The notes below the pieces were generated by a model. It made no database searches. It was not told the DNA's origin and saw only the letters and a list, made by a program, of their open reading frames with translations. Source: Crenothrix polyspora (GTDB lineage: Bacteria > Pseudomonadota > Gammaproteobacteria > Methylococcales > Methylomonadaceae). From it: a stretch of DNA of 41,561 nucleotides. A program made the position numbers and the translations under genes. The number at the start of each line of letters is the position of its first letter. Position 1 is the first letter of the stretch. Below, one piece after another: positions 1 to 41,561 of this stretch. Where the stretch lies: the NCBI GenBank assembly GCA_945877505.1, contig CAMDWT010000014.1, forward strand, positions 1-41,561, written 5' to 3'.

Positions 1-1048
1 TTTCAAACCTAGCAAAAGCTTCTTTAGGATGATAATCATCGCCCGCAGTGGCTGCTTCAATAAAAGCTAAGGCAAGAGATGAGCCATCAACAACCGCCAT
101 ATTTGAGCCTCGAATATAATGGGGTGTTGTGGCATGCGCCGCATCCCCTATCAGCAAGACACGATTTGTTGAATAGGCGTCAAGAGGATCTATATCATAA
201 ATTTGATTTTTAAAGGGCCGTTTTGTTGCTCTAACAATTGAAGCAAGAACAGGTTGATAGTGACTATCAACAAATTCATAGAAAGTCTCCAATTGTTCAA
301 CGGTAGCCGCATCTGTAATATGCCCAATCACCGCTTCCCGATCTAAGTAAGTCGGCTCACCGTCTTCATTGGTGTTCACATAAATAAGCCAATTCAACCC
401 TTGTGGTAAATAATAGACGACGGCATGGCTACGTTCTGTCATTTCAAGGACAAACTTTCCCGGTTTAAATTTATCCGCCACTTGCGCTCTAAACTCAGCA
501 CCCATCTCCGAAAAGGGGACAAGGCCCCGCCAAGCAAAGTACCCAGCATGTCTTAAAATATCACCAGGAAAGAGGCAGTTTCTAACAGCAGATAAACTCC
601 CGTCAGCACCGATAATACAATCACCGAGTGCCTCACTCCCGTCTTGAAAGACTAAGCGAGCCGAATCTACAAGCTCTTGTACATCCGTTACATTTTTGCC
701 ATATACAATCTCAACGCCTAGTTCTATTGATTTTTGCAACAATTTTTCGTGCAGATCACCCCAATAAGCTGAAGAAAATGGAATATCCCCGCGCCTTATT
801 ACTCTACCTGTTCGATCCCTATCTTCCTGCTCTCGCAAAGGTAAATAATCATCAAATTGAATATCTAAAGCTCGTAATATGTCTAATGACTCATCATGTA
901 AACCAATGCCGCCCCCATTTCGGGGGCGTCTGGCCTCTTTTGGAAGAGCAAGACGCTCAAAAACAGTTATTTTCTCTATTCCTGCTTTTCGTAACGAGGC
1001 TGCCGCCGACAAGCCTGCTATAGAGGCTCCAACAATTAGAATGTGCAT
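1..1048 (-). CDS. FAD-dependent monooxygenase, 3' end truncated by window edge
   Basis: Flavoprotein hydroxylase of the PHBH (UbiH/salicylate hydroxylase-like) fold, expected to use NAD(P)H and O2 on a small, probably aromatic, substrate. The ATG at 1048 opens MHILIVGASIAG, a GxSxxG dinucleotide-binding motif at the very N-terminus. GADGSLSAVR lies mid-protein and the FAD-ribityl motif GDAAHATTPH near the end, followed by YIRGSNMAVVDG where the family usually has LGQGANQAIEDA. The reading frame is open for 349 codons to the left edge and ends inside ARFE, so only the C-terminus is missing. It stands alone, with no regulator or pathway partner in view, so the substrate cannot be named. The family call is firm; the function is not. 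Confidence 0.85.
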   Translation of the reverse strand, partial: MHILIVGASIAGLSAAASLRKAGIEKITVFERLALPKEARRPRNGGGIGLHDESLDILRALDIQFDDYLPLREQEDRDRTGRVIRRGDIPFSSAYWGDLHEKLLQKSIELGVEIVYGKNVTDVQELVDSARLVFQDGSEALGDCIIGADGSLSAVRNCLFPGDILRHAGYFAWRGLVPFSEMGAEFRAQVADKFKPGKFVLEMTERSHAVVYYLPQGLNWLIYVNTNEDGEPTYLDREAVIGHITDAATVEQLETFYEFVDSHYQPVLASIVRATKRPFKNQIYDIDPLDAYSTNRVLLIGDAAHATTPHYIRGSNMAVVDGSSLALAFIEAATAGDDYHPKEAFARFE

Positions 1049-1392
1049 TTTCTCTATAATCCCTATCTACCAAATGATTAAAATGACTCTACCAGAGCAT
1101 ACGCTATCCTTGAGTCTTTAAACTAACATTTACTTTTTAAAACCTAAGCTAGAAAGGGCGTATTTTCTATACCTAAGAAGTTATAACGATTTATTTAAGA
1201 TCATAAGTAGGGGTCGCGCCCTGCCGAAGCATATCAATTTGAGCTTTGTTTCCAGTCCTACATAACATAGCGTCAATTTCACTAATGAAGCCGTGTATAA
1301 TTTCTTAAAAGGTTACTATGTTTTTGTTATTTACTGACCCAAAAAAATATTTTTTTTAAACGCTATATCTACATTAAAAAACTAGGTAACTC
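1049..1392. other. intergenic region between divergent monooxygenase and antiporter
   Basis: About 340 bases of AT-rich DNA between two divergent genes, so both promoters should lie here. A good -10 match, TATAAT, sits at 1296-1301 on the plus strand, about 90 bases ahead of the antiporter start, but the -35 region before it is poor. No convincing small gene, RNA or terminator was seen. Confidence 0.5.
1296..1301 (+). promoter_or_regulatory. candidate -10 element for the antiporter gene
   Basis: Exact TATAAT hexamer in the gap upstream of the gene at 1393. The -35 at the expected distance (around 1273-1278, TCAATT) is weak, so this is only a candidate. Confidence 0.3.
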
Positions 1393-2436
1393 ATGAAATT
1401 AAAATGGCTCTTGTTATTTATCCCTATCGCAGTAGGATTATCTTGGCTGAAAGTTAACCCAATTATTGTATTTATAGCGTCCTCTCTAGCCATCATACCG
1501 CTTTCTAATTTGATGGGAGATGCTACTGAAGAACTAGGGCGATCGCTAGGCTCTGCAAAGAGCGGCCTATTAAATTCTACTATGGGCACCGTCCCAGACA
1601 TCATTATTGGTTTTTTCGCCTTACAGCATGGCCTAATCGAAATGGTAAAAGCCTCAATTACTGGCGCTATAATTGGTAATTTATTATTTGGACTCGGGTT
1701 ATCGATTTTAGCGGGTGGTTTGAAAATAAAAAATGAACTCAAATTTGACCTTAATAATATCCACCTTTATAGCGGTTTGCTTTTATTGGCAACTATTGGC
1801 TTGATTATCCCTGCCGCATTTGAACATACCGTAGAATCAGATATTGAAATTAGCTTATTAATATCAATTATTCTATTCTTCATGTATTTCGTCAGTGTTT
1901 TCTTCACGTTAACTCAAAATGTCAGTGAGTTAACTTATTTACCTCCCCTAGATCATGCGCCAGGAGATAATAATAAAAGCCTTAAATCTAACCCACTGAT
2001 AATATTACTACTTGTTGGCATAGGTCTAGCTGTCATGAGTGAAATAATGACTGATTCCATTGGACCTACGGCCAATAGCTTAGGCTTTAGTCCACTTTTT
2101 GCAGGTATTTTTTTACTAGCCCCCATTGGTATGATCTCAGAACTCATCAACTCAGTTCGATTCGCTCGCCAAAATCAATTGGATATTTCACTCGCCATTA
2201 CAATGGGATCGACTACCCAAATAGCGCTTTTGGTTGCGCCATTATTAGTTTTTTTTGGACTCATCTTAGGACAACCTATGGATTTATTATTTTCTAAGTT
2301 CGAGGTGATCGCTATTATTTTATCGGTAGTAACCGTTAACCATGCTCTTCATTTAGGCTCTGTTCACTGGGTTTCTGGCCCAAAATTGATAGCCATCTAT
2401 TTAATATTGGGCGTGGCTTTCTTTAATATCCCCTAG
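1393..2436 (+). CDS. CAX-like Ca2+/H+ (cation/proton) antiporter
   Basis: Inner-membrane protein of 347 aa, about 10-11 hydrophobic segments, with the two inverted repeats of the CaCA superfamily. Repeat 1 runs from GDATEEL through GLLNSTMGTVPDIIIG to GNLLFGLGLSILAGG. Repeat 2 contains GMISELINSVRFARQNQLD followed by MGSTTQIALLVAPLLVFFG, the typical CAX ending (GSSTQIALFVAPLLV). An acidic residue is present in each core repeat (Asp in TVPD, Glu in ISEL), but the usual GNAxE signatures read GTVPD and GMISE. It probably exchanges Ca2+ or another cation for protons. The start has AGGTAA eight bases upstream of the ATG. The length is normal for bacterial CAX proteins. Confidence 0.82.
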   Translation: MKLKWLLLFIPIAVGLSWLKVNPIIVFIASSLAIIPLSNLMGDATEELGRSLGSAKSGLLNSTMGTVPDIIIGFFALQHGLIEMVKASITGAIIGNLLFGLGLSILAGGLKIKNELKFDLNNIHLYSGLLLLATIGLIIPAAFEHTVESDIEISLLISIILFFMYFVSVFFTLTQNVSELTYLPPLDHAPGDNNKSLKSNPLIILLLVGIGLAVMSEIMTDSIGPTANSLGFSPLFAGIFLLAPIGMISELINSVRFARQNQLDISLAITMGSTTQIALLVAPLLVFFGLILGQPMDLLFSKFEVIAIILSVVTVNHALHLGSVHWVSGPKLIAIYLILGVAFFNIP

Positions 2437-2510
2437 TCACTCTATAATTAAATAATAGCAGTAGGCTTTAAATATTTTTTAATGACGGATATTGGGAGCA
2501 ATTTTGAAAT

Positions 2511-3236
2511 ATGCATAAAATACAGTTTATTTTTAGCCTGCTATTGCTTACAGGAATAAGTCAGCGCGGTCAGGCTGATTTTGTTCCAAAAATTGCCCTT
2601 GATATCGGCCATTCCAAACAACAACCAGGCGCTATTAGTGCTAGAGGAAAACCAGAGTTTTATTTTAATCATGATCTGGCACTTATCTTACAGGACGTCT
2701 TAACTAAGCTTCAAATGGACGCATTCTTAATCGGTGAGGACGGAAACACCCTGGATTTACAACAAAGAACTACTCTGGCGCACGATAATAAAGCTAGCAT
2801 TTTTTTGTCAATTCATCACGACTCCACGCAAGCTTCTTATTTAAAACCTTGGAAATGGCAAAAAGTAGGCCAGCACTACAGTGATAAATTCTCCGGCTTT
2901 TCTTTATTTATCTCACGTAAAAATCAACAACCCTTAATAAGTCTAAAGTGTGCAAGACTAATTGGCACTGCGCTTAAAAAAAATGGCTTTAATCCTTCAA
3001 ATCACCATGCCGAAGCCATTCTCGGTGAAAATAGACCATGGGCCGACAAAAATGCCGGCGTCTATTACTATGATGATCTTATTGTGTTAAAAAGTGCCAA
3101 AATGCCCGCAGTCTTATTTGAAGCAGGGGTTATCGTTAATAGAACTGAAGAACTTAATCTACAAAAAACTTCAACACGTCACCTTATTGCAACTTCAATT
3201 AGTCAAGGTCTGGCCGGTTGCCAGACTTTAAAGTAA
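2511..3236 (+). CDS. N-acetylmuramoyl-L-alanine amidase (Amidase_3), secreted
   Basis: Zinc amidase that cleaves the bond between N-acetylmuramic acid and L-alanine of peptidoglycan; 241 aa. The N-terminus is a signal peptide (MHKIQFIFSLLLLTG) with likely cleavage near residue 22. The visible active-site set is His34 (DIGHS), Glu49 (GKPEF), His102 (SIHHDS) and Glu204 (LFEAGVI). The 15-residue spacing of the first two matches AmiC-type enzymes. There is no AMIN domain or LysM repeat, so this is a bare catalytic domain and not a division amidase of the full AmiB/AmiC architecture. It lies 74 bases after the antiporter on the same strand; co-transcription is possible. Confidence 0.88.
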   Translation: MHKIQFIFSLLLLTGISQRGQADFVPKIALDIGHSKQQPGAISARGKPEFYFNHDLALILQDVLTKLQMDAFLIGEDGNTLDLQQRTTLAHDNKASIFLSIHHDSTQASYLKPWKWQKVGQHYSDKFSGFSLFISRKNQQPLISLKCARLIGTALKKNGFNPSNHHAEAILGENRPWADKNAGVYYYDDLIVLKSAKMPAVLFEAGVIVNRTEELNLQKTSTRHLIATSISQGLAGCQTLK

Positions 3237-3319
3237 TCATTAAGCGATTCTTTACTAAGCGTCTATAAATCATTAAGTTGCGCTTTATTTATTTAAACCT
3301 CTACTTTATATTTGTTACT

Positions 3320-3787
3320 ATGAATTACCCTGCAAAGAAAAATAACTTCCTCCTTGAGCATGCACTTCTGCTTAAAAAAAGCTACCAACACCTACTTCTG
3401 AAAGACCTAATCACAGACTCAATGTCCGATGAAAGCTTCGCCGAACAGTTATTTCATGCGCCTTTTGCCATTGCCAGTCATGACACCGCCAGTGATCCAG
3501 TCTTTAATTACGCCAATCTAAAAGCGCTGGAGTTATTTGAACTAAACTGGCAAGCGTTACTCCTGCTCCCCTCAAGATTGTCAGCAGAACTCGTCAATCA
3601 AGCAGAACGTGAATCTTTATTAGCTGAAGTCACTCAAAAAGGCTACATCGATCACTATGAAGGAATACGAATATCGAGTACAGGCAAACGCTTTCTGATC
3701 CAAAATGCGACTGTTTGGAATCTTCATGATGCTGAAGGAACCTACAAAGGACAAGCCGCTCGCTTCGAAAAATGGGATTTTATTTAA
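3320..3787 (+). CDS. MEKHLA domain-containing protein
   Basis: Small cytoplasmic protein made almost wholly of the PAS-like MEKHLA domain, first described at the end of plant HD-ZIP III factors and found alone in bacteria. Typical blocks are visible: HAPFAIASHDTASDPVFNYA, ALELFELNWQALLLLPSRLS, GYIDHYEGIRISSTGKRFLI and ATVWNLHDAEGTYKGQAARF. The ligand and role of the bacterial proteins are not established. I chose the ATG at 3320 (155 aa), because the longer reading from a TTG at 3278 adds only a hydrophobic string not seen in the family. Neither start has a clear ribosome-binding site. There is no signal peptide. Confidence 0.85.
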   Translation: MNYPAKKNNFLLEHALLLKKSYQHLLLKDLITDSMSDESFAEQLFHAPFAIASHDTASDPVFNYANLKALELFELNWQALLLLPSRLSAELVNQAERESLLAEVTQKGYIDHYEGIRISSTGKRFLIQNATVWNLHDAEGTYKGQAARFEKWDFI

Positions 3788-3933
3788 CGCAATGAAGTGT
3801 CGCACTTGAACGCCATTATCGATTATCACACCTAAATAATTTGTTGAGTTGACAGGCGTCAGAGATTAGTTCGATAATCAAGTGAGTTGTCTAAGAACCA
3901 TTCATTACAATTATAAAAAAATATGGAGAAGTC

Positions 3934-4785
3934 ATGTCGAATAACCCCGCAATTACCGTCTCAACACTTTGGCGTTACCCTGTAAAATCAATGATGGGTG
4001 AAGAACTTAATGGCACTCACATCACCATGGATGGTGTGCTAGGTGATCGTTCTTATGCACTTATTGATACTGAAAACCACAAAGTGGTCAGTGCTAAAAA
4101 TCCAAAAAAATGGCCCGATTTCTTTTCATTTCATGCGGCTTATACGGCACCTCCTGAACCGGGCATATCACAAGCTATTTGGATAACCCTCCCAGACGGC
4201 ACCGTTTTACGCAGCGATGAAAGCAATATCAATCAACAATTATCAACTGCGCTGGGAAGTTCAGTTAAATTAACAACTCAAGCCCCAGACCTTGCAAATC
4301 TTGAACAATATTGGCCAGAATTTGATGGCGAAACGAATGAAATATCGAATGAAGTTATTGCGGGCGATGCTCCCAAAGGATCATTCTTCGATTACGCAAC
4401 CCTACATTTACTCACCACCAGTTCAATCAATGCGATGCAAGCTTTATACCCTGAAGGTCGTTTTGAAGTTAGGCGTTTTAGACCTAATATCATGATAGAT
4501 ACTCACGGCCTAAAAGGCTTTGTCGAAAATGCTTGGGTTGGAAAAACAATTCGACTAGGGGACAGTTTACGGTTACGAATTTCAGATCCTTGCCCACGTT
4601 GCGTCATGCCGACCTTAGCACAGGGCGACTTACCTGCTGATAATGGCATATTCAAACACGCTATTGCTAAAAACAGACCCTTAGTACCTTTTGCTGGAAA
4701 AGAATTACCCAGTGTTGGCGTTTATGCTCAAGTTATTCAAAGTGGCTGGGTTAAGCGCGGAGATACCATTATTATTGAAGATTAA
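3934..4785 (+). CDS. MOSC domain-containing protein (MOSC N-terminal beta barrel plus MOSC)
   Basis: Protein of 283 aa with an N-terminal beta-barrel (residues about 6-110, starting STLWRYPVKSMMGEEL and GDRSYALID) followed by a MOSC domain. The MOSC core contains EVRRFRPNIMID, and the conserved cysteine lies in DPCPRCVMPT (Cys220, Cys223). Proteins of this layout (YcbX, mARC) bind molybdenum cofactor and reduce N-hydroxylated compounds. No fused 2Fe-2S ferredoxin domain is present, so an external electron donor would be needed. A GGAG ribosome-binding site lies just upstream of the ATG. The family is clear; the substrate is unknown. Confidence 0.87.
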   Translation: MSNNPAITVSTLWRYPVKSMMGEELNGTHITMDGVLGDRSYALIDTENHKVVSAKNPKKWPDFFSFHAAYTAPPEPGISQAIWITLPDGTVLRSDESNINQQLSTALGSSVKLTTQAPDLANLEQYWPEFDGETNEISNEVIAGDAPKGSFFDYATLHLLTTSSINAMQALYPEGRFEVRRFRPNIMIDTHGLKGFVENAWVGKTIRLGDSLRLRISDPCPRCVMPTLAQGDLPADNGIFKHAIAKNRPLVPFAGKELPSVGVYAQVIQSGWVKRGDTIIIED

Positions 4786-5172
4786 TCTTATTTGCATACT
4801 AATAATTTTAATCGATATCCCTTAGTGTTGCTTATAGAGCTTTTTCGCGCATTCACATAGCTTTATAAGCAATACTCGGCTTGCTACCCCCCCCCTATAA
4901 CTTACTGTCTTTATAGACATTCGTTTTAATTGCCCCCTCGTAAAAGAGAGCACTCTATTTTCTAACTGAGCTCAGCAGGAATGTTGTAAATTCAAAGAAA
5001 AGCTCTGTTATTTTTTTAATATGCTACTAAGCTCACCTTGTTTAAAGGTTACCCAAAAAAATAATTTCCACCCTAACCCTAAAATGCTATTAATTCGTTA
5101 TTAAAAAAGCCTACTTCACTTGCTAGAAAAAGCTAAAATAGGAAAAATCATTTCAAATTATTGCAAGGTTTT
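4786..5172. other. intergenic region upstream of the RND efflux operon
   Basis: About 390 bases without a gene. It contains an imperfect inverted repeat (4828-4872) and an uninterrupted run of nine C at 4887-4895. A possible promoter has TTGTTT at 5038-5043 and an AT-rich -10 (ATAATT, 5061-5066) 17 bases on. No regulator gene is present. No small ORF with coding character was seen. Confidence 0.5.
4828..4872. repeat. imperfect inverted repeat
   Basis: Arms TTGCTTATAGAGCT (4828-4841) and AGCTTTATAAGCAA (4859-4872) pair over 14 positions with one mismatch around a 17-base loop. No T-tract follows, so it is a poor intrinsic terminator for the MOSC gene. It could instead be a protein-binding site ahead of the efflux operon. 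Confidence 0.5.
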
Positions 5173-6372
5173 ATGAAAATCACCCAAAATCGAAATAAAA
5201 CGACTAGGCAAGCCGTTGTTAATTTTAAGCCAGACTTTCTTTTCTTATTTATTTCCTTTTTTCTCATCACTAGTTGTGAAAAACCTAAAGCACCGCCCAT
5301 AGCACCCATCCCCACCGTAAAAATATCACCAGTCATACAAAAAGACATCCCTATTCATCATGAATGGGTGGGCACACTCGATGGCATGGTCAATGCCCAA
5401 ATTAATGCTCAGGTTACGGGTTATTTGATCAAACAGCATTATAAAGAGGGTGATTTGGTAAAAAAGAATCAACTACTCTACGAAATTGACCCCCGCACAT
5501 ACGAGAACACCCTCGCACAAGCGAAAGCAAATTTAGCGCAACAACAAGCGGTTCTAATAACCAATCAACTGGCCATGAACAGAATCAAAAAACTGTTACC
5601 TGAAAAGGCCGTTAGTGTCTTAGACCGTGACAATGCCGTTGGTGCAGTAGCCAGCTCTGAGGCGCAGGTTTTATCAGCACAAGCAGCTGTTGACAATGCC
5701 AAACTCAATCTGGACTTCACCAAAATCTTCTCTCCCATTAATGGCATAGCCGGCTTATCCAATGCTCAATTGGGTGATTTAGTGGGCCCCGGCACTACCA
5801 CTAATGAACTGACGCAAGTCTCTCAAGTTGAGCCTATTCGTGCTTACATTGGTTTAAATGAAAAACAATATTTGAATTTAGCCGAATACCAAAAGGAAGG
5901 CATTTCTAATGAATCAGATTCTATTCCTATACAATTACAATTAGCTGATAACTCTATCTACCCATACAACGGTAAGTTTTATTTTGCTAATCGCCAAGTA
6001 GATGTCAACACAGGAACGATTAAAGTTGCCGTTTTATATTCAAATCCAAACAATATTTTGCGCCCCGGTATGTATGCGCGTATTAACGCGACAACGGAAA
6101 TTAAACGAAATGCCTTAGTTATTCCTCAACAAGCGATCATAAGGATGCAAACAGCAACTCAAGTCGCTATCGTTAATACTGATAACACTATCAGTATTCA
6201 TCCAGTAAAACTGGGCGAAGTAAGTGATTCGATGGTCATTATTGAAGAAGGCGTTAAACTCGATGATCAAGTAGTCGTTGAAGGTTTACAAAAAATTCGT
6301 GAGGGTATGAAGGTTAATCCTGAAGCTTTTCAAAGTACAAAAACCGCTAGCAACTCAAATGTAACGAGATAA
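5173..6372 (+). CDS. RND efflux periplasmic adaptor (membrane fusion lipoprotein)
   Basis: AcrA/MexA-type adaptor of 399 aa that links the inner-membrane pump to the outer-membrane channel. A short basic N-terminus and hydrophobic stretch end in the lipobox ITSC (Cys35), so it is lipid anchored on the periplasmic side. The lipoyl-like half motifs flank a coiled-coil hairpin: AQVTGYLIKQHYKEGDLVKK, then Gln/Ala-rich helices (AQAKANLAQQQAVL), then FTKIFSPINGIAGLS. A beta-barrel follows (NILRPGMYARINA). I prefer the ATG at 5173, because the in-frame TTG at 5161 adds four residues only. The pump gene begins four bases after the stop, showing an operon. Confidence 0.92.
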   Translation: MKITQNRNKTTRQAVVNFKPDFLFLFISFFLITSCEKPKAPPIAPIPTVKISPVIQKDIPIHHEWVGTLDGMVNAQINAQVTGYLIKQHYKEGDLVKKNQLLYEIDPRTYENTLAQAKANLAQQQAVLITNQLAMNRIKKLLPEKAVSVLDRDNAVGAVASSEAQVLSAQAAVDNAKLNLDFTKIFSPINGIAGLSNAQLGDLVGPGTTTNELTQVSQVEPIRAYIGLNEKQYLNLAEYQKEGISNESDSIPIQLQLADNSIYPYNGKFYFANRQVDVNTGTIKVAVLYSNPNNILRPGMYARINATTEIKRNALVIPQQAIIRMQTATQVAIVNTDNTISIHPVKLGEVSDSMVIIEEGVKLDDQVVVEGLQKIREGMKVNPEAFQSTKTASNSNVTR

Positions 6373-6376
6373 CCCT

Positions 6377-9300
6377 ATGGCTAAGTTTTTTATTAATCGG
6401 CCTATCGTCGCTATGGTAATAGCGATCCTAATGGTTATTCTTGGCTTAGTCTCTATGATGAGCTTACCGATTGCTCAATTTCCAAATTTAGCACCACCAG
6501 AAATTCAAGTAAGTACAACTTATAATGGCGCTGATGCCTTGACGATGGAACAAGCAGTCGCGACACCCATTGAGCAGCAAATGTCAGGTGTCGATAATAT
6601 GACTTACATGTATTCGATTAACACCAATAGCGGCAACACTAATCTCCGTGTTGATTTTGATGTTTCCACTGACCCGAATACCGATCAAATTCTTGCCCAA
6701 ATGCGGGAAATGCAAGCCTCGTCACAACTACCTCCGGCCGTTAATAATTTTGGTGTAACGGTTCAGAAATCGACTGTTGCGCCGCTGATAATGTTCGCAC
6801 TTTATTCACCTAAAGGCACTTATGACAATGTCTTTTTAGCTAATTATGCTTATATTAACCTTAATGACAAACTAACTCGTATTAAGGGTATTTCAACAGT
6901 TTCAGTATTTGGCGCAGGCCAATATGCGATGAGAATTTGGGTCAAACCCGACAAATTGGCATCACTAGACATTACCATCCCTGAAATTGTGAGTGCTATT
7001 CAAGCCCAAAATACAGTAAATCCCGCTGGACAAATTGGTTCAGAACCGCTTCCACAAGGCCAAGAATTCACTTACGCTTTACGGGCACAAGGACGTTTGC
7101 AATCAGAAGAAGACTTTGAAAATATAATTTTACGTGAAGATAAACAAGGTTCAACTGTGCGGATTAAAGATGTAGGTCGCATTGAGTTAGGCGCGCAAAA
7201 TTACTCCGTATCTAGTCGCTTAAATGGTAAACCCACAGCGCTGATCGCTCTTTATCAATTACCAGGCTCCAACGCATTGGATGCTGCTAACGGTGCCAAA
7301 GCTTTAATGGCCGAACAAAAAAAGAGTTTTCCAGCCGATTTGGATTATGCAGTGGCTTTGGATACTACCCTAGCGGTGACCGCTGGAATTGATGACATTA
7401 TCCACACACTCTTTGAAGCATTGCTATTAGTTATTATTGTCGTCTACCTGTTTTTGCAAAGTTGGCGGGCTACGCTAATACCCTTACTCGCAGTGCCTGT
7501 TGCTTTAATAGGTACATTTGCATTTTTCCCTTTATTTGGCTTTTCCATCAATACATTATCTCTATTTGGTCTAGTGCTTGCGGTAGGCTTAGTTATTGAT
7601 GATGCTATTGTCGTAGTAGAGGCAGTAGAGCATCATATTGAAGAGGGACTCACCCCAAAAAATGCCGCTTTTAAAGCAATGGAAGAAGTTTCAGGTCCCG
7701 TTATTGCAATCGCCATTATTTTGAGCGCCGTATTTATACCAACCGCTTTTATTCCCGGCATTACCGGACGTCTTTATCAACCGTTTGCTGTGACGATGGC
7801 CGTTTCAGTCGCGCTATCTGCCTTTAATGCCTTAACCTTAACCCCTGCTTTGTGCGCAATCTTACTTAAACCTAAAGACAAACAAAAAAGCACGAGCTTA
7901 TTACAACGATTTTTTGATAGCTTTAATCGTCTATTCGGGTGCATTACTAAGGGTTATATTGGTGTTTGCAGCACCCTTATTCGTCGCAGTGTTTTTGGTA
8001 TTTTACTGTTACTTGGATTAACCTTATCAGCTGGATTTTTAGGCAAAATAACACCGACCAGTTTTTTGCCTGATGAAGATCAAGGGTATATCTACGGTGC
8101 ACTTCAATTACCTAATGCCTCCTCATTTCAACGCACCAGCGAAGTAGCCAAGCAAGTTGAAGAGGTCTTAAAAAATACGGCAGGGATTAAATATTATTCA
8201 ACTGTACTTGGCTACAACATGCTAAGTCAGGCTAATACGACCTACAATGCATTTTTCTTTATCACGCTCAAAGACTGGTCGGAACGTAATGAGAGTAAAG
8301 AGCAATATACCGCCATTAAAATGGCTATCAACAAGGAATTAAAAAAACTCCCCGGTGGCATTGCTTTAGTTTTCCCACCTCCAGCTATTCCTGGTGTCGG
8401 AACCTCTGGTGGCGTCAGTTTTGTACTGGAAGATAGAGGCGGTAACACCGTTGAGTTTTTAGCCGAAAATACCGAAAAATTCATTAAAGCCGCACAACAA
8501 CGTCCAGAATTAACCGGTATTTTTACGACACTGATTGCCTCAACACCCCAATTGTATGTTGATGTTGATAAAGATAAAGTTATTAAACAAGGCGTCAAGT
8601 TAGCCGATGTCTACCAAACCATGCAGTATTATATGGGCAGTAGTTTTATAAATTATTTCAACCGTTTTGGTCGTCAATGGCAGGTTTATCTTGAGGCTGA
8701 AGGGGAATATCGAAAAACTGCGGAACCTTTAGGGCAATTTTATGTGCGCAATATAAATGGAGATTCAGTCCCTTTATCGGCATTAACGAGTATTCGCGAG
8801 ACCAACGGTCCAGAGTTTACCATGCGCTATAACCTATACCGCAGTGCATTAATTAATGCTTCTGCCAAGCCCGGCTATACGTCCGCCCAAGCTATGAAAG
8901 CGCTCGAAGAAGTCTTCGCACAAACGATGCCCACAACGATGGGTTATGACTACATGGGAATGAGCTATCAAGAAAAAATTGCTCAACAGGGCTTATCCCC
9001 CATTATAATTTTTGGCTTTTCCTTGCTCTGTGTATTTTTGATTCTTGCCGCACTCTATGAAAGCTGGAGCTTGCCCTTTAGCGTTTTATTAGGCACCCCA
9101 ATTGCTATATTAGGCGCTTTTGTGGCATTAATCGTTGGCCACTACGCTAATAATGTTTACGCTCAAATCGGCTTAGTCATGCTAATTGGTTTAGCCGCTA
9201 AAAATGCAATATTAATTGTTGAATTTGCCAAAATGGGTATCAATCAAGGTCAACCCCTCATAGAAGCAACTCTGGACGGTGCCCGTTTACGATTAAGACC

Positions 9301-9529
9301 CATCTTAATGACAAGTTTTGCCTTCATTTTAGGCTGCGTACCTTTGGCTTTAGCTGATGGAGCTGGCGCACTAGGACGCCAAGTTATTGGTTATGTTGTT
9401 ATTGGCGGGATGACTGCTGCGTCCTTTATTGCTATCTTTTTCGTCCCTTTGAGTTTTTATGTTGTTGAAAAACTATCACATCGAAAAAAAGTAGAGACTG
9501 ACGATAAAAAGGCGTCTGACCATGAATAA
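6377..9529 (+). CDS. RND multidrug efflux pump, HAE1 family (AcrB/MexB-like)
   Basis: Proton-driven inner-membrane transporter of 1050 aa, the normal size for AcrB. It starts MAKFFINRPIVAMVIAI, as HAE1 pumps do, and has 12 predicted membrane helices in two halves around large periplasmic loops. The proton-relay Asp pair is Asp408-Asp409 in GLVIDDAIVVVE. The second half shows the matching helix GLAAKNAILIVEFA and FVPLSFYVVEKL at the end. The substrates are probably hydrophobic drugs, dyes or solvents; the sequence does not narrow this down. Its last codons overlap the next gene by eight bases. No local TetR or LysR repressor accompanies the operon. Confidence 0.95.
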   Translation: MAKFFINRPIVAMVIAILMVILGLVSMMSLPIAQFPNLAPPEIQVSTTYNGADALTMEQAVATPIEQQMSGVDNMTYMYSINTNSGNTNLRVDFDVSTDPNTDQILAQMREMQASSQLPPAVNNFGVTVQKSTVAPLIMFALYSPKGTYDNVFLANYAYINLNDKLTRIKGISTVSVFGAGQYAMRIWVKPDKLASLDITIPEIVSAIQAQNTVNPAGQIGSEPLPQGQEFTYALRAQGRLQSEEDFENIILREDKQGSTVRIKDVGRIELGAQNYSVSSRLNGKPTALIALYQLPGSNALDAANGAKALMAEQKKSFPADLDYAVALDTTLAVTAGIDDIIHTLFEALLLVIIVVYLFLQSWRATLIPLLAVPVALIGTFAFFPLFGFSINTLSLFGLVLAVGLVIDDAIVVVEAVEHHIEEGLTPKNAAFKAMEEVSGPVIAIAIILSAVFIPTAFIPGITGRLYQPFAVTMAVSVALSAFNALTLTPALCAILLKPKDKQKSTSLLQRFFDSFNRLFGCITKGYIGVCSTLIRRSVFGILLLLGLTLSAGFLGKITPTSFLPDEDQGYIYGALQLPNASSFQRTSEVAKQVEEVLKNTAGIKYYSTVLGYNMLSQANTTYNAFFFITLKDWSERNESKEQYTAIKMAINKELKKLPGGIALVFPPPAIPGVGTSGGVSFVLEDRGGNTVEFLAENTEKFIKAAQQRPELTGIFTTLIASTPQLYVDVDKDKVIKQGVKLADVYQTMQYYMGSSFINYFNRFGRQWQVYLEAEGEYRKTAEPLGQFYVRNINGDSVPLSALTSIRETNGPEFTMRYNLYRSALINASAKPGYTSAQAMKALEEVFAQTMPTTMGYDYMGMSYQEKIAQQGLSPIIIFGFSLLCVFLILAALYESWSLPFSVLLGTPIAILGAFVALIVGHYANNVYAQIGLVMLIGLAAKNAILIVEFAKMGINQGQPLIEATLDGARLRLRPILMTSFAFILGCVPLALADGAGALGRQVIGYVVIGGMTAASFIAIFFVPLSFYVVEKLSHRKKVETDDKKASDHE

Positions 9530-10949
9530 TCTTTTATTATCACTCATGCTTATCGGCCTGACAGGTTGTTTTAAAGTAGGTCCAGATTATAAACGTCCCG
9601 ATATTGATACGCCCACGCATTGGCGTAATACTGAAAAAGAAGCTCTATTAAATGCAAGTGATCATTTATGGTGGGAGCAGTTGAATGACCCCGTGCTCAA
9701 CAAGTTGATCAAGCAAGCGGTACAAAATAATTACGATTTAAAAATAGCGATTGCCAATGTTGAACAATACATGGGCTTATATGGCTCAACTCGTTCCAAT
9801 TTATTTCCACAAATTGCGGGCGCTTTTAAATACCAACACCCACAAATGGCAACTTCACCGCAATACAGGCCCACAGGTGACGCTTTAAACTTAAGTGGCG
9901 GCATGAACTGGCAAATTGACATTTGGGGCGCTTTAAGGCGCGCCAACGAAGCAGCAATGGCCGATCTTCTTAGTCAAGAAGCCACCCGCCAAGCTGTCAT
10001 GCTTACTTTAGTAAGCCAAGTCGCCCAAACTTATATCCAGTTGCGTAAATATGATAAACAGCTTGAAATAACCAAAGAAACGGTTAGCTCACTCAAAGAA
10101 GGTTTACGTATTAACACGATACGCTTCGAAGAAGGTTATACCTCTAATCTGGAAGTACAACAAACTGAATCGGAATACCAACGCCGTAGCGCACTCATTC
10201 CAAAATATGAACAAGATATAGCTCTTACCGAAAATGCTCTCAATGTTTTATTAGGGAAAAATCCGGGCACTATTGAACGCGGTCTAGCGCTGGATAAACT
10301 TAAGCTCCCCGCTATCCCGGCCGGCTTACCCTCGGATCTATTAATAAGAAGGCCCGATATTGCCAAAGCTGAGCAACAATTAATTGCTGCAAATGCTCAA
10401 ATTGGTGTTGCTAGAGCACAATATTTTCCCAACATTTCTCTCACTGGTAACGTCGGTCAAATCAGCTCACAAGCCGCGAATCTTTTTGCTCCGGGTGCTA
10501 ATTTTTGGACAATTGGATCAGCCATAGCAACCCCCATCTTTACCGCGGGTAAAATAGCGGGGCAAGTGCAAGCAGCAGAAGGCCTCCAGCAAGCAACATT
10601 AGCTAATTACAAACGCGCCATCATCACTGGCTTTAGTGAATTTGAAAATGCGCTCATCAGTCTCATAAAAACCAAAGAACAAAATCAAAAACAAATCGAG
10701 CGAGTCAGTGCAAACAGGCAATACTATAATCTTTCACGTATTCGTTATGAAGAAGGTTATGTTGATTACATAACCGAATTAGACGCTATTAGACAATTAT
10801 TTGATGCTCAGGTTGAAGAAACGGCTGCACTTGCATCGACTTTTATCTCAGCCATTGATCTCTACTTGGCGATGGGTGGCGGCTGGATAGTACAAGAAGA
10901 AAAGGCTAATAATATACCTAAGCCTACCGATGCGGCATTTTTCCCCTAA
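9522..10949 (+). CDS. RND outer-membrane channel lipoprotein (OprM/NodT family)
   Basis: TolC-like trimeric channel subunit of 475 aa completing the tripartite pump. The lipobox LTGC places Cys16 as the lipidated residue, followed by the family signature FKVGPDYKRPDIDTP. Two outer-membrane-efflux repeats are visible. The first has the helix LIKQAVQNNYDLKIAIANVE. The second has LLIRRPDIAKAEQQLIAANA and GVARAQYFPNISLTGNVG. The ATG lies within the end of the pump gene (eight-base overlap), so the two are translationally coupled. No convincing terminator was seen in the 233 bases that follow. Confidence 0.94.
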   Translation: MNNLLLSLMLIGLTGCFKVGPDYKRPDIDTPTHWRNTEKEALLNASDHLWWEQLNDPVLNKLIKQAVQNNYDLKIAIANVEQYMGLYGSTRSNLFPQIAGAFKYQHPQMATSPQYRPTGDALNLSGGMNWQIDIWGALRRANEAAMADLLSQEATRQAVMLTLVSQVAQTYIQLRKYDKQLEITKETVSSLKEGLRINTIRFEEGYTSNLEVQQTESEYQRRSALIPKYEQDIALTENALNVLLGKNPGTIERGLALDKLKLPAIPAGLPSDLLIRRPDIAKAEQQLIAANAQIGVARAQYFPNISLTGNVGQISSQAANLFAPGANFWTIGSAIATPIFTAGKIAGQVQAAEGLQQATLANYKRAIITGFSEFENALISLIKTKEQNQKQIERVSANRQYYNLSRIRYEEGYVDYITELDAIRQLFDAQVEETAALASTFISAIDLYLAMGGGWIVQEEKANNIPKPTDAAFFP

Positions 10950-11108
10950 GTTAACAACAGAATTGGCTTTAAAAAAAAGACCCTGCAAGCTAATTACTGT
11001 GAAGATAACGATGTCATCTTCCTGAATCCAAGCGATTGTTGGGGCAACTCATTAAGCATTTTCGTTACTGAAAAACTTGAGAATATGACCTTAACTGAAC
11101 TATATTAT

Positions 11109-11136
11109 TTGACCCCCGTTATATTCCAGTTATATT
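11109..11136 (+). promoter_or_regulatory. sigma-70-type promoter for the NlpE-like gene
   Basis: TTGACC (11109-11114) and TATATT (11131-11136) are separated by 16 bases and lie about 45 bases before the ATG at 11183. This is the best promoter match I noticed in the window. It suggests that the NlpE-like gene is transcribed separately from the efflux operon. Confidence 0.55.
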
Positions 11137-11182
11137 AACGCTTTTACACCAAGTCCGACTTATTATAAAGAGGCGCATTTAC

Positions 11183-11716
11183 ATGCAACTATTAAAAAAA
11201 CAATTAAAACAAAATCTGGCTTTGATTTCTTTTAGCATTCTTTTGTCCTCAAATGCAATCATGGCCGCAACTGACTTAACCGCGCAAGAAAACTACCTAA
11301 AAGCGCGAATAAAGAGTCATGAGCAAAATACTGACCACCCCGTTCACATAGAACCCATGGAAAAAAGTCTAGAATTTCATGGTGTTTTTTATGGCTTTCT
11401 CCCCTGCACTGATTGTAATGGTATTAAATCAACACTGTCTTTAAAACAAAAAAACAATTATCTACTGGTGACTCAACCTGCAAAAGAATCCTCAAGGGAG
11501 TCCTATGAAAAAGGCAAATATACGTGGAATGATGAAACTAATACCGTTGTTTTAACGCCTCGTGACGAGTCTAAAACACGACAATATCTTATAAAAGATG
11601 AAGGAACACTGATTTTGCTGAACAGTGATGGCTCACCGATGAAAGGTGATAAATCAGACAGTTATACTTTGCGCCGTAGTGATTCTGCAAAAACACGAGA
11701 AGTACATATTCACTAG
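11183..11716 (+). CDS. NlpE N-terminal domain protein, periplasmic (no lipobox)
   Basis: Protein of 177 aa. After a signal peptide (cleavage near residue 28, NAIMA/A) comes the NlpE N-terminal beta-barrel: FHGVFYGFLPCTDCNGIKST with a CxxC pair (Cys75, Cys78), GKYTWNDETNTVVL and DGSPMKGDKSDSYTLRR. In E. coli, NlpE is an outer-membrane lipoprotein that senses surface contact, copper and lipoprotein-sorting stress and triggers Cpx. Here there is no lipobox cysteine and no C-terminal OB domain, so a soluble periplasmic copper-binding or stress protein is more likely. An AAAGAGG ribosome-binding site precedes the ATG. A link to the upstream efflux operon is possible but unproven. Confidence 0.8.
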   Translation: MQLLKKQLKQNLALISFSILLSSNAIMAATDLTAQENYLKARIKSHEQNTDHPVHIEPMEKSLEFHGVFYGFLPCTDCNGIKSTLSLKQKNNYLLVTQPAKESSRESYEKGKYTWNDETNTVVLTPRDESKTRQYLIKDEGTLILLNSDGSPMKGDKSDSYTLRRSDSAKTREVHIH

Positions 11717-11750
11717 AATTAGAAATAAAAATTTTAGAATTTTACCGATA

Positions 11751-11839
11751 TAAAAAACCGCTCATCTAACCAACGCACACTGGAAAATGAGCTTAAAAAA
11801 CATTTACACAGAAGGGCCTCCAAAACGAGTCCCTTCTGT
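11751..11839 (-). terminator. possible terminator region downstream of cysJ
   Basis: Two stem structures lie between convergent genes. ACAGAAGGG (11808-11816) pairs perfectly with CCCTTCTGT (11831-11839). GCTCAT (11760-11765) pairs with ATGAGC (11787-11792). Read on the minus strand, both are followed by T runs (complement of 11795-11800 and 11752-11757). The structures fit termination of cysJ better than of the plus-strand gene, but the loops are large. Confidence 0.4.
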
Positions 11840-11934
11840 AAATAGATGTAATACATCTACATTCCGATGATAGCTTTTTATCTTTCTTGCCTTAGAGGGA
11901 TTTCATCAACGACTTCAAACCTAACTATCCTTTA

Positions 11935-13674
11935 TCAATAAACATCTCTGACGTAACGTTTATCTTTTTTAAGCTGATTAACGTAATCTATAGCTTGTTG
12001 TTCTGAGAGTTGCCCATGCTTACTTATAAGGCTATGCAGCGCCTGATCAACATCTTTTGCCATTCGATAAGCATCGCCACAAACATAGAAATAACCGCCT
12101 TGTTCCAGCCACAAAAACACCTCTGCACCTTGCTCAAGCATTCTATCTTGTACGTAAATTTTGGCTTCTTGATCTCGGGAAAAAGCCAAATCTAAATGCG
12201 TCAGCAAACCAGTTTCTTGGTAACTTTCCAACTCATCGCGATAAATATAATCGGTAGATGCATTTCTATCGCCAAAAAACAGCCAATTTTTACCCGATGC
12301 ATTTCGATATTGACGCTCTTGTAAGAAAGCGCGAAAGGGTGCAATACCGGTACCGGGCCCCACCATTATAATGGGTAATTGATCATCTTCAGGTACTCTA
12401 AACACCTTATTAGGTGTGAAGAAACACCGCACAGGCGTTTCTGTTTCAACTAAGTCAGCCAGAAATGTTGAGCAAACCCCTTTATGCCGACGACCATGAC
12501 TGTCATAACGAACACTAGCTACTGTCAAATGGACCGCTTCAGGATATTTTTTTCCACTGGAAGAAATAGAATAAGCACGGTGCTGTAAGGGCTTTAAAAA
12601 ACCAATAAACTCTGTCGCCGTCAATTCACAGACCGGAAATTGCACTAATAAATCCAGCGTGTCACGTCCCCACAAATAATGCGCTAGCTTTTCTTTATCT
12701 CCTGACTCAATAATGCCATTAAGCGTCTGATCACCCGATCGTATTGCAATCTCTTCAACAAGTTCTTTACTCGGTGTTTTAATTTCAAAATGGTCGCGCA
12801 ATGCAACCTCAATCGTTATTAACTCGCCATTAACGGATACGTCTTCATTACCCTTATAGCCAATCACGTTGATAATTTCAGCGACCAGTTCAGGGCAATT
12901 TGTTGGGACGACGCACAAGGCATCTCCCGCCTCATAACTTAAACCAGAGCCGGACATTGATATTTCGTAATGCCTTGTTTCTTTAGATGATGAGGCATCA
13001 GTCAGTAATCGGTTAACCAATAATTTACCCGGAAACGGATTTTTTCGATGGTATTCTGGCTTATCCGAAGATCGAACATCGGTTTCTGCAATCGAAGTTC
13101 CAGTTCCCCCTGCCATCTGCGGAATAACCGCCGTTATCCAACGCTCTGCTGACTCTTCAAAGTCCACATCACAATCAGTGCGATCATAAATACGCGTCGC
13201 ACCTAGTTCTTCAAGTTTATTATCCCAATCAATACCTGCCTGACAGAATAAGTCATAACTGGTATCACCTAAGGCTAATACCGAATACTTCATGGTTTCA
13301 AGTCTCGGCATGTTTTCTGCACAAACGCTATCCCATAGCATTTGTGCATTATCGGGCATTTCACCTTCGCCATAGGTACTAGTAACGATCAATAAATAAT
13401 CAATGGCTGCCAGTTCAGTCGCTTCAATTTCGTCCATGCCTTTAACCAAAGGCTGTAAACCATAGGCTTTAGCTACTGTGGCCGCATCATTAGCGACGGC
13501 CTCTGCACTACCCGTTTGACTGCCATATAGTATGGTAAGGGTGCGACTAGCTGTTTGAGTCGATATGCCGACACTTTGAAGCATATGCGTGTGCATTCCG
13601 GCAAAAAAACCGCTTAACCACGCACGCTGGCCTTCGCTGTAGGGGGCATCAATTGGGAGTTGAAGTAATTTCAT
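11935..13674 (-). CDS. cysJ: CysJ-type NADPH diflavin reductase (sulfite reductase flavoprotein alpha)
   Basis: Diflavin reductase of 579 aa that passes electrons from NADPH through FAD and FMN to a partner, classically the sulfite reductase hemoprotein CysI. The order is: N-terminal helix PYSEGQRAWLSGFFAG; FMN flavodoxin domain from about residue 46 (ILYGSQTGSAEAV, STYGEGEMPDNA); FAD domain (RAYSISSSGK, GVCSTFLADL); NADPH domain (GPGTGIAPFRAF from residue 439). It ends in KRYVRDVY, nearly the same as the CysJ C-terminus. No cysI or other sulfate-assimilation gene is in the window. It lies 161 bases behind the long glutamate-synthase-like gene in the same direction, so it might serve that enzyme instead. 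An AT palindrome sits in the gap. The start ATG has no clear ribosome-binding site. Confidence 0.85.
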   Translation of the reverse strand: MKLLQLPIDAPYSEGQRAWLSGFFAGMHTHMLQSVGISTQTASRTLTILYGSQTGSAEAVANDAATVAKAYGLQPLVKGMDEIEATELAAIDYLLIVTSTYGEGEMPDNAQMLWDSVCAENMPRLETMKYSVLALGDTSYDLFCQAGIDWDNKLEELGATRIYDRTDCDVDFEESAERWITAVIPQMAGGTGTSIAETDVRSSDKPEYHRKNPFPGKLLVNRLLTDASSSKETRHYEISMSGSGLSYEAGDALCVVPTNCPELVAEIINVIGYKGNEDVSVNGELITIEVALRDHFEIKTPSKELVEEIAIRSGDQTLNGIIESGDKEKLAHYLWGRDTLDLLVQFPVCELTATEFIGFLKPLQHRAYSISSSGKKYPEAVHLTVASVRYDSHGRRHKGVCSTFLADLVETETPVRCFFTPNKVFRVPEDDQLPIIMVGPGTGIAPFRAFLQERQYRNASGKNWLFFGDRNASTDYIYRDELESYQETGLLTHLDLAFSRDQEAKIYVQDRMLEQGAEVFLWLEQGGYFYVCGDAYRMAKDVDQALHSLISKHGQLSEQQAIDYVNQLKKDKRYVRDVY

Positions 13675-13735
13675 TTAAGTTACAAACAATTAAATATTAT
13701 TAAAGGGGGTACACTTTACGCTATCAACAGCGCGA

Positions 13736-13751
13736 ATTTTTAATTAAAAAT
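13736..13751. repeat. 16-base AT palindrome upstream of cysJ
   Basis: ATTTTTAATTAAAAAT is a perfect palindrome about 60 bases ahead of the cysJ start. It could be an operator, an UP-like element, or simply a consequence of AT-rich spacer DNA. Confidence 0.4.
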
Positions 13752-13835
13752 ACTGTAAATTGGATTATTGTTAAACAGACGCATGTCCTGAAAATCAGAT
13801 AACCCAATTTAATTGATATTTATCCGTTCAAGTTA

Positions 13836-16800
13836 TCAAGCAGTTTGCTCATTCGATAGGTTCTGAACAATCCCAAGACCCAGAAGTCCGGCTAAATATT
13901 CCTCTATACAAGGAATACCAAGCAACGCTTGTTTATTAATTTTGTCTTGATTCATAATCCAAGCACTGGAACCAATAGAATATATGCTTTGCACCGAGCG
14001 ATTAATTAATGCTGTTTTATAATCATTAAGACGCTTGCTAGCCAATAAAACAGCAAGTTGCTCATCACTGTAATTACTGTATGCTTCACGCGTGCTTTTA
14101 ACCAAAGCATCTTGTAGTTTACGCGGCCTTTCCATGATTAATTTACGCGCACCACGCTCTATTTGATTTTGTGAACGCTGCCCTTCAGGTAAATTTCTCA
14201 ATAAATCTCTGGCCACTTGCTGAGCTTTTTCAAGTACCGCAAAACTATTAACCAGTTTAAAGGTTAACGCTTTGTCATAAGGGCTATGCCCTGGAATTGC
14301 ACCAGAAAATAATGGCTCAGACGTTTTATAGGCTTTTTTGACTTGCTCAATCTGCTGTTGTGCTAACGATTGGGACAATTCTTCAATCATTTCTTTACGA
14401 TCTAGAGATTGTTGCAAATACTGTGTTGCTTGCGTTTTGTATAACCATAAAGGCATAGCAAATTTAAAATGCTTACGCTCTGTCGCCCAGTTTTCAAGTA
14501 ATTCTTTAGCCTTACTGGAATTTGCGTAATCTGCATGTTGTTCAAGCATGGCGAGAATAAACTGTTCATGAGCATGAGCATCATCGGTTTCTTCGGTTAA
14601 GCTATGTAAGGCAACTGACGTTTTATCGTAAAGATTTCCCAATAAATTTTCAGGATCATACTGGTAAGCATTCCCCCCCGACATACCATTACAGAAACCC
14701 TTACCAAAGCCACCAATATTTAAAATGGCGCCATTCGTCATATATTCGCAAGCAAAATCACCAACGCCTTCAACAACAGCCATTGCACCTGAATTTCTAA
14801 CCGCAAATCGGTCACCCGCTTCGCCATTGATAAAGAACTTACCGCCGGTTGCACCAAATAAAGCAAAGTTTCCGATCAATACATTATTGCCAGGTGTTTT
14901 TATACCACCACCGGGCGATTCAACCACTACCGTTCCGCCACAAGCAGACTTGCCAACACCATCATTACAAGTGCCCAAATGCTCCATACGCATGCCATCA
15001 TTTAAAAAGGCGGCATAACTTTGTCCTGCTGATCCATGGGTGCGTATGACTACACTGTCAGGCGCCAAATAACGACGCCCCTGTGGATGGGTGTAAATAA
15101 TTTCAGAATCAGAAACTTGCTGTTCCGTTACTTCATAAGCTAGCAAACGCTCGATATCAATCGAGGCTTGTCCACCAACTGTTTTATTACAGTTATTCAA
15201 TTTAAAAGCATCGCCTTCAATGATAACGTGTGACTGCTTACCTTCAATAATCGAATCTTTAACTTGCTGAATAATCTTGTCATCAACCGTGAAACTGGCT
15301 TCCAGATATACCGGTTTTGAAACAACAACGACCTCTACTTTAGCCAGCATTTTTGTTAAATCTAATTGACCCACCATCGACGGATGCTCAATTAAATGCA
15401 GTAAATCTGTTTTACCACGAATTTCTTGCAAACTTTTGTAACCTAAAACTGACAGTATTTCTCTAACTTCATGTGCCAGATTCATGAAATATTGCGCCAG
15501 AACTCGCGAGTCACCTTTAAATTCTTCATGTTCCGTAGTTAAGCCAGCAGGACATTTTATATTGCAATTTTTCGCCATTACGCAGCGCAACATCATCAAT
15601 ACCGTCGTACCAAATTCAAATGAATCTGCACCTAAAATAGCCGACTTAACAACGTCCAATCCACTTTGATGTGCACCACTACCTCGTAAAATAACTTTAT
15701 TGCGCAAACCATTAACCGCTAAAGCCTGATGAACTTCAGCAATGCCAATCTCGGGTGAACGACCACTATTTTTGAGACTCGTAACCGCCGCAGCACCTGT
15801 TCCCCCAGTATTGCCGGCCACGTTAATCACATCCGCCCCTGCTTTAGCCACACCCACAGCAATTGTGCCTATCCCTTCAGAAGACACTAACTTAACGCCC
15901 ACTTTAACGCGTGCGGCTTTAGCATCATGAATTAACTGCCCCAAATCTTCAATGGAGTAAGTGTCATGATGTGGCGGTGGACTGACTAATTCAACTCTGG
16001 GCGTGCCACCTCGTAAGGCTGCAATTTCTACCGAAACTTTAGCCGCAGGTAATTGCCCGCCTTCACCCGGCTTAGCGCCCTGTGCTATTTTAATTTCAAT
16101 TTCTTTTATATTAGGATCAGCCAAATAACCTGCCCAAACCCCAAAGCGTCCAGAAGCAAACTGTTTAATATTACAAGAACGCAAAGTATTAAAACGACTG
16201 GAGTGTTCACCACCTTCGCCTGAATTACTTAAAGCACCTACGATATTAATACCTTCGGCAACCGCCTCATGCGCTTCGGCAATCAAAGCGCCATGGCTCA
16301 TGGCACCAGAAGCTAAGGTTGCTGTTATTTCATGCGCCGGTTGAACGTCTTTTAAGGCAATCGGCTCTCTAGCCGTTTTGATAGTACTTAAGTATCCGGC
16401 TAACAAGCTATCGCCGTCAGCAACTTTAATAATCAGAACATCGTTTACAACGACACAACTAAATTCAATATCGAAAAAGCGTTTTTTAAAATGCTCCAAC
16501 AATTGCGCCAAACGCTGCTCAGAAGAAGCACTTGCAAATGCAATACTAAAAGTATTGTCAATTGACTTTTCTACGCTTAATCCACGAATCAAATAATTAA
16601 TGTTCCCGCGTAAGTTTTGTTTTCCCAAAATGCGATCAAAATCAGCGGTCGTATTTGCTGAGCATACATCGGCTGGGAAATCCATAATGTCACGAAGCGA
16701 CGCAGGTCTTGAATCACGCTCAAGATAAAGATTTTTCGCAAAACTACGATAAGCCGGTGTAATACCAAAGCTATCAATTTGTTCTGGCGTACGTTTTTCA

Positions 16801-19319
16801 TAACCAGAATCAAGATAAGCGACATCACTGGCAACAGGTGACTGATCCTGAGGTATATATAAAATAGCCTCATCGGTCATATTTATATATTCTCTTACCG
16901 CAGTATTACCATAAGAGTGACCTGCGCCATCCTGACGTTCTTTAAATAAGCCCAAGAACGGAATATCTTTTTCTTCACGAACCGCTAAGGCTTTTTGATG
17001 CCATTCAGTGACGCTAGCAGCGATGTCTGCATACCTTACACCCCCTACTGAAGCATGAATATTAGGGAAATAAGCGTTTAATCGCGGCTCATCAGTATCC
17101 AGATAATTAGACTCAAAAAATTCACCACCAATATAACTTTCTACCGTACACAGACCAAACTTACCCATCGTCTTCATGAGTGACTTTTCTGTGCCTTTTT
17201 GAAACTTATAAAGCACTTTTTCTTGTTCTGCTATTGGATAATGCGTGCTAACACGGTTGTGAACACTAATAGGGCAAATCGCTGACGCGCCAAACCCTAA
17301 TAGAGTGGCGATATCATGTGGGCTTGCTGCTTGTCCCGTCTCAGCGATTAAAGATGAATTAAAGCGTAAACCTTGTTTAACTAAATGCTGATTAGCGGCC
17401 GCAACCATTAATAAAGCCGGAATTGCCGCATAGGTTTGGCTAATATTAATATCACTTAAAATGATAATGCCTATATTTTTTCTAGCTGCTTGTTCGACCT
17501 GCTCGCATACATTTAATAAAGCCGCTTCCAAAATATCTTCATTGCGCTGTACATCGTTAAGATCAGGTTGATAAACCATAGCTAACGTCATCGAACTCAC
17601 GGTGACTTGTCTACGGATTTGCTCTAATTGAGTCCGTTGCAAAATAGGCGTATCAATGACTAATTGCTTACTTAGCTCATCAGAGAATGTAGGCTTTGCG
17701 CCTAAGGCCACGCGCAAAGTCATTCCGTCACTTTCTCGAATTGAATCCAACGGTGGGTTGGTTACTTGCGCAAAACGCTGGCTAAAATAACGTGACATTC
17801 CCCCTTCAGCACTGGACAACGCATTAGGAGCCAATCCATAACCCATCGCTGATACTTTTTCCATGCCAGTTGCCAACATGGGATCCAGCAAAAACTTAAA
17901 GCTTTCCTGATTAAGCGAATAGGCCGTATGTTGCTGATCAACCGTCAAAGGATGTTCGGTGCTAATCTCAGCTAGCTCAACAACAGGTAACTCAGAAAGG
18001 TGAATGCATCGTTGCGCTAATAAAGCTTGATAATCCTGCTCACTAGCCAAGCGATCCATGACTTGATGATTATTGTATGCTTCTCCAGTACTATGATCGA
18101 AGTACAGCATTCCTCCTGCTTCAATTCGACCGCGTCTCAAAATATCTTTTGGCGGAAAATCAATTTGACCCGCTTCTGACATGACGGCCAAATATTCATG
18201 GGTTTCTACTGATCGCAAAGGTCGCAAACCTAAACGATCCAAGCGCGCACCAACACGAATACCATCATTAAAAATTAATGCGGCGGGGCCGTCATTTTTT
18301 TCTTCGTATAGGCTAAAATATTCCAACATCGCACGCACCGCGGGTGACAAAGTCGTGTCATTTTCCCACGCTGGTGGCATCATTGCTAAAACAGCGGTAA
18401 CAATATCCATATCATCTTCATTGATGCGACGTGTCAACGTTTGATCCAAACGACCCGAATCCGATTGCCCACGAGGAAAAATAAGATGCTTATTATGTTG
18501 CCTAGCAATTGCACTTTCACTTAAGCGATTTTTCTTGTCAGTATTTAATTCACCGTTATGCGCCATATAACGAAACGGCTGTGCCATCATGGTGGCAGGT
18601 GCTGTGTTAGTCGAAAATCGAGTATGGAAAAATAAGGTGCTTATTTCGTGGTCGGTATCGTACAAGTCTTTAAAATAAGGTATGACTTCAAATGAATTTA
18701 AACGTCCTTTATAAACCTGAGTTCGTGAACTCATCGATAAAGGATAAAATCCTGTCAATTCAGCACGACTAAAGCCTTCAACTTCTATATCCAGTAAAGC
18801 GGCTTGAATGTGCTTCTCAAAAACCTTATGTGTTGCATTTTTTAAACTATCTGGACGCCCAAATACGCACTGTTTGATAGGTAACTGAGCTTTGACTGAC
18901 GCTTCATTGATAACATCCAAGTCAACAGGAATAGTGCGCCACAAAATAACCGGCAAATCAAAATCTTTAAAGTGGCGTTCAATCAGCTCATTAGCTGCCG
19001 AGTCGTAATGATCGTGATCTTCAGGGAAAAAGAAATTAGCAACGCCAAACTGACCGAGTTCGAGATTATTATTACCCGTAATTTTACGAAAAAAATTAAG
19101 TGATAAATCTATATTAACGCCTGCACCATCGCCTATTCCTTCGGCACTCATTCCACCACGATGGGGAATAGTGCACAAAGCTTCATGGGATTTAACCAGC
19201 AAATCGTGAGTTTGTTTACTTTCTTTGTGAGTGATAAAACCCACTCCGCAGCTGTCCTGCGATAAATCAGCGTTGTAAAGCATAGCGTTTTTATTACCTA
19301 ATCGGGAATTTTTATTCAT
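13836..19319 (-). CDS. long glutamate-synthase-like protein (divergent GltB paralog, 1827 aa)
   Basis: Paralog of GltB, almost 290 residues longer than the neighbouring GltB. The class II glutaminase domain looks intact: Cys24 in SQDSCGVGF (after propeptide removal it would be Cys1), PHRGGMSAEG, and MAHNGELNTD. The synthase domain keeps [36 protein letters not shown] and GNTGGTGAAAV. Two departures stand out. The cluster cysteines are Cys1246, Cys1252 and Cys1256 (CX5CX3C; GltB has CX5CX4C), and [10 protein letters not shown] of GltB reads RGSGAHQSGLD. The beta-helix GXGXG domain follows ([19 protein letters not shown]). From about residue 1632 there is an extra helical tail of about 195 residues that GltB lacks. 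It should release ammonia from glutamine; what it aminates is not certain. It sits after gltD with a 421-base gap, so it probably has its own promoter. Confidence 0.85.
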   Translation of the reverse strand: MNKNSRLGNKNAMLYNADLSQDSCGVGFITHKESKQTHDLLVKSHEALCTIPHRGGMSAEGIGDGAGVNIDLSLNFFRKITGNNNLELGQFGVANFFFPEDHDHYDSAANELIERHFKDFDLPVILWRTIPVDLDVINEASVKAQLPIKQCVFGRPDSLKNATHKVFEKHIQAALLDIEVEGFSRAELTGFYPLSMSSRTQVYKGRLNSFEVIPYFKDLYDTDHEISTLFFHTRFSTNTAPATMMAQPFRYMAHNGELNTDKKNRLSESAIARQHNKHLIFPRGQSDSGRLDQTLTRRINEDDMDIVTAVLAMMPPAWENDTTLSPAVRAMLEYFSLYEEKNDGPAALIFNDGIRVGARLDRLGLRPLRSVETHEYLAVMSEAGQIDFPPKDILRRGRIEAGGMLYFDHSTGEAYNNHQVMDRLASEQDYQALLAQRCIHLSELPVVELAEISTEHPLTVDQQHTAYSLNQESFKFLLDPMLATGMEKVSAMGYGLAPNALSSAEGGMSRYFSQRFAQVTNPPLDSIRESDGMTLRVALGAKPTFSDELSKQLVIDTPILQRTQLEQIRRQVTVSSMTLAMVYQPDLNDVQRNEDILEAALLNVCEQVEQAARKNIGIIILSDINISQTYAAIPALLMVAAANQHLVKQGLRFNSSLIAETGQAASPHDIATLLGFGASAICPISVHNRVSTHYPIAEQEKVLYKFQKGTEKSLMKTMGKFGLCTVESYIGGEFFESNYLDTDEPRLNAYFPNIHASVGGVRYADIAASVTEWHQKALAVREEKDIPFLGLFKERQDGAGHSYGNTAVREYINMTDEAILYIPQDQSPVASDVAYLDSGYEKRTPEQIDSFGITPAYRSFAKNLYLERDSRPASLRDIMDFPADVCSANTTADFDRILGKQNLRGNINYLIRGLSVEKSIDNTFSIAFASASSEQRLAQLLEHFKKRFFDIEFSCVVVNDVLIIKVADGDSLLAGYLSTIKTAREPIALKDVQPAHEITATLASGAMSHGALIAEAHEAVAEGINIVGALSNSGEGGEHSSRFNTLRSCNIKQFASGRFGVWAGYLADPNIKEIEIKIAQGAKPGEGGQLPAAKVSVEIAALRGGTPRVELVSPPPHHDTYSIEDLGQLIHDAKAARVKVGVKLVSSEGIGTIAVGVAKAGADVINVAGNTGGTGAAAVTSLKNSGRSPEIGIAEVHQALAVNGLRNKVILRGSGAHQSGLDVVKSAILGADSFEFGTTVLMMLRCVMAKNCNIKCPAGLTTEHEEFKGDSRVLAQYFMNLAHEVREILSVLGYKSLQEIRGKTDLLHLIEHPSMVGQLDLTKMLAKVEVVVVSKPVYLEASFTVDDKIIQQVKDSIIEGKQSHVIIEGDAFKLNNCNKTVGGQASIDIERLLAYEVTEQQVSDSEIIYTHPQGRRYLAPDSVVIRTHGSAGQSYAAFLNDGMRMEHLGTCNDGVGKSACGGTVVVESPGGGIKTPGNNVLIGNFALFGATGGKFFINGEAGDRFAVRNSGAMAVVEGVGDFACEYMTNGAILNIGGFGKGFCNGMSGGNAYQYDPENLLGNLYDKTSVALHSLTEETDDAHAHEQFILAMLEQHADYANSSKAKELLENWATERKHFKFAMPLWLYKTQATQYLQQSLDRKEMIEELSQSLAQQQIEQVKKAYKTSEPLFSGAIPGHSPYDKALTFKLVNSFAVLEKAQQVARDLLRNLPEGQRSQNQIERGARKLIMERPRKLQDALVKSTREAYSNYSDEQLAVLLASKRLNDYKTALINRSVQSIYSIGSSAWIMNQDKINKQALLGIPCIEEYLAGLLGLGIVQNLSNEQTA

Positions 19320-19520
19320 TATCCAGCCCGTAATCTCATTTACTCGTTATGTGTAGCGTTTAGCGTTAGTGATACCAAAGATCATCTAAATTATATATAT
19401 CCGATTAACGTATTAAACTTTGATGATATAAATTAAAAATCACTTAATAAACCGACCAATGTTAGCATGATCGATTAATCTTGTCATTTAAGGGCGGGAA
19501 TTTGTTCTCTTTAGATAATG

Positions 19521-19536
19521 GATAACAGACGTTATC
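19521..19536. promoter_or_regulatory. candidate operator (GATAAC-N4-GTTATC)
   Basis: Perfect six-base inverted arms around four bases, about 200 bases upstream of the paralog start. Size and symmetry fit a dimeric regulator site; no regulator can be named. Confidence 0.3.
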
Positions 19537-19604
19537 TATGCTTTCTTTGATTGGATTACCCACGTTTAGCTTCCATCTGCGAATCGAATGGAAAACATCT
19601 TATA

Positions 19605-19647
19605 GCCTCAAACCCCTACTAATACTAAGTCAGAAAGGGTTAGAGGC
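19605..19647 (-). terminator. possible terminator after gltD
   Basis: GCCTCAAACCC (19605-19615) pairs with GGGTTAGAGGC (19637-19647) with one A-A mismatch and a 21-base loop. It lies about 95 bases beyond the gltD stop in the direction of transcription. The T-tract on the minus strand is short and set back, so strength is doubtful. Confidence 0.4.
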
Positions 19648-19740
19648 CTTTTAATCCAGATTTTTGACGACCTACTTTTTCTTATAATGATCGAGCTAGC
19701 TTAAATAGTACTTAGCTTTACTCAAATGATCTAAACACTA

Positions 19741-21186
19741 TCACCTAGGCAGCTCTGACGATCCCATTAAATACTCATCAACCGCTCTAGCCGCTTGCCG
19801 ACCCTCGCGTATTGCCCAAACCACCAACGATTGTCCTCGCCTGCCATCACCCGCAGCAAAGACTTTATCAACAGACGTGCTGTAATTTTTTTCATTGGCT
19901 TTAATTTGACCTCGCCCATCCAGTTCAACACCAAGTTGTTGCAATAAGCCTTCATGCATAGGATGAACGAAGCCCATGGCCAACAAAACCAAATCAGCTT
20001 CTAAGGTAAAATTACTATCTAGTTTTTCACTCATCTTCCATTGACCATTCTCCTGCTTCCACTCCACTTCGGTCGCATTTAAATGCGTTATAACGCCATC
20101 CTTCCCCGTTATACTTTGAGTATTAGCACTCCAATAACGATGCTTTATACCTTCATCATGCGAACTAGTCGTGCGGAGCTTATTAGGCCAGTTTGGCCAG
20201 GTGAGTGACTTATTTTCTTTTTCGGGTGGTTGTGGCAGAATCTCAAGCTGAACCACCGAAATCGCGCCTTGCCTTATTGATGTGCCAATGCAATCAGACC
20301 CCGTATCCCCGCCCCCAATAACGACAACATGCTTACCTTTAGCAGAAATAGCACTATCATCTGCAATGGTATCACCCGCTACACGCTTGTTTTGCTGACG
20401 CAAAAAATCCATTGCAAAATGAATACCCTGATAATCATTGCGACCGACAACCTCTAAATCACGTGGCTTTTCAGAACCAATAGCCAATACGACCGCATCA
20501 TACTCAGTGAGTATTTTTTGCACAGAAACATCTTTACCGATATGACTGTTAGGTCTAAATCGAACCCCTTCGGCTTGCATCTGCGCAATACGTCGATCAA
20601 TATGCGTTTTTTCCATCTTAAAATCTGGAATACCGTAACGCAATAATCCGCCGATACGATCATTCTTCTCGTAGACAAAAACCTCATGTCCTGCACGCGC
20701 CAGTTGTTGCGCACAAGCCATACCCGCAGGTCCCGAACCTATTACTGCAACTCGCTTCCCCGTTCTTTGTGCGGGAATCATCGGTTTTACCCAACCCATT
20801 TCCCAACCTTTATCAACAATCGCTCGTTCTATCGACTTAATGGTCACAGGTTGATCCGTTAAATTAAGCGTACAAGCGGCCTCACAGGGTGCAGGACAAA
20901 TGCTGCCCGTAAACTCAGGAAAATTGTTAGTACTATGTAAAACAGCCAATGCCTCTTGCCAATCCCCTCGATAAACACCCTCATTCCATTCTGGAATAAT
21001 GTTGTTTACCGGACAGCCCTGATGACAAAAAGGAATCCCGCAGTCCATACATCTTGAGCCTTGTTGTGCCATTTCTGCATCACTGGGCGCAATTATAAAT
21101 TCTCTATAATGCTGAATACGCTCACTGGCTGCTTCATAGCGTCGCTCAGTCCTTGATAGCTCCATAAATCCGGTTGGTTTGCCCAT
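19741..21186 (-). CDS. gltD: glutamate synthase small subunit (NADPH)
   Basis: Beta subunit of NADPH glutamate synthase, 481 aa. It oxidises NADPH at FAD and sends electrons through iron-sulfur clusters to GltB. The N-terminus carries the cysteine clusters [14 protein letters not shown] and CPAPCEAAC. The FAD-binding motif is [18 protein letters not shown] and the NADPH-binding motif is [13 protein letters not shown]. The C-terminal FAD contact is [18 protein letters not shown]. Length and motif order are standard. It follows gltB by 68 bases on the same strand, the usual gltBD operon. GltD could in principle also serve the long GltB paralog downstream. Confidence 0.95.
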
Positions 21187-21254
21187 GTTTGATACCTTCT
21201 AAAAACGATTACACAGTTACGATTACTTCACCTACAGAACAAAAGCAAGAGGCG

Positions 21255-24200
21255 TTAGCAGGACGCAGTAGCTTGTTCTTCCTGAATTTGTTTAAGTGCT
21301 GCTCGATAGTCAACGGGCATCACTTTAATAAATCGTGGTAAATAATCATGCCAATTCTCTAAAATATACCTCGCTTTTGGGCTACCCGTATAATGCAGAT
21401 GATTTTGAATTAAATGCTTCAAACGCCGAGCGTCATGACGTGTCATATCAGACATAATATGGACTCGACCATGCATTTCTAGATCACCACCCTGATGCGC
21501 AAGATTTTCTAAGGATTCGTCTTCTTCTGGAATGGGCTCTAATTCAACCATAGATAAGTTACATAACTGATCAAAGTTGCCTTCTTTATCCAAAACGTAG
21601 GCTACGCCACCGGACATGCCTGCGGCAAAATTTCGTCCCGTTTTTCCGAGCACGACCACAACACCCCCTGTCATATATTCACAACCATGATCGCCCACAC
21701 CTTCTACAACGGCAATGGCGCCAGAGTTGCGCACCGCAAAACGTTCACCCGCTACACCATTAAAATAACATTCACCGCTAATCGCTCCATAAAGCACAGT
21801 ATTACCAACAATAATATTGTCCTCTGGATTAATAGGACACTCCTTAGGGGGATAAATAGCAATACGTCCACCACTCATACCCTTGCCCACATAATCATTA
21901 CCTTCACCTTCAAGCGCAATACTAATTCCCTGCGCTAGAAAGGCACCGAAACTCTGCCCAGCAGTTCCTTTTACATGAATAGCGATCGTATCTTCAGGTA
22001 AACCTTTATGCCCATAACGCTTGGCAACTTCACCCGATAACATCGCACCAAAAGTACGATTAACATTTTTAATTGGCGTATTGATTACCACCGCTCGGCC
22101 ATTTTCCAAGGCTGGCTGAGCTTGCGCAATCAAGCTATGATCCAACGCCTGCTCCAAGCCATGATCTTGATGCTCACAATGAAAAACAGCCGTATCACTC
22201 CCGACATCTGGCTTGTAAAAAATACGGCTAAAATCTAGCCCTTCTGTTTTCCAATGTGAAACTGCACGGCGGACATCCAGCTTATCTGAGCGCCCAATCA
22301 TGTCGTCAAAACGACGAAAGCCCAACTTTGCCATCCATTGACGGACATCTTCGGCGACCATGAAAAAGTAATTAACAACATGATCAGGCTGCCCGGTAAA
22401 ACGCTTACGGAGCTCAGGATCTTGTGTAGCCACACCGACCGGACACGTATTTAAATGGCATTTTCGCATCATCAAACAACCCGATACAATCAAAGGCGCT
22501 GTTGCAAAGCCAAATTCGTCTGCCCCTAACAACGCGCCAATAATAACATCACGTCCAGTACGCAAACCGCCATCTACTTGAACAGCAATACGTCCCCGTA
22601 ACTTATTAAGCACCAAGGTTTGATGCGTTTCAGCCAAGCCAATTTCCCAAGGTAAGCCGGCGTGTTTAATCGAACTCATGGGACTTGCACCTGTGCCTCC
22701 ATCATAGCCCGCAATCGTAACATGATCAGCATGAGCTTTAGAAACCCCTGCCGCTACTGTGCCCACGCCCACTTCAGACACCAATTTAACGCTAATGCGT
22801 GCTTGAGGATTAACATTTTTTAAATCATGAATAAGTTGCGCTAAATCTTCAATCGAATAAATATCATGATGGGGGGGTGGCGAGATTAAACCCACACCTT
22901 GTGTCGCATGACGGACTTTAGCAATAACCGCGTCGACTTTATGACCTGGTAATTGTCCACCTTCACCCGGCTTAGCACCTTGACTGATTTTAATTTGAAT
23001 ATCATCCGCATTAACCAAATATTCCGTCGTCACACCAAATCGACCAGAGGCGACTTGCTTAATCGCAGAGCGCATAGAATCCCCATTCGGCAAGGGCTTA
23101 AAGCGCTCCGGCAGTTCTCCACCTTCCCCAGTATTTGATTTTCCACCGATACGATTCATGGCGATTGCCAACGTCGTATGTGCTTCGTATGAAATTGAAC
23201 CAAAAGACATCGCGCCGGTTGCAAAACGCTTAAGAATGTCAGTAACCGACTCGACCTCTTCCAACGGAACGGGAGTGGCGTCTTCTTTAAACATCATTAA
23301 GCCACGCAATGTTAGTAACGCTTCGTTTTGCTCATCAATTAAACGACAAAAATCGGCATACCCTTCTGCGCTATTGGTGCGTGTAGCCTGTTGCAGCGTA
23401 GTAATAGTTGCAGGCGTCCATGTATGGGCTTCACCTCGTATCCGAAAAGCGTATTCCCCACCAATATCCAACGCATGCTTATATAAAGGCGCATTACCAT
23501 AAGCCAGCCTGTGGCGGCGTAAAGTTTCTTCGCTTATTTCTGGCAAACCAGCCCCTTCAATCGTACTGGTTGTTCCCGTGAAATAGCGATCTAAAAAGAC
23601 TTCAGATAAACCGATAGCATTAAAAATTTGCGCACCACAATAAGACTGATACGTTGAAATGCCCATTTTAGACATCACCTTCAATAGACCTTTAGAAACC
23701 GCTTTAACATACCGCTTATGCGCTTCATATTCTGTGAGTTCAGGCATCTCTTTGCAAAGGACAGAAAGCGTATCAAACGCCAAATAAGGATTTACCGCTT
23801 CCGCACCATAAGCAGCCAATAATGCAAAATGATGAACTTCTCTGGCCTCACCCGTTTCAATAACCAAGCCGACTTTGGTACGCAATCCCTCTTCGGTAAG
23901 ATAATGGTGAACCGCCGACGTTGCTAAAAGTGCTGGAATTGCGACATGAGACGCACTCAAATCACGATCCGAAAGAACAAGGATATTATGTCCTTCTTCA
24001 ACCGCTTTTTTAACCGCAAAACATAGCTTATCAAGAGCGCCCTCCATCCCCGTGACACCCAAATCAGAAGGGTAACAAAGGGTAAATGTTTTAGTCTTGA
24101 ACGCACCACCGGAACGGGCTTCAATGCGACGAATTTTCTCAAGATCCTGATTAGTTAAAACCGGCTGTTCCACTTCTAATCGCATGTGCGTTCCACCCTC

Positions 24201-25874
24201 ATCCAACCCTAATAGATTAGGACGAGGACCTATCAATGAAACCAAAGACATAACCAATTCTTCACGAATCGGGTCGATAGCGGGATTAGTCACCTGGGCA
24301 AAACCTTGCTTAAAATAATCATACAACAGCCGAGGGCGTTGTGACAAAACAGCTAAAGCGGTATCAATACCCATTGAACCTATAGCTTCTTGCCCCGTTT
24401 GCGCCATTGGTTTTAAGATGAATTCTATATCTTCACGGGTATATCCAAACGCTTGTTGCCTATCCAAAAGCGTTGCTGCATCAGGTGCCATGGCTGAAAT
24501 TTCAGCGGGTAACTTGGAAACCAAGATACGGGTTTTATCCAGCCATTCTGAATAAGGTGAATGCGTTGACAATTCTGCCTTCAATTCTGAGTCATCAATA
24601 ATACGTCCTTGTACCGTATCAATCATTAGCATTTTCCCGGGCTGCAAGCGCCACTTTTTAATGATTTTATGCTCAGGCACCTCCAACACGCCCATTTCTG
24701 AAGCCATAATCACAAAATCATCATCCGTAACCAGATATCTCGCTGGACGCAATCCGTTTCTATCTAATGTAGCCCCAATTTGACGTCCATCCGTAAAAGC
24801 AATAGCTGCCGGACCATCCCAAGGCTCCATGAGGGCTGCATTATATTCATAAAATGCCCGCAATTTTTCATCCATCAAAACATTGCCGGTCCAGGCTTCA
24901 GGTATCAGTAGCATCATGGCATGAGCCAATGAATATCCACCCGCCACTAATAATTCAAGAGCATTATCAAAACAGGCTGAATCAGATTGTCCTTCAGCAA
25001 TTAATGGCCAAAGCTTATGAACATCGTCACCCAATACTTTCGATGCGATTGAATGCCGACGGGCAGCCATACCATTCAAATTTCCTCGCAAGGTGTTGAT
25101 TTCACCATTATGCGCAATCATACGAAAAGGATGAGCCCTATCCCAAGTCGGAAAAGTATTAGTGGAAAAACGCTGATGGACCAATGCCAATGCGCTATCC
25201 ATAAGCTCATCGTTAAGGTCAGGGTAAAATGGACCAACTTGGTTCGCTAGCAACATCCCTTTGTAGACTATCGTTCGAGTCGATAAGGAGGCAATATAAA
25301 AGTCATTACCCTCTTTTAAGTTTGCATCACGAATGGCGTTTTCAACTTGCTTCCGAATTACAAACAACTTACGTTCAAAAGCATCTTGATCAAAACAATC
25401 TGCACCTCGACCTATAAAAACCTGCCTTATAAAGGGTTCAACCCCTTTTGCCGACTCACCCAGTTCTTGGTTATCTACAGGAACATCACGCCAACCCAAT
25501 AACACCGCTTTTTCTTGTGTAATAACGTTGGCAATCACTGCCTCGCAACTAACTCGACTCGCTAGTTCCCTAGGTAAAAAAACCATACCGACTGCATATT
25601 CCCCCTCTTTGGGCAGGATTAAATCTTGTAACTTACATTGTGCACGTAAAAATACATCGGGGATCTGTATCAAAATGCCTGCACCATCACCCGCAAAAGG
25701 ATCAGCACCCACCGCTCCACGATGCGTTAAATTCCTGAGTAACTCTAAGCCCTGCTTTACTATTGAATGACTTTTGCAACCTTTGATATGAACGATAAAA
25801 CCGACTCCGCACGCATCATGTTCATGGCGTGGATCATATAAACCTTGTCTAATGGGTAGCGTATTTTGATTCAT
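21255..25874 (-). CDS. gltB: glutamate synthase large subunit
   Basis: Alpha subunit of glutamate synthase, 1539 aa, converting glutamine plus 2-oxoglutarate to two glutamates. A 21-residue propeptide precedes the catalytic nucleophile Cys22 ([11 protein letters not shown]). The amidotransferase domain continues with [10 protein letters not shown] and [12 protein letters not shown]. The synthase domain has [32 protein letters not shown] and [10 protein letters not shown]. The 3Fe-4S ligands are Cys1133, Cys1139 and Cys1144 (CX5CX4[15 protein letters not shown]). The GXGXG beta-helix ends the protein. The start follows a GAGGA ribosome-binding site. It is the first gene of the gltBD operon and diverges from ubiF. 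Confidence 0.97.
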
Positions 25875-26215
25875 GATGTCCTCTAAAAAGAATATTACAA
25901 AAGGATGCCTATTATTCCTTTAACACCCTCAGCCTGCGCCAGCATTGAAGCCTTAACAAAGCGAACTCAGGTAAAAAATGACCTTTCAACAACACAAGCA
26001 AACCTGTTGAGCATTGTTTTACAACACTTACTAAACAATCGCAAGCATTCTATAAGCAATATTTTAAAATCCAGTAAACACCCCATAACTGCCTGAAACT
26101 TTGACCACCCTAAGATATCAATTAGCCATGTTGCCTAACGTATTTTTCTTAATCCTTATATAAATATGGTATCTTTCTTTCCAAGTTAGAGGCTTAAATA
26201 CATGATTGGTTAAAT
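25875..26215. other. intergenic region between divergent gltB and ubiF
   Basis: About 340 bases that must hold the gltB and ubiF promoters. On the ubiF side, TTGCCT (26131-26136) and TATATA (26157-26162) are 20 bases apart, a poor spacing. A 63-codon ORF crosses the middle, but its composition is low-complexity and it has no ribosome-binding site, so I do not call it a gene. Confidence 0.5.
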
Positions 26216-27433
26216 ATGAAAGAAATTTATGATGTTGTAATTGTAGGCGGCGGCATGGTTGGAGCCGCAGTTGCTTGTAGTCTGGGCGGTAGTTCTTTAA
26301 AAGTAGCGGTTATTGAAAACTCACCTCCACCCGCTTTTACTATAGATCAACCCCATGACCTACGCGTTTCAGCGCTAAGTATTGCCTCCAAAAACATTCT
26401 CGAAACAATAGGTGCTTGGGAAGGTGTTACCCGTCGACGATTCTGTCCATTTCGGAGAATGCGTGTTTGGGAAACGGCAGGTGATACTGAGTTTTGCAGT
26501 GATGATATAGGCCATTCTGCTTTAGGCTATATCGTTGAAAACAGAATAACTCAATTAGCACTTTTAGAACGCTTACAGGATTTTGAAAATATTACTTTAA
26601 TTTGCCCCGTCGGCATCAAAAAAATAAACTACATGACCGGTCAGCCCAGTGAAATTGAACTAGAAAATGGGCAATTATTATCCGCTAAAGTACTCGTTGC
26701 AGCTGATGGTGGTCAGTCTAGGGTGAGACAAGCAGTAGGTCTGGGCGTGACCAGTTGGGATTACAAACAACACGCCCTAGTCATTTATGTTGAAACGGCC
26801 TACGAGCAGCAAGACATAACATGGCAACGTTTTCTAGCCAGCGGTCCTCAGGCATTCCTTCCCTTGACGGGCAATTATGGCTCTATTGTCTGGTATAACT
26901 CTCCAGATGAAGTTAATCGATTAAAAAACTTATCACACGAAACCTTAAAAGAAGAACTCATTGCCGCATTCCCAGATTGCCTAGGTGAAATCAACAAAGT
27001 TCTCGGCGTTGCAAGCTTCCCTCTAAAACGGCAACATGCTCAAAACTACGTTAAACCAGGTGTTGTTCTAGTCGGTGATGCAGCTCATATGATCAACCCT
27101 CTCGCAGGCCAAGGCGTTAATATTGGTTTGCTAGATGCAGCAGCATTAGGAGAAGTCTTAATTGAGGCGTCAAAAAAAGGTCTTGAACTTAGCGACTTAA
27201 ATGTTTTAAGACGTTATGAAAAAATGCGTAGGAATGAAAACTTAAGAATGATGACCGTCATGGATGTTTTTTACCAAGTATTTAGCAATGAAGTGTTACC
27301 GATTAAATTCATACGTAATCTGGGCTTAGGCTTAGCTGAGCGGATTTTACCAGCAAAAAATAAAGTCATGCGCAATGCCATGGGCTTAGAAGGGAATTTA
27401 CCCAAATTAGCACGAGGAGAACCCATTCTTTAA
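26216..27433 (+). CDS. ubiF: UbiF-type ubiquinone biosynthesis hydroxylase
   Basis: FAD monooxygenase of the UbiH/UbiF/VisC/COQ6 family, 405 aa. E. coli UbiF adds the last ring hydroxyl (C6) to demethoxyubiquinol. The sequence shows VVIVGGGMVGAAVAC at the N-terminus, DLRVSALSIAS, DGGQSRVRQA and GDAAHMINPLAGQGVNIG. Subgroup marks favour UbiF over UbiH or UbiI: FRRMRVWE, LGYIVENRITQLAL, GPQAFLPLTGNYGSIVWYNS and, at the end, IRNLGLGLAER. It probably acts in the Ubi complex at the inner membrane. It stands alone, divergent from gltB. The specific position of hydroxylation is inferred from family resemblance. Confidence 0.8.
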   Translation: MKEIYDVVIVGGGMVGAAVACSLGGSSLKVAVIENSPPPAFTIDQPHDLRVSALSIASKNILETIGAWEGVTRRRFCPFRRMRVWETAGDTEFCSDDIGHSALGYIVENRITQLALLERLQDFENITLICPVGIKKINYMTGQPSEIELENGQLLSAKVLVAADGGQSRVRQAVGLGVTSWDYKQHALVIYVETAYEQQDITWQRFLASGPQAFLPLTGNYGSIVWYNSPDEVNRLKNLSHETLKEELIAAFPDCLGEINKVLGVASFPLKRQHAQNYVKPGVVLVGDAAHMINPLAGQGVNIGLLDAAALGEVLIEASKKGLELSDLNVLRRYEKMRRNENLRMMTVMDVFYQVFSNEVLPIKFIRNLGLGLAERILPAKNKVMRNAMGLEGNLPKLARGEPIL

Positions 27434-27512
27434 TAAATAATTCGCCTCAAGTTGTAAATATTGAGACACATCAACACAATTAGCGCTCCACTCAAACCTT
27501 ATGTTGACCAAA

Positions 27513-27539
27513 AGAGGCTTTTTTTTAAAAAAAGCCTCT
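27513..27539. terminator. bidirectional terminator between ubiF and a lipoprotein gene
   Basis: AGAGGC plus an eight-T run is followed at once by seven A and GCCTCT, forming a near-perfect palindrome of 13-base arms. It sits between two convergent genes, ending seven bases before the lipoprotein stop. Either strand yields an AGAGGC stem with a U run, although the U run falls inside the hairpin. Confidence 0.6.
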
Positions 27540-27546
27540 AACTATA

Positions 27547-27936
27547 TTAACGCTTCAATAAAGACTTAACCTTAAGTGAGGCCTTTTCACAATCAACCGC
27601 TGACTTTTCAACGCGATTACTTAATAAAATCCCCGTACTTAAACCTTCACTTTCACGGGACACGTATTCATTAAGCGGAGCGCATGTTTCCTGCATAAAC
27701 TGTTCAGCTTTTAACACCGCCTCTTGATTATTAAGCTCATCACTTTCTTGCAATTCCATGATGGCGCTAGTCATACTATTTTGCAATCTAAAGACACTTT
27801 CCACATACTTTGTAAATTCTTCCATGTTTTGTCCATTTGCCCCATAACTTCCCATCAAAGGTGTTGAGCACCCTGACAAAAGCAGAAGAGAGCCTATCAT
27901 TATCAAGCCTAAATATTTAACCAATCTGCACTCCAT
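27547..27936 (-). CDS. small lipoprotein of unknown function
   Basis: Secreted protein of 129 aa. The N-terminus is a lipoprotein signal ending in LLLLSGC, with no Asp at +2 (Ser follows the Cys), so outer-membrane sorting is expected. The mature part is short, helical and acidic (NMEEFTKYVESVFRLQNS, QESDELNNQEAVLKAEQF), with two further cysteines (ETCAPL, AVDCEK) that could form a disulfide. The ATG at 27936 has no ribosome-binding site before it. A GGAG inside its first codons sits six bases from a TTG at 27924, which may be the true start (MVKYLGLIMIGS). I recognise no family. Confidence 0.7.
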   Translation of the reverse strand: MECRLVKYLGLIMIGSLLLLSGCSTPLMGSYGANGQNMEEFTKYVESVFRLQNSMTSAIMELQESDELNNQEAVLKAEQFMQETCAPLNEYVSRESEGLSTGILLSNRVEKSAVDCEKASLKVKSLLKR

Positions 27937-28158
27937 TTATAATTTTTCTCTTGCGTAGGGCTTAATTAGTAAATTATCAATATACTATAAATCCATTGAT
28001 CCCAAGTATAAAAAAACAAAAAACCTTTAAAATCCCTCTGTTATCTTTCAACAAAGCCGCTTTACTTTTAACCCTGCTTTCTCTGTTATCGAGGCAATGA
28101 TAGGTGTATACTCCAACTCCTTTATATTCCAAAACTTAGTACTCGTGGGGTCAAACTG

Positions 28159-29580
28159 ATGACTGAAAAGACAGCTAGCAAATACCTGATTAACATTGAA
28201 AACAACTTCGCTAATGACGACCCTGCATTATTAAGATCCGTAAAAATATTTCATGAGCTTGATGAAATTGAATTTAATCTTGGTCTCATTGGAATGGATG
28301 AGACAACGGCCACAAAAAACTCATGGTGGCCAATAATCAGCTTAATTGGAGGAAATACTACCGCCAAAGCTAAGTTCATTAACAGTTATCTGGGGGCCCA
28401 GCAAGCATCTTCAGGCATTCAGTCTTCAAATCACAAATTTACCGTTTTATTACAAAACAGCCAACCCAGTTCGGCAACACTGCCTGGGACTGCTCTAGAT
28501 GTTGATCCTCGCTATCCCTTTTATCAAATCAGTAAAAAGATTGAGCAATTACAGAGCGGCGAAGGTAGCCGTATTAATTCTTATCTAGAATTAAAAGCCA
28601 TCAATAGCGATCGTCTTAAAGGCAAATTATTTATTGATTCGCCTAATATGAGTGCGGTGGAAACGACACCTGTCAACTCAATGTTAACAAAACATCTAAT
28701 TGAAAATTCAGACTTAACCCTAGTTTTTACCGATCTATTTGAATCAACATCCCCAATACTCGATGAGTTGATTCAACATATTAAAGCCTACCAAGATTCT
28801 AATAAATTTATCTATCTGATTGATGAACCCATCGCCTCACTGAATCCAGCTAAAGCCAATGAAATAATTAGCACTTGGCAAAGAAAGCTATCTGAAATGG
28901 GTTTAAATACGGGGCAGTTTATTATTCTGCCTAACCAGTTAAACACTATTAATCCTCAAAATAAAATCGATTTTTCAGAAATAGATCAACGCATGGCTAA
29001 TGTTGCTTATGACAGATCCTATCGAATTTTAGACTCTCTCGAAAAAAACATAAAAGATATTGAACATATCATCATACCCGAAGTAAAAAAAGCCCTTACT
29101 CTCTGGAAAGAACGCGTCAACATGACCAGTTTGATTGTTCTTGGCTTTATTGCATCCTTAGCTGTTTTAGCAGAAATACAAATGGGGATTTTAGATTTTC
29201 TATTCGACCCTATTATTGGGCCACTATTAATCGCTGTTTTAATAGGATTTATGATCCCCACGCATTTACTTATCAGCAAATTGCACGCAAAACTAATTAT
29301 TAACAAACTTAATGATCGGCAGCAAGAGTTACTCTTAATGGAAAACTTAGCCAACCTTTTTGAGAAAAATATGACTTTTTTACGCATGCTATTGCCCTTT
29401 ACAGAGCCCGTTGCTTGGAATAAAAAACTTAAAGCACGACTAAATCAATTAACTGAAAAAACCAAAGATCTGGTCCAGTCTTTAAATGATAACTTTAGCT
29501 CTTATAATGACAAAATTGAAACATCCTTAATAAAGGATAATCTCTCTAACTATCTGGACTTATCAAAATTTAAAGAGTAA
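28159..29580 (+). CDS. membrane-anchored dynamin-like protein with degenerate GTP-binding motifs
   Basis: Protein of 473 aa. Residues about 55-260 resemble an EHD/dynamin-type GTPase: ISLIGGNTTAKAKFINSYLG in P-loop position, SSNHKFTVLL where dynamins have TTDxF, and GKLFIDSPNM where DxPG is expected. The P-loop is eroded: the GKT/S core is A69-K70-A71, switch DxPG is D160-S-P-N163, and no NKxD motif is seen (LIDEP instead). Two hydrophobic segments follow (about 322-345 and 350-372), then a helical C-terminus with coiled-coil character. This layout resembles bacterial membrane-remodelling dynamins, but nucleotide hydrolysis is doubtful. The next gene starts 32 bases later. A GGGG sequence precedes the ATG. 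The family assignment is an inference from motif pattern. Confidence 0.6.
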   Translation: MTEKTASKYLINIENNFANDDPALLRSVKIFHELDEIEFNLGLIGMDETTATKNSWWPIISLIGGNTTAKAKFINSYLGAQQASSGIQSSNHKFTVLLQNSQPSSATLPGTALDVDPRYPFYQISKKIEQLQSGEGSRINSYLELKAINSDRLKGKLFIDSPNMSAVETTPVNSMLTKHLIENSDLTLVFTDLFESTSPILDELIQHIKAYQDSNKFIYLIDEPIASLNPAKANEIISTWQRKLSEMGLNTGQFIILPNQLNTINPQNKIDFSEIDQRMANVAYDRSYRILDSLEKNIKDIEHIIIPEVKKALTLWKERVNMTSLIVLGFIASLAVLAEIQMGILDFLFDPIIGPLLIAVLIGFMIPTHLLISKLHAKLIINKLNDRQQELLLMENLANLFEKNMTFLRMLLPFTEPVAWNKKLKARLNQLTEKTKDLVQSLNDNFSSYNDKIETSLIKDNLSNYLDLSKFKE

Positions 29581-29612
29581 TCAATTAGTCGTTACTAACT
29601 TAACTGATCTAT

Positions 29613-30122
29613 ATGTTATCTATTGAAATTCTAAAACAATATTTGCCTTTGTGCTGGTTTAAAAACAACCCGCTCAAGCTAACAAGATCCATCAGTTTTT
29701 TCAAAAAAAACCTGTTGTTCTATTTTATTGTTGAATATTTCATGCAAACGAATATGACTGATGATCCTTTTGAATCATTTACCGAAGTAACTATACAAAC
29801 ACTATTAACCCTTGTATTCATAGCCTTCATACTGCGTTTAAATAAAAGTTTATACGCCTATATACAAGTAACAACCGCCATTTTAGTCTGTGCCAATATA
29901 ATATCCCTTTTTGTTGTTCCTGTTTTAATATGGCTAACTGTTAATGAGGATATCTTAAGTTATTATTGTTTGACTTTACTATTTGTATGGGAGTTTACGG
30001 TGATCTCTTATATTTTCAGAAAAACGCTTGCCATCAATTCTGCCGCAAGCTTAGCTTTATCCGTTTTTTATTTTACAGCCACTTATTTAGGTGCCTTTGC
30101 CCTTGGGCAACTATTAATTTGA
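29613..30122 (+). CDS. four-helix integral membrane protein, function unknown
   Basis: Protein of 169 aa with a short amphipathic N-terminal part (LCWFKNNPLKLTRSISFF), a hydrophobic stretch KNLLFYFIVEYFMQ, and about four further membrane segments (TLLTLVFIAFILRL, ILVCANIISLFVVPVLIWL, LTLLFVWEFTVISYIF, LALSVFYFTATYLGAFALG). I recognise no catalytic motif. It follows the dynamin-like gene by 32 bases, so the pair is probably one transcript. Its stop codon abuts the stop of convergent yajR with no base between. The start is uncertain: the ATG at 29613 lacks a clear ribosome-binding site. Confidence 0.7.
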   Translation: MLSIEILKQYLPLCWFKNNPLKLTRSISFFKKNLLFYFIVEYFMQTNMTDDPFESFTEVTIQTLLTLVFIAFILRLNKSLYAYIQVTTAILVCANIISLFVVPVLIWLTVNEDILSYYCLTLLFVWEFTVISYIFRKTLAINSAASLALSVFYFTATYLGAFALGQLLI

Positions 30123-31547
30123 TTATGTGTTCACATACTCCGTAATGACACTTTGTAACTCATCCCTATTCAACTGCTGATTATCCACTTTAAGATAAGC
30201 CACTTTTTCATCATAACGCAACGTTATCTCTTCTACTCCCTTTATTTTTAACGTTTCAACAACAAAATCGTTTGCCCTCTCCTCAGTAATCTTTTCCATT
30301 GAAATAAGTAAATTTGCCCAATACCTTGGCGGCCTCATACTCATTGAAAGTATTAACCACGTCGTTGTTGCACCTGCACAAAATAAAAACACACCTGAGG
30401 CGCCATAGGCACCATAACACCAACCTCCAACCCCACCACCAATTCCTGCGCCCAAAAATTGACTAGTTGAATAAATACCCATCGCCGTACCTCTTAAATC
30501 ACCCGGCGCAGTTTTAGAAATCAGGGAAGGAAGCGTTGCCTCAAGCAAATTAAACCCCGTAAAAAACAACCAAAGAAAACCTATTATTCCCGGTAAAGTT
30601 GAGCTGAACTGCATTAAGCCCAGATCAGCGATTACCAAGGTAGCAATTGCAGCAATAAAAACGGATTTCATTTTGCGTTTTTTTTCAGCCAAAATCACAA
30701 AAGGAATAATTGCCACCATCGAGAGCATAAACACGGGCAAATAAACCTTCCAGTGATCCGCAGGTAATAAGCCTGCATCACGCATTAATAAAGGGACAAC
30801 TACAAAACTAGCCATTAAGATGGCGTGTAAAATAAAAATGCCATAGTCCAGTCGCAGTAATTCTTTATTTTTTAGAATATTAAAAAACTGACTTGGAACA
30901 AGCTCTGCGTCCCTATGGACTTTAGATTGCTGTGGGTTAGGCACCTGATATTGAACCACCCAAATAGCGATTAACGACAAGCCCGCAATTAACCAAAATA
31001 TGCCATGAACACCAATAAATCCAGCTATCACCGGACCGGCTGTTATTGCGACACCAAAAGACACTCCAATGCTAAGTCCGATTAATGCCATTGCTTTAGT
31101 GCGATGAACTTCCTGCGTCAAATCAGCCACTAAAGCCATAATAGGGGCGGCTATTGCCCCAGACCCTTGTATCGCACGCCCTAATAAAACACCGTAAATA
31201 CTTGTTGATAAGGCCGCGACCACACTTCCAATTAAAAAAAGCAGCAAACCAATAATAATAATTTTTTTTCTACCAAATCGATCTGACATTAAGCCAAAAG
31301 GAATCTGTAAAATTGCTTGGCTAATGCCATAAATACCAATAGCCATTCCAATGAGTGAAGGCGTTGACCCTTCTAGTTGTTCTGCAAATAATGACAATAC
31401 AGGTAAAATTAAAAACAACCCCAACATGCGAAGCGCATAAATACTAGCTAATGACCACGTTGCGCGCTTTTCCGATAGGGTCATCGGACTGGTAATATCC
31501 TGCACATTTGTCAAAACGGACTGCTCCTTTACATCTGAAATATTCAT
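30123..31547 (-). CDS. yajR: MFS transporter YajR (with C-terminal YAM domain)
   Basis: Major facilitator of 474 aa with 12 membrane helices. Motif A is GLMSDRFGRKKI after helix 2, and RMLGLFLILPVLSLFA forms helix 1. The last 65 or so residues form a soluble ferredoxin-like domain (LKIKGVEEITLRYDEKVAYL, then KVDNQQLNRDEL) matching the YAM domain known only from YajR, with the same GVxEVxx...AYxKVD pattern. YajR acts as a proton-driven exporter of unknown substrate. The long N-terminal tail (about 25 residues) is polar. It has no close upstream partner; a gap of 299 bases separates it from the NUDIX gene. Confidence 0.88.
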   Translation of the reverse strand: MNISDVKEQSVLTNVQDITSPMTLSEKRATWSLASIYALRMLGLFLILPVLSLFAEQLEGSTPSLIGMAIGIYGISQAILQIPFGLMSDRFGRKKIIIIGLLLFLIGSVVAALSTSIYGVLLGRAIQGSGAIAAPIMALVADLTQEVHRTKAMALIGLSIGVSFGVAITAGPVIAGFIGVHGIFWLIAGLSLIAIWVVQYQVPNPQQSKVHRDAELVPSQFFNILKNKELLRLDYGIFILHAILMASFVVVPLLMRDAGLLPADHWKVYLPVFMLSMVAIIPFVILAEKKRKMKSVFIAAIATLVIADLGLMQFSSTLPGIIGFLWLFFTGFNLLEATLPSLISKTAPGDLRGTAMGIYSTSQFLGAGIGGGVGGWCYGAYGASGVFLFCAGATTTWLILSMSMRPPRYWANLLISMEKITEERANDFVVETLKIKGVEEITLRYDEKVAYLKVDNQQLNRDELQSVITEYVNT

Positions 31548-31846
31548 TTAATAAATAATTATGTTATAGCGATAAAATCTTGAGTTTGTGATTAGGTATT
31601 CTTTTAAATTAATCTGCAATCGTTTTAAGATTTAGCTTATCACCTAATTGACAAGCTATTTTAACAGTAAAGGCATCCTATCGGACTCATGTAACTGTTA
31701 AAAATTTTAAATTTTATATAATAAAACCAATAAGTTGGCATACTTTATTTGATTTTTCAATATTATTAGCGAAAAAAATAGAACTAAGGTTAGTCACTCT
31801 ACTTTACGCTCAAACAATGTCCTTTACCTTTAAACAAGCCGTAAGA

Positions 31847-32284
31847 CTAGACGATTAGAGTCGCTACCTGCCCCGTTTCTCGATATACCTTATAGTCAGC
31901 CAGTACTTGAGCATGATCAAAAGCCAATAATACAGGCAACTCGTCTAAACGAAACATCTGGCAGTTTTTTGCATCATCAGCCGCAATGGGGATACCTTTA
32001 GCTTCAGCCACATAAACAGCGGTTACCGTATGCCCACGAGAATCACGAACAGGATCGGAATAAATACCCAATAACGCTTTCAGCTCTACTTTTAGACTAA
32101 CTTCTTCTTGCGCCTCACGGACAGCAGCCCTCTCAATAATCTCACCAACATCAACAAACCCACCCGGTATAGCCCAACCGTAAGGTGGGTTAGCACGCTC
32201 GATTAAGACAATAGGACGACCAGGAAAATCTATCAACTCTATAATAATATCAGCCGCAAGCAAAGGTGTAACCGGTTTATACAT
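31847..32284 (-). CDS. NUDIX hydrolase
   Basis: Protein of 145 aa hydrolysing a nucleoside diphosphate linked to another moiety. The NUDIX box runs from Gly42 to Leu64: GFVDVGE, then REAQEEVSL. The catalytic Glu residues (Glu57, Glu60, Glu61) are present, while the usual Gly near the end is Ser63. The flanks ([40 protein letters not shown]) are typical of the ADP-ribose pyrophosphatase-like group. The substrate cannot be fixed from sequence. It lies 149 bases after dtd on the same strand and may belong to a parA-dtd-nudix transcript. Confidence 0.88.
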
Positions 32285-32433
32285 AACATTCTCTAAAAAT
32301 GTGACTAAAATTTTTCATTATTGTAACCGAGAACCCCAAGCCAAACACTATCAGAAAAGCCATCATTCTTTAGATTGACGCTTTCCTTTATTACTAAACG
32401 AGTCTTTGATTAATAGGCGCTTTTAAATCTCAC

Positions 32434-32886
32434 TTAATGACGAATTCCTGAGGTGCGAAGAGTAAAAGTAACCGGGCCATTATTAATAAGGGACACCTGC
32501 ATATCAGCACCAAACTGACCAAATTGAACCCTGTCATAAATTGTTACTGCCAAGTTTTGTAAATAACAAAATAATTGCCGGCCTTTTTCTGGCGATGCCG
32601 CTGAAATAAAACTAGGACGATTTCCCTTCTGAGTATCTGCCGCCAAGGTGAACTGTGGAATAATTAATAAATCACCTTCAATATCTCTCAAACTCAAATT
32701 CATGCGATCGTCTTTGTCAGCAAAAATCCGATAATTGAGAATACGCTCTAATAAACGCTCAGCCTCTTTCTCCGTATCCTCTTTTTCAACGGCAACCAAC
32801 GCCACAATGCCTGTATTAATATGACCTATGTCTTGGTGATTGACGGTCACTTTAGCGGTACTTACCCGTTGAATAATTGAGATCAT
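32434..32886 (-). CDS. dtd: D-aminoacyl-tRNA deacylase
   Basis: Enzyme of 150 aa that hydrolyses D-amino acids (and glycine from tRNA-Ala) mischarged on tRNA. It starts MISIIQRVSTAKVTV, the usual DTD N-terminus. The motif PQFTLAADTQKGNRPSF corresponds to SQFTL...KGxRPSF, with Pro for the first Ser. The cross-dimer motif is NNGPVTFTL (Gly-cisPro-Val-Thr). Length is standard (145-150 aa). It is 66 bases downstream of parA on the same strand. Confidence 0.95.
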   Translation of the reverse strand: MISIIQRVSTAKVTVNHQDIGHINTGIVALVAVEKEDTEKEAERLLERILNYRIFADKDDRMNLSLRDIEGDLLIIPQFTLAADTQKGNRPSFISAASPEKGRQLFCYLQNLAVTIYDRVQFGQFGADMQVSLINNGPVTFTLRTSGIRH

Positions 32887-32952
32887 AATAATTTAAGTTA
32901 AATCTTTCTCTGTCGCCTTATTCATTTTTATCATGAACCATAAAATCTCTAC

Positions 32953-33699
32953 TTATTCGCCAGAACGAATGACTAGTTCATTCCACAGTTCTTCATAAGC
33001 ATCCATTGAGCGACTCTTATTCATAAAGCCTCCCAATGGCATGCGTTCCAACCCCATGCGCTCAATATCACTAGCATAAGGAACAGCGGTATTTAGAATT
33101 TTAGGGTAACGCTTAACCAAGCTATCCATAATGTCTTTGTGCATTTTTTTACGGCGGTCAGCCATCGAAAAGAAGGGAATAAGCGCTAAGTTATGCAACT
33201 GATTATCTTCAATAAAGTCAGTTAGTTGCTCTAGTGTTCTTAAGGATAAAGTGGTCGGAATAATAGGCGATAATAAAATATCAGCCGCCTCAAATACCGC
33301 TTCAGAAAGCAATGAAATATTTGGCGGACAATCTAGAAAAATAAAATCGTAGTCTTCCGCTAACGGCTTAATTAACTTCTTAATTTGTTGCGTTGGTTTT
33401 TTCTTAGTATCCAATATTAAATCAAGATTCCTAAAAGAAAAGTCAGCAGGCAACAAATCAAGATTTTCGAAGTCCGTCCCTTTTATCAAGCCATCCAAAT
33501 CCCGCTTACCGGCAATCAACTCTTTACTCCCACCTTTAACCTTAGACTTAATGCGAAAGTAATAACTGCTAGCACCCTGTGGATCCAAATCCCAAACCAA
33601 GGTACGGTAACCAGACTTAGCCGAATTAAAAGCTAAATTAACGGCGCTAGAGGTTTTTCCAACGCCGCCTTTAATACTGTACAACGCGATTACTTTCAT
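32953..33699 (-). CDS. orphan ParA-family ATPase
   Basis: ParA/MinD-type P-loop ATPase of 248 aa. The deviant Walker A motif is KGGVGKTS (residues 10-17), Walker A' lies in WDLDPQGASS (Asp37, Asp39), and Walker B in DFIFLDCPPN. There is no N-terminal helix-turn-helix, so it is the small type Ib-like form that positions cargo on the nucleoid. No parB, parS or replication gene accompanies it. The middle (SKVKGGSKELIAGKRDLDGL) and the end (GLERMPLGGFMNKSRSMDAY) are characteristic of chromosomal orphan ParAs. The cargo is unknown. It diverges from prfB and leads the parA-dtd group. Confidence 0.85.
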   Translation of the reverse strand: MKVIALYSIKGGVGKTSSAVNLAFNSAKSGYRTLVWDLDPQGASSYYFRIKSKVKGGSKELIAGKRDLDGLIKGTDFENLDLLPADFSFRNLDLILDTKKKPTQQIKKLIKPLAEDYDFIFLDCPPNISLLSEAVFEAADILLSPIIPTTLSLRTLEQLTDFIEDNQLHNLALIPFFSMADRRKKMHKDIMDSLVKRYPKILNTAVPYASDIERMGLERMPLGGFMNKSRSMDAYEELWNELVIRSGE

Positions 33700-34016
33700 T
33701 GCAGGACCCTATTTAATAAATCTATTTCTTAAGCACTCATGACAGTATTATTCCAGACACTAATAAATGTAAGCCTGTATCGAAATTTATAGGTGTATTT
33801 TATATTAAATGCAAAGCAATATAGCGATCATTTATTAAGTGATTTTTTATTACTATTGGATATCCTAGTAATTTCAACTTAAATACCGCCTTTACACAAG
33901 TTCTGCATGAACGCAATTGTCATATAGTTTATAATTCAAGTTTTTAGTAAAGCTTTCATCGGTCAGCGTAGTTTAATAACGCTTGAAACCGACTGTCATT
34001 GGTTAAAATTATCCCC
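33700..34016. other. intergenic region between divergent parA and prfB
   Basis: About 315 bases. It contains an inverted repeat at 33849-33872 and otherwise AT-rich sequence. No ORF, tRNA or obvious terminator was seen. The promoters of both neighbours should lie here. Confidence 0.5.
33849..33872. repeat. inverted repeat with inner palindrome
   Basis: ATTACTA and TAGTAAT arms enclose TT plus the palindrome GGATATCC. Apart from the extra TT it is fully symmetric over 22 bases, a pattern expected of a dimeric regulator site. Confidence 0.4.
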
Positions 34017-35115
34017 ATGCAAGAAATAAATCCGATTAAAAATAAAATAATTGACTTACAAAGTCGTGGTGATGCCCTTAGGAGGTATCTTTGACTTTGA
34101 TGTTAAAAATGAACGCTTGGTCGAAGTTTTACTAGAGCTTGAAAATCCAAAAATCTGGGACAATCCAGAAATGGCCCAAACATTAGGCAAAGAACGTGGT
34201 CAGCTTGAAGTTATCGTTAATACTATCAATGAGTTGGAGCAAGGATTAGCCGATGCCGAGGAATTACTCCTAATGGCAATTGACGAGGACGATGAAGAAA
34301 CCGTTGATACCGTTGTTGATGATTTGGCGTATTTAGAAAAAAGAGTTGCTGCACTTGAATTTAGACGCATGTTTTCAGGTGAAATGGACCCCAATAATGC
34401 CTTTTTGGACATTCAGTCGGGTTCAGGTGGAACTGAAGCACAAGATTGGGCGTCGATTATAGAAAGAATGTTTTTACGCTGGGGTGAGCGCAAGGGCTTT
34501 AAAACCGAACTTATCGAAGAATCCCAAGGCGATGTCGCCGGTATAAAAAGTGCCACAATACGTTTCGAAGGTGAATACGCTTTTGGTTGGTTACGCACAG
34601 AAACAGGTGTCCATCGTTTAGTCAGAAAATCACCGTTCGATTCCGGCAATCGTCGCCATACTTCTTTTGCGTCGGTATTTGTTTCACCTGAAATAGATGA
34701 CGATATTGATATCGACATTAATCCCGCCGATATCCGCGTCGATGTATACCGTGCAAGTGGCGCGGGTGGTCAGCATATCAACAAAACAGAATCTGCTGTC
34801 CGTATGACACATAACCCAACCGGTATCGTCGTACAATGTCAAAGTGATCGGTCACAACATAAAAATCGCGCGACGGCGATGAAGCAATTAAAAGCTAAGT
34901 TATATGAACTGGAAATGCGTAAGCGCAGCGAGTCAGCTCAAGCCTTAGAAGATACAAAATCAGACATCGGTTGGGGCAGCCAAATCCGTTCTTATGTGCT
35001 AGATCAATCGCGTATTAAAGATTTACGCACCGGCGTAGAAACAGGCAATACTCAAGCTGTTCTAGATGGTGATTTAGATCAGTTTATTGAGGCCAGTTTG
35101 AAAAGTGGCTTATAA
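34017..35115 (+). CDS. prfB: peptide chain release factor 2 (programmed +1 frameshift)
   Basis: RF2 terminates translation at UGA and UAA. The gene is read in two frames: the ATG at 34017 opens [20 protein letters not shown] and runs to CTT at 34089-34091. The ribosome then skips the T at 34092 and continues [15 protein letters not shown] from 34093 to the stop at 35115, giving about 365 residues. The SPF codon-recognition tripeptide is in [13 protein letters not shown], and the catalytic GGQ loop is [16 protein letters not shown]. An ORF starting at an in-frame TTG at 34051 is an artefact of ignoring the frameshift. lysS follows by 82 bases, the classical prfB-lysS order. Confidence 0.96.
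34080..34095 (+). promoter_or_regulatory. prfB: RF2 autoregulatory frameshift site
   Basis: AGGAGGTATCTTTGAC: an internal Shine-Dalgarno-like AGGAGG, three bases, then the slippery CTT followed by an in-frame TGA and C. Low RF2 makes the ribosome pause at UGA and slip +1, so RF2 controls its own synthesis. The spacing is the same as in E. coli, and the SD-like part (AGGAGG against AGGGGG) is a better match to the anti-SD. Confidence 0.95.
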
Positions 35116-35197
35116 ATAAATTATTCACCTGTAATATCAGCCTGTAAGAACTTACGAAATATTAGCCACGTTATTTTAAATTTAACTTATTAAAATC

Positions 35198-36697
35198 ATG
35201 TCAGAAATTCAACAAGACGAACAAGAACAAATCAAACAACGCCGCAGCAAACTGAATGAACTGCGTGAAAGCGGTGGCATTGCTTTTCCGACCGATTTTC
35301 GCCGTAATGTCGTTGCCGGTGAACTTTTAGCCGAATATGGCGAAAAAACCAAAGAACAACTGGAAGCAGAACCCGTCCGAGTCAAATTAGCTGGACGTAT
35401 AATGACCCGTCGAGTTATGGGCAAAGCGAGCTTTGCCCATATCCAAGACATGTCTGGCAAAATCCAACTTTATGTCACTCGTGACACCTTACCCGAAGGT
35501 TTCTACAACGAACAGTTTAAAAAATGGGATATTGGTGACATTGTTGGTGCTGAGGGCGTATTGTTTATGACTCAGACGGGAGAACTTAGTGTTAAAGTCG
35601 ATGATATTCGCCTATTAACCAAAGCCTTGCGCCCACTGCCCGAAAAATTTCATGGTATTGCCGATCAGGAAATTAAATACAGACAACGTTATCTGGATTT
35701 GATTATGAGCGAGCAATCACGTTCAACTTTTTTAATCCGTTCAAAGATCGTTGCGTATATTCGTCAGTTTCTGATTGAGCGTCAATTTCTGGAAGTTGAA
35801 ACACCCATGATGCAAGTAATTCCTGGAGGCGCAACAGCTCGTCCGTTTTCTACTTTTCATAACGCCCTTGATATGGAGATGTTTTTACGGATTGCACCAG
35901 AATTATATTTAAAACGTCTAGTGGTAGGTGGCTTTGAACGGGTCTTCGAAATTAACCGTAATTTTAGAAATGAAGGTTTATCAACACGTCATAACCCTGA
36001 ATTCACCATGTTGGAGTTCTATCAGGCCTATGCTGAATATCACGACTTGATGGATTTAACAGAAGAGATGTTACGCGGGATCGCACTGGAAGTTCTTGGA
36101 CAAACTGAAGTGACTTATCAAGGCGAGCAATATGATTTTGGTAAACCGTTTGACCGAATGACGGTTGTTGAATCAATTTTACACTTTAATCCTGCATTAA
36201 CAATCGCTGATCTTGAAACTAGAGAAGCGGCTGTTCAAGTTGCTAAAAACCTGCACATTCCTATTAAAGATGGCTACGGATTAGGCAAAGTACAAATTGA
36301 GATCTTCGAAAAAACAGTTGAAAGCCGTTTAATGAATCCTACGTTCATTACTGCTTATCCCGTTGAAGTATCACCATTAGCTCGTCGTAATGATGACAAT
36401 CCACATGTTACCGATCGCTTTGAATTTTTTGTGGGTGGCCGAGAGATTGCCAACGGTTTTACCGAGCTCAATGATGCAGAAGATCAAGCCGCACGATTTC
36501 AAAAACAAGTAGAAGAAAAAGAAGCGGGGGATGATGAGGCTATGCACTTTGATGCTGATTACATCGTCGCTTTAGAACATGGCATGCCACCCACGGCAGG
36601 CGAAGGAATAGGCATAGACCGATTAGTGATGTTGTTTACCGACGCACCTTCGATTCGGGATGTATTACTGTTCCCACACATGCGCCCTAAGGGCTAA
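35198..36697 (+). CDS. lysS: lysyl-tRNA synthetase, class II
   Basis: Attaches lysine to tRNA-Lys; 499 aa, the standard size. The N-terminal OB-fold anticodon-binding domain (residues about 55-145) includes [18 protein letters not shown]. The class II catalytic domain has motif 1 near [20 protein letters not shown], motif 2 in [20 protein letters not shown], and motif 3 in [13 protein letters not shown] close to the C-terminus. The ATG at 35198 lacks a strong ribosome-binding site, so coupling to prfB transcription is likely. A strong terminator follows directly. Confidence 0.97.
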
Positions 36698-36736
36698 AAA
36701 ACTGTCCACGAAAACTGTTCTTCGTGGACAGTTTTT
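36696..36736. terminator. strong bidirectional intrinsic terminator (lysS / gloB)
   Basis: A 12-bp perfect stem ACTGTCCACGAA (36701-36712) and TTCGTGGACAGT (36721-36732) encloses an eight-base loop. It is preceded by A6 and followed by T5, so it works for lysS on the plus strand and for the oad-gloB transcript on the minus strand. It begins within the lysS stop codon region. Confidence 0.93.
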
Positions 36737-36764
36737 GGGTGATTCTATTAGCATTACTCTATGA

Positions 36765-37529
36765 TCAAAAAGAATCTTTGAGTTTTCGTAACACCGTAAA
36801 AACTGATACCGGGGCTTGATTCTCCAGCCCCAATTTTTTTTGTAAACAACTACTGCCTTCCCTAAAAAATGGATTGGTTGCTTTTTCCTCCCCAATGGTG
36901 GAAGGTACGGTAGGTTTATTGGCCAATCTAAGCGCTACTACTTCAATCATTCTTTGCTGTATCTGAAGATTATCTGGCTCAATGCTTAACGCAAATCGAC
37001 CATTCGCTTGGGTATATTCATGTGTGCAATAAACACGTGTTGAAGCGGGTAAAACCTTTAACTTTTGCAAAGACGACCACATTTGCTCTGCCGTACCCTC
37101 AAATAATCGGCCACAGCCCATAGCAAATAAGGTATCGCCACAAAACAACGCTTCATCTTTAGCGAAATAATAAACCACATGCCCACTAGTATGGCCTGGT
37201 GTTTCAATAACAGTCGCCTCATGCTCGCCAAGTGAGATAATATCACCTTCAAAAACGCCCTGATCAAGGCCTGGGATTCGCTCAGCATCCAATTGCCCAG
37301 CAATCACTTTACAACCCGTTTTTTGCTTTAATTCTAGATTAGCACCGACATGGTCCCAATGATGATGCGTATTTAAGATAGTCGTTAATTGCCAACTTTT
37401 TTCAGTCAACACGTCTAAAACAGGCTGCGCAAGTGCAGGATCTACAACAGCCGTATCTCCTGAAACTGAATCATGAAGCAGATAAATATAATTATCGGTT
37501 AAAACGGGGATTTGAATGATCTCAAGCAT
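36765..37529 (-). CDS. gloB: hydroxyacylglutathione hydrolase (glyoxalase II)
   Basis: Metallo-beta-lactamase-fold enzyme of 254 aa that hydrolyses S-D-lactoylglutathione, the second step of methylglyoxal detoxification. It starts MLEIIQIPVLTDNYIYLL as usual. The metal site is THHHWDHVG (His55, His57, Asp59, His60), with TPGHTSGHVVYY and FCGDTLFAMGCGRLFEGT further on. The glutathione-binding C-terminal part has THEYTQANGRFAL and the closing FREGSSCLQKK. It lies 41 bases behind oadB and is probably co-transcribed with it; no glyoxalase I gene is in view. Confidence 0.95.
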   Translation of the reverse strand: MLEIIQIPVLTDNYIYLLHDSVSGDTAVVDPALAQPVLDVLTEKSWQLTTILNTHHHWDHVGANLELKQKTGCKVIAGQLDAERIPGLDQGVFEGDIISLGEHEATVIETPGHTSGHVVYYFAKDEALFCGDTLFAMGCGRLFEGTAEQMWSSLQKLKVLPASTRVYCTHEYTQANGRFALSIEPDNLQIQQRMIEVVALRLANKPTVPSTIGEEKATNPFFREGSSCLQKKLGLENQAPVSVFTVLRKLKDSF

Positions 37530-37570
37530 GTGCTTGCCTTACTTGGCTTAAGGGCAAGTCTTCATAAGCC

Positions 37571-38698
37571 TTACTTAACTAAGCTTAACAAAACACCTGC
37601 GGCGACAGCAGAGCCAATTACACCAGCCACATTTGGCCCCATGGCATGCATTAATAGAAAATTATGAGGATTACTTTCCAGTCCTAATTTATTTGCAACT
37701 CTTGCTGCCATCGGAACCGCAGATACTCCTGCCGCACCAATCAAAGGATTAATGGGCGTATCACTAAATTTATTCATGATTTTTGCCATAATAACACCGG
37801 AGGCTGTACCAATAGCAAAAGCAACAGCACCTAGCGCCAGAATACCTAATGTTTCTATTTGCAAAAAAGCATGGGCACTCAATTTTGAACCGACTGCCAA
37901 CCCCAAGAAAATGGTAACTATATTTATAAGTTCATTTTGTGCTGTCTGACTTAAGCGATCAACAACACCACAAGCATTCATTAAATTTCCCAAGGCAAAC
38001 ATGCCGATCAAGGGCGTCGCAGAAGGCAATAACAAAATGGACAATAGCAATAACATCAAAGGAAAAACAATTTTTTCAGTCCTACTAACTGGACGCATTT
38101 GCTGCATTTCAATTTTGCGCTCATCTTCCGTCGTTAATGCACGCATGATAGGTGGTTGAATTAGAGGGACCAAAGCCATATAGGAATAAGCTGCCACTGC
38201 GATAGCACCCAGCAAATCCGGCGCTAATTTTGACGCGACATAAATAGCAGTAGGTCCATCTGCACCACCGATAATACCAATCGCCGCCGCATCTTTTAAA
38301 CTAAACTCTAAACCTGGCACAGCATTAAGCGCCAGTGCACCTAACAAAGAAGCAAAAATACCAAATTGTGCGGCTGCACCTAAAAGCAATGTTTTAGGAT
38401 TGGCTAACATGGGACCAAAATCAGTCATTGCTCCTACACCCATAAAAATGAGCAAGGGGAAAATCCCTGTTTTAATACCAAAATAAAGATAATATAAAAT
38501 ACCACCCTCTTCGGCAATACCCGCAACCGGTATGTTGCTAAGAATAGCGCCAAAGCCTATTGGTAATAATAACAAGGGCTCAAAGCCTTTTTTAATTGCT
38601 AGAAACAATAACAAAAAGCCAACCAGCATCATAAAAGCTTGTCCACCGGTGAAGTTATATAAACCAGTGCTTTGCCAAAGTGAAACCAAATTTTCCAT
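37571..38698 (-). CDS. oadB: oxaloacetate decarboxylase beta subunit (Na+ pump)
   Basis: Integral membrane subunit of 375 aa that decarboxylates carboxybiotin and drives Na+ export. Signature segments are [40 protein letters not shown] and, around the essential Asp, [21 protein letters not shown] second conserved segment is [20 protein letters not shown] near the end. About nine to eleven membrane helices are expected. It is 26 bases behind oadA and 41 bases ahead of gloB. The pump couples oxaloacetate breakdown to sodium motive force, and the reverse use is possible in some bacteria. Confidence 0.95.
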
Positions 38699-38724
38699 AA
38701 AATGTCTCTTGATTATTTCCGTTT

Positions 38725-40506
38725 CTAAAAAGAAATCAATGCATTACCACCAGCAACTGCACCGCCTTCCTTGATATTAACAGCGGTTACGGTACCCGAA
38801 AATTTAGACCGTACTTCTGTTTCCATCTTCATGGCTTCCATAATTACCACTACTTCGCCTTCCTCAACGACACTACCTACATCCACTAATATTTTTAGTA
38901 TATTTCCTGCCATAGGCGCGTAAACGACAGACCCATTGCTGACAAGTTCTACTTGGCTTTGTTCAACAACTGGCTGTATAAGTAATGCCGCACCAACTGG
39001 GCCAACCGTGACATTGAAGTTTCTTCCATCCACATTGACCGTATACGTTTCTGCAACACCGACACTCGTTACCGCTTTTTTCTCATCGCTAAGCGTGGCA
39101 ATCGCGTCATCTGGGCCTGTTTCAAAAGCAGAGGGATTACCACGATTAACCAGAAACTTCCAGCCTACTTGGGCAAACATTCCATTAATTAAAGCATCCT
39201 CTTCAATATTTTTTGCGAGCTTTACACCCTCAGCTTTTGCTTTTTCTATTACTTCAGCCATCAGCTTATCCATTTCTGGCGCTATTAAATCTGCAGGACG
39301 ACACGTAATAGGTTGCGAACCGTTTAAAACTCTGTCTTGTAACTCTTTATTTACCGGCGCAGGTGTTGCTCCATACTCACCTTTCAAGACGCCAGCCGTT
39401 TCCTTAGTAATTGTTTTATAACGTTCACCCGTCATGACATTCATAACAGCTTGTGTGCCAACGATTTGAGACGTTGGTGTTACTAATGGAATAAATCCCA
39501 AATCTTGTCGGACACGAGGAATTTCAAGCATGACCTCATCAAACTTATCAGACGCACCCTGCTCTTTAAGCTGACTCTCCATATTAGTCAACATACCACC
39601 CGGCACTTGCGAAATCAGAATGCGACCATCGACACCTTTAAGACTTCCTTCATATTGAGCATACTTTTTTCGAATACCTCTAAAATAATGCGCAATTTCT
39701 TCCAACTTAACTAAATCTAAACCTGTTGCGCGATCAGTCCCTTCAAGACTAGCCACTATTGTCTCAGTAGCACTATGTCCATAAGTCATACTCAGCGATG
39801 AAATTGCGGTATCAACATTGTCGACTCCCGCCTCTGCTGCCTTAATAATAGTACCTACGCTTAGACCCGTTGTTGCATGGCAATGCAAATGAACCGGAAT
39901 TTTAGTACTCTTCTTTAATCGGCTAATTAATTCAAAGGCGTCATAAGGCTTAAGTAATCCAGCCATATCTTTGATACAAATAGAATGCGCGCCCATATCT
40001 TCAATCTGTTTACCCAGATTTACCCATGCATCCATCGTATGGACTGGACTGGTTGTGTATGAAATAGTGCCTTGCGCATGAGCGTCTGTATTGAGTACGG
40101 CTTTAACTGCGCGCTCAATATTACGCATGTCATTCATGGCATCAAAAATACGAAAAACATCCATCCCGTTGACAGCACAACGTTCTACAAATTTATCAAC
40201 AACATCATCTGCATAATGACGATAACCGAGAATATTTTGACCTCTAAGCAGCATTTGTTGCGGCGTTTTAGGCATCGCTGCTTTTAAAATCCGCAATCTT
40301 TCCCATGGATCTTCGCCTAAATAACGAATACAGGCATCAAAAGTTGCGCCACCCCATGACTCAATTGACCAATAACCTATTTGATCAAGTTTTTCACAAA
40401 TGGGTAGCATATCTTCTATGCGTAAGCGAGTGGCTAAGATTGATTGATGAGCATCTCTCAACACTACTTCAGTGATAGCTAGTGGCTTTTTTTTCTCTTT
40501 GGCCAT
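38725..40506 (-). CDS. oadA: oxaloacetate decarboxylase alpha subunit (biotin-dependent)
   Basis: Cytoplasmic carboxyltransferase of 593 aa that moves the carboxyl group of oxaloacetate to biotin. The HMGL-like TIM barrel begins [12 protein letters not shown] (metal-binding Asp) and has [11 protein letters not shown] (catalytic Lys) and [11 protein letters not shown] (metal His pair). A PYC/OADA domain follows. A proline- and valine-rich linker leads to the biotinyl domain at the end, with Lys560 in IMEAMKMET. It could be confused with methylmalonyl-CoA or pyruvate carboxylase subunits, but oadG and oadB beside it settle the call. It follows oadG by 109 bases. Confidence 0.95.
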
Positions 40507-40615
40507 TGTAAATATGTCTCCAGGGATCTTTGTAATATCGAACTCGTTGATTTTATAGATCGATTGAATTTTCTAAATAATACCGGTCTAATGCCGCTGA
40601 CATTTAACCAAAATT

Positions 40616-40855
40616 TTAATTTTGTTTATGCTTTTGTCTGTGTTGATGTAACGCAGCAGAAATCGCAGCAATAATATTTTTATCAATGCCACTTGATACA
40701 GCAGGCAATGAACTCGAGGTAGGCATATCTGGAAATAAACGTTGCACCAATGATGACATAACATTTATAGCGACCACTAACATAGCCAAAAAGAGAAAAA
40801 CAATGCCCATACCCGCAAACATTAACTCGATCCCCTTAGACATCATTTCCGTCAT
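40616..40855 (-). CDS. oadG: oxaloacetate decarboxylase gamma subunit
   Basis: Small membrane anchor of 79 aa for the oxaloacetate decarboxylase complex. There is a single N-terminal membrane helix (MFAGMGIVFLFLAMLVVAIN), then a linker, then a polar tail rich in histidine (ALHQHRQKHKQN) that in related proteins binds zinc and docks on the alpha subunit. It is the first gene of the minus-strand oadGAB order. Confidence 0.92.
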   Translation of the reverse strand: MTEMMSKGIELMFAGMGIVFLFLAMLVVAINVMSSLVQRLFPDMPTSSSLPAVSSGIDKNIIAAISAALHQHRQKHKQN

Positions 40856-41054
40856 ATCCTCAAACCTTTTTATGCGTTAAAAACACTTAACCTTTCAGTA
40901 CATTATCCACAAAATAAAGCTTCTTACAAACTAAAGATAACCTATCCCATTGATTTCGGATACCACGACTCTTTATAAGCAAATAGACATGGCCGATAAC
41001 CATTAGGGGGTTATTTTCGTATTAAATTAATCTTACTTTCGTTTTATTAAAATG

Positions 41055-41079
41055 AGAGCTATAAACTTATAGTTACTCT
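41055..41079 (-). terminator. possible weak terminator after tpx
   Basis: On the minus strand AGAG, a three-base bulge and CTATA pair with TATAG and CTCT around AGTT, followed by CATTTT. The stem is short and AT-rich, so activity is uncertain. The rest of the gap between tpx and oadG holds nothing I can identify. Confidence 0.3.
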
Positions 41080-41147
41080 TAAAAAACCATTATTCGCTGT
41101 AATAATATTCTTAAATGCGTAATTAACTAGGGGATTAAAACGACTAT

Positions 41148-41561
41148 TTATTTAAGAGCAGCATAAGCGCTATCGTAATCGGGCTCGTCAGCAAGCTCAC
41201 TGACTAATTGCGTATAAATAACATTATCATGTTCATCGATAATAACAACTGCCCTCGCTGTTAATCCTGCGAGAAAAGTATTAACCAACTTAACACCATA
41301 AACATCTGCAAAATCCGAGCGGAACGTTGATAAAGGAACAACATGCTTTAAGCCTTCGATTTCACAAAAGCGACATTGTGCGAAGGGCAAATCAGCTGAT
41401 ATGACTAATACGACCGTATTATAAAGATGCGAGGCTTTTTCATTAAATACACGCGTCGAAACAGCACATGTAGGGGTGTCTAAGCTTGGTACAATGTTAA
41501 GCACCTTTCTTTTACCTGCATATGCTGCCAGATTTAAATCTTGTAATTTACCATTCGTCAG
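41148..41561 (-). CDS. tpx: thiol peroxidase (Tpx), 5' end beyond window
   Basis: Atypical 2-Cys peroxiredoxin that reduces hydroperoxides in the cytoplasm or periplasm with thioredoxin. The frame is open through the right edge (…[20 protein letters not shown]), so about 25-30 N-terminal residues are missing. The peroxidatic Cys is in [16 protein letters not shown] and the resolving Cys in [14 protein letters not shown], where an additional Cys replaces the Ser three residues before the resolving one. The end is [12 protein letters not shown], typical of Tpx. A GTG at 41504 is internal, not the start. Confidence 0.93.

Follow-up and report, generated by a model that had tools for sequence, protein, structure and literature searches.

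The window analysed here is a whole stretch of 41,561 nucleotides, contig 14 of a Crenothrix polyspora genome (G000) that belongs to a set of Methylobacter-like genus members (G000-G015). On its minus strand it carries, in this order, canonical gltB, canonical gltD, a gene for a relative of GltB and a gene for a CysJ-type diflavin reductase, with a gap of 161 bp between the last two (Table 1). According to Pfam, the GATase_2, central, Glu_synthase and GXGXG domains are all there in the GltB relative, in that order, and its solved relatives among the PDB matches are glutamate synthases only, namely those of A. brasilense, Synechocystis and entry 7mfm, which we take to be the B. subtilis enzyme. 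Since the NF008730 profile is passed by only 7 bits, the oddness of this protein is hidden from automatic annotation. Compared with canonical GltB it has an insert of about 100 residues ahead of the FMN domain and a C-terminal extension of about 200 residues; neither of these, nor the adjacent diflavin reductase gene, had figured in the original prediction. At gathering thresholds, Rfam returned no match in the window. Elsewhere in the window lie a gene resembling FAD-dependent monooxygenases (PF01494; 26216-27433), a type that is also a frequent divergent neighbour of gltBD or of the new pair in other loci (L036, L042, L044-L047, L050, L051, L096, L097, L115 and L125), and genes for an oxaloacetate decarboxylase-type biotin subunit and a sodium-pump beta subunit (37571-40506).

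Table 1. Features of the gltBD and GltB relative-reductase region, in window positions
Feature	Position	Strand	Basis
GltB-like large subunit, 1827 aa	13836..19319	-	NF008730 1053.9 bits, cutoff 1047
CysJ-type diflavin reductase, 579 aa; proposed electron donor subunit	11935..13674	-	Flavodoxin_1, FAD_binding_1, NAD_binding_1
Class II glutamine amidotransferase domain, residues 24-432, Cys24 nucleophile	18024..19250	-	PF00310
Central domain of GltB relative, residues 463-737	17109..17933	-	PF04898
Family-specific insert, about residues 880-985	16365..16682	-	Alignment; without counterpart in canonical GltB and without Pfam match
FMN/synthase domain, residues 980-1294	15438..16382	-	PF01645
RGSGAHQSGLD, FMN-side strand, in place of [10 protein letters not shown]	15654..15686	-	Motif alignment
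CX5CX3C cluster ligands Cys1246, 1252, 1256	15552..15584	-	Motif alignment
GXGXG domain, residues 1413-1579	14583..15083	-	PF01493
C-terminal extension, residues 1627-1827, predicted all-helical	13839..14441	-	Structure model
Flavodoxin-type FMN domain of diflavin reductase	13144..13533	-	PF00258; GSQTGSAE at residue 51
FAD-binding domain of diflavin reductase	12463..13053	-	PF00667; RAYSISSS
NAD(P)-binding domain of diflavin reductase	12046..12366	-	PF00175; GPGTGIAPFR
Canonical gltD, context; missing from many relatives' genomes	19741..21186	-	TIGR01317 712.1 bits
Canonical gltB, context	21255..25874	-	Domain and equivalog profiles

The original prediction had drawn attention to the cysteines of the iron-sulfur cluster, and its residue numbers are reproduced exactly: in the GltB relative Cys1246, Cys1252 and Cys1256 (CVMAKNCNIKC) are spaced CX5CX3C, whereas the neighbouring canonical GltB has CX5CX4C ([12 protein letters not shown] from Cys1133). 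The rewriting that it had described in the strand near the FMN is likewise confirmed, with RGSGAHQSGLD beginning at residue 1212 in place of [10 protein letters not shown] at residue 1100 of GltB, and the glutaminase motifs that it had listed as kept are located at residues 24 (Cys), 53 (HRGG) and 253 (AHNGELN). Cys24 opens the GATase_2 match and aligns to residue 1 of 1EA0, the place of the N-terminal nucleophile. The CX5CX3C spacing occurs in all 25 family members that were gathered independently of this motif (14 genus loci, with L005 and the fragment L016 left out, six loci found via the C-terminal domain and five plasmid loci), whereas each of the 13 canonical GltBs has CX5CX4C; the shorter spacing is thus due neither to chance nor to sequence error. 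It had been suggested that CX3C be sought among proven glutamate synthases, and the five distinct solved sequences (three forms from A. brasilense, that of Synechocystis and 7mfm) all turned out to have CX5CX4C, as do five short GltB relatives that consist of the FMN domain only.

At the FMN strand the family motif is LR[C/G/V/A]SGAHQ(S/T)GxD, with variations, against DGG(L/M)(K/R)TGxD in canonical GltB, where variants such as DGKLMTGRD and DGQMKTPRD indicate that some change is tolerated. A cysteine takes the position of Gly1213 in no fewer than 33 of the 57 rows of a family alignment, seven rows of which fell outside the search pattern; part of the rows, those from the loci of the genome scan described below, had been selected via the CX3C motif. 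Positions 972, 978, 992 and 1013, in the numbering of 1OFD, are kept in 57 of the 57 rows and position 903 in 54, the remaining three having gaps there. We take the Synechocystis residues in question (E903, K972, Q978, R992 and E1013) to be 2-oxoglutarate contacts or residues that couple the two sites. Residues 917-938 of the Synechocystis enzyme, presumably its ferredoxin loop insertion, have no counterpart in the GltB relative when it is aligned with the solved chains.

The insert is predicted by AlphaFold to consist of alpha/beta elements, with block pLDDT values mostly of 79-91 and one block at 63, in a model of residues 740-1827 that has a mean pLDDT of 65 and is poor in the FMN barrel. 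Modelled separately, the C-terminal domain is all-helical with a pLDDT of 83, and a comparison of this model with the PDB returned no relatives at E <= 0.001. DUF3500 was considered as an identity for the extension and set aside, its match being weak and below the cutoff. The CX3C spacing, the insert and the helical extension are probably adaptations to the diflavin reductase partner, and a cluster spacing that goes with the partner, together with the extra domains, would agree with a new surface for docking.

The family, represented by a subset of 12 rows, forms a single clade (99/98) on a branch of length 1.58 in a tree of the FMN domain, opposite which ferredoxin-type and NADPH-type enzymes are intermixed; support for the canonical group is weak (55/64), and the tree program warned that outgroup and family are both long branches. 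The fallback offered by the original prediction, that the protein is just a second GltB, is therefore wrong in that the clade lies deep and apart from both NADPH- and ferredoxin-type enzymes, subject to the same long-branch warning. The protein is a member of the GltB superfamily that belongs to neither the GltBD type nor the ferredoxin type.

The reductase of the window keeps its FMN, FAD and NADPH motifs, finds its best PDB match in a sulfite reductase flavoprotein and is 40% identical to E. coli CysJ; its TIGR01931 score of 632.2 bits lies below the cutoff of 668.15 for CysJ equivalogs. Reductases paired with the GltB relative form a clade of their own (100/99; 16 rows against five, the branch of E. 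coli CysJ being long). Sulfite assimilation was considered as the role of this CysJ-like protein and rejected: CysI scores above its cutoff in only one of 25 genomes (G007), where it stands beside a second, separate cysJ, and not in G000, and this near absence means that sulfite reduction by CysJI does not account for the reductase. The remaining CysI matches are weak, fall within other reductase-like frames and occur with or without the pair. In G007 the order on contig C50 (L169) is a cysJ fragment followed by cysI, additional to the GltB-paired reductase.

The two genes keep company well beyond the window. A genome scan gave 529 confirmed stretches, the best 80 of which were taken as loci; 66 of these are assigned to Methylococcales, Methylococcaceae or genera of methanotrophs, the labels of the other 14 go no further than proteobacterium, gammaproteobacterium or mussel methanotrophic symbiont, and the named loci nearest to the window are from Methylococcales, including Methylobacter. 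Among these best 80, the reductase lies downstream on the same strand within 1.5 kb in 67 loci, in 63 of them within 200 bp, with a median gap of 82 bp. Thirteen of the 80 have no nearby reductase, five of which lie some 200 bp or less from the end of their contig, the other eight having room downstream (kilobases in seven, 883 bp in L096). All eight genomes with such room encode a reductase elsewhere, at 67-72% identity, further along the same contig in the case of L125, L127 and L131; altogether it was found in 10 of 10 genomes tested for unlinked copies, two of which have intervening genes only. Within the genus set, all 11 carriers of the GltB relative have the reductase (in G009 as a contig-end fragment only), and the five genomes without the relative, two of them 76-83% complete, show no reductase match better than E 6.5e-5. 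A few loci contain split genes, the GltB-like gene being broken into three ORFs in L080 (4843-10337; Methylocucumis oryzae Sn10-6, in whose genome GltD was not found) and into two in L101 (6321-11785); in L122 it is the reductase gene that is broken in two. These are either draft-assembly errors or decayed genes.

Outside Methylococcales, a search with the C-terminal domain gave strong matches in G334, G188, G747, G764, G567 and G461, from five other gammaproteobacterial families, and the reductase is directly downstream in all six loci. The family is uncommon, given that a phylum-wide sample yielded strong matches (>190 bits) in six of 398 genomes, our own included, all of them Gammaproteobacteria. 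Nine of 217 matching plasmid records are full-length at >50% identity, and in the five loci that were checked (Sinorhizobium BG8, Shinella, Neorhizobium, Ketogulonicigenium and Tsukamurella; the other four records are again from Shinella and Ketogulonicigenium) the reductase is the next gene, the gaps ranging from -4 to 16 bp and including a 4-bp overlap in two loci. The Tsukamurella reductase matches the FAD and NADPH patterns and not the FMN-loop pattern, which the other four plasmid copies do match. As a control we inspected five more distant GltB matches: in three the following gene is annotated as gltD, a fourth has no gltD annotation, and the fifth lies in an unannotated stretch.

The two genes also share much of their history. 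Trees of the partners from 17 pairs have six of 14 splits in common (permutation mean 0.27, maximum 3 in 1000), one of which, supported by 100/100, separates Methylococcales together with G188 and G461 from a mixed group of gammaproteobacteria, alphaproteobacteria and an actinomycete. Partner distances correlate with r = 0.94 across the 17 pairs (permutation maximum 0.46 in 1000), a correlation that in part reflects common descent. Eight of the 14 splits differ between the trees, some of them well supported on both sides, and the linked history may owe something to joint descent as well as to joint transfer. For this comparison the plasmid reductases were taken from annotated coordinates, with the exception of the unannotated Sinorhizobium one, for which a mechanical ORF was used.

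Neither GltD (E <= 1e-60) nor canonical GltB was found in 16 of 20 carriers tested, or 15 of 19 distinct ones, because G288 and G798 are one genome; short FMN-domain-only relatives (in G797, G334 and G461) were excluded from the GltB count. Completeness is stated for eight of the 20, and the six of these eight that lack both proteins are all 99-100% complete. Carriers of this kind include Methylotuvimicrobium buryatense 5G, where no glutamate synthase large subunit other than the GltB relative of the pair was found, and likewise Methylobacter luteus, Methylobacter marinus, Methylomicrobium sp. wino1 and Methylovulum psychrotolerans; GltB and GltD accompany the pair in G334, G461, Crenothrix sp. 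D3 and Methylobacter sp. KS41. The glutamate synthase of the pair is thus the only one found in many of these methanotrophs. These observations bear on a competing explanation, namely that the protein is an ordinary second GltB which uses GltD, shared with the neighbouring gltD, and that the diflavin reductase is an unrelated neighbour. Such an arrangement would agree with the adjoining gltD in the window and with the NF008730 score above cutoff, but we regard it as very unlikely in view of the carriers without GltD, of the separate clade, and of the fact that across classes and phyla the next gene is that for the diflavin reductase and not gltD. The suggestion that the protein might have a different electron donor is, on the other hand, well supported by a dedicated CysJ-type reductase that is genetically tied to it and by the missing GltD in these 16 carriers.

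In three 99% complete genomes, G006, G008 and G021, the pair and GlnA are present and neither canonical GltB nor GltD was found. Our search for glutamate dehydrogenases covered the families PF00208 and PF05088; it found no PF00208 member in G006 or G008, the two of the three to which the search for that family extended, and no PF05088 member in any of the three. In G008 and G021 the flanking genes of the pair are syntenic with the window and the gltDB block is missing; in G006 the contig ends inside the GltB relative. More broadly, a search of the 16 genus members G000-G015 gave no PF00208 enzyme over cutoff in 15, with G010 marginal, and a PF05088-type enzyme is present in G013 and G018 and not in the other eight of ten genus genomes searched. 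Much of the Methylobacter-like genus seems to lean on the GS/GOGAT route. Because the genome of the window also holds canonical GltBD, the pair could be auxiliary there.

Both a different acceptor and a regulatory role had also been envisaged by the original prediction. A glutamine-dependent synthase with an acceptor other than 2-oxoglutarate and the same diflavin donor might perhaps explain why the FMN-strand motif is rewritten and the cluster spacing altered. We nevertheless consider it very unlikely: the presumed 2-oxoglutarate contact residues are invariant where aligned, 16 of 20 carriers showed no GltB-like large subunit besides this protein, and in two near-complete genomes no glutamate dehydrogenase of the PF00208 or PF05088 family was found. 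On the same grounds, the five kept contact or coupling residues and the sole large subunit, a regulatory role is unlikely as well.

Published work on isolates touches on the same question. The available part of the M. buryatense 5G genome paper names glutamate and alanine dehydrogenases, as well as glutamate synthase/glutamine synthetase without detail (PMC3695433). For M. alcaliphilum 20Z, Table 3 of a paper available in part, citing a PhD thesis, gives 14 nmol/min/mg as the activity of an NADPH-linked glutamate synthase, and a glutamate dehydrogenase activity of 3-4 is tabulated alongside (PMC5802761); on addition of ammonium, GOGAT transcripts of this strain went up and those of GDH and GS went down, according to an excerpt of another study (PMC6570963). 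Since glutamate dehydrogenase is reported in some isolates, the pair is not necessarily the sole means by which these make glutamate. A connection of the 20Z activity with the enzyme of the pair is suggestive only.

Taken together, we argue that the GltB-like and CysJ-like proteins are very probably the two subunits of one diflavin-reductase-dependent glutamate synthase. Gene pairing, linked inheritance, the missing GltD and canonical GltB in many carriers and the conserved motifs are observed; from these we infer a physical complex, its reaction, its electron path and its cluster type. The altered FMN-strand motif and the loci in which the reductase is not adjacent speak against this reading. 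As in an ordinary glutamate synthase, and going by the conserved domains and residues, glutamine would be hydrolysed at Cys24 and the ammonia channelled to 2-oxoglutarate at the FMN site. Electrons would pass from NADPH to FAD and then FMN on the reductase, and from its flavodoxin domain to a putative three-cysteine Fe-S cluster, the FMN of the synthase and finally 2-iminoglutarate, in a delivery modelled on that of CysJ feeding the Fe-S centre of CysI. In the normal enzyme, as described in an accessible portion of PMC8097209, the path runs from NADPH via FAD and the two [4Fe-4S] clusters of GltD to the [3Fe-4S] cluster and FMN. The diflavin reductase would thus stand in for GltD and its two [4Fe-4S] clusters. 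A variation on this scheme is that the synthase depends on ferredoxin or flavodoxin and that the diflavin reductase merely re-reduces this soluble carrier, for which it may be said that the reductase is at times unlinked and that flavodoxins are general electron carriers. This appears unlikely to us, however, given the unmatched ferredoxin-enzyme segment 917-938 and the position of the GltB relative outside the branch of ferredoxin-dependent enzymes; moreover, the reductase carries an FMN domain of its own, so that a separate carrier would be unnecessary.

The proposed two-subunit enzyme combines features of three known systems. With GltBD (A. brasilense 6S6X/1EA0, E. coli, 7MFM) it shares the four large-subunit domains, the N-terminal cysteine, the presumed 2-oxoglutarate residues, three cluster cysteines and, presumably, NADPH as reductant; it differs in its CX3C spacing, FMN-strand motif, insert and C-terminal extension, and in that its paired gene encodes a CysJ-type reductase instead of GltD, even though gltD is present in the genome of the window. 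Like the ferredoxin-dependent enzyme of Synechocystis (1OFD), its large subunit would work without GltD, but it lacks the 917-938 counterpart, has a dedicated NADPH diflavin reductase gene and falls in a separate clade. The FMN-FAD-NADPH architecture of the reductase and the proposed delivery of electrons to a partner's Fe-S cluster recall CysJ of CysJI; unlike CysJ, this reductase has a GltB relative as its partner, groups in another clade at 40% identity to the E. coli protein, and is found in a genome (G000) without CysI over cutoff.

Glutamate synthase is a central enzyme of nitrogen assimilation and, to our knowledge, the bacterial enzyme has been described with two electron inputs, GltD or ferredoxin. 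A literature search, which worked on titles and the beginnings of abstracts and left most subscription journals outside its coverage, found no description of the GltB relative with its diflavin reductase or of such a donor. Many methane-eating bacteria appear, as far as their genes tell, to make glutamate via a glutamate synthase with a sulfite-reductase-like flavoprotein as electron donor in place of the usual small subunit. We consider it likely that the pair represents a separate class of glutamate synthase with a CysJ-type diflavin reductase as its electron input. Its two-gene module is found in Gammaproteobacteria, in Alphaproteobacteria and in one or more actinomycetes, and it would serve many methanotrophs, industrial as well as environmental, as their main glutamate synthase. 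If true, a third electron input would change the textbook classification, alter the accounting of cofactors and Fe-S clusters in metabolic models of methanotrophs and correct the annotation of a misnamed pair, whose plasmid members currently figure as 'glutamate synthase-related protein' or gltB and as 'sulfite reductase (flavoprotein) subunit alpha' or cysJ. One may speculate that an enzyme without the two [4Fe-4S] clusters of GltD would cope better with copper, oxygen or a shortage of iron, to the benefit of copper-hungry methanotrophs. Touching on this idea of iron and copper, and possibly by chance, siderophore uptake genes lie near the pair on the Ketogulonicigenium plasmid (L177, 17071-21367) and the copper resistance genes copC/pcoD near that on the Neorhizobium plasmid (L176, 19403-20658).
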